From Marvania coccoides (taxonomy: Eukaryota; Chlorophyta; Trebouxiophyceae; Chlorellales; Chlorellaceae): DNA of 64,000 nt. Where the stretch lies: positions 310,001-374,000 of the forward strand of contig OY978099.1 in assembly GCA_963854735.1 (NCBI GenBank), given 5' to 3'. A model generated the notes under the pieces. The model had not been told where the DNA came from. It made no database searches and saw nothing but the letters and a program-made list of their open reading frames with translations. Of this stretch, positions 1 through 64,000 are shown in pieces. How positions within the stretch are numbered: position 1 is the stretch's first letter; each line of letters begins with the position of its first letter. Position numbers and translations under genes: made by a program.

Positions 1-1145
1 CGCCACTAGCTGCTTCTCCAGCTCCGCTACTTTCGCTTCAGCCTCAATCTCTTCCGTTTTCAGGACTGCATCCTCGCGAGCAGCCGCCCGCTGCGCCGCA
101 GCAACCTGCTCCTCAGCGCTCGCGGCGTCGCCCAACCCCGATAGCGCCAACTGGCGTGCGGCCAACGCACCTCTCAGTGAACCCAGCGCGCTCAGCAGGG
201 CTGCAGCCTGCGGGGGAGCCCCTCCGCATGCTTCAGGGTCTACGAGGTCCGTCCCTTCTCGAGTAGCTTCAAACAGCTGGATGGCCAGGCGAACCTCCTC
301 TTTGGCCGGCACGGCAGCTCCGACGCGGTCCAGCGCCGCCTCCAGCGCGGCGATGCGCGACTGGGCGGTGGCGAGAGCCGCCAACAGGGCGTCTTCGTGA
401 GAAGCAGCGGCGCTTTTGTCTGGCAGGCCCTGTTTGAGGAGAACCGCCGCGGCGGTGGCGGCGGCCATCGCCTGGGGGGTGGGCGCCAGGGCGTCGCGGT
501 GCGCGAGGCAGCCTGCGGCCACAACAGCGGCAGCGGCGGCATTGAGGACTTCTGTGGTTACTGAGGGGTGAGCGACGTAGGAAAGCAGGCTGGACAGGAT
601 GTCTGCGTCATCAGACACGGCCGCAGACGCCAGGCCCTCCAAAAGACGCTCCAGGGCGCAGGAGTTGGCGATGGTGGAGCGGAAATCAACGTCGCGAGCT
701 GCCTGCGAGATAGTAGATCAAAACGAAAGTGTGTTCAGTGTTTGGGAGGATAAAATGCCCAACTGATGCACGAACTAATTTGAATATAATCGCTCACTTT
801 AATTTGCCACTCCAAAAGAAGCAGCGATCTTGCTTCGCGATCGGCGCTGGAGGCCGCCTGCTCCAACGCAAACGGAGATAGGCCATGCCCGTTGTCAGCC
901 TGCCCGGGTTTGGGCTGTTTCCCGCTGCCTCGGCAGTGTTTGGGTTTGTTCACAGGTTGAAAACTGTCGTCGCCAGCAGACGGCTCCTCGGTGATCGTTG
1001 AAGGCTTCAGCATCGACGCTGTCTCCTGATCGACGACTACCGCCTTCTTCTTCTTCGATTTTTTCTTGTTTTTGCTCGGAGCAGGACCTCGATCACTTCC
1101 GCCACTCGCCAAGAGGGCGAAAGGGTTGCTCTGCGCTCCAGTCAT
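1..1145 (-). CDS. Ala-rich helical protein of unknown function, N-terminal part (runs off the window)
   Basis: Two exons are visible, 1145-798 and 702-1, joined by a GTGAGC...TCTCGCAG intron that keeps the frame; the gene continues beyond base 1. The start is the first ATG of the open frame (MTGAQSNPFALL). The N-terminus has an NPFALL motif and a Lys-rich stretch (SKNKKKSKKKKA) that could be a nuclear or nucleic-acid-binding signal. After the intron the protein is almost entirely Ala/Leu/Glu-rich helix (residues about 120-350), with a heptad-like coiled coil near the window edge. I do not recognise the family and assign no function. The divergent neighbour TOP6A starts about 580 bp away. The exon structure is fairly certain; identity is open. 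Confidence 0.6.
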
Positions 1146-1726
1146 GGCCTGGTGACGGTCAAATCCAGCTGGTTTCTTTTAAATTTTAAAATAATATAAA
1201 ATAAAGTTTTTTTGTGAAAATGTACTGCAGTCGGTGGCCAGGGCTTGACAGGGAATCATCTCAGAGAGATCTCCACCGAGCATATGATACAGGCCTCCTG
1301 CCCTTGCACCCTCGTCCCACTTTCATGCCAGCAGCACTAGGACGGTTGCTGCCGCCGCTGCCACCGCCGTCGCCGCCCGCCTTTTCTCTTGTCTGTTGGT
1401 GCTGGCTAATGGGCAGATATTGACTAAAGGTGGAGGCCTCTCTCCGCTCAATTTATTGTATTATTATCCCTTTGCGGGATTTAAGATTTATAGAAGTCAT
1501 CAGGAAATTCTGCATATCCACCGCAGTTGGATTTCTCCAACTGCTCAAGTCCTGATCTTTCGATAACCCCTCCATTGTTAAATAAACTCGCTAAATTAAA
1601 AAAAACGCAGTAGTAGCATTCGCTTCATTCGCGACGGCCTTCCGTGCCACCTTTGAGAGACTTCAAAACTATTTGGATCACTTTTGAATTTAGACATCTA
1701 TATTATCTATTATCTATATTATCGCA
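1146..1726. other. Intergenic, divergent promoter region
   Basis: This AT-rich spacer lies between the minus-strand partial gene and TOP6A. A 69-codon open frame at 1214-1423 has low-complexity Pro/Leu content and no splice context, so I do not call it. Nothing else is recognisable. Confidence 0.5.
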
Positions 1727-3130
1727 ATGCCGCCGAAGAAAAAGGCTGACGCCGAGCTGATGTCGATCACAAAAAAGAAGATCAAAACAGTGGAGGTAAA
1801 GAGAGCGCAAAACTCCCTCTTTTATCCCATCACCACTCCTGTTTTCTCAAAATTTTCTTAACCAACAGGAAGTGCTGGCCAAGGTGAAGCGGCTGGCGGA
1901 ACGCGTCAGGGCCGAGCCCGAGGTGGCCCGCACCCTGGCCGAGCTCAACCTCCCCCACTCCTGCCGCGAGGTGGTGGACAAAGACGCTGCCGCCGTGCTG
2001 GACGAGATCGAAGCTGCCATCCTGGTGGTGGCTGCCTCCATCATGCAGGGCGAGGGCTTCTCCTACTCCCTCCCCTCACGCACCAAGACCAACCAGCTGT
2101 ACGTCCCTGAACTGGACCGCATTGTGCTGAAGGACTCTCAGTCGCTCCGCCCCTTTGCCAACACCTCCACCTGCCGCAAGACCGTCATCACCACCCGCAT
2201 CCTGCAGCTGGTGCACGAGCTGTGCGCCAAGCGCATTCACGTCACCAAGCGTGACCTGTTCTACACCGACGTGAAGCTGTTTGAAGATCAGGGCCACTCA
2301 GACGGGGTGCTGGACGACATCGCCTGCATGCTGGGGTGCACGCGGTCGTCGCTGCACGTGGTGGCCTCAGAAAAGGGCGTGGTAGTGGGCAGGCTGACGT
2401 TCAGGGAGGATGGCGACCTGATTGACTGCAAAAAGATGGGCGTGGGCGGCAAGGCCATCCCCCCAAACGTCGACAAGGTCACCGAGATCAGAAGCGATGC
2501 GCTGTTCGTGCTGCTGGTGGAGAAGGACGCGGCGTTCATGCGGCTGGCGGAGGACCGCTTCTACAACACCTACCCCTGCATCATCATCACGGCAAAGGGC
2601 CAGCCCGACGTCGCCACGCGCCTGTTTCTGAAGCGGCTGAAGCAGACGCTCAAGATTCCGGTGCTGGCGCTGGTGGATTCTGACCCCTATGGCCTCAAGA
2701 TTCTGTCGGTGTACATGAAGGGGTCCATGAACATGTCGTACGATTCATCAAACCTGACCACGCCTGACATCAAGTGGCTGGGGGTGCGGCCGTCGGACCT
2801 GGACCGTTTCAACATCCCGCAGCAGTGCCGGCTTCCCATGACCGAGGAAGATATCAAGACGGGGCGACGGCTGCTGGAGGAGGATTTTGTGAAGGCCAAC
2901 CCTGAGTGGGTGAAGGAGCTAGAGATCATGGTGCAGAGCAAGGTGAAAGCGGAGATCCAGGCACTGTCGTCCTTCGGATTTCAGTACTTGACACAGCAGT
3001 ATCTGCCGCTCAAGCTGCAGGTAAGGACTGAGTTTCAGCTGAGAAGAAGAAAATATTGTTGAGCGGTGGGGTTTTTTCTTAATGTTGTTCTTTGAACTGT
3101 TTGTTTTTGCAGGAGGGGGACTGGATTTAA
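1727..3130 (+). CDS. TOP6A: DNA topoisomerase VI subunit A (SPO11-3 / RHL2 / BIN5 type)
   Basis: Exons 1727-1795, 1869-3020 and 3113-3130 give 412 codons including the stop; all joins are GT-AG and in frame. The short first exon supplies a Lys-rich start ([11 protein letters not shown]). The Spo11/TopoVI-A core follows: the catalytic-Tyr region [12 protein letters not shown] lies in the winged-helix domain, and the Toprim domain carries VEKDAAF (acidic Mg ligand) and [10 protein letters not shown] (DxD). The last exon is only five codons plus stop (EGDWI), matching the short conserved tail of plant SPO11-3. In plants this subunit pairs with TOP6B in a type IIB topoisomerase needed for endoreduplication, rather than meiotic breaks. 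Length fits the family (about 410-430 residues). Assignment to SPO11-3 rather than SPO11-1/2 rests on the archaeal-like full-length core and the C-terminus. Confidence 0.92.
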
Positions 3131-4368
3131 TTGGTGGGATGAGAGGAGAAGTAGGCAGAAATGAAAAGTTTTACAGAATGAAAAATACGGTTTGACAGGG
3201 TTTCTTTAATTACGTCAATTTGAAAAATATATTATTATTTCATATGCCCAATATATTCCAATGATTATTATATTGCATTATATAAAGATTGTGTGTTTTC
3301 TTATAATTAATTTTAAAGGAATGAATGGGATGCCTGAAGTGCGAGGCAGTAAAAAGAATAACGGCTATAAAGAAATGCTCCTTCAAGGTCTTCAAGGTTC
3401 CTCTTGTTTGGTCTCTTCAAATTGGTTTTCTTCATTTTCGCATATATTTGTGTTTGCTGCACCTGCTTGCCTTGATAAACGCTCTTGAGTACGACTTTGG
3501 ATGCATCACTTCCCACACAGCCAGGGTTGAGTGACCACTGTAGAAGAGAGGGGTGAAGGGTGCGTCTCGGCATTGCCCAAGCGTGTACCTTGGCCGGACG
3601 GTTCGCTTTATCGCCGTCCGGAGTGTCATGCATTCACTGCATTTCTCTGCATGCACATATGCATATTCCTGTTTGCACCTGTATTTGCTATGCACCTGTT
3701 TTCTATTTCGGTCGGGCCGTCGGGGACCGCAGGCCAGAGCCTAGAACCGGGGTTGATCCTACGGATGGAAGGGGGGCTCTGCCTTACTGTGGCGGGGTTT
3801 GTGGCACGTTGACTTGCGGTTCTCTATAGGGGTAACCTCGAAGACGTCAAACCATATGTAATACCTGAAACCTGAAAACCTGAGTCGCTTATTACAAGTT
3901 TTCACCTGTCTCCAGGCAGGAATATTAATCAAATAGGAACTCTGGAGAAAGGCCGCTATCTGCCGTTTTCAATTAAAAAGGCACTTTATTAACAGGCGAG
4001 AACGAAAACGTTGTGTTGTATACATATTTTAATTTTTTTTATGGATGCAGAAAACTGGAGGCAGTGTTAAGTATCAACACAGGTAACTACGGGAGTTTTG
4101 TTTTCAAAGCAAAAAAGCAGTCGAAAAAGGTGTCGATTGGCAGCTTGCATGGGGGGTATACAATGAAATATAAACCCCGCGAATTGAGGATGTCAGAAAG
4201 AAGCATCCACAGTTATATAAGCAAAATATGTGAGATAATATTACCAAGAAGAACTCATGAATATTAAGGCAAAGGAAAGGCAGACAGGAAGATTAGCTAC
4301 TGAAGAACGAGGGAATGAAATACACAAACAAAAGTAAGAGGGATTGGTTTATTTCATAAAACTAAAGT
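3131..4368. other. Convergent intergenic region with a retrotransposon 3' fragment
   Basis: Between the 3' ends of TOP6A and the multicopper oxidase. It contains a truncated LINE 3' end at about 3440-3895 (listed separately) flanked by AT-rich sequence. No host gene is supported. Confidence 0.6.
3440..3895 (+). mobile_element. 5'-truncated non-LTR retrotransposon 3' end (family A)
   Basis: Homologous, in opposite orientation, to about 36783-37240 and to the 3' untranslated part of the near full-length LINE (about 39000-39480). Shared landmarks are a TGCATGCA-rich stretch, a GGTTGATCC...GGATGGAAGGGGGG block, CTTACTGTGGCGGGGTTTGT and CTATAGGGGTAACCTC. It ends in an A-rich tail with two GAAACCT-type units. 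This looks like a target-primed insertion that copied only the 3' end. Confidence 0.8.
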
Positions 4369-7300
4369 TCAGCACTTTCCAGGCGCCCATTTGGATTTCC
4401 AGGGATTGACGTAGCCGGAAGCCTCGAGCGGGCCCAACTCAGGGTCATTGTCTTCAGAGTAGAAGATCCGGTAGATATTTTTAGCCAGAGCATTCTTTGC
4501 GTAACGCCGAGAGAAAAAGCGAGGCGAAGAGGTAGCAGCAGTCTCCGGCAGCATCGGGTCTGCGTATTTCCAGTTGCTGTAGATAATATCGTTGACTTTG
4601 AGGAAACGTTCAGCAGTAGCGGCATTTTTGGAACCATCTGTTGGTCCCACTCGGAATGCCCGCATCATGTCATCTGAAAAAGGAAAGAGAACATGTGTGA
4701 ATGACTGGGCTGCGTACAAAATATGAGGCAAAGAAAGGAAGGTACACCGTAATGATGTTCTCACCGTCTTCATGAACCAGGTTGTGGCAGTGGAACTGCA
4801 AGTGCGAAATAAGAATTACGAGATGAGGAGAAGATGGAAAATTTCGGCAAAAACACACACTATGAAGCACAAAAAACTGACCATATAATCGCCCCTGTGA
4901 GCTCCAAACCGCGCAATAAGCCAAACGGTGCTATCCGCAAAAAGCATGACGACATCCTTGGCCCCCATTGCTTCGTAAGGCCTCACGCCACCTGCTGCAT
5001 TTTGTCGTTCCAGGACAAAGAAGTCGACAAGATGCATGTGGACCTGATTAAAATAAAAAATAAAATGCGGTGCGTGAAAAGGAAGAAATTGAAAAGAATT
5101 GCGAGGAGGAACGGCAGGAAGTGCTGAAACCACTCGAATAATAGACGCCCTCCGCACTCTTAATTTGACCAATTTTGATTTTACTTACGGGGTGGAACCA
5201 TTTGCCTGATGGCTGGGGCCTGTCGCTGACCTGTTGATATTCAATGGTGTTCAGTTTCCTGCGGGCATCATAACAAAAAAAAATAGAATGCGTGCGAGTG
5301 CACAAGGGGTGGTGCCAATACTATGAAAGGCTCAAGCCGTTGGGACGTCAAAATACTCCAGCAGCAGAAGCAAAAGTAGGAATTTTATTGCGAAATGATT
5401 ACAGCAGGATGCCGGGTGGGGGCGGAGGATGCGCGACTTACCATAACTCCCAACTATTGAGGCCTTCACAAAAATGGATGGAAAAGAGGGAGATGAGCGA
5501 GAAGTGGTTTAAAAAGGTAAGATGGCTCCTTAGAGACGTAGGGACTCAAGCTGACGCAAACCGTGTAATGTATCTATGTATGTTTTGCAGTGAATTTCCT
5601 TTCCCGGTGCAGAACATTCGAATTCTTACCGACGTCTTCTGCCGCGATTGTCATACTTTCCCAACTGTTATTATTCACAAGCCAATAAGGATGGGTGTCG
5701 ATGAAAGAAAATGTGAAGGTGCGATCAGGATCGTCTGCGCGGTAAATAATAATTGATTAATTGCCGGCTTGCAAGATCGTAAAACGAGTCAAAAGCAGTC
5801 TTCAACGAGCAATCACCTGCTGCGATGCGATCTCTCGCCTCCTGGATATCAGCTGAGCTGAGCACCTTGTCCAGGTGGTGGACAGGTTTCGGGGTTATGT
5901 CGTCTTCAACAAACACCGGAGCTTTCCTCGACTTGATCCTGTTGACCACGATTTTAGCCACCAGGTGGCTGTTGCAAAAGTAGGGGACGTTGGGCATGAA
6001 GTTGGTGTCTCTGTTATTCCACAAGTAGAAGGTCTGGCCAGCATATTTCGAGAAGTCGCACACTGCTTCGTAGCGCTCTCCAACTCCAATAAGAACGCCT
6101 GAAGTAGTGAGTTAAGAATGCATGGATATCAATTTAATAGATAGAAATCAAAGGGGAAGAAGGAAGAAATACGTGCGAAAGAAAACAGCTGCTTGCTGAA
6201 AGCGCACCTTCAGTAGACCACGCAGCAGTCTGATGCCTGTAGCCACCGTCAGTGGCAACGACTTTGCATATATTAGAAGAAACCTCCTTGCTGCCGTCAG
6301 CTGTGCGAATTTGGATCAAGAATGGGCGGGAAACAGCACCGTTGAGCATGCGAATTCTGTAGTAGCGCGGCTGCACCACCATGAGCGGGAACGGGATTCC
6401 AGAAAGCACGTTGATGTCTCCATAAAAGTTGTATCTGAATTTAAGAAGAGAAGGACAGGAAAATGTTGGGTGAAATATTGGTTAAAGCTTGTTAAGGTGG
6501 TATGTATTTTAATATATAATTAACGCACTCATGCGGGCCCTGTTCGTGCGAGGTGTTCATAAACAGCTGGCACTGGTCGTTCAGCAGCTTGTCTTGCAGA
6601 ACCCAGTGCAACTCGGGAATTTTTTCAAGGTTCCATGGCTCCCCGCAGGCTCCGTCCTTAAGCTTGGAGCTCACAACGTGCAGGCCTGCCAAGCCATAGT
6701 ACGCGTTGGCCGCTGTTGTGTGCAGGGCATGGTCGTGATACCAAGCAGTCACAGGCCTGCTTACATCAGAGGAGAGCGGGGTGGTCAGCTTTTGCGTGTG
6801 TGAGAGCGTGCGGCAGCGCAAACACAAATGAAATTAGGTTGCAAAGGCAGAACCGAACCTGTTGTTGGGATAGTAGTAGTCCTTGGTCTGGCCTGGACAC
6901 AGCACGTCCTCAGCCCAGCCATCAGACGGAGAGATGGAAGCGCTGCCGTGCAGATGGATAGAGATGGGGCGGCCACTTCCGCAGGGGGCAAAGCCAGAAA
7001 AGTAATTTCCAGCAATTCGATTGCGAAAGCGGACGATAGATTCCTGGCCAGTGGCGGCAATGATGGAAGGGCCGGGAACCTGGCCGTTGTAGCTGCACAA
7101 TCGACAATTTAGAGCAAGCGGATACAAGTATTAGAATTCCGAGCAAAGCAGCATGTTTCAAAGCGGTTGAAAAAACGTTACTTATTGCTCACCTCAAAAA
7201 CCATGTGCCAGGCTTAAAGCGGCACTGCGGGATGAGCTTGTCGAAGGGCTTCTTTTGCACTTCGTAAACGTCAATTTTGTAGGAATGGATGCAATGACCG

Positions 7301-7659
7301 TCGGCACGGCACTGTGGTTCAAACATGGGAGCCAATTTTGGTGGGTTGACAAAGATGTTCTGGAAAAGCTTCATGGGGAACGGGGTTGCTGGGTACCTAT
7401 AGTTTTGGGAGAGAAAACAAAAGTTGAAATGTGTGGTAACCGCTACCAACAATTTCTATTAAATTGACCACAAAACAACGCTGCCGGTTTTCCGTAAAAA
7501 CGTATTCGCGTACCCGTCGACCATAAACGGTCCAGGCACTGTTGCGCAGGTAGCTCCAGGGTGCGGAGAGGGCGGGATGCCCAGACCGGAAGTTGTATTG
7601 ATGACATTGACAGCAATGACCAACAAGATCAGAGCGAAGGGCTTGTGCGTAGCCCACAT
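4369..7659 (-). CDS. Multicopper oxidase, bilirubin-oxidase-like, secreted
   Basis: Twelve exons: 7659-7514, 7396-7193, 7092-6859, 6756-6529, 6434-6208, 6098-5817, 5734-5630, 5463-5442, 5258-5189, 5043-4882, 4795-4765 and 4673-4369. Their sum is 2016 nt, so 671 residues. The N-terminus is a signal peptide (Met, Lys, then FALILLVIAV), so the enzyme is probably secreted or lumenal. All four copper motifs are present: HLHG, WYHDH, HPVHMH (HxxHxH) and HCHNLVHEDDDMM, the last giving the T1 Cys and axial Met. The last motif is closest in form to fungal bilirubin oxidases, which couple one-electron oxidation of phenols, bilirubin or metals to reduction of O2 to water. Substrate cannot be told from sequence. 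Exon 8 (22 nt) and exon 11 (31 nt) are very small; exon 11 carries the T1 site. Copper for the enzyme could be supplied via the CTR transporter at 21.5 kb (inference). Confidence 0.9.
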
Positions 7660-8169
7660 TGTGCTTTACGCAATGTTGCACATAAAAACAGAGAAAATAT
7701 TTAAAATAAGGCAGGCTTCCGGCACAGAAATAATCTCTGGTACGGCAAACAAGGCCGCGTGTATTAATCGTAGTGTAAACATTGCCTCTCGAGAGAACAT
7801 TGGGTTTGTACGCACAATAGCTCTATTGTGTTATGATGAAAAGTGATCCCGCAATTTCGTTGTGTTGGGTATAAATTGAGCAGAGAGGCTCGAGAGCTTT
7901 GAAGAACAAATTTGCATGCAGCAGTCAGTGCTGGTTTCATTACTTTATTATACTTCAGAGAGACCACACCGCCCTTAGACGACTGCAATGATTGCATCCC
8001 CAGTTGCAATTCATCCGTTTTCCTCCCCTTTTTTTGATAGACGTTTTCCTTCTTTCTTTCAACTTTCGGCGCGCGATTTTTCATGCGATTTTTGCGCCCT
8101 ATCTTCGGGAGAAATATCGACGCTTAAATTTCTTTAAAACTTTGTACATATTTCGATACGAGGGGCGTT
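7660..8169. other. Divergent promoter region
   Basis: AT-rich spacer between the divergently transcribed multicopper oxidase and the TIGR01589 gene. No feature is recognised with confidence. Confidence 0.5.
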
Positions 8170-8739
8170 ATGTGTCGTGCGCACCGGTCTATTGCAGTTT
8201 TGTCGACCAATGCCCCCTCCGGGAAAACTGGAGCTGGTGACAAGGGCGTAACTTTCGAGGATGTGCAAAAGGTAGAAACTTGTACTTGTTATGGAGGAAT
8301 ATTGGAGGTCAGCAGCACTCCCTCCGGCACCGTTTTCCATTTTTTGCCGCTTGAATGTCTAATCCCATTTCGCTCTTCTTCAGGTGCAAGCTCTGATCGA
8401 GGCTTGCCTCCAGCGATCGATGTCTCTGAGACAGACGTGCGACACGTTGACGCTTTTCGGTATCGACAGCCAGTTCACTATACTTGGTGAGAATCAAAGC
8501 CTATCTCCTCCCGTTGCCCCCCAGCCCCACATTCTCGATGTCCTGAAGTGGCGTATTTTACACGCGATTATGCCTATCTTGTACTAGCTCCCACGTTCTC
8601 ACTCCCCACGTTTGCAGTCTGGCGCCGCCTCGAGTCCGAGAACCCCGACTTCTTCCGCGCCTTTTATGCCGCCCAGTTGCAGGCGGCTCAAAACTCTCTG
8701 AACACCCTCAGCCTGGCCGCTACTGCGGCAGCCAACTGA
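8170..8739 (+). CDS. TIGR01589 / A_thal_3526 plant-specific domain protein
   Basis: Exons 8170-8271, 8384-8486 and 8618-8739 encode 108 residues; introns are GT-AG with in-frame joins. The domain occupies nearly the whole protein after a 28-residue leader: EDVQKVQALIEACLQ, a Met/Ser-Leu-Arg helix, then FTILVWRRLESENPDFF and a final helix. This is the pattern of the plant-specific family TIGR01589, in which a V-x-x-L-I-x-x-C-L-Q block and a V-W-x-x-L-E-x-x-N-P-x-F-F block flank a short spacer. The molecular function of the family is unknown. The start was taken as the only upstream in-frame ATG. The protein is shorter than most land-plant members, which carry extra low-complexity sequence. Confidence 0.82.
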
Positions 8740-9651
8740 CCCCCGACCGTTCTTTTATTTTTGTTGAATAATTGCAGTGATCGACAGCGGGAGGGTGACC
8801 TCCCGCTCATAGAGTTTCAGCACTCTTGACGATGCATTTTTTCATATTCTCTTCCTTCTTCTTTTTCTTTTTCTTTTCTTTTCCTTTTCTTTTCCTTCCT
8901 CTTTTTTATGAGCTTCGAGTTTGAGTTCTCAACAATTGAGAATCATTTTTCCTTGGAGTGCCTATGTCCCCTTCATATCCCCTATCCCCTTCATTTTCAA
9001 AAAATGCGATCCCTTCCATGTTTTCTGATATGATACGCTGTTTGTTACACGTGCTCCCTCCCGTCTGAACGTTCATTCACCTCATTCTTTCTCTCCTAAA
9101 AACATGTGGTTTTTCTGTTCAATTCTTCCAAAGTTTTTCTTTATTTTTCCTCAGTCTTTTCCCATTTTTATTTTTATTGCATGCAGCAGCATTTTGCAGC
9201 CGCAAGCAATTCATTTTTTAATCGATCGATGAACGAGGTTTGGAATTTTTTTATTTTGCTAGTTGTCGCCGGTAGGTGTAGGTGGTTCATTTCTTTTTAC
9301 ATGAGGCGACTGTTTTTTTTATTTTTTTCGTTGGTCTTTCTTTTTAAAAGCTTTCTTATCTATGTTTCCCTCTATTCTTTTTCTTCTGACTTTCTATATT
9401 GGCGATACGATTATTATTTGCGACAGCATGGTCTGCTTTCCTGTTTAAATTATTCACTTAATTTTCCGATGTGATAAGATTGTCTCTGAAACTTTGGATG
9501 TGTATATTCATCTCCTCGGTGGTATTTTTTTATATTTTGTGGCGCTGTTTGTGCGGATGATACGATTATTAATTAATGCTTATGTATACAAGTTAGGTAT
9601 ACATAGCATGACGCTGCTTCGATTTTCTCTCTCCTGTAAATAAAAAAATGT
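8740..9651. other. Convergent intergenic region, pyrimidine-rich on the plus strand
   Basis: A long T- and CT-rich stretch (for example 8840-8910 and 9100-9420) lies between the stop codons of the TIGR01589 gene and TRM13. An open frame at 9106-9474 is almost all Phe/Ser/Leu/Tyr from T-rich DNA and is not called. Nothing else is visible. Confidence 0.6.
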
Positions 9652-11377
9652 TTAAGAAGAACCGGAGCCAGGCACCGCCAGCAGCAGCCTATTTTCACCG
9701 CTTGCTTTCGCATCGCAATACTGCACGCTGGTGACCTTGAAACCTTGGTCCTCCAGCCATTTCACTCTTCCCCAGTCCAAGAGCCGCTTGCACCGCCGCC
9801 CTATGGCAATCCGCTTTGCCCTACTCCAAGAATGGTGCGGCCGCCACGCCCCTTCCGAGTTATTTCCTTCTTCTTCCTTTTCCGCAGCCTCCTCCAGTTG
9901 GTCCTGCTCTTCTCCCTCTCCTCTGGCTTCAGCAGGCGCGCCGTGGCCGCACAGCGCCCACCCGGTCATGTAGCTCATCGCCTCAAAATCCTCGGCCCCA
10001 AATCCAGACGCAGCAAACGCCTCCTTCCCCACGTAGTGCTCCCACGCACACCGGTGGTGGCAGCATGTCGCCACAGCCAGCCCTAAAAGGTCGCAAGTGG
10101 AAGAACCCGAGGGTGATGTTCCGTTTAAGCTCTCGTTGCTTCTTGCCATGCTTTGCCGCCGCACGCAGCAACGCAGCGCAAGGTCTGTGGCCGCGCCGCA
10201 CAGGTGCTTGCCTATGCCGCACCATTTGGGTGCTGCGGTGAAGCCCTCCACCCCAGCAGGCTCGAAATCTAAAAGGAAAAAACATGTGCGACAGGGTCGT
10301 GAAGCAATAAGATCTTGTTTTCTATAGTCCAGGCTGAAATATCACTTGAAAGGTTTTCATTGATTTTTTAACATTAAGCAAATACAGTTAAGATCATCAC
10401 CTGACAGGTCGCAGCGCAGCCGCTGCAAGTGCTGTCGGTCCCTCAAGCTTCGGTCTGCCGTTTTAGAGAAACACCGCACGTCCATCATCACCAACCGCTG
10501 CGCCGCCTCGCAGCAGTCCCCCAGCATGCACGTCAGGTACCCCTTCCCCGCCCCAAACTCGACAAATGTGGTGTCCTCAGCGCAGCGCAGCAGGCCCCAG
10601 CGTTCCATGTTGGCGACGATGGAAGCATGCTGCTGCACGTGCTTTGCGCTGTGGGGCCGCTCCCCTGCCGCAGCTGCCGCGTTGAAGCGCTCCATGCTGG
10701 CTGGAGAGAGCACGGAGGGGCGATCCATCTCAGCAGGAATGGCGGCCTCCGCTCTCTCAATCCTCTTCACATAACAAAAGGGACAGAAAAAAAATATAAA
10801 CTTAATTTAAGGGGTGCGCACATCATAGAATGGAATGCGGGAGCGGAAATAACAACATGACATCAGTCATAACTAGGAGGAAATAAATAAAAAGCAGCAG
10901 CCATACCTCAACCATATTCTGCATCGTTGTAGGGCCCAGCCGCACAGTAAGGGCCAGCCTGCGGGTAGCTTGGGTGTCCACGCGTCCAAACCTGTCAGCC
11001 AACTCAGGTGGGGCATCGGGCAGAACAGAAGGACAGCTCTCGCCACTGCCACTGCCACTGCCACCGCCGCAATCGGTGCTGCTGCCGGCGTTGATGCCTT
11101 TCACGCAGCAAGGGTGGTTGGCCCACTTCTGCTGCAGCTTGTAGTCCTGACAGATATGCAGATGGCGGGCGAGGGCGGAGGCGTAGACGTCGTGGTTGCC
11201 GTAGGGACATCGCACTCGAGGCTCCTTGCCGCCGTGGCTCTGCTGCAGGTGGAGGCCGCAGAAGGCGTGACCTGGCTTGGGCTCCATCTTGCAGTAGCGC
11301 AGTTTTTTCTCGAGAAAATATTGGCAGGCGCCATGAGGCTGGGCCTCCACCTCCATCTCCGCTTTGATTTTTTTCAA
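9652..11377 (-). CDS. TRM13: tRNA 2'-O-methyltransferase TRM13
   Basis: Exons 11377-10907, 10764-10401 and 10268-9652 encode 483 residues. TRM13 methylates the 2'-OH of residue 4 in the acceptor stem of some tRNAs using SAM. The expected architecture is seen in order. First is a CCCH zinc finger (C-QYF...LRYC...FCGLH, residues about 18-43). Next is a CHHC U11-48K-type finger (CPYGNHD...LARHLHIC, about 57-76). Last is the methyltransferase domain with VEFGAGKGYLT (motif I), GIGKHLCGAATDLAL and ATCCHHRC. An acidic Glu-rich insert (about residues 395-420) lies inside the methyltransferase domain. Acceptor choice for exon 2 (after GTGAAG) follows the reading frame; GAAGAG is also possible but shifts frame. 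The gene is divergent from the Cys-motif gene at 11632, 254 bp away. Confidence 0.92.
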
Positions 11378-11631
11378 AGTTGGAAAAACAAAAACTTGAA
11401 ATAGGTAATCCCAGTCGATGGCCTACTCATTCATCTTTAATCAAATGTGCATCATCAATTCAAATGTCCCGATTTTAATTGCAATATTCGCTTTCGAAAC
11501 CTTCCCATTTTTTTGGTTGCTTGTTTCTCCCAATTCCCATTTGCATCCTTTTGTTTTTTGTTTTGATTTGAATTACAAGTCTGTGGGACAATTTTTCATA
11601 GCTGATTGTCCGAAAAGGAAGACTGTTTTCG

Positions 11632-12581
11632 ATGGCTGGTTGCACTTGCGGAAAATGCATAAGCGGGTTTTTGAGCCCCACAAATGTAGCAGCGCTGAGC
11701 GAAGCCGCCACTAGCACAGCTAGCATGCTGAGAGACTCGATGCCCGTTTTCCCAAGTGCGTTTTCCCCTCAAAAACTTGACTTCTTCTCAAGCCCGCCAC
11801 TAACCACCCGCTCCTCTCCCCTTGCTCTTCTTTTTTCTTCAGACGGCCAGTGCCTGCACGACCCCGAGGTCTTCCTCCTCAACTACGTCCCCCCTGAGCT
11901 GCGCATCGAGGTAGACAAGCGCTTTGCCGAGGGATACGCAAATTGCATCGACAGCATAGCTTACGTGCTGAGGCAGACCATGGCGCCAAAGCCCAGGATG
12001 GTGGCGCAGTGCGCGGGCATCCTCCCAGGCCTGGACAAAGAGTGAGAGCGTTTTCAGGAGCGAAATAGCATAGTAATAATTATGATGGACGGAAGTCAAA
12101 TACCAAATATGCATTGTCTCCCCCTTGCAGAGCGACGAAGTTTTACTTCTCCAAGGGCGGTACGGCAGAGTACGCTCTGGACGCGGTGGTGGGGCAGTGC
12201 GAGGGAGAGAACGGCGGCGCAGGCCCGCCCTGCAAAAACGACGGTATGCACTTTCTTTCTTTTTTGGTGATTTTGGGTGACTTTTTCGGCGTCCTCCTGC
12301 CGCTGATGCAACTTTGTTGAGCATATGTCTACTGGGCTTTTTGCAGCGCTGCAAAGCTGGCCCTAAAATCGTCAGGTCGTACTTATTTGATTGACACCAA
12401 TCATCGCTGTTGCTTTTCTCGATTTGCAGGCAACTGGGAGCTCCTGCGGCAGCACCTGTTTGCCAATTCTGCGTTCTGGCCGTGTGGGCCGTACCCCATG
12501 GACGACGAAGATCAGGGCGAGGAAGCAGGCGATGGATGGACGTACTATGACACGTCCAACTGGAAACCCCCTCAAAAGTAG
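11632..12581 (+). CDS. Unknown protein with an N-terminal CxCGxC motif
   Basis: Exons 11632-11755, 11843-12041, 12131-12243 and 12430-12581 encode 195 residues. The first intron could be read through in frame, but its CAA|GTGCGT donor and long polypyrimidine tract before CAG make splicing likely. The N-terminus reads MAGCTCGKCISGFLSP, a tight C-x-C-G-x-C-x3-G-x-L-S-P motif that could bind a metal. The middle (GQCLHDPEVFLLNYVPPELRIEVDKRF) is a conserved-looking mixed segment; later Cys (VGQCEGE, GPPCKND, WPCGPYP) are spaced along the chain. The end is acidic and Trp/Tyr-rich. I have seen CxCG-type starts in uncharacterised fungal and algal proteins but cannot name a family. It shares a 254 bp divergent promoter region with TRM13. 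Confidence 0.7.
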
Positions 12582-13094
12582 TAGTATCAATACGACGTGG
12601 GAGTAGTAAACTACTGGAGGAACGGAGTGGCGCCAACGCAGGGTGCATTGGGTTCACTGACTGATCGACACAAAATAATATCTAACAAAGAAAAGGCAGA
12701 AATGTAAGCATCACCCTCAATTGAATAATGTAGCTGCCTTTGAGTGTGTACATGAGAATAATTTCCCCCGTGAATGCGTTCGCTTATATTCAACCGCTGG
12801 CGACTTTTTTTGTTTGGTCCCTTTCGCGCCTCCCCCTCATATCATCATTTATAATGTTATCGTTGTTTTGTGTTTTGACTTTTCTTTTTTTCTCTTCGTA
12901 TTCAAAATGCTCACAAATTTGCCCTTTATGCGTGTACAATGGTAACATGAAAATAATAAAATAAGTAACTATATCACTGGAAGAATAAATCAGTACAAAA
13001 CGAGAAAACAATAATTAACGACGGTGAATAAAAGCATGGTTGAATACAGGATACAGGATGAACGCTGGCTAAGCGAATGCAAAATTGGGTTTTT
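12582..13094. other. Convergent intergenic region
   Basis: AT-rich, between the stop codons of two unknown genes. Nothing recognisable. Confidence 0.5.
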
Positions 13095-13724
13095 TTAGTT
13101 GATAAAAGATGTGGCTGACATCTCTACGTCCTCTGTGAGGCTGTGCTGCGTTGTCAGCCTGAATGCACGGCTCAGCCTGCCGTCGCCGTCGTCAAGGGGT
13201 ACACAATTCCCAGCATTCGCTGACCACGCCGTAATGTGAACTCTGAAGATATTATTCTCCTCGGAAATGCATTTCAAAGGCCTCTCACACTGGCTGCTGC
13301 GGCTGAGAATGTGTTGAATGCTGCTGGAAGGCACGGGCGCTGGGCCTCCAATTTGGAACATGCTGGGCGCATCAGGCTCCACCAGCCGCAGTGACCGCCG
13401 CACAAACTGCCTTCCAAATGCCTCGTTCAAGACGTCGACGTGCATCCTGCGCTCCAGCATGGCCTGACGCTCAGAAGCACGCCGTTGGTGGGGCAGCATC
13501 GTCGCCCGTAGGCGTGCTTGACCCGCGGCGAAAGCGGCCACTGCGTCGGCTTTGGGGGAGGAGGCCTGACGGCCCAGCGCCGTCTCCTCTTCCGCCGAAA
13601 AGGTAGTGTGGAACAGCGGTGCTATCTCTGGCATTGAGTAGCTGACCACCCGCACCGGCAGGTATTCCTCTTCGTCAAGGCTGCACCCCCAATTCTCGGG
13701 GAGCTGATCTTTTGGCTGCTGCAT
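13095..13724 (-). CDS. Unknown protein, single exon
   Basis: An uninterrupted 209-codon frame from ATG at 13724. Its codon usage is GC-rich like the neighbours and unlike the surrounding AT-rich DNA, which argues that it is coding. The N-terminus is acidic (QLPENWGCSLDEEEYLPVRV). The centre is an Ala/Arg/Gln-rich helix (AFAAGQARLRATML through LERRMHVDVLNEAFGRQF), and the C-terminal third is Ser-rich and mixed. No domain is recognised. An upstream exon is possible, because the ATG is not preceded by a stop in a splice-free context that I could verify. It lies about 490 bp from the sulfite reductase gene, divergently oriented. Confidence 0.5.
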   Translation of the reverse strand: MQQPKDQLPENWGCSLDEEEYLPVRVVSYSMPEIAPLFHTTFSAEEETALGRQASSPKADAVAAFAAGQARLRATMLPHQRRASERQAMLERRMHVDVLNEAFGRQFVRRSLRLVEPDAPSMFQIGGPAPVPSSSIQHILSRSSQCERPLKCISEENNIFRVHITAWSANAGNCVPLDDGDGRLSRAFRLTTQHSLTEDVEMSATSFIN

Positions 13725-14213
13725 GAATGGGGAATAATCATCCTTAAGTGTCAGCTCAGCTCTGCTACCTCTGCCACGATGGTGGCATTAAAAACATCAA
13801 ACTCACCGGAAAGGTGCGTCGGCGAAACAAATGCCCCAGTCTGTCAACCACGCTTCGCCTGCGGCCTCCCATTGCTCCCTTAAGAAGAATTTGTGTTGCT
13901 CAAAAGTTTCATCTTGTTTTGTACAGCTATCCACGCTTCACTGGGGCCGCTGCCCGCTTGGACAGCAGGACAAGCCAAGACCGCAGAAGGCTGGGATATC
14001 CAGAAATCGAAACAGAAACGCTCACAGTCAATCGAAGCAAAAAGTCAAACAAGGGGGACCAGAAGAAGGTGCTTGCAAAAAAAACGGCGGCGTGCTACAG
14101 CGCTTTGTATAAAATAATTCACGTACATTTGAATTCAGAGAGACGTTGGAGCGCAATTCCGCTGGGTCGATTGCAGCGGCTTACTATATTTTCCTGACAT
14201 TTTCGGCTGCAGC
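13725..14213. other. Divergent promoter region upstream of sulfite reductase
   Basis: Open frames at 13748-14197 are out of register with each other and lack family resemblance. No regulatory motif is identified. Confidence 0.45.
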
Positions 14214-16353
14214 ATGTCCGGGAGCAGTTTTCTCGGCGGCACCGGGCTGCTGCCCTCCCGACAGCCTTGCTTGCCCAGCACAAGTCGCTCCGGCCCCGGC
14301 AAGTCCGTGATCACCTGCGTGGCGACCCCCACCCGGCCCCCCACCTCAAAGGCCCCTAAGCGCTCAAAGGTGGAGCTCATCAAGGAGAAGAGCGACTTCC
14401 TGCGCCACCCGCTCATGCAGGAGCTGGTCACCGAGGCCCCCAGCATCAGCGAGGAGGCGGTGCAGCTCATGAAGTTCCACGGTTCCTACATGCAAGATAA
14501 CAGGGAGCAGCGGACTTTTGGCGCCGGAAAGTCCTACCAGTTCATGATGCGCACGCGCCAGCCGGGCGGCGCGGTCACCAACCAGCTTTACCTCGTCATG
14601 GACGAGCTCGCAGACCTGGTGAGTGGTCGTTATCTCAAGCGCTCGCGTATAATTAGTCATTGTTAGTTTTTAATCAATTTTCCCCCGTCTACGTTTCTTC
14701 ACGGTTTCGTCTAAAACCCTTTTCTTTTTCTCCTTCCAACGCACCCTACTGCAGTATGGCAACGGCACACTGCGTCTCACCACCCGTCAGACCTTCCAGC
14801 TGCACGGCGTGCTGAAACAGAACCTCAAGACCGTGTTCTCCACCGTCGTTAAAAACATGGGGTCCACGCTGGGGGCCTGCGGTGACGTCAACCGCAATGT
14901 TATGTCCCCTCCCGCGCCCTACACCAACCGCCCCGACTACGCTGCGGTGGAAAAGATGGCCAACGACATAGCGGACCTGCTGGCCCCTCAAAGCGGCGCC
15001 TACTACGACGTGTGGCTGGATGGGGAAAAGTACTTCAGCCACGAGATGGAGAACCCCGCGGTGACGGAGGCGCGTGCCTTCAACGGCTTTGGCACCAACT
15101 TTGAGGGCAGCCCAGAGCCGATCTACGGCAACCTGTTTTTGCCGCGCAAGTTCAAGGTGGCGGTGACCGTGCCTGGGGACAACTCGGTGGACCTGTTCAC
15201 CAACGACCTGGCTCTGGTGCTGGTGACCGCGCCCGACGGCAGCGTGGAGGGGTACAACTTTTTGGTGGGCGGCGGCATGGGGCGCTCGCACGGCAAGAAG
15301 ACGACTTTCCCGCGGCTGGCGGACCCGCTTGGGTTCGTGAAGGCGGAGGACGTGTTCCACGCGGTCAAGGCGGTGGTGGCGGTGCAGCGCGACTACGGGC
15401 GGCGAGACGACCGTAAGCAGGCCCGCCTCAAGTACCTGGTGCATGAGTGGGGGCTCCACAAGTTCAAGGTGGTGACCGAGCAGTACTTTGGCAAGAAGAT
15501 GGAGGCGTTTCGGCCGCTGCCCGCGTGGGAGTTCAAGGACTACCTGGGGTGGATCGAGCAGGGCGATGGGCGGCTGGCGTACGGCATCTACGTCCAGAAC
15601 GGCCGCGTCAAGGGCGAGGCCAAGCGCGCGCTGCGCAACATCATCGAGCGCTACGAGATCCCGGTGGCCATCACCCCCAACCAGAACCTGATCCTGCGCA
15701 ACATTGCGCCCTCGTGGAAGGACGACATTCTGTCGACCCTGGGGGCTGCTGGGGTCAAAGACGTGGCGGAATGGGACCCCATCGAGGCCACCTCCATGGC
15801 CTGCCCCGCGCTGCCGCTGTGCGGGCTGGCCATCGCCGAGGCGGAACGCGGCCTGCCCGATGTCAACGCCCGCCTCAGGGCGGTGATGGACAGGCTGGGC
15901 CTGGACAAATCCGAGAGCTTCGTGGTGCGCATGACGGGGTGCCCCAACGGTTGCGCGCGGCCGTACAGCGCGGAGCTGGGCTTTGTGGGCGACGGCCCCA
16001 ACTCGTACCAGATCTGGCTGGGCGGGTCGCCGGCAGCAACGCGGCTGGCGGAGCAGTACGCCGACCGCGTCAAGCTCAAGGACTTTGAGACCTTCTTCGA
16101 GCCGCTGCTCGCGCTGTTCAAGGCGCAGCGCAGGGGCCCCAGCGAGACATTTGGCGATTTCTGCGCAAGGGTAGGGTTTGGGGCCCTGCGCGCCCAGCAG
16201 GCGTCCTACATCTCCCCTGACGCCGCCAAGACGCTGCCCAAGGTGGGCGTGGCGGTCGACGTGGCGGACGCGCTCAAGGCGGCAGCCACCAGCAGCGGAA
16301 AGAGCGAAGAGCAGCTGGCCACCGAGGCCATCCGTGCGTACCTCAAAATGTAG
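14214..16353 (+). CDS. SIR: Ferredoxin-dependent sulfite reductase, plastid
   Basis: Exons 14214-14618 and 14755-16353 encode 667 residues, a normal plant SiR length. The enzyme reduces sulfite to sulfide with six electrons from ferredoxin in the plastid, in assimilatory sulfur metabolism. The first 50-60 residues are Ser/Arg/Pro-rich and fit a transit peptide. The core shows paired ferrodoxin-like and SiR domains: [13 protein letters not shown] marks the first half, and siroheme/4Fe-4S ligands are ACPALPLC (C-x5-C) and [11 protein letters not shown] (C-x3-C). The C-terminus carries an extra 40-residue helical tail ([20 protein letters not shown]). The presence of QTFQLHG and overall length favour SiR over nitrite reductase. 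The second exon alone covers 80% of the protein. Confidence 0.95.
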
Positions 16354-17164
16354 AAAAAGAAACGAAGAAAATAGGAAAAATAATAGCGATTAAAACCGCC
16401 ACCTTTTACCAGTTAAAAGTATACTACTTTTTTTCTTCAACTCCTTTGTGTTTTTGTTCGTGAGTCCCTGCTGTGCAGTTTGTGCAGCCAGCCAAGTCAT
16501 ATTAGGAGGAAAACTGAGCATTGTATGGCATCAACGGGCTCTGGCTTCCTCAAACTCATTTCGCTACATTTTTTAAATTGTTTTGTGCTAGATTGTGCTG
16601 TGTTGGTCAAGCATCGTGGTCGTTGGTTTAGTTTGATTGTTTGTGCCTTGCTCAGGAGGCGACATAATTCTTCTGTAAATTGATTAATTAAGAATAGTAG
16701 TAGAGCTGAGCATGGAGAGAAATAGCTGTGGGAGATAACATACAATCTATATGAAAAATTTGTATTAGTTTAGTTTAGCATTGCCGTTGCTGGCTGAATG
16801 CCGCCGGAAGAGCCCAGCCCAAGCACGGGGTCCCATATGGGCATTTTTTTTTTGGTGGCTGCGACGGGGGCTGGAATACTACTACTTTCTTCTAGTTGCG
16901 TAGTTACACAGGCTGGCTTTCCAGTGGCCACGTGGCGAAACGAAAATAAAGACGAAATCAATTTCCCAAGCGTAATGCAGTTTGCAAAATCATGATAAAT
17001 ATGGGAGCGATGCTGCACACCTCAATTTGTTGGACGGTCGTGCAAATCGATACATTTTGATTTATTTTCTCAATCCCCCACAAAAATTAATTTTTGTATT
17101 CGCGAATCAGCAGGTTTAAGCAAGCTGGTTGCATTAAAAAATCGGTATAATTGCCGTTGCAACA
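16354..17164. other. Intergenic, no feature recognised
   Basis: AT-rich, holding the sulfite reductase 3' region and the promoter of the downstream methyltransferase. No gene or repeat is supported. Confidence 0.5.
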
Positions 17165-18378
17165 ATGCCCAGGCCGCGCGGTGACGCATTCGAGGATTTG
17201 GCCGGAGTGTGGGATTCTCGGCCGCTGATGGAGGAGCTGGTGGACGCAGCTGCCAAGGTGGGGGGGGGGGGGGGGGGGGCGGGGAACACTCTGTCTTCAT
17301 GTTGGTCTGAATATTGCGTTGCAGTTTGTGAACGTGATGACTACCTGCAGGCTTTGATCGACGGCGGCATTGTGGGACCCAGCGATTCATGCCTAGACGT
17401 TGGAAGCGGCACGGGGCTGCTTTGCGAAGCCATCGCCGATTCTGTGCTGGACGTCATCGGCGTGGACAACAGCTCGTCTATGGCAAGAAAGATGCGAATT
17501 TATTTGTTTGATTTGGAATTTCCCAGACCCATCTCGCCGCCGCACAGTCTCCCAAGGGCACTCCCCCAAGGGCAGATCGAATGCCAGAGTCTATTTTATT
17601 TCACCCATAACGTATGCATCCATTTTTAATCTTGCCTCGCAGGTTGATGAGTTTCGTTACAAGCTGTTTGAGCCGGGATTCCCGAGAAACGTGAGCTGCG
17701 TGCTGGGGGATATTTCCAAGGAGCAATATTTGCTGGGGGAGGCGCGCTTCGACCGCATCATCTCGCACATGACCTTCCACCACCTACCGCACATTCCAGG
17801 CAAGGATATGGGAAATAATGGGACGTTTCATTTTTGCACACTGTGGCACGCCGTTGACGGCATGTGGAACCCGTCCAGCCTCGATATGATGCCAGCTGAT
17901 TTCCCTTTTGGGGGGGGGGAGAAAACCCGCCTTTTGCCTCATTCAATCGTTTTTGTTTCTTCCCCGTATTTGCAGAGATGCTGGCTGCGATTGTTGAGCA
18001 CCTGAAGCCTGGCGGCATTTTGGCGGTGTCGGATCTTCTCTTTTCTGAGCACTCCCACCGCTACCACAACGCTGCAGGCGTTCACACCGTGTGCCACCGC
18101 GGGGGTTTTTCGCTAGAGGAAATGGAAAAGTACTTCAAAAGTAGGTTTTGAAGTTTTTGCTAAAATTCATTCTTGTCACGAGCATTTTTACTTTATTTTT
18201 GCTGAAAATCGAGCTATCTAAAACCCTTGCAGAGGCTGGATTGGTGGATGTGCAGGTGCGAGCTCTGCATGATTTTGAGAAGCCGGCAGAAGACAACCCA
18301 GCTGAGGTGGTGTCGTTTCAGCTGTTTATGGCCACCGGCAAGAAGTCTTTCATGGAGGTGGAGAGCGGGGTAGAATGA
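17165..18378 (+). CDS. Class I SAM-dependent methyltransferase with two GC-AG introns
   Basis: Exons 17165-17257, 17351-17482, 17643-17799, 17976-18140 and 18233-18378 encode 230 residues. The SAM fold is clear: motif I CLDVGSGTGLL, the acidic end of beta-2 (VIGVDNSSSM), and FDRIISHMTFHHLPH followed by HLKPGGILAVSDLL. This is a UbiE/type-11-like layout; the substrate is unknown. Introns 2 and 3 start with GC, not GT (ATG|GCAAGA and CCAG|GCAAGG). No in-phase GT donor exists nearby, and splicing there restores VDNSSSMVDEF and HIPEMLAAIVEHL. Intron 1 begins with a GT donor running straight into an uninterrupted G tract. The gene's last exon (EAGLVDVQVRALHDF) supplies the usual C-terminal strand. 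Confidence 0.8.
17260..17280 (+). repeat. Homopolymeric G tract at a 5' splice site
   Basis: Immediately after the GT donor of intron 1 of the methyltransferase gene, about 19-20 consecutive G with a single interrupting C, then GGGG. It could form a G-quadruplex in RNA and is a likely assembly-error site. Confidence 0.9.
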
Positions 18379-19367
18379 ATGTATATGTTGCTACAAATTC
18401 TGCTGTACCAGATGTTAAACTAAACTATAAATTGAAGCTTGCAAGATTACCGTTTTTCCCCTTCATATCCCCAGTTGTGGTTGGGGGGAGTTAGAGCGTA
18501 GCTAGCGAGTAATTGGCTGAATTTTTTCGCCCTTAAATTAGGGAGTGTAGAATTTGAGCTGGGGGTTTTGGAGCTGCACGAAGGGAGAACAAATGAAGAA
18601 AACAGGAATGTAATTAGTAGTGTGCGCTGTGAAAATAATGTTGTTTGAATATGTCCTGATTGATGGGGGAAATGGAAGTAACTACGAGCCAATGTAGCAA
18701 TACGCTCTTTTCTCACTTGCCATCATTGCAGCTGTTGACAACGAGCAGGGAATTTGCTCGGCAATTGCCGTTGCAACGAATTTTCCTCGATAAACTATTA
18801 TTAAGCTATTAAGTTGGATTAAAATCCCCCTTCTCTGCAAGCAGAATGCTGCGACAGTGCTAATACTGCCACTTTTTGCTGCTATCGAGAGTGGTTGCAG
18901 TAGTGTCAACTAATATATGAAGCATCTTTATTGGTACCTCATGCCGCGGTGGACATCTCGCGTATGATCTGAGCCTGATACCATAGGCAGGGTTGTCAGC
19001 CACTGTTTCTTCTATTGCTGCACACAGCCCCCTTCAATCTCCCCAGTTGTTGGTCAACAAGCCTCAAGGCGCCGGCGCTCAAAACTCATATGTCTCTCTC
19101 ACTCATCAGCGAGCAGAACGCTCTTTTTAAGCTTAGGTTTGCTTTGAAGCTCGTCAGTTGTAAATTTTCATGCCAATTCCAACCCGTTTGCCGTGTCAAA
19201 GCCGCGGCACAGCCACTAAATTCATCATGTATGACTGGTTGGTGGACATTCTCATCATTAGTCCTCCCGCGAGCGACGTCCCAGCAAAATTAGAATAATT
19301 TAAACAGTTGTATAGTGTTGACTCGGCTCGCCAGTCTCTCTTTCGCCCACCACTGTCCCTATTAAAA
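18379..19367. other. Intergenic, no feature recognised
   Basis: AT-rich sequence upstream of MoaE. Short frames at 18447-18716 (-) and 19015-19293 (+) show no domain, no splice context and no GC-rich coding signal. Confidence 0.5.
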
Positions 19368-19946
19368 ATGGCGATCAAAAAACTCTCGGACCAATTCTCC
19401 TTCGCCGAGATTTCCCCCGCAGACCTGGACATCGCCAAGTACGTGGGGTGGGTGGGTGACCCTGGCGCCGGCGCCATCGCCACGTTCACTGGGGTCACCC
19501 GCGACACCTTTGACGGCAAGCGAGTGGAGCGCCTCGAGTATGAAGCGTACGTCCCTATGGCGGTCAAAAAGCTGCAGGAGCTGTGCCACGAAGCGCTGCA
19601 GCGGTGGGATCTGAAGAAGGTGGCAGTTGCGCATCGCACAGGTGTAGTGCTGGTGGGTGAGGCCTCGGTCGTCATTGCAGCATCGTCAGCACACAGAAGA
19701 GAAGCCCTGGAGGTGCGGCAGCTGCGCTTGAAATAACAATAAAGTATTTAATGAATTTTAATATTCTTTAAAATATTATTTGCCTTAATTTTGCACAAAT
19801 TTTTGCAGGCAGTGCATTGGGCCATTGACGAGCTAAAAGCCACCATTCCCATCTGGAAAAAGGAGTTTTTCGAGGGCGGGGAGGTGTGGAAGGAAAACGC
19901 AGAATCCAGGGCCAGACTATTAGGCGAGAAAGCCGCCGCCAGTTGA
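19368..19946 (+). CDS. CNX6: Molybdopterin synthase large (catalytic) subunit, MoaE / MOCS2B / CNX6
   Basis: Exons 19368-19712 and 19809-19946 encode 160 residues, the usual size. With the thiocarboxylated small subunit it inserts the dithiolene sulfurs into precursor Z to make molybdopterin, needed by nitrate reductase, sulfite oxidase and xanthine dehydrogenase. Family signatures are [12 protein letters not shown] near the start, [38 protein letters not shown], and after the intron [21 protein letters not shown], which holds the catalytic Lys region (WKKE). The small subunit gene is not in the window. The fit is strong across the whole length. Confidence 0.95.
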
Positions 19947-20117
19947 AGCCGGTGGTACGATGGTTTAATAAAATAACGTTTCTTTTACATGTATGGTTTT
20001 TATTATTCAATGTGTACAATAATATACATACGATTCCGTTTATTCATTCATTTCTTATTTATAAAAACATAAAGTTGTGTTGCAAGTTTATAGCACCAAT
20101 ACATAATAATTTAATTA

Positions 20118-21050
20118 TCAAGTTTTTCCTTCAAGTATCGAGGCTTCAATTTTGCCGCTGCTGACGTCCCGCAGGGCGCGACACAGCGCCTCCGCTTGGT
20201 CTGCCTCCACTGAGAGCGTCAGCGCCACCCTTCCTTCATCGCTCTCGTAATCTTCGCTTAACCTCCTTGCCCCTCTCTGCTCCACAACTTGGAACGCCAC
20301 TGCAAAAAGAAAATATATAAGTGTAACCAAGAAATTAGGTTGAAAAATCGCGTATAAGTAGATAAAGCATGCAATTTTCCTTATTTTCCATACACCCAAC
20401 CACCCCCACTGACCTCCTAATGATTCGAAAGGCACAGCAGCTCGCACGCTCGCCATGGCGCTGACCTCCCGCTGTGGGGCGTCCCGCAGCACCGCTCTTG
20501 CCGCCCCTCCGTACGCCCGCACAAGCCCCCCTGTCCCAAGCTTTACTCCTCCGAAAAATCGAGTCACCATCACGCACACGGTGTCCAGCCCTTCCCCTTC
20601 GATTGCCGCCAATATTGGCCTCCCTGCGGTTCCCCCCGGCTCGCCGTCGTCGCTGCTGCGGTAGTTTGCGCCCACTTTGAAGGCGTAGCAGTTGTGCGAA
20701 GCAGAGAGGTCACGGCGTGAGGCGACGCGTGCCAAAGCCTCTTCTGCGCTTTCTACGCGCCAAGCCCACGCAATGAAGCGAGAGTGCTTCACCTCGGTGG
20801 CGACGCAGTGCTCCTCGCAGTCCAACGTCACCAGCCTGAATATCAAGAAAAGAGGGGGGGAGGGCAGCCACTGGGGCGGTGAAGGAAAATTACACAGGAA
20901 AAGAGCGAAATGTGAAGGGTTGGCGCACCTGGAGGCTGTCGAGGCGCATCGAATATGATGTCGAGCAGCCCTACGAGAGCTTGTTCGTGCAAAAGGAGCG
21001 AGTTGAAGGATGCGTAGGCTGGCCCGAGAAAAATGAGAAGGAGGGGGCAT
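20118..21050 (-). CDS. YigZ/IMPACT family protein (UPF0029), probably organellar
   Basis: Exons 21050-20929, 20835-20414 and 20299-20118 encode 241 residues. The UPF0029 domain runs from about residue 45 with HSRFIAWAWRV, SHNCYAFKVG, SDDGEPGGTAGRPIL and TRFFGGVKLGTGGLVRAYG, all diagnostic. A C-terminal DUF1949-like half (GRVALTLSVEADQAEAL) gives the two-domain bacterial YigZ layout rather than the RWD-plus-IMPACT layout of eukaryotic Gcn1 regulators. The first 40 residues are Arg/Ser-rich and acidic-free (FSRASLRILQLAPFARTSSRR), consistent with a mitochondrial or plastid transit peptide. I chose ATG 21050 for that reason; an in-frame ATG at 21110 is also possible. Biochemical role is not firmly known. 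Confidence 0.88.
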   Translation of the reverse strand: MPPPSHFSRASLRILQLAPFARTSSRRAARHHIRCASTASRCANPSHFALFLCNFPSPPQWLPSPPLFLIFRLVTLDCEEHCVATEVKHSRFIAWAWRVESAEEALARVASRRDLSASHNCYAFKVGANYRSSDDGEPGGTAGRPILAAIEGEGLDTVCVMVTRFFGGVKLGTGGLVRAYGGAARAVLRDAPQREVSAMASVRAAVPFESLGGQWGWLGVWKIRKIACFIYLYAIFQPNFLVTLIYFLFAVAFQVVEQRGARRLSEDYESDEGRVALTLSVEADQAEALCRALRDVSSGKIEASILEGKT

Positions 21051-21477
21051 GACGCCCCGGGGTGGTGAATGGTCGGCCCTTGCACACGTTTTGATGATTG
21101 TTAAATTCAAATTGGAGGCGTTGTCGAGCTATCCAGCTTAATAATCAAGCACTTTTCTTTTGAAATTGTAGACAACACGCTCCCTCCTCCATTCTCCCCG
21201 CATTTCAAAATTGTGGTGAAAAACAGAACGGCGAGAGCCTCATTAGGAGGCGCGCACGGCCTCTCTTATTTCATCCACCGCACACCCAAATTGTTTCAAA
21301 ATCGAACAAAATTTTCTGATTTTTTCAAGCCTGTGTTGCTATTCACATATCTTTCTCCCCAGACCACAATTTGTCAGTTGCCTTCAAAAATTTGGAGATT
21401 TTTGCCATCGCTGGTACATCACTTTTTTCCTTCTGACTGCGAGATTGACAAACCCATCCTTTTATTTAAATTAAAAC
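21051..21477. other. Divergent promoter region
   Basis: AT-rich spacer between the YigZ-like gene and the copper transporter. No copper-response element could be assigned with confidence. Confidence 0.4.
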
Positions 21478-22796
21478 ATGGCGCTTCGAATCGTCAGAGC
21501 CGTGCTCCTTGTGGCTGCCCTGCTGGCGGGCCCTTCCGCCGCTCAGGAGGACTGCTTCATTAATCCCACCCAGACATCTTGCACCTCCTTTGTCATGCCA
21601 GACGCAGAAATCGTCCCCGAGCTCACCGGGCTGTGTGGGGATATGCCCTACATGGTGGGCTGCTCCTTGTGGAGCGAGTGCAAGGCGAGTTGTGTCCAAC
21701 ATGTACCTGGCAAGCTTATTTTCGTTTACATAATAATCTCTTTTCAGCCAGTCATTGTCTCTTGCTTACTCATGTTTCTTTTCTTGCCCCCTCCGTACAG
21801 GACGGCGCCTCTGGCGAGTACTGCAAGCCCATGTCCCTCTACGCCACCATCTGCTACGAGATGGAGGGCATGCGGAACTGCGCCAAGTACAACCAACTCT
21901 GCGGAACCGCTGGCTCAGTGGTGGAGCAGTGCACCACCCCGGGCGCACTCCCCAACTCTCCCTCCACCGCTCAGGCCTTCTCTGCCGTGCTGAGCATGTG
22001 CGCAGACCACTCCATGCCAGGCTGCGAGCAGTGCACGTCACGAACTGCCTGCCCCGACCCTATGGCGGTCTACTCGCAAGTGTGCCTGGGCATGCCCAAC
22101 ATGGCCGACTGCGCCGGCTTCTACAAGATGTGTGAGGCTGGCGGGGAGACATTCTCCGATCTGTGCGGCACCGGCGGCACCACGCTGCCGCCTATGAAAA
22201 TGTGGGTGCACGCCGGCATCTCCGACATCCTGCTGTTCAAGGAGTGGGTGCCGCGCACCACGGGCGGCTACATCGGCGCGCTGATCGGCTGCATCGTGGC
22301 GGCAATGTTTGTGCAGGCACTGAAAGCATGGCGGGTGCGCCTGGAAGCCTCCTGGGCTGCGCAGTACCGCGTGGCGTGCTGCGGCACCGGCCCCTCCGCC
22401 GGCAGCCCAGGCTACAAGCCCGACACCCCTCTGCGGGGCGAAGACTCCCAGGCCTCCTCTTTGGACGCTGCAGGCAGCGTGGGAGTGGGCCGGCGCATAG
22501 CTGGCAACATCGCGGAGCTGATGCCTTCAGCCGACCAGATGTGGCGCAACGTGGTACGGGCGGTGTTCACTTGGGTGGTTGTTCTACTCGACTACTCGCT
22601 GATGCTGATTGTCATGTCGTTCAACATCGGAATCATTCTGGCCACCGTCTCCGGCTTCGCCCTGGGGGCGCTGCTGTTTGGGCACATGGGGGAGCGCACG
22701 GGGGCGGGGCCTGCAGCTGCGATGGCAGGCTCGATGGCTCCCGACTCTGGAAATGAGTTGGAGGTCCACTTTGTTCAAGACACGTGCTGCTGTTGA
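21478..22796 (+). CDS. CTR-family copper transporter with a Cys-rich extracellular domain
   Basis: Exons 21478-21684 and 21801-22796 encode about 400 residues. A cleavable signal peptide (LLVAALLAGPSAAQ) precedes about 220 residues containing some 22 Cys and many Met, the style of Chlamydomonas CTR proteins. Three membrane segments follow: GGYIGALIGCIVAAMF, then WVVVLLDYSLMLIVMSFN with the conserved MxxxM (MLIVM), then GFALGALLFG with GxxxG packing. The C-terminus ends in Cys-Cys-Cys, a plausible copper hand-off site. The protein would import Cu(I) at the plasma membrane. The exon 1 donor is uncertain: AAG|GCGAGT (a GC donor) and CAT|GTACCT a few codons later both keep frame, changing the protein by six residues. 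Confidence 0.9.
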
Positions 22797-23684
22797 TTAA
22801 TTAATTAATTAATTAATTTCTAGGGTTCACGCGTGTTAAGTTCCTCTGTTTAACAAGCACACGGCGTGTTGCAACGTGCCATTACGTTGGGGAGTTCCCA
22901 GGTAATTTTTCATTCAAATAATTAACGGCTGCGTTGTGCTGCAGAGTACAAATTTCTCTTTCCGCCTCGCTCTGTCTTTCTCTAATATTAGTAATATGTG
23001 TGTGTCGCTTTTTTATGCTTTTCTGCTTCTCTATTTTGTTGCTCTTTCTTCCCCCGTTCTTTAACAGTCAAACCTCTTTTTAATAACGAAAAAACATGCT
23101 TGTAAATCCTATTGATTGACGCCCAGTGATCCTTGGGTTCACTAGGCATGTGAAGTAGAGATTTTTTTTTAGTATAGGTGGACTGGTGGGTTTGAAAAAC
23201 AGTACAGTACATCTTCATGTAGTAACACCCAGTGAAAATACTTGAGACCTTTCTTTGGAGGAGACATAATGGGAGGACGCCAGCACCAGCCCGACCCGCG
23301 GCCGCAATCGATGGTAAACGCTGTGAGCAACCACCCCAGAAGCGCAGATCCCCTGCCCGTGCACGTGCCCTCAGAAGATGAAATCCGAGCGGCGCGGCGC
23401 TTTGACGCGAGGTCCAGCCGGCGCGACCACGTCGAGTAGCAGCCCTTCTAGCCGTACGCCCCCTCATTGACACTTGAAACGAAAAAGAAAAACGACGTCG
23501 ATCGGGACCCTTTTTAGCAAAACAAAGGAAGCACAGAGGATACAAATAAGTGCATGCTTCTATTTAATAGGAATCGGTTTGCAGAACAGAAATTATGGAA
23601 ACAATTCTGCATTTGCCGAATTTACCGAATTTTTCGTTTTCTGTTCAAGTATTTCATATGACGCCGATCTTACATAACATGAAA
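22797..23684. other. Intergenic with a (TTAA)n run and a possible small gene
   Basis: A tetranucleotide TTAA repeat (about 22794-22827) follows the CTR stop. A GC-rich pocket at 23242-23460 holds a small ORF, listed separately. The rest is AT-rich and featureless. Confidence 0.6.
23269..23439 (+). CDS. Possible small hydrophilic protein
   Basis: A 56-codon frame beginning MGGRQHQPDPRPQSMV and ending RRFDARSSRRDHVE, in a local GC-rich pocket within AT-rich DNA. The composition resembles nearby exons, but the opposite strand is also open here and no domain is recognised. This may be one exon of a larger gene or an isolated small gene. Confidence 0.3.
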   Translation: MGGRQHQPDPRPQSMVNAVSNHPRSADPLPVHVPSEDEIRAARRFDARSSRRDHVE

Positions 23685-24905
23685 TCACCCCTGCACAGGG
23701 GCCGTCAAATGTTTCATGATGTCTTGTCGGTCAAAAGCAAACGACCTCAAGCTGTGCCCAGGCATCCCAGGACCCCCAGCAGCAGCTGGTTCAGCGCGCT
23801 CTCGTGAGGCGTTTGCTGCTCCCGCTGTCACCGCCGATGCTGCTGACGTTACTGCTGAGCACTTGCCGCCCTTCCTTCTCCTCCTTTTGGTCGTCTCAAT
23901 CCACGTCCGCAGGGTCTTCATGTAGGGCCAAACGTTGAAGAACCGATGCCGCCCCCCTTCAACGTTGACAAACTGCTGCTTGCCCTCTTCCCAGGTGGCA
24001 GGCAGGTGAGAAATCACGTGCCATCCAAACGCCCCAATTTCGCCACGCACGTGGGGCGCAAATGGCGTGCTTTCTTCCACTCCCTGTTTTGAAATTAAAA
24101 AAAAAGGGAAAAAAGTCGCGTCAATGATTGTTGGGCAAATATCAAAATTTCAGGGGGTTATGTTACCTCGATGATGAAGAGGCGGGTGGCTTGGTCCCCC
24201 AGCTGCACGTCAATGTGGTCCTCTTCCCTCAGCCTGCTGGTGATATCAAACCCAGTCTCTTCCAACACCTCGCGAGCAGCGCACTGCGCGTCGGTCTCCC
24301 CTTTAGACAGCTTTCCGCGCGGGAACCCCCACCCTGCGTCTTTTTTGTACCCCCGCACCAGCAGGCACTTCTCCATGGTGGGATCCAGGATGATGGCGCC
24401 CCTCACAGGGACGGTGCGCTTGTATTCGTTGAAAGCATGGTAAATCTCCTCCAGCGAGCCGCGGAAGGGCTCCAGCCCGGGGCACTTTTCGAAGATGAGG
24501 CCGGTGAATTCCTTGAGGCTGAGGGAACGCAGGGTGCCGGCGTTCCCAGGCTTGAAGCGGACGTGGTCCTGCCAGCGGAGAGGAAAAAAACATCCCAGCA
24601 GGCAGAGAGCGTGTCAAAGGGGGGAAGGATTTGAATCCATTAAAAAATCAACAGCACGTGGTCTACCTCATAGTGCCACCAGGCCTGCTCCACGGAGAAC
24701 AACAGGCGCTCGAAAGATCTGCATTTCATTGAAATTTATTTATTTAATTGTTGGCGCAATCATCAATTTAATATGCACATATGCTAATAATTGCAGCGCG
24801 TTTGATCACAGGAAAGGCTCACTCGAGCTCTGTGGCTGGCAAGGTGAGGATGAAGCGAACGCAAATGTCGTCGAGCAGCTCGGGCGACGGCCATTGCGAC
24901 GCCAT
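23685..24905 (-). CDS. DCP2: mRNA-decapping enzyme DCP2
   Basis: Exons 24905-24823, 24718-24667, 24568-24167 and 24083-23685 encode 311 residues. DCP2 hydrolyses the 5' cap of mRNA to release m7GDP before 5'-3' decay, in P-bodies with DCP1. The helical N-terminal domain with Box A is seen (LLDDICVRFILTLP; VEQAWWHYEDHVRF). The Nudix domain begins VRGAIILD, and its Nudix box fits GX5EX7REVXEEXGXD (GKLSKGETD then REVLEETG). Box B-like sequence follows (FFNVWPYMKTLRTWI). The C-terminus after residue 230 is short, Ala/Arg-rich and disordered, shorter than land-plant or yeast tails. All three introns are GT-AG. Confidence 0.95.
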
Positions 24906-26249
24906 TTTATTGTTTTCTTCCCAACGAAAAGTAGTAGCGTTGAACACAATTAAAAATAATAAACAAAGATAAAATAAAGGTGGGTGACTGGACCAACGCC
25001 ATGAAAAAAATATATATATATATTAGGAGGCAAGCCTTCTTATATAAGTGAGGGGTGGAATGAAGCTGGACAGCAGAAGGGTTGGACTGACCCATTTGAG
25101 GAGCAAGTGCCTTTTTCCAGGGCATCGAGCTGACCATGTGCCGCCTGGCGAGAAGGAACAACGTTTATCTCGTTGTATTAGTGACTGTGCATTTCATGTG
25201 CTTTACACAAAGATAGTTTTTTTCCAGTTAGATTGAGACAAACCAGCATTAATTGCTTGTTCATGCAATTAAAAATAAACATGTTTAAGTGGGGGAGATT
25301 CAGGGCCCGATGACGCTGTCAGATGCTGTGGTTCAAGCGTATCAACCACACCTGGTACAAACCATCCTCTTGCAAACATTGAAATGGGCTTAAATACTGC
25401 TTATGTTTTATTTTTAACCCTGGAAATTATCAATGAAGTTGAACACAACGGCGGCATGATTGGTCTGGGAATTTAAATTGATAATTAAGTATACTACAGC
25501 CTGGGAGAGAGGGGGTGCCTGGCTGGCAGGTAGCACGGTTTTTAGTTTTAGTATGAGTTCAAGAACACGAGATTATAATTGAATTGAACACAAAATGGCT
25601 TTTACTTTGAAAGAAGGCTTCCCGCCGCCGCCGCCGCTGCTGCCACTGGCAGGGCGAAATCCAGCTGCAAAAGGCGCATGCGGCGGGTATACATCGAAAA
25701 TGGTATAATGCGTTGCACCCGGATGCCGGCGATATCGCGGCTGGTGGCTGGTTCCTGCGATGTTTCACATTTTCAAACATCTGCTGCCCAAAATATGGCC
25801 GAATCGGTGTACGCCGTAGGTGCCATACCTGTATTTTGTGTTGAATATAAATAGGATGGCGCCAAAATGTGGAATACGCTTGAGAACGCGAGATTGCGGT
25901 GGTCATCCCAAAAATAGAAAGTTTGTTTTTCTTTTTTTTGGCGAAATTAGGGGTGAATACTGCACGGATTTAAGTCGTTTTCCACCCGCGAGTGCCGCTT
26001 GTCAAGACCTTCGATAAAAGAGTGAAGAGCGAGGGAGGCCTGAAAGGGGGTACATTAGGAGATTTTTGGTCTCAAAAATGTGCCAAAATTGTCTGAGACT
26101 CTTGCAATCGACAGAACTCGGTGTGATGTGTTGAAAAAAGATGTAAAAGTATGTTGTGAGGCGGACGCGCTAACCACTGCAGTAAGGAAGTGAGGGATTT
26201 TGTTAATATCATTGTATATATTATAGAGCGACGGTGTGTCAATAATATT

Positions 26250-26330
26250 AGAGAGGAATCTTACACTGAGCCAATCGACCGTTTGTAATCAAATGGTCGA
26301 TCGGAGGCTTGAACTCCGGACCTTCCGCGG
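26250..26330 (-). pseudogene. Degenerate permuted tRNA-like locus
   Basis: On the minus strand a T arm comes first: stem CGGAG/CTCCG (26318-26314 with 26306-26302) and loop TTCAAGC. Then comes an acceptor 3' strand ATCGACC (26301-26295) with A, a 13-nt spacer (26293-26281), and a perfectly complementary acceptor 5' strand GGTCGAT (26280-26274). A partial D arm (TGGCTCAGTG) follows, but its 3' stem strand and the anticodon stem are damaged. The order is the same as at 30629-30712, and the 3' halves are alike (TCCGCGGA...AGTTCAA). Probably a decayed copy. Confidence 0.55.
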
Positions 26331-26464
26331 ACAACACTCCACAAATGGAACAGATTTTGACAGTTTCGTAGCCTCTGGGACTGCGTCTCCGTCAGTCCAC
26401 CGCTACCAGGCCCTTCCACCGACTGGCGCTGCCCTCCTCTGGCCCTACCCGTCGGGGGAGTAGT

Positions 26465-26560
26465 AGTTCGTTGGAAGTGGACTTTGAGATCCAACGAAAC
26501 TCGTTGGAAGCCCGTTGGAAGCCGTTGGATCCCGTTGTTTCCAACGAAATCCAATGTGGT
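26465..26560. repeat. Cluster of direct and inverted CGTTGGA units
   Basis: Four or more GTTGGA(AG/TC) units and two inverted copies (TCCAACGAAA) occur within 95 bp. They can pair into several alternative hairpins. No wider family is seen. Confidence 0.75.
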
Positions 26561-26785
26561 CATCCAATACATTTTTCATATGCCCGCCAAGCACCGAGGA
26601 TATTAAGTCTCAATCTTATTTTTCAACAAAAATAAAAATTAAAGAGACACCAGGGGGAGGACGCCCTATAGTAGTTGCACGTTTCTACTCTAAAGGTTTC
26701 CCATAGTCCAGTCACTTGATGAGTGTACCACATTGTATTACAACTTTGAATATAAACCCTGTAAATTTTTTTTCTATGTATACTA

Positions 26786-27181
26786 TTATACTATGCCCCG
26801 TAACCAACAAAATCCTGAGGGAAAAAAAAAAACTCGCTTCCTGGATGTCGGGACATTGATTGATCCTATAGTAGTTTTTCTGCTCATGTATAGTTGCTCG
26901 GCAGTACCCAGTTTACACTCGAAATGGAGGTGGGGTATACCGTCACGTGCACGACGTTGGAACCCATGAAGGCAGAGTTCGGGTGAAGGGTGGAGCAGAT
27001 GCTGCTCCTCGCCCAGCGCCACTGCGGCAAGCATACTGGCCCCGGTGATGGCCTTGTACGCCACCTCAGAGGTGCAAACGATGCTCACGATGTCGGCGCC
27101 GCTGGCCGACATACGCAAGCACCACGCGTAGGTGCCGCCGACACTCGTCACATGGCCGTGAAAGCCGTCTCGGAGGCGCAT
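26786..27181 (-). CDS. Orphan open frame, possible gene fragment
   Basis: A 131-codon frame with a compositionally normal stretch (DGFHGHVTSVGGTYAW, SGADIVSIVCTSEVAYKAI, LAAVALGEEQHLLHPS) that reads like a folded alpha/beta protein rather than junk. The end degenerates into low-complexity sequence (SRKRVFFFPSGF). No ATG with good context or splice partner was found, and retroelement-like tails flank it. It may be a captured or decayed gene piece. Confidence 0.3.
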   Translation of the reverse strand: MRLRDGFHGHVTSVGGTYAWCLRMSASGADIVSIVCTSEVAYKAITGASMLAAVALGEEQHLLHPSPELCLHGFQRRARDGIPHLHFECKLGTAEQLYMSRKTTIGSINVPTSRKRVFFFPSGFCWLRGIV

Positions 27182-27448
27182 ACGAAGAAGAGGAGGAAGA
27201 GGAAGAGGAGGCGCAGCCGTAGTAGTAATTCATAATTGTGGATTGTGCCTTTCGCGGCATGCAACCTATAAACCTGTAAATCTACGAGGTACACGGCCAT
27301 CGTCAAATAACAGCAAGGCGATACAACGCGTTTTCCTCGTCAGCCATTTGCTGTCGCTGCTGTTCAAATTATTCATGCTGTGTTAAAAGAAAATTAGATG
27401 TACCTATTACAAAAAAAATTGACCGTAAAACCCCCAATCAGCCAACTT

Positions 27449-28996
27449 TCATTTCAACACCTTGCTCGCCGCCTCTTTGATCACCGCGCAGCACTGTGCA
27501 ATCTCCTGGTCGGTCACGGTGAGGGGCGGCACCAGCCGGATGATGTCCCCCTTTCCGGCAGTGATGATGAGCAGGCCCAAGTCTCGGGCTGCCTCCACCA
27601 CGGGGCCCGCCTGTTGGTCCAGCTGCACGCCGCAGATCAGTCCCACGCCCCGCACGTCCACCACGTGGGGGTTGCCCGCCAGCGCCCCTCTGAGCCCCTC
27701 CCTGAGCGCCTCCCCTTTGCGGGTGACGTCTGCCAGAAAGGCGGGGTCGCTGATGATGTCAAACGTGGTGCAGCCGACGTGGCACACCAGAGGGTTGCCA
27801 GCAAATGTGGAACCATGGTCTCCGGGCGCCATCACGTCTGCCACACGCTGCGTCAACAGCACAGCGCCAATGGGGAGCCCGCCTGCCAGGGGCTTGGCCA
27901 GGGACATCATGTCGGGGGTGACGCCGTAGTTTTCGTGTCCCCACAGCTTGCCGGTGCGCCCCAGCCCCACCTGCACCTCGTCGAACACAAGCAGCGCTCC
28001 AGCGTCATCGCACAGCCGCCGCAGCCCCTCCAAAAACTCTTTGCCGGCGGGGTGGATGCCGCCCTCGCCCTGCACGGGCTCCACAAATACCGCTGCGGTG
28101 CGCCCCTTGACGATGGCCTTTGCGGCGGCCTCCAGATCGCGGTAGGGCGCCATCACAGCGCCAGGCATGATGGGCTGAAAGGGCGTCTTGTACTGCTCCT
28201 TGTACGTCAGCGCGAGCGCGCCCATGGTGCGCCCGTGGAATGAGTTTGTGAAGGACACGATCTCGGTGGCGGCACCCACAGAGGCCACAGGATCGTACGG
28301 GTCAACGTCAGCAGCCACCTTGGCGTACTTGCGGGCGAACTTGATGGCGGCCTCGTTGGCCTCGGTGCCAGAGTTGCAGTAGAAGGCGCGGTCGGCGAAG
28401 GAGCTCTCTACCAGGCGGCGGGCAAGCTCCACCTGGGGGGCGGTGTGATAGAGGTTGGAGGTGTGGGACAGCAGAGCGGCCTGCTCCTGGATGGCTGCCA
28501 GCCAGCGGTCGTCACCATGCCCTGTGCCCAACAAGTAGTTTTTTTGTTTTTTTTTGTCAATTTTTTGGCGGCAGTGGGATTCATTCTTTTATTAAATGAA
28601 TTAGGTCTCGCTCACCAAGGGCGTTGACTGCAATTCCGGCAGAAAAATCGAGGTACTCCTTGCCCTCTGTGTCGTACAGCTTGGTGCCTTTGCCGCTCAC
28701 AAACACGACGTTGGGCCTGGCATAGGTCTGCAAGATGTATCGTTTCTCGTCGGCAATCACCTGCTGAGCTACAGGGCCGGCGCCCTGCTGGATGCGGTCA
28801 GGGGCCTGAGCAGCGCTGGATGGGAGAGCCTGCTGCTAGAAAGGGGGAACACAGTGGGAACACAGGACGGCTGCATAAGGGTTTGAGATCGAGGGCTTCG
28901 GACTGCGGGATGGCCCACCTGAAGCCTGCGGCCCTTGGCGGAGTGACAGTGGGCAACGGGAACTCCCGCAAATGCCTTGGAAGCCCTTAATTGCAT
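27449..28996 (-). CDS. ARG9: Acetylornithine aminotransferase, plastid
   Basis: Exons 28996-28919, 28835-28616 and 28521-27449 encode 456 residues. This PLP enzyme converts N-acetylglutamate semialdehyde and glutamate to N-acetylornithine in arginine synthesis. Class III aminotransferase marks are clear: [54 protein letters not shown], the PLP-Lys segment [14 protein letters not shown] and [10 protein letters not shown]. The first exon ([17 protein letters not shown]...) gives a transit-peptide-like leader, consistent with the plastid. The first in-frame ATG (28996) was chosen; an upstream open stretch lacks ATG. GENPL-type motifs favour acetylornithine over ornithine or GABA aminotransferase, though the subclass is by resemblance only. 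Confidence 0.92.
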
Positions 28997-30628
28997 AGCA
29001 AGCACGCGTTTCTTCGGAGTCAAATTTTGGAGATGAGAGAGAAAAAATGAAAAACAATGATGTGTACGCGCCGAGACTTTGGGGGCTCGGAACAGATGTT
29101 CGTTAAAGTTTAATAAAAATAAGGAGTGAGCGCAAGCGATAAATATTTTGTTTCTGCTGGATCGACTGGAGCTGTGGATCCCGAGTTTGCAATTCAGTTT
29201 TATTTATTTTAAATTGATTCTGAGTGAATGTTTGATATAAAGCCTGCTCCTTTGTGCTCAGGGACGCGTCATTTAATTTTCAGGACAATAATCAAATGTT
29301 GCAAGCTCCTCCATTTTTTTGTATGGAATATATGAAACTCGTCACCAGAACAAATATAATATATACCCAGCATCCTTGCGCACGAGCTAGTTGAAACGCT
29401 GAGAAAAACAAAAGGGATGTGACGGCCGTCGTTGAAAGCTCTAGGGTCAAGCTCGCACTCGCTTTTAGCATCAGGAATGCTTTATCCAGCGTATCTTTTG
29501 TTGGCATCGTCACGTCCTGGCTGAGCTGCATGGAAACGCCAGCCATGCTCGCAATTTAATTAAAGAAGAGCTTATCATCTGCCAGAGAAGATACTGGGCA
29601 TATGAAAAAACAGCAGTCCAGCGCCTTGCGATTTTCTAGCTTTGCATGCACGCTGAATGTTATCTTTAGGGTTGGGCTGCTGCTGTGAATTGCCCAGCAT
29701 CCTGTCGTCCACGCCACAAATCTTTGAGCAGCACTGGCATTCCTGAAAGTTCCTTTCAAATTTATGCGGGCTGCGATGCTATTGAACCTCCATTCTTCCA
29801 TAGTTACTTGTTCCAACAGCCAATCACTGGGATAAAGTCGAGATGTGACTGCCTGCTCAGTTTTATTGCAGCACCAATCATGACATGGATAGCCAAATGA
29901 ACTGAATTTGGCATGGCGAGTTTAGGGATGCACACGAATCTCTAGAATACCAGCACCCATTTCACAAAGATGAGAGCAGCGCAGCTCAGACCGAGCTTGT
30001 CGGGCGGCGACGAGGAAAACGCAAAGGGAATTCCCTTCCCCGCCTTTAATTGGAATGCGCTGACTTGGAAACTGCGTTTAGAGTGAGAGCGACGCATTAA
30101 TTGCCGCCCTCAAGCTGCAGTCGCTATTATGATGTTTAAAAACTCTGAGATGAAAAATTTGGGTAAACCAGGGGGAGCGAGGGGCAGTTTCAGAATAAAT
30201 TAGCGATACATAATTTTCTTGTGCGTTAAGTGGGCCGGTAATGGCCGGGAAAGACAGACCCCGTCATCGAGGATTGATTAGATAAGTTTGTTTCAACGGA
30301 TGGCATCTGGTACACGCATCAATATATGGAATGAGCCAGTTCCGGTCCGCGTAGCCACCGGAATCGCCCTGTGACATATGGGGAAGAAAGTGTTTAATAA
30401 ATTATCTAAGAAATCGCTCCAAATGGTTTTTTTTCATGCCGTTTTCAGCAGCACTGCGTTACAGACGATCATACACACCATAAACAGGGTGTTGAAAGGG
30501 CGGGGAGGCTACAGTGCCGAGCAATTGTCGGAAATCTGCAAAATTGAAGATTTGAGCTGAGACTTTGCCAAAAAAATGATTTATACATAAATTTAGCGTA
30601 GGGAAATCTTTGGAGTGGTAAAATTTGA

Positions 30629-30712
30629 TGTTAACACGGCGCTCTAACCAACTGAGCTAATCGGTCATCGTCTGAGTGACCGATGAGAGGGTTGAACTCC
30701 CGGCCTCCGCGG
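30629..30712 (-). tRNA. Circularly permuted tRNA-Val(AAC) gene candidate
   Basis: On the minus strand the 3' half comes first (30712-30677): C38, anticodon-stem strand CGCGG, variable AGGCC, T stem GGGAG/CTCTC around loop TTCAACC, acceptor strand ATCGGTC and discriminator A. A 10-nt spacer (30676-30667) follows, then the 5' half (30666-30629): acceptor GACCGAT, TA, D stem GCTC/GAGC around AGTTGGTTA, G26, anticodon-stem strand CCGTG, then TTAACA. Rejoined at position 37/38 the halves make a 74-nt cloverleaf. All seven acceptor pairs are perfect, and T54T55C56, G18G19, T8/A14 and G15/C48 are in place. The loop TTAACAC gives anticodon AAC. A TTTT run (30623-30620) just after the 5' half could end Pol III transcription. 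A bulge-helix-bulge at the ends was not clear. A fragment of a tandem tRNA dimer is the alternative. Confidence 0.7.
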
Positions 30713-31049
30713 AAAAAACGTTCAATCTATGAAATGTTCTCGATATACACCATCCTACAGTAAACTGCTGACAGGCTGCCCTCATGACTCTGGGAACGTC
30801 GGGCTCCAGCCACTCTCCTCACCCTGTATTACATTCTCAAAAGATTAAGCGGCTTTATGCAAAAACAAACATGATTTCTGACGCTCCCGTCAGCAAAGAA
30901 CTAAAATGCCGCACAGTTGACCACCAGCCTAAAGACCTCAGAAGCCGCTCAGCTGCATGCTGGATTTCCAGCTGGTTCGCAGCGTCTTATGGGGCCTTTT
31001 TCTATATGCTTTATCTAAAGAAAAATATAAAATATGAAGGGAGGAAAGG

Positions 31050-31345
31050 TTTACAGGTTTTTACAGTGGTTTCACGTCTCCTACTGAGGTGTGCCCCTAT
31101 AGAGATCCGCAAGGCGACGTGCCACAAACCCCGCCACAGTAAGGCGGAGCCCCCCCTCCTCCGTCGGATCAATCCCAGTCAATAGGCTCTGGCCCCTGCC
31201 CCCGAGTCCCCGACGGCGCGACCGACATAAACAGAGCAGGTGCATGGCAGGCATAGTTGCATGCAGCAATGCAAATCATGCAAGACGCTCCGGACGGCGA
31301 GATACGCGAACCGTCCAGTCAAGGTACAGCTTGGGCAAGCTGATG
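31050..31345 (-). mobile_element. LINE family A 3' fragment
   Basis: Reverse-strand copy with CTATAGAGATCCGC, the AAACCCCGCCACAGTAAGGC block and a CCGACGGCGCGACCGAC block. It ends on its 3' side in TGTAAAAACC units. 5'-truncated. Confidence 0.8.
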
Positions 31346-31369
31346 GGTTAATGGGTTAATGGAAAAATT

Positions 31370-31555
31370 AGCTTCTTCAAAAAGGTAGTTCGACTAAAAA
31401 ATAGCTTCTTCAAAAAGGTAGAAGGATGTCCAGCGGAATATTAAGGGAAAAAATAAGTTGTATTAAATTCGAAGGATGAAAGGGACACAACCAACCCACA
31501 AAAAAGGTAGTCAAAAAGGTAGTCAAAAAGGTAGTTCAAAAAGGTAGTCCGGAGC
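31370..31555. repeat. Tandem AAAAAGGTAGT units
   Basis: Six or so copies of an 11-13 nt unit (CAAAAAGGTAGT), in two groups on either side of a copy of repeat R3, between oppositely oriented LINE fragments. Confidence 0.85.
31425..31500 (+). repeat. Repeat R3, copy 1 (partial)
   Basis: Shares AAGGATGTCCAGC...GGAATATTAAGG...GTTGTATTAAA...GATGAAAGGGACAC with 31816-31935 and 44783-44896. Confidence 0.75.
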
Positions 31556-31815
31556 GTCTTGCATGATTTGCATTTCTGTGCATGATTTGCATTTCTGCAT
31601 GCACCTGTGCCTGTCATGCACCTGTTTTTTATGTCGGTCGCGCCGTCGGGGACTCGGGGGCAGGGGCCAGAGCCTATTAACTGGGATTGATCCGACGGAG
31701 GAGGGGGGGCTCTGCCTTACTGTGGCGGGGTTTGTGGCACGTCGCCTTGCGGATCTCTATAGGGGCAACCTCGGTAGGAGACGTGAAACCTCTGTAAAAC
31801 CTTAAACCTTAAACC
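31555..31815 (+). mobile_element. LINE family A 3' fragment
   Basis: Plus-strand copy with GACGGAGGAGGGGGGGCTC and CTTACTGTGGCGGGGTTTGT. It ends in three perfect TTAAACC units after TGTAAAACC. Confidence 0.85.
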
Positions 31816-31935
31816 TTAGAAGGATGTCCAACACGGAATATTAAGGGGAAAAAAATAAGCTGTCAATTAAAATTTGAGGATGAAAGAGTCACCAACCCAC
31901 GAGATGTAGCGATCTCAAAAAAAGGTAAGTTACAC
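31816..31935 (+). repeat. Repeat R3, copy 2
   Basis: About 120 bp matching 31425-31500 and 44783-44896: GGATGTCCAACACGGAATA, then a CACCAACCCACGAGATG block and GGTAAGTTACACC. It follows the LINE tail directly. Confidence 0.75.
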
Positions 31936-31964
31936 CAATACGTAACCCCACCCGGGTAACGATG

Positions 31965-32200
31965 GTTTCAGATTTCAGGTTTTACATATGGGTGTAACGT
32001 CTACTACCAAGGTTGCTCCTTTAGAGATCCGCAAGGCGACGTGCCACAAACCCCGCCACAGTAAGGCAGAGCCCCCCTTCCATCCGTCGGATCAACCTCA
32101 GTTCTGGGCTCTGGCCCCTATCCTCGAGTCCCCGACGGCTCGACCGACACAGAAATCAGGTGCAGAGCAAAATACAGGTGCAAAAACAAGACTTCCAACG
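31965..32200 (-). mobile_element. LINE family A 3' fragment
   Basis: Reverse-strand copy with TTAGAGATCCGCAAGGCG, the CCACAGTAAGGC block and CGACGGCTCGACCGAC. Its 3' side ends in TGTAAAACCTGAAA. Confidence 0.85.
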
Positions 32201-32520
32201 AAAACTTCAAAGTTTGTACCCTTCCATTGGCTTTTTTTCGGTGGCTTCCTTTGTAAATTCTTGATCGCCCCTAGAATAGGCGCTAATGAAAAGGCCATCA
32301 AGTGCCACACCCTGCAGCTCGAAGAGAATGAATTGCCGACGCAATTGCAGCTTATTTTCTCAAAATTGATTGAACTTGTGTCTTTACCCTTCATTTCAGG
32401 AGGAAAACCATGCTAGGAGAACGTGTTCGAGTACAAGAATGAAAAAAACAATCCCATTTTGCACATTTTCTTTCTTTCTATCTTTCTTTCTTCTCCCTCC
32501 CAAGTCCTATTCGTCACTCA

Positions 32521-35500
32521 CTACCTGTCCCCCCGCGCCGACGCCGAAGCCGAGGACCCTCCCCCTCGGTTGTAGTTGATGGCGCACCCCAGCACGTCCA
32601 GCATGCCCCCCAGCTGCTGCAACCGCCCGCCACGCCCCGGGGTGGCAGCCACCTCCCCCCCTTTTCCATTCGCATCGCTGCCCTTGCTGGCCAGCATCTT
32701 GACCTGCCACGCCATCTCCCGCGCCTTCTTCTCCGCCTCAGCCACCGCCAGTTTGAGCCCGTCGACCTCTGCCTCAGCGGCAGCGGCGCGGCGCGAAGCC
32801 GCCGCCGCCGCCAGCTCTGCAGCCTCCGCCCGCCGCGCCAGCTCGTCCTCGTCACTCGCAGTCTCGCCGTCCCCCCCTGTGGCCCCAGCTGGGACGGTGG
32901 ACGTCGGCAGCGCATCAACGTCGCCAACCTGAGCTGCCAGCTCTGCTACTTTCAGCGAAAGCTCGATCTTGGCGGCCTCTGCCACCTCAGCGCGGGCCAT
33001 GACCTCGCCCACGCGAGCCCGAGCCTCCGCCAGCTGCCGCTCCAGCACCACCGCGGCGGCCTTGGCCTCTTTTTGCGCTTCTTCGGCCACAGACGCCAGC
33101 TCAGCCTCGTGCGCGATGGTCAGGCGCTCGCAGCGCTGCTCGCCGGCGGCCACAGCCGCCCTGGCGGCGCGCAACTCGGCCTCCAGGCCTGCCACCCGTG
33201 CAGTGGCAGCTCTGACTTCCGCTTCTGCAGCTGAAGCGCCAGCAGCGCCGACTCTAGCCGCCTCTAGCTGCTCCAGCGCCGCATCACGCTCCATGCACGC
33301 CTCCTCCGACAGCCGCTCCGCTGCCGCAACGCGCTCCTCTGCCTCCTTGCAGCGAGCCTCGGCGGCGGCGGCAGCAGATTGCAGGCCCTCAGCCTCGCGC
33401 GTGAATTCCTCCCGCCGTTCCGAAAAGCTGGCCTGCACGGCTGCAAACCTCTTCTGCCGCTCCGCAGCCGCCTCCCGCAGCTGGTCGCACTCTGCCTGTG
33501 CGCTGGCACGCGAAGACTCAGCTGCCTCAGCTCGGGTCACCAATGCAGCCGCCCGCCGCTCCGAATCCGCCAAACTCTGGGTCAAAACTTCAATTTGGGC
33601 TGCATCCTGCGCGTTGGCCGCCCGCATCGCCTTTGCAGCCTTCAAAGCCGCTTCCGCTTCGCTGCACCGCTGCCGGGCCGCTTCCAGCTCCGCAGCCGCA
33701 GCGTCGGCGGCCGTGGCCGCCTCCTCGTGCGCAGCATCCACCGCAGCGGCGATGTGCGCCTGCACGGCCGCATCCATGTCCTCCCGCAGCTTCTGTTCTG
33801 CGGCAGCCTGGCGCTCAGTGGCTGCCGCTGCCGCCTCCTGCAACCGCCGCTCCATCTCCTGCACCTCCGCCTGCGCCTTCTCGGCTTGTACTGCAGCCTC
33901 AGACGCGCGCTCCCGCTCCGCTTCGATGGTAGAAAACGCAGCGGTGCGGGCGGCAACGGCCTCCTGTCGCGCCTCTTGCGCTGCTGCCAGCGCGATGCGC
34001 AGCTCCTCAGCCTGCGCCTCGGCGGCCTGGGCCTTGGTTTCCGCAGCTTTGACGGCAGAGGTGGCAAACTGGGCTTCCGCCTTGGCGCCCTCCTGCAGCG
34101 CAGCCAGCTCCATTTCCTGCGCACAATTAAAAAGTTCAGTGTTATTTCTCAAAACATTTGTTTTGCTAATATATAAAATATTAAATTACTACATCAAAGT
34201 CTCACCTTTTTCTTGAGCTCCGACTCCAGCCGCCTGAGCTCTTTGTTTTGCTTCTTTGAGGACGAGGAAGAGGACGAGGGTGTCGCCGACCCATTGCGTG
34301 CCTTTCCTGAAGCTTCGCGCAGCGCGGCATCCCTCGCCGTCTCAGCCTCCTCAGCGCGCACCGTCAGCGCAGCCACGCTGGCCTTCAGAGCAGTGAGCTC
34401 TTCGGCCACAGTGTTGTCAGCCTCAGCGGCGCTTTGCTTCAGAGACTCTTCTGCTTTGGAGGCACGCTCGACCAGCACTGCGTTCTGCGTCTTGAGCGCC
34501 GCCAATTCTTCCACCAGGGGCTCATCTGCACCAGCTGCAGCAGCGGCCGCCTTCAGCACCACATTTTCGGCCCTGAGGGCCGCAACTTCCTGCACCAGGG
34601 CGTCGTCGTCAGCTGCAGCAACAAGGGAGGTCTCCTGCTGCCCTGCAAGCGATTCCTCCGCTTTTGCGGCCCGTTCGGCCAGGACAGCATTCTCGGATTT
34701 GACAGCTGCGAGCTCTTCCGCCAAAAGAGAAGAAGACTGATCAGGAGCGGCAACAGGAACACTCGATGCCACTTCCTTCAGCGCGGCGTTCTCAGCCTTC
34801 AGCGCTGCCAAGTCCTCCGCCAATGGAGACTCGCCCGGCTGCTTCTGCTGCTGCTCAGTTTTTAAGAGCTCGTTCTCTGTCATCAGCGCCTCCAGCCGCT
34901 GCTCCAGCGCCTCAGCATCAGCAGCAAAACTCTCTTTCAGCGCCGCGTTCTCAGTCTTAAGCGCTGCAAGCTCCGCCGCCGCAGCGGAAATGCTCTCCTT
35001 GTCCTTCTGCTGCCTCGCTGCTTCCTCCGCCTTGGCGGCGCGGTTGACCAGCGCCGCATTCTCTGCTTTCAGTGCCGCCACCTGGGCCTCCCAGTCAGGC
35101 CCTTCCTTTGCCTTTTCTAGCTCCGATCGAACGTCTTCTAGGCTGCCGAGCGCCTCCTCTTTGGCGCCCACAGCCTCCGCCAGCTGCTGCTTCAGCGATG
35201 CAAACTGCCGCTTGGCCTTGCCCATCTTCTGCTTCAGCGCCTGCAGCTCTGTGGCGGTGCCCGAGTCTTCATCTGCCCTCGACGACACCTGGGTGGCCTC
35301 TGCCAGCTGCTCACGCAAAGAGTCGACCTCTGTCCGCAAAGACTGCACCTCGGCTGCGGAGGAGGTAGGGGCGCTGCCCATGCGCGCATTTCCGTCCAGC
35401 TTGGCTTTCAGTTGGCTGATCTGAGAGCGAGCTGCATCACGAGAGGATACCGCCGCCGCCAGCTTCTCTTTGTAGTCCTCCAGCTCCCCCAGAGCATCAG

Positions 35501-36087
35501 CAGCAGCCTGAGTAGTAGTATGAGGCAAAATGATGTATTTCGCTTTATTGGCAACCTAAGAGATAATAATATCGACGCATTAAAAATAAAATAATCGCTC
35601 GCTTACCGCTTCTACGCTCTGCAGCCGCTGCCGCAGGAGATCAGCGTCCATCATGCCATCATCGGCCACATCAGCTCTTCTGGGCTGGAAAAAACCTGCA
35701 GAGTCGTCCACGTAGTCGTCGAAATCGTCGTCCTCCTCTCCCCCCGCCTTGTCGCCCTGTAGCATCAGCCAGCAAAAAATGATATAGCTATGAGATGATC
35801 AGGCCTCTTATTTCGGACTTCAAAATCATTAAGATCACTTACCGGCTGCAGCTGAATGACATTTGTGGCCAAATTTTTGGCTTGAGCCTGCGGGTAAAAA
35901 AAATGCGAAGATTTTATTTTATTACCAAACTGTTCTGATACAAACAAAGTCCACCCCATTCACAAATGATCTCTTATTTACTGTCCAGCAAGCTGCAATA
36001 TACAGCTCTCACCAGCTGTTCATCTAAACCGACATCTTGAGCCAATTTTAATCCTTGCTGAGCCAGAGATTGAAAAGAATTCCACAT
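32521..36087 (-). CDS. Large coiled-coil protein, golgin-like
   Basis: Exons 36087-36013, 35887-35843, 35756-35607, 35507-34206 and 34116-32521 encode 1055 residues. The protein starts MWNSFQSLAQQGLKLAQDVG, an amphipathic N-terminal helix like those of some golgins, followed by an acidic stretch (GGEEDDDFDDYVDD). Residues from about 100 to 1000 are almost continuous Ala/Glu/Leu/Lys coiled coil with repeated blocks of the type LAALKAENAAL and VERAAKAEESL, suggesting internal duplication in exon 4. A short non-helical C-terminus ends GCAINYNRGGGSSASAS. No GRIP or GRAB motif was recognised, so the Golgi link is inference from architecture; other long tethers or filament-like proteins are possible. 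High-GC codons produce long spurious antisense frames. Confidence 0.75.
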
Positions 36088-36389
36088 TTTCTGTGTTTCG
36101 CCCGTCTAAATCAGCATTGTGTACATCAATATAAAATAAAACTTGCGTTTTTTGTTTTTTTCCACAATTATTTTGTGGGGGGGGGCACACAAAAAAAAGG
36201 GGGAGGATTATTATTTTTATAGGTTTAACACAAGATTTCTTGTGCCAGGCCGTGGAGGAAGAGGTGCCATCCTGTGCTGTGCTGCAGGAATTCTAGCCAT
36301 AAAGCCGCATGGACATATTGCAGCCCTCCAGCTTCCGCGTTGCACAGTCGACAAATTGCGCCTTGGGGCGGTGAGGCACTATCCGGCTC

Positions 36390-36620
36390 TGACAGTATGT
36401 CCCCAGTAGCTGGGTTCGATCCTGCGGCTGAGGTGATCCTTAGCCGTACTGTGGCGGGAAGCGATCCTGGACCCTTGGTACGTGTGCGGACTTTTAACCC
36501 TGTAAATTTTTTTCATATTGCAAAATGTATGTATCATTTGTATGTATTTTTTTTCATATTGCCCAATAAGCACCGAGGATAATTAAGCTCAGTCCGAGGA
36601 TAATTAAGCGCAGTGTAATG
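36390..36620 (+). repeat. Second retroelement 3' tail family (family B), copy
   Basis: Contains GGTTCGATCCTGCGGCTG, GTGCGGACTTTTAACCCTG and then T-rich sequence, AAGCACCGAGGATAATTAAG and ATGTATGTATGTA. Parts recur at 37340-37525, 38740-38935 and 26575-26780. Confidence 0.6.
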
Positions 36621-36782
36621 TATGTATGTACGGCGGTTTTCAGGTCTTTTCGGAGTGCCTCATTCAGCAGCCGGTTTCCGATACACAAAACCTTGAAATC
36701 TTGAACCATCTCGTGCAGGCAGCTCAAGTTAAATTAAGTGACTGATTTCGACTTCATAATTGTAAAAGCGAAACTGTGCAGA

Positions 36783-37275
36783 AGGTTTTCAGGTTTCAGG
36801 TTTTACATATGGTTTGACGTCTACTACCGAGGTTACCCCTATAGAGAACCGCAAGTCGACGTGCCACAAACCCCGCCACAGTAAGGCAGAGCCCCCCTTC
36901 CATCCGTCGGATCAACCTCAGTTCTGGGCTCTGGCCCCTGCCCCCGAGTCCCCGACGGCGCGACCGACACAGAAAACAGGTGCAGAGCAGCAAAATACAT
37001 GTGCAAAAACAGGCACGGGTGCATGCAGTAATGCAAGGCATGCAGGACGCTCCGGACGGCGAGAACGCGAACCGTCCGGTCAAGGTACACGCTTGGGCAA
37101 TGCCGGGACGCCCCAGCACCCCTCTCTTCTACAGTGGTCACTCAACCCTTGCTGTGTGGGAAGTGATGCATCCAAAGTCGTAGTCAAGAGCGTGTACCAA
37201 GGCAAGCAGGTGCAGCAAGATAGACAAGCGAAAAGGGAAATGAACAAATTAAATAGAGACAGAACCAAATACAGA
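36783..37275 (-). mobile_element. LINE family A 3' fragment, longer copy
   Basis: Reverse-strand homologue of 3440-3895 over about 430 bp, including GGCAAGCAGGTGCAGCA and the TCACTCAACCCTTGCTG block. It ends in TGTAAAACC with two GAAACCT-type units. Confidence 0.85.
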
Positions 37276-37339
37276 AGCTGCAGGAGGTAAATCAGCCGCT
37301 GGCATATGTTTCATCATTTTATTTAATTATTTTTCATTG

Positions 37340-38935
37340 TTTTTATTTTCTGCTTGCACTTCGGTGCTAGTCTGCTACGGGGCCTGAGTTGCCCTTTTGT
37401 GCGGACTTTAAACCATGTACGTCCACAGGAACTGAGGTTGATCCGGCGGATGGAAGGGGGGCTCAGCCTTACTGTGGCGGGGTTTGTGGCACGTCGACCT
37501 GACACCTGTAATGTATGTATGTGTAATGAAAAAAGATATGGAAACTGAAAGGGTGAGGACATGAAAAAGGTTCCAAGAAGGAACGGCGGCGGACGCCTTC
37601 GGCGGAGGCGGCAGCGGGTTCTACTACGCCGCTGAGCCTGCTGCACCGGTGGCGGTGGTGCCTGCTCAGCATGTTCCTGAGTTTGACCTGTTTGGAAGCT
37701 ATGGCGCGGAGCCTGCGGTGGCGGCGCCGGCAGAGGAGCTGTGGGCGATGTGCGACAAGTGCAAGGCGTGGAGGACAGGATGTTGCCGCTCATCCCAGCC
37801 AACGCCCATCCCCGCATGGCGTCCGCCGCGACCCTTGCCTCGCGTGCCCGCTCGGCAGCAATGCGAGCTTGCGCCTGGAGGTCCAGAAGGCGGGGGTCGT
37901 CCATTATTTTGAAGAAAATTAAAAAGGGAATTTGTTGTGTGGTGTCGATACACAGAACGCGAGGTTTGGGCGCCTGTCGACTGTTGATTGCAAATTAAAA
38001 TATTTAAAACAGGCCTGACAGAAAAACCGCCATCGTCGGCCGCCTTGGAAAAAGAATGGCGGCTGAAACATCTTGGAAAATTCGGAAAGCTTGCCACAAG
38101 CGCATGCGTGCCGCTAAAACTGTATTTATTCAAGATTAAGTACTTCACGCACGTTGCGGAGGGGTTGAGCACCGCAGCCCCTCATTACAGAGCCTTCATG
38201 CTGTCCAGCTGGGAAAATTTCCCAAGGCTTTGATTTCCAGACCTGCATTGACTTCCAAAGGATTTAAACCGCTAATTGACGCGTTTCGAAGTATTCTTCA
38301 CTTTGGACGCTGCGGCTGCTATTTCGTTCCCGGAAAAACGATTTTGAAGACGACCTCGTTTTGTTTAGATAACTGGCGTGGATGGGGCTTTTTATAGCTC
38401 CTGGCACTCAACAAAAATATCTCAGATTATGTTTAGCGACGGGGCGACGGCGCGAGAAGGCAGAGAGCACCATATACCGGTCGACGGGACCGCTGTTGTT
38501 GTGCCAATGGCCTTGATTGATCACCGGCTGGTCGAACACCTGGAGGATGGCAGCTTTTGCAGCTAGTTCATGCTCTGAGGCCTCGGAGCGCGCGCCTCTG
38601 CCCTCGAAGCCAGGGCACAGATGGCAGCCCTCCGCGGCGTCAATTTTGTTTAACCCCTCCGCCGTGATGAGAAGGGAGTGGCGTTCACAGCGGCGCCTGC
38701 GAACTAGTATTTCCTTGATTCGCACCATCCCAGCCACTCTGCAGCCCCCACCAGCCCGCAAAAGATTACAACATCGCCATGAGTGTGGAATTTCGCAAAG
38801 ACAGCAAACACGCTGCCCACAAAAATGGCTGCCATTACATACATACATACATTACAGGTTTAAAGTCCGCACAAAGAAGCAACTAAGGCAACATAGCAGA
38901 CTGGCACCGAAGTGCAAGCAGAAATAATAATAATA
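37340..38935. repeat. Segment bounded by ~80 bp inverted repeats
   Basis: TTTCTGCTTGCACTTCGGTG...AGTCTGCTA...GTGCGGACTTTAAACC at 37345-37415 (+) reappears inverted at 38860-38930. The left end also carries a piece of family A (37425-37500) and an ATGTATGTATG tail; the right end has an ATGTATGTATGTA tail. Inside are GC-rich gene-like fragments and a ~100 bp sequence (38740-38840) shared with 44625-44690. Confidence 0.65.
37570..37910. pseudogene. Gene-like debris, including a CW-type zinc-finger start
   Basis: Plus strand reads ADAFGGGGSGFYYAAEP, then PEFDLFGSYGAEP and ELWAMCDKCKAWRT; the last is the W-x2-CD-x-C-x2-WR start of a CW domain. Minus strand 37904-37780 reads MDDPRLLDLQAQARIAAE then REARVAADAM, also coding-like. 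Both lose sense quickly, so this is likely captured or rearranged gene sequence. Confidence 0.35.
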
Positions 38936-38984
38936 AATTGATGAATGAAAATGAGAAAAAAGAAAGACCAAAGAAAAACCAACC

Positions 38985-41900
38985 GCTAAAGGTTTGGAGG
39001 TTTGGAGGTTTTACATATGGTTGTAACGTCTACTACCAAGGTTGGTGCAAGCCGACGGGCCACTCACCCCGCCACAGTAAGGCGGAGTACCCCCTTCCAT
39101 CCGTGGGATCAACCTCAGGTACTGGGGGCGTACGGATACAGCATTACGCCGATACCGCACCGTCGCCCACAATGTAAGACTCTGGCCCCTGTCTTCCTGA
39201 GTCCCCCACCGGCGCGACCGACATGAATAAAAGAAAGAGGAAAAAAAAATTTGGGGAAAGCAGGACTCTCCGGACGGCAAACGGCCCGTCCGGTTTGGGG
39301 TTCGCGCTTGGGCAATGCTGGCCCGCCCAGCACCCCTCCCATCTACAGCGGTCACTCAACCCCTGGCTTAAGGGTTTATGGTGTACTACCCGGTGTGCTC
39401 ACTGGAAATGTGGCACCCGCCATTTGTACCCGTCCGATAGAGACTACGATACCACGGGGAAGTGAAGCATCCGACGTCGCAGTGCAGTAAACAACCAAAG
39501 TTTACGCACTGGCAGCTACAATGAGCTAACTAGTAGGGAGCGCGAACCACCGCATGTGCAAGCATAATATATTAAATAAATCACCATATTGTAAAATTTC
39601 TTCATCTTCGTAATCTTGACTCTCTCTCGCTCCTTGTGCTCTCTTTATTCGCCGCCTGTACGCCCTCCAGGTGCGCCCGCACCAGGGCTGCCACCTGGGT
39701 GAGGTCTGCCTCCGCCATTTCCAGCAGGCTCCTAGTCGTTGGCGCCGCTGCCAACGCTGTGGCCGCCTGCGCCCGCTCTTGATGCAGCGCGGAGCAGGTG
39801 CGCAAGATGTGCGATTCGTGGTGCGGGCCTGGCTGCGCGCACAGGGGGCACACGGCTGGTGGGTGCCAGACTCCACTCTCCCCCACCCTTGGGACTCGGA
39901 TCCATTGCACTCCTAGCCGGAAACGCGACAGCGCTGCTCTGTCCGCTCTCGGCAAGAGTGCCTGCAATACCGTCCCTTCCGCACTCTGCAGGTGGCGGTG
40001 GGGCACGTAGTCCTCCGCGGAGAGCGGTGTAGGGTACCAGGTGTCGAGATAAGTGCTAAGCTGCAAACTTGCCGACCCCGTCAGTGCTGCCAGCCATTTC
40101 CCCTCGGCATTGGTGCGCAGCAGTCCTGACGCGTCGTCATGGAGGGAGCCATTGGCGCGCATCACGCCGAACTCCCTTAGCATTGCGCGCGCCTCTGCCG
40201 CCCAGCACGGTGGCCACGCCGCCCTTGGCTCCGCCACCGGCAACCCAACCGCCGCCGCCGCCGCTGCTGTCACCTCCGCGGCAGCCCGCGTCGCCAGCTC
40301 GCCCTTCTCCATCTCCTCGCTGGCCAGAAACGCCTGGTGGGCCAGGTGGTCCTCTGGGAGCTCGCGGAGCCGAGTCCAGAAACGCAGTACAGCTGCGGCG
40401 TATCTGATTTCCACCGGCCACATCGCCGCCTCCACCAGCAGCGCAGCCGTCCTGATCCCCATCGTTGGGACTCCAAGGAGCGGGCGCAGGAAGCGCGTGA
40501 GCAGGCGGTAGCTCCCGGCATGGCTGCCGCTCAACGGGTCTGCCGCCCAGGCCGTCGCTGCTGCTGCTCCCCACACCTCCGCGCCGTACTCCAGTCCTGG
40601 CAGCACCATGGCGTTGAACAGCATGGTGATGTGCGCCGGCGTGTCGATGTCCAGCTCAGCCGCCCGTCTGCGCACTGCATACATCGCCCGCAGCGCTTTG
40701 GCAGCGCGGTGGTCTCCTGCGGCGGCGAACGGCTTCAGCGCGTGGAACTCGAAACCTAGGTACGTGAAGGCGGCCATTCGCGGTACGATGCCGTCGGCGT
40801 ATTTCCACTCCCAGCCCCTCTCCACCTTGCTGAGTCCTACTCCAAAAACGACGATTTCGGTTTTAGTAAGGTTGACAGCGAGCCCAGCTGCAATGGCGTA
40901 GGTGTTGAGGGTGTCGAGCTGCCGTTGTAGGCCCGCTGGAGTGGTGGAGAGGAGGGCCAGGTCGTCGGCGTAGAGCAGCGGCGGCAGCGAGCGCCCTCGC
41001 AGTAGCGGCAGGTCTACCCCAGCCGCATCTAGCTCCGCGCGCTCCAGGTCGTCCACGTACAATCCAAAAAGTGTGGGGCTGAGGGGGAAGCCCTGGCGCA
41101 GGCCCACCAGGCACGGGAAAGTGGCTGTGAATCCAGCGTCGCCTTTCACGCAGACCGGGATGTCTGCATACAGCGTCTGGATGGCGCGCATCAACCAGCC
41201 CCCCACGCCAGCCGCCTGCAGCTTCCCCCAGAGCTTCTCTCGCGGGACCGAGTCGTACGCCTTCCGAAAGTCAACAAAACAGACGAACAACGGCGTTTTC
41301 TCCATTGCCCGCTGCTGCAGCTCCAACATCGTCCGCAGCACGAAGATCTGGTCCGCGCACCGCCGCCCCGGCCGAAACCCCGCCTGCCCTTGCGCACGCA
41401 CCCCCGCCGCCTCTGCCCAGCCTACCAGGCGCGTGTTCAGCGCTGAGGCGTAGAGCCGAGCCAGCAGGGTGCCCACCGTGATGGGCCTGTAGTCCCCCGG
41501 CTCGTGCACGTCGCCGCCTGGCTTGTGGATGGGGGTGATGTACCCCCAGGCCCACTCGCGCTGTAGGCCACCCAGGCGCACACAGGCGTTGAACAGCGCC
41601 GCCAGCGGTGCTGCCAGCGCTGGCATCAGGGCGCGTAGCACCTCCGGCCGGAGGTCGCCTGCGTAGGCCTTGTTGGTGCGCATTTTCAGAGCCGTGTCTT
41701 CGAGCTCAGCCGGCGTGAAGGGTGCGACCATGGCGGGGTTCTCTGCAGGGGAGGGGTTGGAAGGATCGGCAACGGGGATTTGGTCAGGCACAGTCACAAA
41801 CGCAGCAGGGTGGTCAGCGCCAAACAGGTTCTTGTAATAGCGCAGAAAAACTTCATCAGCAATCACAGGGTCAAGGTGACTCAAGCGTTTGAATAACTTC

Positions 41901-43330
41901 CATAAGGGTGAGCGAGCCGCCGCCGCATGCAGGAGCTGCACCAGTTTATCGGCTGCCGTCTGCTTCTTCCGTTGCTCGCGCATGCACTCCAGCTGGTCCT
42001 TGTAGTTCTGGGCCAGCTGGGAGTCCCCATGCTGGAGCGCATCTCGGAATGCCCGCACCGTTGCCGCCGCCTCCGCCCCGCCGCCGCTGTGGGCTCCAGG
42101 CGCAGCCCCATTCGCCGCCGCTTGCGCCACCACTTCTGCTCCAGCATTTGCAAGAGTGGCATCCACTGCGGCGCATAGCTTGGCTGCCAGGGCGTCTACC
42201 TCCACCTGCTGGGTGGCGCCGTTTGCAGCACTGCTAAAATCGACCAGCTCCTCTGCAGCCGCAGCCAGGGAGGTCGGTGTCTTCAATGCTCGGAGCACGT
42301 CGTCCGTGATCTCGCGCACTGGGGCAGCGGGGGCGGGGATATCTTGCGGGTGGGTGGCAGCCCGGCCTGCTTGTCGGCGTTGGAGGTCTAATGCACTCAG
42401 CGGGGCGCTCGGTATGGAGGGGTTGAAGGTGAGGAGCAGCGCATTATGGTCTGATAGTGCCCTAGGCACCGGAACCACCTCTAGTGATTTCACCAGGCGC
42501 CCCATGTCTGTCGGCACCAACGCCAGGTCCACCACCGCTGTCCCCAGTCCTGTCACGCCATGGCTGGTCGCTGCGCCGTGCAGGTCCCCTGTGGTGCAGC
42601 CATTCTTGAGAACCATGTCTTGCGCAGTCGCCATCCGCACGACGTTCTTCCCCCTTGGATCAGGGGCAGCTGTGTCAGCGCTTGCGCGCGGCGGCGCTGG
42701 GCAAGGGTGGGTGTTGTGGAGGTGTTTGAGTGCCTCTGAGTCCACAGAGCCGTCGTACACCGGCGGGGGGCCCTCCCTGCTCTGCGCGCCCGCCTGAAGC
42801 CGGCCGATGTGGGCATTAAAATCGCCTATCGGTACCGCCCAGCCCCGCGCGTGCGCCTCTGGCATGGTGTCCTCCAGCTCCGCTAGCCCAGAGTCTCCAA
42901 TCCACCCTCGCGCGCCCCCAGCCGGCGGGAGGTACACGTTGGCGATTAGCAGGGGGCGGTCCATGGAGGGCGGGGCGCTGATCTCCACCCAGAGCGCCGT
43001 GCTAGACTCCCGCCAAACGTGCGCCGGGCCCATTTCGGTGGCCACGTACATCAGCAGTCCTCCCCCTGCCCCCGTGGGCGCGTTGGACTCGCTGGGGACG
43101 GAGAAATGTTGGTACCCTGGCAGCAACGGCGGGGAATCGCCAGGGGGCAGGCCCGTCTCCTGAAAGCAGATGATGAAAAGAAACAGAGAAAAGAATAACA
43201 AAGGAAAAGAAAAGAAAAGCTTATATCCAACCACGCAGCTTCTCGTACTCGCCAGCGTCATGGCTGGCTTTAATGAAAGAAGCAACCTGCGTCGGAGCTT
43301 GCTGCAGAAACTGAAAAAGATTCAAAGGAG
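38985..43330 (-). mobile_element. Near full-length non-LTR retrotransposon (LINE)
   Basis: One long ORF (39602-43285) encodes an APE-type endonuclease and reverse transcriptase. About 600 bp of 3' untranslated sequence follows, carrying the family A landmarks. The 3' end at about 38985-39015 (minus strand) is TGTAAAACC followed by two CTCCAAACC units. The 5' boundary near 43330 abuts the tail of a second copy. No target-site duplication could be fixed by eye. Confidence 0.85.
39602..43285 (-). CDS. LINE ORF2: endonuclease, reverse transcriptase and zinc knuckle
   Basis: A 1227-codon uninterrupted frame. The endonuclease shows CFQETGL (catalytic Glu), PIGDFNAHIG and SDHNALLLTF, in family order; its N-terminal Asn strand is absent from this frame. 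Reverse transcriptase follows from about residue 540: DYRPITVGTLLARLYA, CFVDFRKAYDSV, GLRQGFPLSPTLF and YADDLALL (codons at 40972-40961). The C-terminus ends with a CPLCAQPGPHHESHILRTC zinc-binding motif. A TTTCAG just before the Gln-Glu-Thr codons (about 43165) looks like a splice acceptor, so the true 5' end of the CDS may be spliced or truncated. The lack of stops suggests recent activity. Confidence 0.85.
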   Translation of the reverse strand: MLLSLKPAMTLASTRSCVVGYKLFFSFPLLFFSLFLFIICFQETGLPPGDSPPLLPGYQHFSVPSESNAPTGAGGGLLMYVATEMGPAHVWRESSTALWVEISAPPSMDRPLLIANVYLPPAGGARGWIGDSGLAELEDTMPEAHARGWAVPIGDFNAHIGRLQAGAQSREGPPPVYDGSVDSEALKHLHNTHPCPAPPRASADTAAPDPRGKNVVRMATAQDMVLKNGCTTGDLHGAATSHGVTGLGTAVVDLALVPTDMGRLVKSLEVVPVPRALSDHNALLLTFNPSIPSAPLSALDLQRRQAGRAATHPQDIPAPAAPVREITDDVLRALKTPTSLAAAAEELVDFSSAANGATQQVEVDALAAKLCAAVDATLANAGAEVVAQAAANGAAPGAHSGGGAEAAATVRAFRDALQHGDSQLAQNYKDQLECMREQRKKQTAADKLVQLLHAAAARSPLWKLFKRLSHLDPVIADEVFLRYYKNLFGADHPAAFVTVPDQIPVADPSNPSPAENPAMVAPFTPAELEDTALKMRTNKAYAGDLRPEVLRALMPALAAPLAALFNACVRLGGLQREWAWGYITPIHKPGGDVHEPGDYRPITVGTLLARLYASALNTRLVGWAEAAGVRAQGQAGFRPGRRCADQIFVLRTMLELQQRAMEKTPLFVCFVDFRKAYDSVPREKLWGKLQAAGVGGWLMRAIQTLYADIPVCVKGDAGFTATFPCLVGLRQGFPLSPTLFGLYVDDLERAELDAAGVDLPLLRGRSLPPLLYADDLALLSTTPAGLQRQLDTLNTYAIAAGLAVNLTKTEIVVFGVGLSKVERGWEWKYADGIVPRMAAFTYLGFEFHALKPFAAAGDHRAAKALRAMYAVRRRAAELDIDTPAHITMLFNAMVLPGLEYGAEVWGAAAATAWAADPLSGSHAGSYRLLTRFLRPLLGVPTMGIRTAALLVEAAMWPVEIRYAAAVLRFWTRLRELPEDHLAHQAFLASEEMEKGELATRAAAEVTAAAAAAVGLPVAEPRAAWPPCWAAEARAMLREFGVMRANGSLHDDASGLLRTNAEGKWLAALTGSASLQLSTYLDTWYPTPLSAEDYVPHRHLQSAEGTVLQALLPRADRAALSRFRLGVQWIRVPRVGESGVWHPPAVCPLCAQPGPHHESHILRTCSALHQERAQAATALAAAPTTRSLLEMAEADLTQVAALVRAHLEGVQAANKESTRSERESRLRR

Positions 43331-43332
43331 AA

Positions 43333-44420
43333 TATGGGTTTAATGGGTTTAATGGGTTTACATCTGGTTGTTACGTCTCCTACAGAAGGTGCTCTTATAG
43401 AGACCTGCAAGGCGACGTGCCACTTACCGCCACAGTAAGGCGGGTACCCCCTTCCATCCGCTGGGATCGACCCCCGGTACGGGGGGAAGACGAAGAAGAA
43501 GATGGCGCGTCAGGGAATAAAGATGGGTAGGATGCATGCATTGCTACCAAAGAAGGGCATGTGCAGTGAAAAACCATGTGCTCTTCGTCCTCGCAAGAAC
43601 CAGAAGCACACAAGCGGCATGTCCGATGCGAATGCGGCCGCCCAATGTAGCGCCCCGTCTCCACCCCAAGATGATGCGAGCTGCAGCGGAATCTTGCCAA
43701 AGAGACCCGCCGCGGAACCGAAAGGACAGAAGAAAGGTACGGCTGCAAAATATAATAACTCATTGTGGTATCACCGCCTCGTATTGTTGCCTTGTAAAAG
43801 TCAGTTTTCGTCCCCGATTGTTGACGGTAATAATCCATGTAGCGTTGGCGCATGGCCGCCTCTGCCAGCCTGGGGTCGTCCAGGTCGTCGCTCCCCGCGG
43901 GCACCACGCCGCTTTCCGCCACACCGCTTTCCAGACCTAAAGCGTCGATCAGGCACAGCACTTGCGCCGCCCAACAGCGCTGCGAAGATGAGTTTTGCAG
44001 CGCCAGCGCAAGGTTGTCCCGAAATGCTGACTTGAGCGTCACCCTGGTGTCAGGCAAGGTGTGGAGTCGCTCCCAGTACCTATAGATACGTTTCGCCCAA
44101 GCGCACGCCAAGGGGAAGCGACCAAATTCCCCCAGTGTGACCACGTTGGCCGTGCCTTTGCGTACTCCCAACACACGCCGCAAGAAGGCTCGGTAGAAAA
44201 TCTCGCACTTGTCGTTGCCGTCACCGCCCACCGCAGCTGCCACCTGGGCTGGCCCCCAGGTCTCTACTTTTTTATTGAGGAGACACCAGGCGAACGAGCG
44301 AAAACTCTGCGATGGTGCGTTATCGATGCGTGGGGCAGCTACTCAAAGCCAGCCACCCATACTGGCATGGCCTTCTTGACACCAAAAAACTTGCAACGCT
44401 TCCGCCACCGCCACCGTGGC
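43333..44420 (-). mobile_element. 5'-truncated, decaying LINE copy
   Basis: Minus-strand frame 44243-43395 encodes the C-terminal part of a related LINE (YRAFLRRVLGVRKGTANVV; zinc motif CRLCASGSCEDEEHMVFHC) and runs into family A 3' sequence. Upstream to about 44420, RT-distal coding is broken by stops. The 3' tail is TGTAAACCC with two to three ATTAAACCC units. Confidence 0.75.
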
Positions 44421-45176
44421 TGAAAGGGATGCGACTGCTAGCCAGCAATTGAGGACTTCATATTTACAATTAAAAATATATCTAACTGAACTGCATCGCA
44501 GAGCAACTACTATCTAAAAGATGAGGGACTCAACGGGGAAGAAAGAGTGGAGGGAGGTATTCCCATAACAGTGCCCAACAAACATCAACCCGCACCGCCG
44601 GAGCGCCGGCTGCGCAGCGGCCCAGCCACTCTTCAGCATCCCACCAGCCCGCAAAAGATTACAACATCACCATGAGTGTGGAACCTCCGCCCATTGAGAT
44701 GGCCAGAATTTGGAAAGACAATTCTTAACCCAGCCCATTAATCCAATTCAAAAAAAGGAAAAAAAATAGCTTCAAAAAGCTAGAATGATGTCCAGCACGG
44801 AATATTAAGGAGGAAGAATCAGTTGTATTAAAATTACATGAAGAAAGGGACACCAACCAACGAGATGTCGCCGATTTAAAAAAAAGGAAAGTTACACCCA
44901 ATTTAACTATGCATGTATTTTCTTCTAGTGTTTGTGTATACATGATGATTGCGTAATCAAGTATACAAAGTACGCCTTATGAAAGCCATTTACTAAGAGG
45001 CTACTTACGAAGCGGCCCAGTAGCCAAGCCTATACATTTGTTGGCGGACTCAAAGAGACACTCTTATTTTAGGGAAACCCATCCTCCATTCCATACAAAT
45101 ATTTACATCGCCAAATTATTACACACTACTGGCTCTCACCCCACCCCACAATAACAAGCCATCATCGATAGTTTAA
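44421..45176. other. Intergenic with repeat copies
   Basis: Holds a copy of the 38740-38840 sequence (44625-44690) and repeat R3 copy 3 (44783-44896). The rest is AT-rich without genes. Confidence 0.6.
44783..44896 (+). repeat. Repeat R3, copy 3
   Basis: Matches 31816-31935: ATGTCCAGCACGGAATATTA, GTTGTATTAAAATTA, GGACACCAACCAACGAGATG and GGAAAGTTACACCC. Confidence 0.8.
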
Positions 45177-45673
45177 TCAACAAACAGGGGGTGTGATGTG
45201 CACGTCTCCAGCTGCAGCTCCGCCCTCGGCAGCCAGCGCTGAGCGCCATTGCTCCAGCGCCGCCTCCCGGCTGCCTTGCCCCCACACCGTGGCATATACG
45301 CTGGAAAGTGGGGCCAGACCCGAAGAGTGCAGCGTTGCCTGCACTGCCGCACCCTCCATGCCCCCAGCCAGCGCAGCCAGCAGTGCTGCAACCGCGGGAT
45401 CCTGCAGGGCACTGCCGGGGCGCGCCGCCACAGCGGCAGCTGCCAGATTTCGCGCACTTTCTGTCATACGGCACCGTCCCATCCTTGCCACCAAGTCTTG
45501 CAGAACGTCGGCAGGCAGCACGGGGGCGAAACGCACCAGCACGCCCAGTGCAGCGCGAGCAGCGTCCATGTGCCCAGCGTCAGCAGCGGCGTCCGCAAAC
45601 CGCAGGCCCAGCTGCGCGGCAGCAGTCACCCGCCTTCGCTCCCCTGGATCTACAACTTCAGTGGCAGCTGACT

Positions 45674-45708
<35 letters not shown>

Positions 45709-48700
45709 GCGGCGGCCTCCTCTGCTTCATCTCCGTCCCCAGCTGCGGCTGCGCCGTCCAAAATGTCGCTGCCGCCGTCTGCCGCGAGTTCAGCAGCCAG
45801 CGCAGACTCAGCAGCAGCAGCACTGCCGCACAAGGGCGCATCCCAATCCACGGGGTCTTTCATTTCACTCGGCTCCTCCCCTTCGCTGCCTACATCTGAT
45901 GCCCCATCCTCCTCAGATTCATCGTCGCCTCCTTCATCAGTGCCAGATTCCGACTCAGGCAGCGTCTCCAACGTCGCCTTTTGGTGCTGCGCCAAAATAT
46001 CGGCAACTGCTGCAGCCTGGCGGTCCCCTGGGGCGTCGCGCAAGCCCGCAAGATGACCCCCACCGCTGCTGTCAGCTAGGCCGCCGTTCTCGCCGCCTGC
46101 AGCCTTGGCAAGCAGCTCCCTGTCCCTCACGTCCAGCGAAAATGCCTGGAAACACCTCGCGGCGCGGTCCCAGGCGCCGTCGCGGATCGCCAGCGCCATT
46201 TCTGTCTCTGGAGTCAGCCCTGGCAGCAACAGCGCCTCTTTCACGCCGTCGCCAGGGGACATGGCGGCCAAAAAGCGCGCTACATCGTCGTGGAAGGCGG
46301 CGCTGAGGCCGCGCTCCGCGATGGTGCGCGCGGTGGTGAGCTCCCCGCGAGCGGCCAGGCAGCGCAGCCGCAGCCCCGGGTGACGCAGCGGAACCAAAAA
46401 TGGACGGCCAAAGGCGTCGGCTAGCCACAGATAGCTGTGGCGCACCCCCGCCAGCGTGACCGGCCCCGCAGGTCGCATCTGCTCCGGCGGGAGGGGGGTG
46501 GCATCGACTGCAGGGGCGGTCTTGGAGGCGGCACCGCCCTGGAAGCTGGCAAGAGTGACTTCCTGGACAAACTCTTGCATAGGGTCTGCAAACACGAGAT
46601 GCAGCGCGGAAGGCGAGGCCACAAAGAGCTGGCGCGACTGCCAGATGCCGGCCGATGCCTGCGGGAGCGACAGCGTGGCAAATCGCTGAAAGGTGGGGTG
46701 CACGCGACACAGCTCCACCGTGCGTTCGTAGGCCAGCGCCACCAGCGTGCACTCTGGCTCCCATGACACCCACTGCGGCTCAGGCAGCGCGGGGCCCACC
46801 GCTGAGAAGTCCCGCCAGCTGAAAAACCGTAGTGCCCGCTGCAGGGTGGTCGGATCGATGGCCACCACGCCCAACAGCGCCCCACCATGCAGCCCCACTG
46901 GTTGGGCTCCGCCCAGCGCGAGGTCATGCGCCGCAACAAGCTGCGCAGCGTTGGTTTCATCAACCACATGCGCCTGCACCGAAGCGGCAGCAATGACCGC
47001 TGCTTCCGTCGCCTTCTCTTCCGCCTCCGCCTCCGCTTTTTTGCCGCCCTTGAAGCTCATCCCCAGAAAGCTCTTCTTGGCTTTGGGGGCGGCGATAGGG
47101 ACGTTGGCCGCCATTGAAATCACCGAGTACATGGGAGCAGTGCTGGCCCATGCCAGGCTGGTTCCCGACCCCCTATCGATCGCATCCCAGGTGCCCCCCG
47201 GCGAGAGCGAGAACACGGTGTAGGCGCGGGATTCTGGCCACACCGCGCTGATGCTGCGACCTGTGGGTGAGCACGCTAGAATGGGGCGGGTGGGCTGATC
47301 CAGGTCGGCTATGGCCTCACGGGGGCTGGCCTCCAGGCTCACCACCCGCTCAGACGCACCCTCTCTGTACGCAATCAAATGCAAAGAAATAAATCAATGA
47401 ATTGAAATTCACATTTAGTTCACCATAAATTAAGTTAACGCTCTTACTTGGCCCTCGACTCCATTCTGAGGGCTGTGGACCACAGCTTGCCCTGCGTGGC
47501 CATTACATAGGTGGGCCCTTGCGCCCCCTTACCCCCCTGCGGCTGCTGCTGCTGCTGCTGCTGCTGCGCCTGACCTTGGCTTGGCTCCCCGTCTTTGGCC
47601 TCAGATGCATGGACCAACGCCTCCAGGGTCATCACCTGACAGGGCAGCGCAACAACGGCAGGGCGTTCCCCTGGGTCGGCAGACAGGAGCACCAGGCCGG
47701 TGTTGGTGGCAGCTGCTACCAAGTGCGGTCTGCAAGATAGAAATGAGAATGAAAAAAATGGCGGTGAAAAAAGGGTACAAGAATAAAAAGAAATTGGATG
47801 ATATTTATTATTAATTTAGAAATCATTTAAATTAAAGCTGACCTGGTTGGGTGGACGGCTACGTGATATATTTTTGGCGCCTTTTTGGTCCCTGCATCAA
47901 TCCTCCCTTGCAGATCAATCAGCGGCTGGATCTCCTTGGTGGTGGGGTTGATGCCCAGCAACGCTGTGGAGTCGCCAGAGGCAGCGATTAATGAAGGGTG
48001 CACCCCCAGCCCCGCCCCTCCCCATGGCGCAAACCCTACGCTGTGGCACGATGCTTTTGGCAGCGGCTGCAGTTTGTCCACCGAGGCCCAAGTTGTGGCG
48101 TCCCACAAGCCCAGCCGCTTATCGTCACCCACTGTGACAAGTCTGAGCGGCAGATCCTCCGGTTTTTCGCCGGAATACGCCACGAAAAAGGCGACATCCC
48201 GCACTGCGCTGTCGTGTGCTTTGAAAGTTCTCACAGCAGACATTTCACGGTCAGCGCCCCGCATGGGGGTGCGGGAAGGGTCCCAGATGGCCACGCTGCC
48301 GTCTGCGGACGTCGACACCAGGCGGTCGGGCGCGCCCAGCTTGGCTCCGCCCAACACGCACAGCGCGGTGATGGCCTTGCTGTGAGCGCCCGTCAGTTTG
48401 GCGAAAACTGTGGCAGAGGTGGGGCTGACGATGTAGATGGACCCGGAGGAGGCCCCCACCGCCATGACCGGCGACAAATGCGCGGCGCTGGATCCTGCGA
48501 TGGCACTGACGCCCCCGGTGAGCGAGGGAGCGTTCAAATAAAGAAAGGCCAGCCGCGTGAGAGATTTTGAGTCGAAGACGGCTGAGCGGGAGAGGTCTAG
48601 CGACTCCGAGGACGCGGTGTCGTGCAGCGTGACTTTGTTGTCGCAGGCAGCCACAATCCACCGCCGCCCCTCCAACCCTCGCACTTTAGCCATAGAAGGA

Positions 48701-49217
48701 ATCTCGGAGGCGTCGTGCGCGCCATGCTGTAGCCATCGCTGCTGTGCGATCTGCCAGAAGCAGGTGTCCAGGTCGAGAAATGCGAGGTCTTGGACTTGGC
48801 CTGAGGCGGCAGATTTGGCTGTCAGAGAGGCCTCTTGCGCTGCAGATAGCCCGGCCGAAAACTCAGTGCCTAGGGCGGCAGCGGCAGCTTTGTCGGCGCG
48901 CTGACGCAGAGCAACCTCCTGCAACGCGCCATCGTCTGCGCCGCCGAGCTGGTTGGTGTAGACAAGCTGCAAAACATGTGCGGGAACGGTAAGTTGAAAG
49001 AGGACACAAGAGGGGAGCTCGAATTTTGGCGGAAGAAGGGGTAGCATGTGAGGCCTACCTCGTTTGCTTCATAGTTCCAGACGGTCACCAAGCTGCTGCG
49101 ATCGGCGAACGCGACCCAAGGCTGCACGGGATGGAAGGTCACTCGATCAATCTTCTCCTGGGAGGACTTGATTGCTGTGATGGACAGGATGTCCTCGCCC
49201 CAGTCAGGCCTAGCCAT
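45177..49217 (-). CDS. TWD40-1: TPLATE/TSET complex subunit TWD40-1
   Basis: Exons 49217-49059, 48966-47843, 47729-47448 and 47364-45177 encode 1250 residues. An N-terminal WD40 propeller begins KIDRVTFHPVQPWVAFAD and VTVWNYE. It continues with FWQIAQQRW, WIVAACDNKVTLHD, STSADGSVAIWD and TVGDDKRLGLWD. A second beta-rich region has PHLVAAATNTGLVLLS, GLHGGALLG, FSWRDFSAVGPALPEPQW and RQLFVASPSALHLVFAD; the helical C-terminus has HPGLRLRCLAARGEL. This order matches plant TWD40-1, a peripheral subunit of TSET/TPLATE acting with clathrin in endocytosis. A Gln run (47540-47575) and a 15-Ala run (45670-45715) come from CAG/GCA triplet repeats, and an acidic linker lies near 45880-45960. The land-plant C-terminal repeat tail is missing. 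Confidence 0.88.
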
Positions 49218-49515
49218 GGTTTACAGGCTCCACACCCGTGGCGGGCCTACGCGGCTTGTGATCAAATAATTTATAAGAAGAAGTGGGGTTTTTTAACAAC
49301 CCTGTGCACAGTCTCCGCTGCCTGTCATGCACCCATGCACTTAGAATGTGCAAATTCAAAGAACAACAACTAAAATGGGCTGAATATTTTGGCTCGCACG
49401 CTCGTTGCTCTTCTTTGTCTTGCTTTGCTTATTTCTCTCAAAATTATTTATTGAAAAAAAAGTAATAATATCAGCATTCAGAAAAAGACTATACTACACG
49501 CATTTCCAAAACGAA

Positions 49516-50168
49516 ATGCCGATTGGTGGGAAATTGGTTCTCAAAGGAAATCTTTCGGTGACGTCGCACGGCGTTTCTGAGAAGACAAAAAAGAAAAAGA
49601 AAAGGGTGAAAGATGAGGCATCAGCAGCAGCAGCAGCAGCAGCGGAAGCAGCCGGCGCAGAAGAAGAAGGCGGTGAGTGGTATCCCGAGGCGGTGACTTT
49701 GAGCTGTGCAGCAGAAGAGCTCAGCCACGAAAATGCCACTCGCTCTGGGACAGCAGCATATTCTGCTACCGCGTTCTCACTTTCCTATGTCTGATATGTT
49801 CCGTCGCAGGAGCTGCTAAAGCGCCAAAAATAGAGCTGAAGAGCTACGAAGAAGAGTTCTCGCTGGAGATGGAGAAGGCGAGCAAAGCCAAGGCCAAGGC
49901 TACGCCGTGGGGTTCGGGATACAGACCAGCGCCCGAAATTTTGCACGGATACTCAACAAAAGTCAAGGGAAAGACGGCAGAAGAGCGGCTAGACATGCGG
50001 TCAGGTGAGACCAGTTTTCCAGCGATTATTATTATGTAGTTGTTGTTTTTGAGAATTCTCAGAGCCGCCCTGTCGCGCGACCTCTCAAGAAGGTTGTCTG
50101 AAAGTCGACTGACTCCTCTTCCTTTCCTCTCACCTGCAGCAATGAAAAGCGACAAATTTTGCAAGTAG
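49516..50168 (+). CDS. Small Lys-rich protein of unknown function
   Basis: Exons 49516-49672, 49810-50004 and 50140-50168 encode 126 residues. The start reads MPIGGKLVLKGNLSVTSHG, followed by a basic KTKKKKKRVKDE stretch, an Ala/Glu run from GCA repeats, then KSYEEEFSLEMEKASKA, TPWGSGYRPAPEILHGYS, and a final exon ending MKSDKFCK. The K-L-x-L-K-G opening with Lys run resembles FAM32A-type starts, but the C-terminal half does not, so I leave it unnamed. The strongly patterned ending (EERLDMRSAMKSDKFCK) looks conserved rather than random. It is convergent with nothing nearby and lies just upstream of a pentanucleotide repeat. Confidence 0.7.
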
Positions 50169-50648
50169 CCATTTCTTGTGCATGCATCTTACAATAAAAA
50201 TAAAATAAAATAAAATAAAACAAAACAAAACAAAACAAAACAAAACAAAACAAAACAAAACAAAACAAAACAAAACAAAACAATTATTAACTTGTGGCGC
50301 CTGTATACAAGTTTGCGCTGAAATATGGGCGGAGTCGTCGGAATTGAGAGCATGACGAAACTAATTTTGTCAAGCCATGGGGCACAGTGCTGATGGGTAG
50401 AACACGTAGAAAATGATGACTGCCCTGATACTTAGCGGGCACCTGAAGGAGGTCAAACACCAAGAAGAGCGCCAGCGCCAGCTAGAAAAAACTCACTCGA
50501 GATAACTCGCGATTTCAACACGGTTTCTTTAAATTAAAAATATCTAAATTTTATTAGTTATCCAAGGCTTCCTTTAGACCTCTGTTTATGATAAAAGCCT
50601 GTACAATTTCACGCATCACAAGACAAAATTCTCAAATCCCACGCCGAA
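50169..50648. other. Intergenic with pentanucleotide microsatellite
   Basis: AT-rich spacer between the Lys-rich protein gene and KTI12; the microsatellite is listed separately. Confidence 0.6.
50192..50281 (+). repeat. (AAAAT)n then (AAAAC)n microsatellite
   Basis: Four to five AAAAT units switch to about 13 AAAAC units without interruption. Confidence 0.95.
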
Positions 50649-51820
50649 ATGCCGCTGATTGTCATCTGCGGTCACCCATGCAGCGGCAAAAGCACGGTGG
50701 CATCGCGCATTGCGGAAGCACTGCTGGCAAAATCCTGCGACGTCGCCCTCATCGACGAAGAGTCGTTGCACCTCACCAGAACAGCTAGCTACAAAGGTAG
50801 GGGCCTTCGCTCGCTGCCTTCTAGTCGCCATATCAATGCCATAACATTTCCTCTTTTGCACACGCAGATGTCGTCAATGAGAAGAACACACGCAGCGTGC
50901 TCCGTTCCGCCGCTCACCGCAGCATCAGTCGCACCTGCCACGTCGTTTTCGACTCTCTGAACAGCATCAAGGGGTATCGTTATGAGCTTTGGTGTGTCTC
51001 TCGCGGCGCAGCCACCCGTTACTGCATGGTGCACGTGGACACGCCTGTTGAAACTTGCCGTGAATGGAACGCCAGCCGGAGCACCGACAGCTACTCCTCA
51101 GAGGTGTTTGAAGATCTAGCAGGGAGGTTTGAGCGGCCTGACGCTAGGAATCGGTGGGATGCACCGCTTTTTACGGTGAATCCGCTGCGAGGGGCGGCCC
51201 ACATGGCGGAGCAAGTGGCGGCGATTGTGGCGGCAGTTTCACAGCAGTCTGCCACCTCAGCGGCGGCTTTAACGGTGGCTGTGGGGGCAGCGCCGGTCGT
51301 TCCAGCGGGGAAAGAGCTGATGCCGACCTGCGCAACCACCAACCCAGCCCTAGCAGGTGAGATTATTTTCTTTAGGGTTGACAAACCCTTTACCCTCTCG
51401 TTACTTTTCAAAATGTCTGTTTTTAATGTTATACCCCAACCAACGCAATTTTCGCAGCCACCAACTTGCTGCACGACATTGACAAGGCTACACAGGGGCT
51501 AGTTGATAGGGTGATGGAGGCCCAAGCGGCAGCAGGCTCAGGTGCCCCCGGCACTATCAGCTTTGGCGAAAATTTGCCATTGCTGCATCTTTCGAACCCG
51601 GTGAGACATTTTAAGAATTAAGAAATTTCCTAGTAAAAGAAGAACAATTCCAGCTCACGCAATTTTCAACTTGATTTTTTTCCAGGTGTCGTTGCCGGAG
51701 CTACGGCGACACAAGCGCACTTTTCTTCGACTCGCAACCAATAACACTTTTAACCGGCTAAAGGACTTGGATGCTGCACACCGCATGTTCATTGATTACT
51801 TGCGGGACAGCCTGACGTGA
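50649..51820 (+). CDS. KTI12: Elongator-associated protein KTI12 / DRL1
   Basis: Exons 50649-50796, 50868-51356, 51458-51600 and 51686-51820 encode 304 residues. The P-loop is at the very N-terminus (IVICGHPCSGKSTVASRIA), followed by VALIDEESLHL and the VVNEKNTRSVLRSAAHRSI segment. Then come VVFDSLNSIKGYRYELWCVSR and VHVDTPVETCREWN, the characteristic KTI12/PSTK-like kinase layout. The C-terminal region (SLPELRRHKRTFLRLATNN, FIDYLRDSL) matches the family's tail. KTI12 binds tRNA and supports Elongator in wobble-uridine modification; the plant homologue is DRL1. An Ala-rich insert at about residues 195-225 is peculiar to this copy. Confidence 0.92.
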
Positions 51821-52182
51821 GAGGGAATTTGTTGTTTGTTGCCCGTTTTATTAACACTCTTTATAAAATGAATAGTAGGCCGCTGCATAAGGCAATTTAC
51901 AAGCTGCGGTAAAATATATGCGAAGGGAATGGAGAAATAAATACATACAACAACAACAACATCAACAAGAGGGGAACGGTTTAAACGAATGAGAAAGAAA
52001 TACAGGATACACATTCTTTGAGTTGACAATGCCGTAATTCAGGGCATTTTCCGAGCGTCAATCGAATACAGGACGCGTGCAAACGCATTCATAGAGAGGA
52101 ATTAATTATATTAAAGTTCGGACGGGAATCGTTCGTAGTCAAATTTGTGAAAATGCATAAAAATAATCTTTTTCAACTCGAT
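51821..52182. other. Convergent intergenic region
   Basis: AT-rich, with a short CAACAA-type run near 51945-51970. Nothing else is recognised. Confidence 0.5.
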
Positions 52183-52668
52183 TTATGATGAAAGCATTGT
52201 AAACATCCGGGAGGGCAGCTCGATGAGGCCAGGTCTGCGGCCTGGGTGCCACTCCTGCAGCTCCCGCTCTTGCATTACGTGAAAAGGACCGGTGTGGGTA
52301 GCAGCCGGATCTTTTGCAGCCCTGGAACGTTGGGCCTGCTGCGCTTTCTGCTCGCGAGGCTTCGCTCCAGCGCCGCCATCGGGGACCCAGGCTGAGAGGT
52401 CTGCAACAAGGTACGCTGCCCTGCACCCGTTCTCACGGTCACGGCTGCCCATGATGTGGTCAGCCCGCCGCCCGCAGCACGTGAACCGCAGGCCTTCACC
52501 GTTCATCAGGCCCCCGGAAAAGAGAATGCCTGGGTGGATATGGCAGCTGGAAGGGGTATTTTCTCCGTCCTTGAACTCGGCGGCGCAACGCCGGCAGATG
52601 TGCTTGCGCGCCAGGTGCCGGTATGCCATGCGAAAGCAGCCGCCTTGTTGGTGGAGGACTACAGACAA
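52183..52668 (-). CDS. Putative zinc-binding Cys/His protein
   Basis: A single-exon 161-codon frame from the ATG at 52668; an internal ATG at 52629 is equally plausible. A compact Cys/His module spans residues about 25-80: HICRRCAAEF, CHIHPGILF, FTCCGRRAD and RENGCRAAYL. The C-x2-C ... C-x2-HPG ... CC ... GC order resembles the zinc-binding CHORD-like modules of many eukaryotic proteins. The rest is basic and hydrophilic (KPREQKAQQAQRSR), then a Pro/Leu tail. No partner domain is seen. Upstream of the ATG lies a short repeated motif shared with two intergenic sites (26575, 36550). Confidence 0.55.
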   Translation of the reverse strand: MSVVLHQQGGCFRMAYRHLARKHICRRCAAEFKDGENTPSSCHIHPGILFSGGLMNGEGLRFTCCGRRADHIMGSRDRENGCRAAYLVADLSAWVPDGGAGAKPREQKAQQAQRSRAAKDPAATHTGPFHVMQERELQEWHPGRRPGLIELPSRMFTMLSS

Positions 52669-52870
52669 GACATGCTTCCTCTTTTATTTTAGCCCCTGAC
52701 AAATCCCCTCATTATTTTTTTCACATGCCCAGAGCACCCCAAGGATTATTAAGCTCTTATATTGTGACTAAAAGTATTGTGAATTTCTCTGTCATTAGTC
52801 ATCGAATTAACAAAAATGAAAACGCAAAATTAATGTCAAATTACAGCAGCTTATTTTTACAGCAGCTTAT

Positions 52871-53515
52871 TTAGGCTGGCCTTTGATTCTCCTGGCCCGC
52901 ATTCACCGTCCCCCATTTCCGCTTTATCCGCCGCGCCCCCATTCCCACGCTGGCCTCCTTGTTAGCTCGGTACCTGTCGTGCGCCACCGCCGCTGCTGCC
53001 GCAGTGTTGAACAACCTCAGCTCCTCTGTCGTCAGCTTTGCCTGCACCGCTGACGCCTCTGCATCGCTTTCAATCACGGGGGCCTTGGTCAACAGGTCCC
53101 GGTACCGCCCAGTAAATGTGGAGGAAATGAACGAGGGGAACGTTTCGTCCGCCGCCCCGATGGCTTGCATTGCCGAGTGCACCCGAATGGCTGCGGTAAA
53201 AAAGTAGGCGCACCGCCCGCGCAGATCTTCGCACGCCGCCCCCGCCTTCACCTTCCGCCGCATCCTGTCTCCGTAGAAGATCGGCAAGCCCACTTGCACC
53301 AGCCCTCGTTTCGCCATCATGGGTACCATCCACAGCGGCAGGTCGGCTTTGGCTTCTGGTGCCAGGTTGGAGGCGTCGGTGGAGGGGTCTAGAACCTGCG
53401 CCACGCCCGTGCAGCCATATGTGAGCGCACAAGGCACCATCACTTCGTCTGCCATGATGCTGTGCACGTCGTAGTAGTCGTGGCCCTCTTGGGGCGCAAA
53501 CACTAACGAAGCCAT
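52871..53515 (-). CDS. PSF3: DNA replication complex GINS subunit PSF3
   Basis: Single exon, 214 residues, normal for PSF3. GINS joins MCM2-7 and CDC45 in the replicative helicase. The short N-terminal B-domain opens with GHDYYDVHSIMADEVMVPC, then the A-domain shows LPLWMVPMMAKRGLVQVGLP, RGRCAYFFTAAIRVHS and SSTFTGRYRDLL, the hallmark end of PSF3. A basic tail (RRIKRKWGTVN) closes the protein. The RPC9-like gene ends 88 bp upstream on the same strand, so the two are tandem with very little spacer. Confidence 0.88.
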   Translation of the reverse strand: MASLVFAPQEGHDYYDVHSIMADEVMVPCALTYGCTGVAQVLDPSTDASNLAPEAKADLPLWMVPMMAKRGLVQVGLPIFYGDRMRRKVKAGAACEDLRGRCAYFFTAAIRVHSAMQAIGAADETFPSFISSTFTGRYRDLLTKAPVIESDAEASAVQAKLTTEELRLFNTAAAAAVAHDRYRANKEASVGMGARRIKRKWGTVNAGQENQRPA

Positions 53516-53603
53516 CCAATTTCAGTCAGGTGGTGTTGGTTGCGGGTTGGCTGTACGAATGGTGGTCTAAGGCGTGTCAGAAAGGGAAAATAAAGTTACC
53601 GAT

Positions 53604-54119
53604 TCACTCTTTCTTCAGGTGCTCAGCTACGATGGCAAGGACTCGGTCCAGATCGTCTTCAGAGATGCGGCCTTGGTTGAGGGCCTGTTCGAGGCAGAGG
53701 TAGGCGCCGAGGATGTCGGTGGGAGTGTGATTGATGAGCTGGAGCACTTCTTCTTTGCTGATGGACAGCTCGGCGGTGATGGCAGATTTGAACGCTTCAA
53801 GCTCAGCACGGGTGTGGACGACGGTTCCGCGAAGCTCCAGAGACTTGAGCACCTGCATTAACATGAGCATAAATAGCACAGATTGATAGATTAGTATTTG
53901 TGCAAATTGTTCCCGGCCACCACTATTCAAAAGTCGTCTCACCTCCGTCTCCGACTGCAAAATTCCTGAGACTCCCCTCGATGCGCGGTCTTCACGATCT
54001 TTCAACACGGCGAGAACTTCAGAATTTGTCAAGAGCGGCGAAGGGCTTCCGTCCACACTGCAAACGTCGAAAAAACAACGAAAAATCAAACTGTGAATAA
54101 CAATTAACGAGCAGGGCAT
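53604..54119 (-). CDS. RNA polymerase III subunit RPC9 / CRCP-like
   Basis: Modelled exons 54119-54109, 54057-53943 and 53852-53604 encode 124 residues. The RPB4-type fold is seen: PLLTNSEVLAVLKDRE, ILQSETEVLKSLELRG across intron 2, then ELSISKEEVLQLINHTPTDI, GAYLCLEQALNQGRISEDDLDRVL. The pattern (L-T-N-x-E-V-L at the start, N-x-x-P-T before the last helices) favours RPC9/CRCP over RPB4. The first exon is an 11-nt guess (ATG plus CCC TGC TC) before a 51-bp intron, chosen because it restores frame; the true start may differ. RPC9 pairs with RPC8 in the Pol III stalk for initiation. Confidence 0.78.
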   Translation of the reverse strand: MPCSLIVIHSLIFRCFFDVCSVDGSPSPLLTNSEVLAVLKDREDRASRGVSGILQSETEVRRLLNSGGREQFAQILIYQSVLFMLMLMQVLKSLELRGTVVHTRAELEAFKSAITAELSISKEEVLQLINHTPTDILGAYLCLEQALNQGRISEDDLDRVLAIVAEHLKKE

Positions 54120-54793
54120 TTTGAAGACAGGGTTTGAGTTTTGGTGGCTAATAAATCAAGCACTTCGATGTTATGTGATTTCAACAAGACAGTCCCTGCA
54201 CTGATAAAACACGGGGAATTTTGTTGCGGCTCACATTTTCATTCAAATAGTCCACTGGAAGTCGCAATCGACGATGAATGGCTAGTTTCGCGTTCAAACT
54301 AGCTTGTATATGCGATGGTAAATACACTGTTGAAAGTTCTTGACGATGTTGAGAACAAAACAGTTGAAGTTTGGAGAAAAGTTTGCAAAAAGTGAGCTGT
54401 GAGCGACTACGAAGTGAAGTGCACTTTGTTAGAAGGTTGCGTTGAGCAGATTTAAAGATATGCAGGTGCAAATGCAAACGACAAAATTGATGTTATTGTT
54501 GCCAAAATGAAATTTGAAGCTTAGCACAGCATGCCAATTTTGAACCCCTGATGACAGCTCTGATCCAAAAGAGGATTGCTATGGAATGCATATCGCATCA
54601 AGGGTATCCATTGCCCGTAAGAGACCTGGGGATGCTTTAGCTTTGCTGCCATGAGGACCAATGAAAGTGCACTCGCCCGCTGCTTTCACAAACTTCTTTA
54701 ACCTATTCACTCAAACTCCACATGCCATACACAGCTATGGACTTACGGCAATGCGTAAAATGCTGCTCTTTTTTACTTTTGTTACATTACTTT
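54120..54793. other. Intergenic, no feature recognised
   Basis: AT-rich spacer; open frames at 54181-54477 and 54661 onward are shadows or low complexity. Confidence 0.5.
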
Positions 54794-57151
54794 TCACCAG
54801 TACTTTTTTTTCTCTTCCACCTTTGGGGCTGCGCTGCTGCTGTCCATCCAGTCCATCGGCAGCACCCTCACCCGCCGCCCGCCCGTCGCTGCCACGCCGG
54901 CCACTTCACACCGCAGCCCGTACCCCTGGGCCAGAGCCACCTGCCTTTCCACCACTGCCTCTGGCCGCGGCGATAACTCCACTGGCTGATGCTTTGCCAA
55001 CACGATCTCTTCAATCGCTTCTCTGGCCTCATCCATCCCGCTTTTTACCACTGCTGCAGAAGGTGCGGCTGCCGCGGCCGCTGATCTTTGGGCTGCATCG
55101 CTGCCGGGGACTGCTGCTGCCCCTCCTCGCTTTTCTGAAAACAGTACGCTGCCAGGAGTAGGGTCCATGCCAAGCAGCGTCCGCACCCCCTTAACCACAT
55201 GCTCCACCTGACCGGATTTCACGGTGAAGAGCGGAATGCCGGCGGCCTGGGAAGCACTTTTCACCCAGGCGCTGTCTCGTAGCTTAGCACGCGTGGCGAG
55301 AATAACCTGCAAACAGAAACATAATGTAGTTTTGAGGATAATGCTATCGCTATCTAGTAAAATTTTCAATTAAGCGCGAAAAATAAATCGATACGTACGT
55401 CAGCCTCTTGCACCGAACCAGCAATGCCAACTCGGTTCTGCTGGTCCAGGGCTGCGGCAACGCTCAGAATGTCTTCAGGGGCGACCCCATACGCAAAGAA
55501 TTGCAAAGGAGGGGCGTCCGCCACCCCAGCTGCGGCGCTCTTCGCCTTGCGCTTCTTTGAGGCCGCCGACTCGCTTTGCTGAGAAAGCGAGGGAGAGGCT
55601 TGGCCGCGTGCTCCGGCCAGAGCTGCTTCTGGGAACGGCTGCGTCTCCAGCACCTTGTTCAACCCCAGAAGCTCGTCTTTCTTCCCCTGTTGTGGGGAGA
55701 TAAAAAGCTCGCCATCTTCCCCGACAATCATCTCTCCGCTCTCCATCTTGCCGTTTTCTGGCCAAGCCCACACCTTGCCCTCCGCATCCCGCTCTCTGAC
55801 CTCTGCTCCAGCGTCTCCACCCAGCAGTAGCTCGTCCACAGCTGCCGCAACGTCCAGGTGCACTTTCCAGCGGTCTCTGCTGCCCATCTCCACTGCAACG
55901 TCAAAGGTGGGCGGAGAGGAGCGCTCCAAAATGCTCTTTTGGACGCCCCGTCGCTTGGCCTCGTCGTCGCCCAGCGTCACGCTTGAGATGCCGCCAACTA
56001 GATCATTCAGCGATGGATTTTTCATGACGTTTTCCAGCTCATTGCCGTGGGCGGTGGCTATCAGCTGCACGCCGCGCTGCGCAATCGTCCTGGATGCCAG
56101 AGACTCCGCTTCGGTGCCGATTTCATCGATAATAATGACCTAGTCCAATAGAAACGGACGAGCAGAAGGCATGGATGAGAAGATTGGGTGAGATGATATT
56201 AGAGCAGGGGGAAAACAGTCTTTACGATGCAATTATAAGAAACACAAACAAGCACCACTCTTCTCATCCTCTCTCTCCCTTTGCAATCCCAACATGTTTA
56301 TTGGCTTGTCAATTCCTCACTTCTGGCATGTGGTTTTCCACCGCTTCAATCATCACTCGATGCTGCTGGTCAGGATGGGGCACCTGCATGCGCCGAGCGG
56401 CGCCAATGCCCGGGTGAGGAATATCGCCATCGCCACCAATCTCGTTGGAGGTGTCCACGATCACCACCCGCCGCCGGCATTCATCTGCAAGCAGTCGAGC
56501 GAGCTCCCGGATGACGGTCGTTTTCCCCACGCCTGGCCTCCCCAGCAATAAAATTGACTTTCCAGAGGTTGCCAGGTCGCGAATGGCCGCCGCTGAGCCC
56601 TGAATGGCGCGCCCAGCACGGCACGTCAGACCCACCACCCTGCCGCTCCTGCTGCGAATTGCGCTGATGCGGTGCAGCGTGCCATCAATGCCCGCTCGGT
56701 TATCCCCACCAAATTGGCCGCACGCATCGCAGGCTTCCTTCAGGTCCTCGTCGCTGACCACCTCCGACGACAGCTTGACGTCTCCTTCCGGAAAACGGGC
56801 TAAAGGAGGACGCCCCAAGTCCATAACGACCTCTATCAAGCTGGGGAGGCGGGAGTCATATTCGAGACGCTGGCGCACGCGTGGCGGCAGCAGACGCACC
56901 AGCAGCAGCACCTCTTCGACCTCGTCGATATGAGCAGACGTCGAAGCAGTAGTAGGGGAAGAAGAGTCCACTGCAGGAGGGTTCGTGGATTCTACGAGCT
57001 GGGCAAAGCTCTCAGGGTCTCGAAAAGTCGCGGCGGACGCTGCCACGAGGCCTGGCTGCCTGGCTGGTCTGGGCACCACTGCCGGGTGGGCGATGGCCGT
57101 GAAAGTGCGCCCCCGGTGGGCGGAACGGCCAAGGCTGCGGCAGTTTCGCAT
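54794..57151 (-). CDS. SPD1: Ycf45 / SPD1-type AAA ATPase with R3H domain, plastid
   Basis: Exons 57151-56321, 56139-55399 and 55306-54794 encode 694 residues. The family order is visible: a transit-like start; PPRVRQRLEYDSRLPSLIEV and VMDLGRPPLARFP; a P-loop ATPase with SILLLGRPGVGKTTVIREL (Walker A), VVIVDTSNEIGGDGDIPHPG and VIIIDEIGTEAE (Walker B). RTIAQRGVQLIATAHGNEL follows, then a linker and an R3H-like C-terminus (ALAQGYGLRCEVAG, RRVRVLP). Ycf45 is plastid-encoded in some algae and nuclear (SPD1, needed in seedling plastid development) in land plants. It is nuclear here, with introns. Divergent from NDUFA2. Confidence 0.9.
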
Positions 57152-57565
57152 GACGATATACGTCAGGGCCTGACTAGAATGGCTGGATAGCGATTAATTG
57201 AGTGAAGTGACTAGAGCAATGTGTGAAGGATTTTGAAAACTCTTCGTTAGCCACACATTCTGCCGGCGCGCAGGTGTTCACAACTCTAGATGATTTGTAG
57301 AATATAAATATGATCCTAAAGTTCCCGTCGGAGGATTCTCATTAAATAAATTGAGGACAAAAAATGGCCAGGTGGAAGAAAAGAATTCCTCTTCTGCGAG
57401 AATTTGTGAGCTCCTCATAGCACTCCTACATATTTTTAAGACACAGGTTTTTTAAATCGCACGAGACGCAGCCACTGTGGGCCCCCCCCAACTGTGTCAC
57501 AAATTATAATATACGAATATTTTAAAGCAAATTTGCCCCCAACCCTTTTAATCAAAGATAATACC
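57152..57565. other. Divergent promoter region
   Basis: AT-rich spacer between SPD1 and NDUFA2. No motif assigned. Confidence 0.4.
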
Positions 57566-58195
57566 ATGGCGTGGCGAGGCGCCTTGTCGCGCAACTTGCA
57601 GGAGCTGAGGTTCGTGATTTTTGCAATTCATTTCTCACTTCGCAATTTATTTTTTGTTAACAGAGAGGGTCGTCCGCAAATTGCAGGATTCATCTGTGCC
57701 AGACATCAAAAGGCAGCGAGGGGGCCAGGTGCGCTTGCCCGCTCTCAGTCTTTGAAGCATCTCCCGGAGAGCGGAGACGACCTGCCGCTGACAACAAATA
57801 TTGCTTTTGCTTGCAGAGATTTTGTGATGAGCAGTTACCAAGAGCTCAAAAAGCTCAATCCTACCTTCCCCATTCTGATCAGAGAATGCGCTGGCATCGA
57901 GGCCAAGCTGGTTGCACGATACGGTGAGAGAAAATTATGGTTTCCATGCTTCTTACTAAGCATAGTTCAGTGCAAGCAATAAGAGTATTCAGATTAGTTG
58001 CAACACCCAGAAACAATTTGAATTTGCAATCAATTTTTTCGATGTTTTTTTATTGCAGACTTTGGGCGAGAGGAGGCAGTGAAGATCGAGGGCATGGCCA
58101 AGGCTGATGTGGGCAAGCAGCTTGAGCAGCTGGTGGAGCGAGGGGCAGCAATGCCGAGGGGCCCTGAGTCTGAAGGTGACGTGGCCACAGCTTGA
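57566..58195 (+). CDS. NDUFA2: Mitochondrial complex I subunit NDUFA2 / B8
   Basis: Exons 57566-57609, 57687-57728, 57817-57923 and 58059-58195 encode 109 residues, as expected. This is a thioredoxin-fold accessory subunit of the NADH dehydrogenase N-module. Joining gives MAWRGALSRNLQELRIHLCQ, then GARDFVMSSYQELKKLNPTF, PILIRECAGIEAKLVARYDFG and KQLEQLVERGAAM, a full-length match to the family. Exon 2 is only 42 nt; its acceptor at 57686 rather than the upstream TTAACAG at 57662 is the one that restores the conserved LCQTS segment. The C-terminal PRGPESEGDVATA tail is extra. Confidence 0.93.
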
Positions 58196-58377
58196 ATTAG
58201 TTTTCTGAAAAGTTAACATCCCTTTTTTTTTTCCTTTGCAAATTAAAAACACAAAAATCATAGAGCAGTAAACAAAAACAACAAAAGAAAGTTGAGAGCA
58301 TTTAAATCACAAAATTGATGGGGCATGTGGGATCAAGTCAGCCACGTGATGCACATTATAACCGTTACTTTTCTTAT

Positions 58378-60480
58378 TTACTCGGCTGTGGCGCCTGAAT
58401 TCTTCTTCGGGATTTTCGTCACTTTCCCGATGGCAATGGTCCGCCCCTCGTCGCGCAGCGTAAACCGCCCCAGCTGCGGCACCTGGTCAAACGTCTCCAG
58501 GCAGATGGTTTTTTCCACTGAGATGCGAGCAATCACAATGGCGCCGCTCTTCACGTACTTTGTCTTCTTCTTCTCTTTCGTCTTGGGGTCAATGGCAGCC
58601 ACCAGCTTGGTCACCTCGCACTCCTCCACCACGGAGTGCAGGTGAAGCACGCACTTGTACCCCCCAGTGAGCACAGGCTTGTGCTCCAGCAGCTCCAGCA
58701 CCGCAATCTGTGCCTCAAACTGAGTGACCACGGGGACGGGGTTGAATCGGGAAGAAAGCACGAATCCAGCAGAAATATCATCCTCTTCAATGCCCGACAG
58801 CCGCAGCCGCAGGTTCTCTCCAGGCCTCGCCGCGTTCACCTCCTCCTCATCCCGCCAAATGGCCGTCACCTTCACCTGCACCTTGTTGGGCATCACCATC
58901 AGTGAGTCGCCCTTGCGCACCACCCCAGCCTCGCTCTTGCCCATCACCACAGTGCCCATGTCGCGGTAGCGGTCCATGATTGGCATTCGGAATGGCGCCA
59001 GAGGGTCCCTTGCAGATGACTCGATGGAATCCAGGGTCTGGAAAAGGGAAGGGCCAGAGTACCAGGGGCACACGGTGTCGGACACAGGCTCCTTCATGTT
59101 GAGCCCCATGAGGCCGGAGATGGGCAGCCAGACGAGGTCCTTCTTGGGGTTGTAGCCGCAGCCGCGCAGGAAGGGCGTCAGTTTGGACTCGATCTCGTCA
59201 TACCGCGCCTTCGACCACTTGCCGTCCGCCTCCAACATCGAGGGGTCGTCCATTTTGTTGATCACCACGATCAGCTTAGTCACGCCCAGAGTCTTGGCCA
59301 GCTGCGCGTGTTCGCGCGTCTGCCCTCCGCGCTCAAAACCGGTCTCGAACTCGCCCTTGCGCGCGGAAATGACCAGCACGCCCACGTCCGCCTGGGAGGC
59401 GCCCGAGATCATGTTGGGAACGAATGATTTGTGGCCGGGAGCGTCCAGAATTGTGTACCGCTTGGTGGGGGTCTCAAAGTAAGCACGACCAACCTCCACG
59501 GTCTTTCCCTGCAAGCATTGTTGATGGGGGGTGAAGGGGAAACGTTTTTTGGGGGTGTTTTATTGAATTAGATAAGTTTAATACCTCATTGATTCAAATC
59601 CCCGTCTCTAAAAGACCCTTTTCCCTTGATCTCTCTCCGCTCTCACCTTTGCCCTCTCCTCCTCATTGGTGTCCATGATGTAAGCCATGTACCAACTCTC
59701 GCGGTTCTTCTCCTTGGCCTCCCGCTCGTACTTCTCAATGGTGCGGTCGTCCACCCCCCCAGTCAAAAACAGCATCTGCCCAGCGGTGGTGCTCTTGCCA
59801 GCGTCAACGTGCCCAATAAACACGATGTTCAGGTGGGTACGAGGGTCAATCTTGTTCAGCTCCTCAAGCGCAGCCTTCACGTCAGCGTGGCGGGCCGTCC
59901 GCTGCGCTTCGGTCTCCAAAAAGTCGTCGTCGCCACCGCCTCCAGACACCGCCAGCTTCTTCGTTTCCTTTGCTAGCGCATCAACGGACGCGGCAGAAGC
60001 AGAGGCTGCACGGGGCAAGGAAGAATAAGAGTGGGAAAAGCTCAATAATTGCTGAAATGCACTCTGCACTCTCCCAATACAGACAAATGTGCGTTTTTCA
60101 CCAAGAGAACAGCAGAGCAGGCAAAGAAACAAAGCATGCGTACCCTTGACGGGGGCTTCCACCTTCTCCTCGACAGGGGCTGGCGCCTTCTCTTCTGCTG
60201 GTGCAGGGGGGTCGGCTGGAGCTGTTGTGGGCGGTGCCGGCGCCGGCTCTGCTGCTGTGACGGGAGCTGCCGGTGGAGCTGCAGGTGGAGGAGGCACGGC
60301 AGCGGGCGCTGCGGAGGGCGGGGCAGGAGCCTCCGCTGCGGGGGGCGTGAATGTGGGCACAAAGTTGCCAGCGGTTGGGTTGAAAGAAAAAGAAGAAGCT
60401 CCAGGATTGAGAACTGGCTTCGGAGCAGGTGGCTTGTACACCACCTCCTCTTCATCGTGCTGTTCCCAGGAATCTGCCAT
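58378..60480 (-). CDS. ERF3: Eukaryotic peptide chain release factor eRF3
   Basis: Exons 60480-60144, 60005-59647 and 59508-58378 encode 608 residues. eRF3 is the GTPase partner of eRF1 in translation termination. The N-terminal domain is Pro/Ala-rich and includes LNPGASSFSFNP overlapping NPTAGNFVPTF, the double PAM2 motif that binds poly(A)-binding protein. The GTPase domain shows GHVDAGKSTTAGQML, DAPGHKSFVPNM and NKMDDPSM; domains 2 and 3 follow, ending KIPKKNSGATAE. The NIVFIGHVDAGKST opening with RTIEKYEREAKEKNRESWY separates it from EF1A. HBS1 is less likely because of the PAM2-containing N-terminus. The upstream gene at 60655 is divergent, 174 bp away. Confidence 0.93.
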
Positions 60481-60654
60481 GTTTCTTTGTAATAAAATCA
60501 ATTAAAACCGTGCCAAGTTCGCTTGGATCGCAATGAAAATGATCCGCCGTCGTCGCGAAGCGCGAGCGCAAGTTTATGGGTGAGTTGAAGGAGTTTCTGT
60601 CGCTTTCAGAGCCTCTGCATCATATCCATCTTTGATTCAAACTTTAACAGCGCG

Positions 60655-61793
60655 ATGGCGGGTGGCCACTTGGTTCCTGGTCGTCTGCAGACCAATTTTC
60701 AAACCTCTCATAGTTTTTCTCATACCCAGCTTCCTGTCCTCCAACGAGTCCCTCATCCCACCCAGCACACGTGCCGGCGTCAGACCCACCTGCGGTCTGC
60801 TCCCCAGGACCATCAACCCCCCACCCGAGCGCTGGATGTTGGGCGACAGCTCGCCGCCTTGAGAGCTTCCACTCCCCTGCTCGAAGACCCTTTCGCTTGC
60901 TGCCTAGTTGATGAGGCCGCCGAAGTGGGTCCCAATCTATTAGACGAAGACTTTTTCGACCTTGTTTCCGCCCGTTTCGTCGACGAGCAGACCTTGCAAG
61001 CGGTGAATGCAGTGAACGTTGGTAGAAATTTAGAATACAACCAAGCAGTGCTCGTAGGAGATGGGTTTTGCACCCGGCCATTTCGACTGCCGTGGCCCAG
61101 CGGTACCGTCATTTACCTTATTGCTCCAGGAGAGGTGCATGAGCGAGCAGAGGCTGCGTTGAATCAGGCCAAGTGCTTCGTGCCGCGAGGGTGCCTCCTA
61201 CGCCGTGTCGACTGCGAATTTACAGAAGGAAAGAGCTTTCATACAGCGCTGGAGGTGGCAGGGTACCGTGGGGACCGGCTCTCTGTGTGGGCGTTGCAGG
61301 CAAGATCTAAAAGAATTATAAGAACATTGCACCGCTGCATCATTATCCGTATTTATCGATCGATGTCAACTCAGACCGTATTTTTTTATCTCTATTTTTA
61401 CAGGGAATTCGACGGCTCGGGCTGTCAACCGCTGCTGTTTCCGCCCTCCTTGCGGACATGAGTAACCTCGCAGCGTTTGAGTCGTTGCTGGTCGGAGAGT
61501 TGCCGCCATGCACTCCCGAGGAAGCTGAAAACTTGCTGGCAGCTTTTGGCCTGCTGGGTACCACATTTGATGCCGCCACAGTAGCAGAGAACTACGAAGA
61601 GTGCACAGAAGTCGGCGCATGGAGGAAGCAGCAGGCAGAAAAAACGCTATTAGAAGGTGGAGAAGAGAGTCGGCGCCCGCTGCTGTTCAGGGCACAGCAG
61701 CGACGGCTGTCTGAAGCTGAGATTAACACCTACGAGTCGCATGTTGCGGCAGCAGAGGACGTGGGAGAAGACTTTGACGGCCATTTTTCTTGA
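60655..61793 (+). CDS. LCMT-fold SAM methyltransferase with a GC-AG intron
   Basis: Exons 60655-61299 and 61404-61793 encode 344 residues. The leucine-carboxyl-methyltransferase-like fold (PF04072 type) is suggested by ALRASTPLLEDPFACCL, VDEQTLQAVNAVNVGRNLEYNQAVLVGDGFCTRPFRLPW, and after the intron GIRRLGLSTAAVSALLAD with SNLAAFESLLVGELPP. The intron donor is GC (TTG CAG|GCAAGA); no in-phase GT site joins the two conserved halves. The first ~70 residues are Arg/His/Thr-rich and resemble a transit peptide. Substrate is unknown; members of the family methylate PP2A, tRNA-derived or small-molecule carboxylates. The frame before the transit-like region is less certain. Confidence 0.7.
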
Positions 61794-62663
61794 AATAAAT
61801 GTATTTTTAATTACAATTACATCTATCTTTAATTGCCCTATTTTACTTTTCAGACTTTATTAGCGAGCGTGCAGTGCGAGTGGCCTGGAAATGTTGGATT
61901 GCTGGAGCAGTTGCGGCAATTATACCGGGAAGGTGTTCAAGGAGCGGGATGCGTTGTGGCCGTGGTTCCTTCGCGCCTTGGGATATTTTGCGCTTCGCGC
62001 TCGGCACTGCGTAACTACAATCGTGGGCACAGCCTGGCCGGCCCCAGAGGCCTTCTTGTTCCCCTACCTCCTCGCCGAACAGGTGTTTAGGCGTGGTGCA
62101 GCGGCTGAATTTAGTCACGTATCGTATTAAAATAATTATCACTTTCAATTTTTGTTCTTATTTATCTCTGATTATTCCTTGTAACCAATTGGTTATCATT
62201 CCATGTTATTTCTTCAGCGTTTGTATGCAAATTCCTCAGCGTCCATCTGCCGCTATGTTGTCTATCTCCCTGAGCATTCCCCAAGGGCGTCACATCAGGG
62301 TTTCTGGTGTAGCAGTGCGGGGAGACACTTGCAGTACGCTCAAGAAAGTTCAAAGCATCATGCTTAGCATGCCAATCATGATCAGAGACTGTTCCAGGCC
62401 ATCTCCGAATATAATTATGTAATGGCATTTGTATATAGTTATAGATCTAGATATCGAAATATATATTGACCGTCGCAGGAGGAACTGACTGGGCTGGATT
62501 CCGTTATTTTTATTTTTTGAAAATAAAACATTTCATATATATTTTTAGGCTCCTCAATTATTATTATATACAGTTAAACAAACTTAATAATATATATTTT
62601 AACATTTATTAAAACTTTAATCTAGAGCCGTGTAGTCCTACTTTTTGATATTAACAACACGTT
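61794..62663. other. Intergenic with two possible exons of unknown gene
   Basis: Possible exon 61891-62088 (MLDCWSSCGNYTGKVF... FLFPYLLAEQ) followed by GT-AG to a frame-compatible piece at 62218-62364. No family match and no clear promoter, so this is only a candidate. The remainder is AT-rich. Confidence 0.3.
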
Positions 62664-63741
62664 ATGCGTCCGCCGTCGGAGAATCTGGGGAGAGATTGGA
62701 GTGCTGGGGCCTTGGCGGGCGGCGCTAATTTCTTTGTAGGGTACCCGTGGGATATGGGTACGTGCAGAGCCGTTATAATTTTTTCAGAGTTCACAAGTTT
62801 GTAATTTTTCTCGACCGCCCCTTGAAACTCATATTCTATCTCTGTCCCTCTTCTTCATTCGCAGTCAAGGTTCGACTTCAATCCAAGACTGGAGTCCATT
62901 ATAGCAGCGGCTGGCAGTGTTTTCGCGCAATTTTGCGACATGAAGGAGTGACGGGAGTTTTCCGTGGGATGTCGGCACCACTCATCGGTGGGGCCTTGGA
63001 AACAGGGGTCAACTACGCTGTCTACAAGTCGATGATCTCACGGCTGGGGCACTTGTCCGAGTCCATTTCGGTGCCCATCTCCGGCGCCACCGCCGGCGTT
63101 TTCTTGTCTTTTATCATCTCCCCAGCGGAGCTGATCAAATGCAGAATGCAAATGGGCGCTGTTGATACATCGCACGCGTACAGTGGCCCCATAGATTGTG
63201 CGCGTCAGATAGTGCGCAGTGAAGGCCACCGAGGAATGGCCAGAGGGCTGGGGGCAACGTTGTGTCGCGAGGTGCCCGGCAATGCATTATTTTTCACGGT
63301 AGGTTTGATTTGTGCTGAGTTTCCTACCCCTTGCAGCATCATTTACCACGAAACGATTAAAAAAATTCTCAGGTGTACATGAACCTTCGCGAAGTGATGC
63401 CTGGCCAGCGATCTGGAAGAGCTTCCAAACTGACACGGCAGCATTCCCTGATTGATACAACCTCAACCATTGCATGCGGCGCTATGGCTGGCATGGTTCT
63501 TTGGGGAACCATCTTGCCCATTGACGCAGCAAAGACCAGAATCCAAACTGCCTGGCCAGGTTCATCACAAGATGTTGGTGTTGCAAGACAACTGCAAGTT
63601 TTGTACAGGGAGGGTGGCATAAGAAGGCTGTGGGCTGGACTCTCACCGACTCTGGCGAGAGCAGCGCCAGCAAACGCAGCGCAGTGGCTGGTCTGGGAAT
63701 GGACAGTCAAGGCATGGGACAAGTTTGCTGGAGACGTGTAG
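62664..63741 (+). CDS. Mitochondrial carrier family protein
   Basis: Exons 62664-62757, 62865-63298 and 63373-63741 encode 298 residues in three homologous repeats. The carrier signatures P-x-[DE]-x-x-K-x-R-[IL]-Q are YPWDMVKVRLQ, SPAELIKCRMQ and LPIDAAKTRIQ, each followed by a G-rich second helix (EGVTGVFRGMSAPLIGG; EGHRGMARGLGATL; GGIRRLWAGLSPTL). The loops and matrix motifs favour a carrier of the carnitine/ornithine-like branch in the inner membrane, but the exact substrate is not decidable by eye. A short, charge-poor N-terminus fits the family. Intron 1 splits the first signature between Met and Val. Confidence 0.93.
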
Positions 63742-64000
63742 AACGTTGTTTCATGCATGGAGTGGTCTGCTGGAGCGTTATTGGTTCTTCAGCACCGTGA
63801 TGCTGCACATTGCTGTGCAGAGCAGTAAATAGCAGATAGGCATGTGTGGTCGGCGACAAAGTTACAGCACTTGAATCTTTGTGACTTTGATTGAAAGACT
63901 TTTTTTTTTTTGGAGAGCAAAGACATTTTTTTTTTAATTTTTTTTTCGGATGTTGGAGTATTGATCAAGATGACTACGCGCTTGAGAGACCTCATTCGAT
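63742..64000. other. 3' region of the carrier gene
   Basis: T-rich runs at 63900-63945; no gene supported. Confidence 0.5.

Follow-up and report, generated by a model that had tools for sequence, protein, structure and literature searches.

The two valine tRNA loci of the window

Within the window, by which we mean the whole 64,000-nt (64-kb) stretch of DNA analysed here, positions 30712 to 30629 of the minus strand carry the two halves of a tRNA-Val(AAC) in reversed order. The initial annotation had placed the 3′ half ahead of the 5′ half on this strand with 10 nt between them, and the sequence confirms it; the order of the halves is established, as is the pairing described below. The features are listed in the direction of the minus strand.

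30728–30713, minus strand: leader of tRNA-Val(AAC), whose UUGA and GUU are able to pair with UCAA of the trailer and the anticodon AAC (BHB-like); T6 run at 30718–30713
30712–30677, minus strand: 3′ half, positions 38–73, 36 nt, holding the B box (sequence, covariance model R1 described below, ARAGORN)
30676–30667, minus strand: spacer CTCAGACGAT, 10 nt, linking position 73 to position 1 and free of any T run
30666–30629, minus strand: 5′ half, positions 1–37, 38 nt, with the A box and the anticodon AAC (sequence, R1, ARAGORN)
30623–30620, minus strand: TTTT, presumed RNA polymerase III terminator, 5 nt past position 37

Rejoined at 37/38, the halves give a cloverleaf of 74 nt that pairs in 7/7 positions of the acceptor stem, 4/4 of the D stem and 5/5 of both the anticodon and T stems, the last two with one G-U each, so that direct reading bears out the annotated structure. 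Consensus bases are present at T8, G15:C48, G18G19, U33, the T-loop TTC and A73; those of the annotated invariant bases that were examined, together with the A73 of tRNA-Val, are all kept. CCA is not encoded, CTC coming after A73. ARAGORN calls the rejoined halves Val(aac), and neither ARAGORN nor Rfam (gathering scores) reports any tRNA in the 64-kb window as it stands. One annotated detail proved wrong: TTTT had been put directly after the 5′ half, and 5 nt intervene. Taking the locus together with the genome-wide evidence below, we consider it very probable that 30712–30629 is a functional nuclear tRNA-Val(AAC) gene permuted at 37/38 (type II).

A second permuted gene, tRNA-Val(CAC), bearing an 89-nt insert in its D arm, lies 4.3 kb from tRNA-Val(AAC) in the window.

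26329–26294, minus strand: 3′ half of tRNA-Val(CAC), positions 38–73, with perfect T and acceptor stems
26293–26281, minus strand: spacer of the permuted gene, 13 nt (pairing and ARAGORN)
26280–26270, minus strand: 5′ half, exon 1, positions 1–11 (pairing and ARAGORN)
26269–26181, minus strand: presumed D-arm intron, 89 nt (ARAGORN on spliced versus unspliced sequence)
26180–26155, minus strand: 5′ half, exon 2, with the anticodon CAC; supplies the rest of the D arm together with a 5/5 anticodon stem
26148–26145, minus strand: TTTT, 6 nt downstream of the 5′ half

Spliced and rejoined, this sequence is called Val(cac) by ARAGORN, which calls nothing in the unspliced form; the locus is presumed to be a permuted gene with a D-arm intron, the edges of the insert being uncertain since CAGTG is present at both ends. 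A reading without the insert was rejected: a 5/5 anticodon stem fits, but the variable loop is then 18, the D stem pairs in 1/4 and ARAGORN makes no call. Elsewhere in the window, 9 kb from tRNA-Val(AAC), a 1227-aa ORF (39602–43285, minus strand) contains a reverse transcriptase domain (PF00078, E 6.1e-29) and is probably a retrotransposon.

Model scores and the genome-wide census

To score permuted genes, a covariance model (R1) was trained on artificially permuted tRNAs. Its training set consisted of 38 class I tRNAs from the organelles and the nucleus of this genome, which a script had permuted at 37/38, inserting 8 random nucleotides as spacer; the tRNA-Val(AAC) candidate was not among them. 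On the window, R1 places tRNA-Val(AAC) first with 60.7 bits (E 1.3e-19) and tRNA-Val(CAC) second with 27.3 bits. As controls, ordinary tRNA genes in 149 kb of organelle sequence reached 45.8 bits and collinear nuclear ones 28.5 bits. Because ordinary genes reach 45.8 bits, scores below about 46 bits prove nothing alone, and we rejected R1 bit scores as proof of permutation. Val(CAC) at 27.3 bits and Leu(CAG) at 33.2 bits fall within the control range, and both therefore rest on pairing across their halves.

The assembly comprises 22.46 Mb in 15 contigs, 13 of them nuclear; contig 14 (49,038 bp) looks mitochondrial and contig 15 (99,873 bp) looks plastid, judging by ORFs and tRNAs. The product of an SPO11/TOP6A ORF in the window shares 87% identity with Chlorella ohadii and 85% with Myrmecia bisecta, the nearest named among the 120 matches listed, none of which exceeds 89% identity; this points to a trebouxiophyte green alga. 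On the mitochondrial contig, an ORF at L010:2137–2547 consists of the 9-residue unit MYLTSYKVR repeated about 15 times, a 27-nt tandem repeat.

Collinear genes were sought with RF00005, which found nuclear Val(TAC), Gln(CTG), Met(CAT), Gly(TCC), Glu(TTC) and Asp(GTC) without introns and Cys(GCA), Lys(CTT) and Thr(AGT) with introns, a total of at least nine nuclear tRNA genes from the 63 of 454 first-look candidates that were scored. A scan for T arm and acceptor strand added a tenth gene, the intron-containing Ser(TGA). Nine or ten collinear genes cannot be a complete nuclear tRNA set. Of 132 matches to the B-box pattern GGTTCRANYCC, 86 are nuclear, and all 86 were examined (30 in stretches of 161–171 nt only), and six of these 86 places are genes of the RF00005 search; AGTTCRANYCT has 105 matches, 98 nuclear, of which 24 were examined (5 already known, 19 as stretches of 111–141 nt). 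The scan looks for a T arm and then a matching acceptor strand (with T8 and A-box-like bases), a design blind to genes permuted within the T loop.

In all, 19 loci came out of the scan as permuted, and 17 of them were resolved, all at 37/38, the kind searched for. They comprise Val(AAC), Val(CAC), Gly(GCC), Leu(CAG), Leu(CAA), Thr(CGT), Thr(TGT), Glu(CTC), Arg(TCG), Arg(CCT), Arg(CCG), Arg(TCT), Ser(GCT), Asn(GTT), Phe(GAA), Ala(CGC) and Ile(AAT), lie on several contigs and have spacers of 6 to 85 nt. Upon rejoining, ARAGORN gives the expected anticodon for 15/15 intronless permuted tRNAs and, after splicing, for both insert-bearing ones. In Leu(CAA), an 81-nt D-loop insert is probable on a 7/7 acceptor reading; this insert is less sure, because ARAGORN also calls Leu(caa) with the insert kept and another 5′ acceptor strand, a poorer fit by eye. 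Permuted genes thus make up 17 and collinear genes 10 of the 27 resolved nuclear tRNA genes, both counts being lower bounds; as B-box places were partly examined and T-loop breaks escape, 17 is a minimum and its ratio to the collinear genes may shift. No anticodon is both permuted and collinear among these 17 and 10 nuclear genes. His, Trp, Tyr, Pro and iMet are among the tRNAs for which this census turned up no gene. The annotated reading of tRNA-Val(AAC) as a permuted nuclear gene is upheld by a genome holding 17 genes of the same architecture.

Several places stand outside the count. L052:1487–1569 has permuted halves with a 7/7 acceptor stem, a 4/5 anticodon stem and no sensible loop, perhaps because its anticodon arm carries an insert. 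L072 has a 7/7 acceptor stem but a 2/5 anticodon stem and was taken as chance, as was L034, which the scan flagged as collinear and which is without tRNA character. L091 scores 32.7 bits with R1, but there is no matching acceptor strand downstream; it shares with L097, L101, L119 and L126 a tRNA-like 3′ end, mostly followed by a T run, and these are probably further collinear genes with introns. L092 (C8:773590–773760) repeats the 3′ end of Lys(CTT), intron end included, on the opposite strand at a distance of 5 kb, and RF00005 makes no call there. Extra pieces also lie near permuted genes: L040:1591–1673 is a decayed tandem copy of permuted Leu(CAG) that misses the start of the 3′ half and keeps the 5′ half and T run intact; in L086 (C6:847090–847260) a second Ala(CGC) 5′ half follows the terminator of the permuted gene; and at L042:447–526 (minus strand), 1 kb from permuted Thr(CGT), is a lone Thr(CGT)-like 5′ half with a T run (R1 14.2 bits) and no T arm beside it.

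Pairing, terminators and rival readings

Pairing across the halves was evaluated in three comparisons that differ in how far they lean towards structure. In alignment A3 (12 rows from 13 loci, Gly(GCC) lying below the cut and Arg(TCT) matching in part), which does lean towards structure, 97.9% of cells of the permuted cloverleaf pair, against 59.4% in shuffles; both sides have changed in 19/21 pairs, and the cloverleaf has a covariation score of 0.994, where shuffles give 0.241 (0 of 500 as high) and slid controls 0.215 or below. A test on all 19 scan-flagged loci leans less than A3, because acceptor and T stem were the basis on which the loci had been selected: 15 of them admit a 5/5 anticodon stem with no insert (the one at Val(CAC) being a chance fit), compared with 35 of 342 different-locus pairings given the same search freedom. 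With fixed stems, 16 of the 17 resolved genes pair 5/5 and Asn(GTT) pairs 4/5, compared with 5/5 in 11 of 272 mismatched pairs, a comparison in which the anticodon stem was itself part of choosing the 17. Furthermore, a T4 run lies within 8 nt after position 37 in 16/17 permuted genes (background 5.3%, binomial 5.5e-20), the exception being Leu(CAA), where it lies 15 nt after. As the T run is enriched after the 5′ half and was not used in gene finding, transcripts should cover first the 3′ half, then the 5′ half, and stop at the run. Covariation and T run are both established here.

These comparisons bear on whether the tRNA-Val(AAC) locus is a chance resemblance or an assembly artefact. The scan does occasionally flag chance loci, L072 among them, with its 7/7 acceptor and 2/5 anticodon stem; tRNA-Val(AAC), by contrast, has an E of 1.3e-19 with R1, and its architecture recurs in 17 loci on several contigs, with differing spacers (6–85 nt) and covarying stems, which makes chance or artefact vanishingly improbable.

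The annotation had named findings that would speak against a permuted gene, and two were looked for. One was a collinear tRNA-Val(AAC): RF00005 found none in the genome, a search whose yield is a lower bound and which did find Val(TAC). The other was membership of a multicopy repeat, and BLAST with the candidate and its flanks returns only the locus itself. Likewise, BLAST with the rejoined tRNA-Val(AAC) returns only its two halves, in reversed order, at 30712–30629. By the decoding rules, GTT and GTC codons need a tRNA with anticodon AAC (inosine) or GAC, and the Val anticodons found in the nucleus are AAC, CAC and TAC only. Being the sole source found for reading GTT and GTC, a status established within the limits of the search, the permuted tRNA-Val(AAC) gene is therefore, judging from the sequence and within those same limits, indispensable.

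The locus might instead be the dead remnant of a tandem tRNA dimer, the 3′ half of one copy followed by the 5′ half of the next. Such a remnant would be in keeping with the 45.8 bits that ordinary organelle tRNA genes reach with R1, and partial tandem copies do adjoin two other permuted genes, those for Leu(CAG) (L040) and Ala(CGC) (L086). Around tRNA-Val(AAC), however, no outer halves are seen, the 8-mer at the end of each half occurring once on that strand (64 kb, exact matching); its stems are all intact and the checked invariant bases kept, its T run sits where a permuted transcript should end, and without it no tRNA reading GTT and GTC is found. We accordingly consider a dead remnant unlikely, with only a slight chance of being right. 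As an origin, tandem duplication and loss fits the extra copies beside Leu(CAG) and Ala(CGC), and a living tRNA-Val(AAC) gene may have arisen by duplication with loss of the outer halves.

It is highly improbable that the two halves belong to collinear genes with very long introns, or to split genes joined in trans. Collinear Cys, Lys, Thr and Ser(TGA) genes do have anticodon-loop introns, and intron splicing is therefore at work in this genome; against such readings, no exact partner end occurs within 64 kb, the rejoined tRNA-Val(AAC) matches this place only by BLAST, and the complementary acceptor strands lie 10 nt apart, so that another partner is unneeded.

Processing, promoters and relation to known systems

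For the permuted tRNA-Val(AAC) gene, we infer transcription, circle formation, maturation and charging from work on Cyanidioschyzon and prasinophytes. RNA polymerase III, stopping at the T run, would make one short transcript of leader, 3′ half, 10-nt spacer and 5′ half. Inside this transcript the acceptor and anticodon stems would pair, and tRNA splicing endonuclease would cut to both sides of 37|38. Position 37 would then be joined to 38 by a ligase, probably RtcB, closing the circle, which RNase P and tRNase Z would open into a tRNA by removing the spacer, with CCA added afterwards.

Candidate machinery was assessed by domain matches. The splicing-endonuclease catalytic domain has two matches (E 4.7e-16 and 5.9e-13) and RtcB one in three pieces (E 1.6e-83), so that both domains are established as present; T4-type tRNA ligase has no match in the genome, nor in any control. 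Of the TFIIIC-type domains, Tau95 matches over 42 residues (E 4.1e-12) with no control matches, and the B-block TFIIIC match (E 9.4e-11) is weak, since that family also matches 8 of 14 prokaryote controls, above the cut-off in 4. From these matches, the A- and B-box-binding subunits of TFIIIC seem to have been kept, even though every permuted gene has its B box ahead of its A box.

The annotation had remarked that a bulge-helix-bulge (BHB) was not obvious at the outer ends, which holds in that the fold is no more stable than shuffles and fails in that a BHB-like fold is visible in the unconstrained pre-tRNA. In that unconstrained fold the permuted cloverleaf forms, and two helices, GUU:AAC and UUGA:UCAA, surround the 37|38 cut sites; the minimum free energy of the tRNA-Val(AAC) pre-tRNA is not better than that of shuffles (z −0.41). 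When leader and trailer were cofolded with the anticodon stem fixed and compared with shuffled and foreign leaders in 15 genes, tRNA-Val(AAC) gave p 0.70 against shuffled leaders and the mean z over the 15 was −0.47, the best cofolds being Val(CAC) (p 0.015) and Leu(CAG) (p 0.06). In the same 15 rows, base 32 seemed, by eye, to pair little more than chance would give with the third base ahead of 38. On the mean z of −0.47, BHB was dropped as proof of permuted processing. Since eukaryotic splicing endonucleases measure from the tRNA body (PMC3978253, a review), a weak BHB motif is no refutation.

More awkward than the weak BHB is the T6 run that abuts the 3′ half: a polymerase III transcript begun farther upstream could be stopped by it and would need read-through. 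Runs of T4 or longer occur in 5 of 11 permuted-gene leaders of 30 nt. A TATA lies at −35 of tRNA-Val(AAC), and TATA occurs between −65 and −16 in 2/11 permuted and 2/10 collinear genes (background 7%). A TATA box or AT-rich promoter as a common feature was not found in these 11 permuted and 10 collinear genes.

Permuted tRNA genes are an already known class, trebouxiophyte Auxenochlorella included, and tRNA-Val(AAC) is therefore a new member and not a new class; the review (PMC3978253) lists 34 permuted tRNA genes, none of them for Val. The circle pathway is reported to have been shown in red and green algae. In Cyanidioschyzon merolae (Soma et al. 2007, via PMC3978253), 11/43 tRNA genes are permuted with four kinds of junction, 37/38 in 6/11. 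As in Marvania coccoides, the 3′ half comes first, the spacer is short, a T run follows the 5′ half, CCA is not encoded and some genes combine permutation with an intron (PMC3978253). The two differ in that most C. merolae genes have TATA-like boxes upstream, that C. merolae has no recognised TFC1/TFC3 homologue and that its junctions are of four kinds (PMC3978253), whereas M. coccoides has no common TATA, TFIIIC-type domains are matched in its genome and all 17 resolved genes are at 37/38, the kind searched for.

For Ostreococcus, Micromonas and the Bigelowiella nucleomorph, 2 to 6 genes per genome are reported, many of them Ser (Maruyama et al. 2010, via PMC3978253). They share the green lineage with M. 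coccoides, and all but one of their permuted genes have the 37/38 junction; spacers there are at most 64 nt (PMC3978253), compared with 17 genes, spacers up to 85 nt and other isotypes here. In O. lucimarinus, Ser(TGA) resembles our insert-bearing genes in having an intron outside 37/38 besides the permutation, and permuted Cys is followed by a surplus 5′ half, comparable to the one in L086 (PMC3978253). The archaeon Thermofilum pendens likewise has reversed halves as the sole source of an anticodon, and differs in its archaeal setting, a 59/60 junction and an encoded CCA (PMC3978253). The trebouxiophyte Auxenochlorella UTEX 250-A is also reported to have permuted tRNA genes (Craig et al. 2025, PMC12636532); its nuclear genome is of similar size, and there too the set from an ordinary tRNA scan was incomplete before permuted genes came to light. 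Each haplotype has 12 chromosomes, the plastome 84.6 kb and the mitogenome 54.0 kb (PMC12636532), compared with 13 nuclear contigs and organelle contigs of 99.9 and 49.0 kb here.

With 17/27 resolved nuclear tRNA genes permuted compared with 11/43 in C. merolae, this would be the most permuted genome known to us, on a partial census and with the Auxenochlorella count outside the comparison. As ARAGORN and Rfam miss these permuted genes, any alga with such genes will seem to have gaps in its tRNA set. We tentatively propose, with somewhat less confidence than doubt, that most nuclear tRNAs of this alga come from permuted genes, some needing removal of a D-arm insert, that these are transcribed with TFIIIC present, and that its polymerase III may tolerate, or be adapted to, a reversed promoter order.
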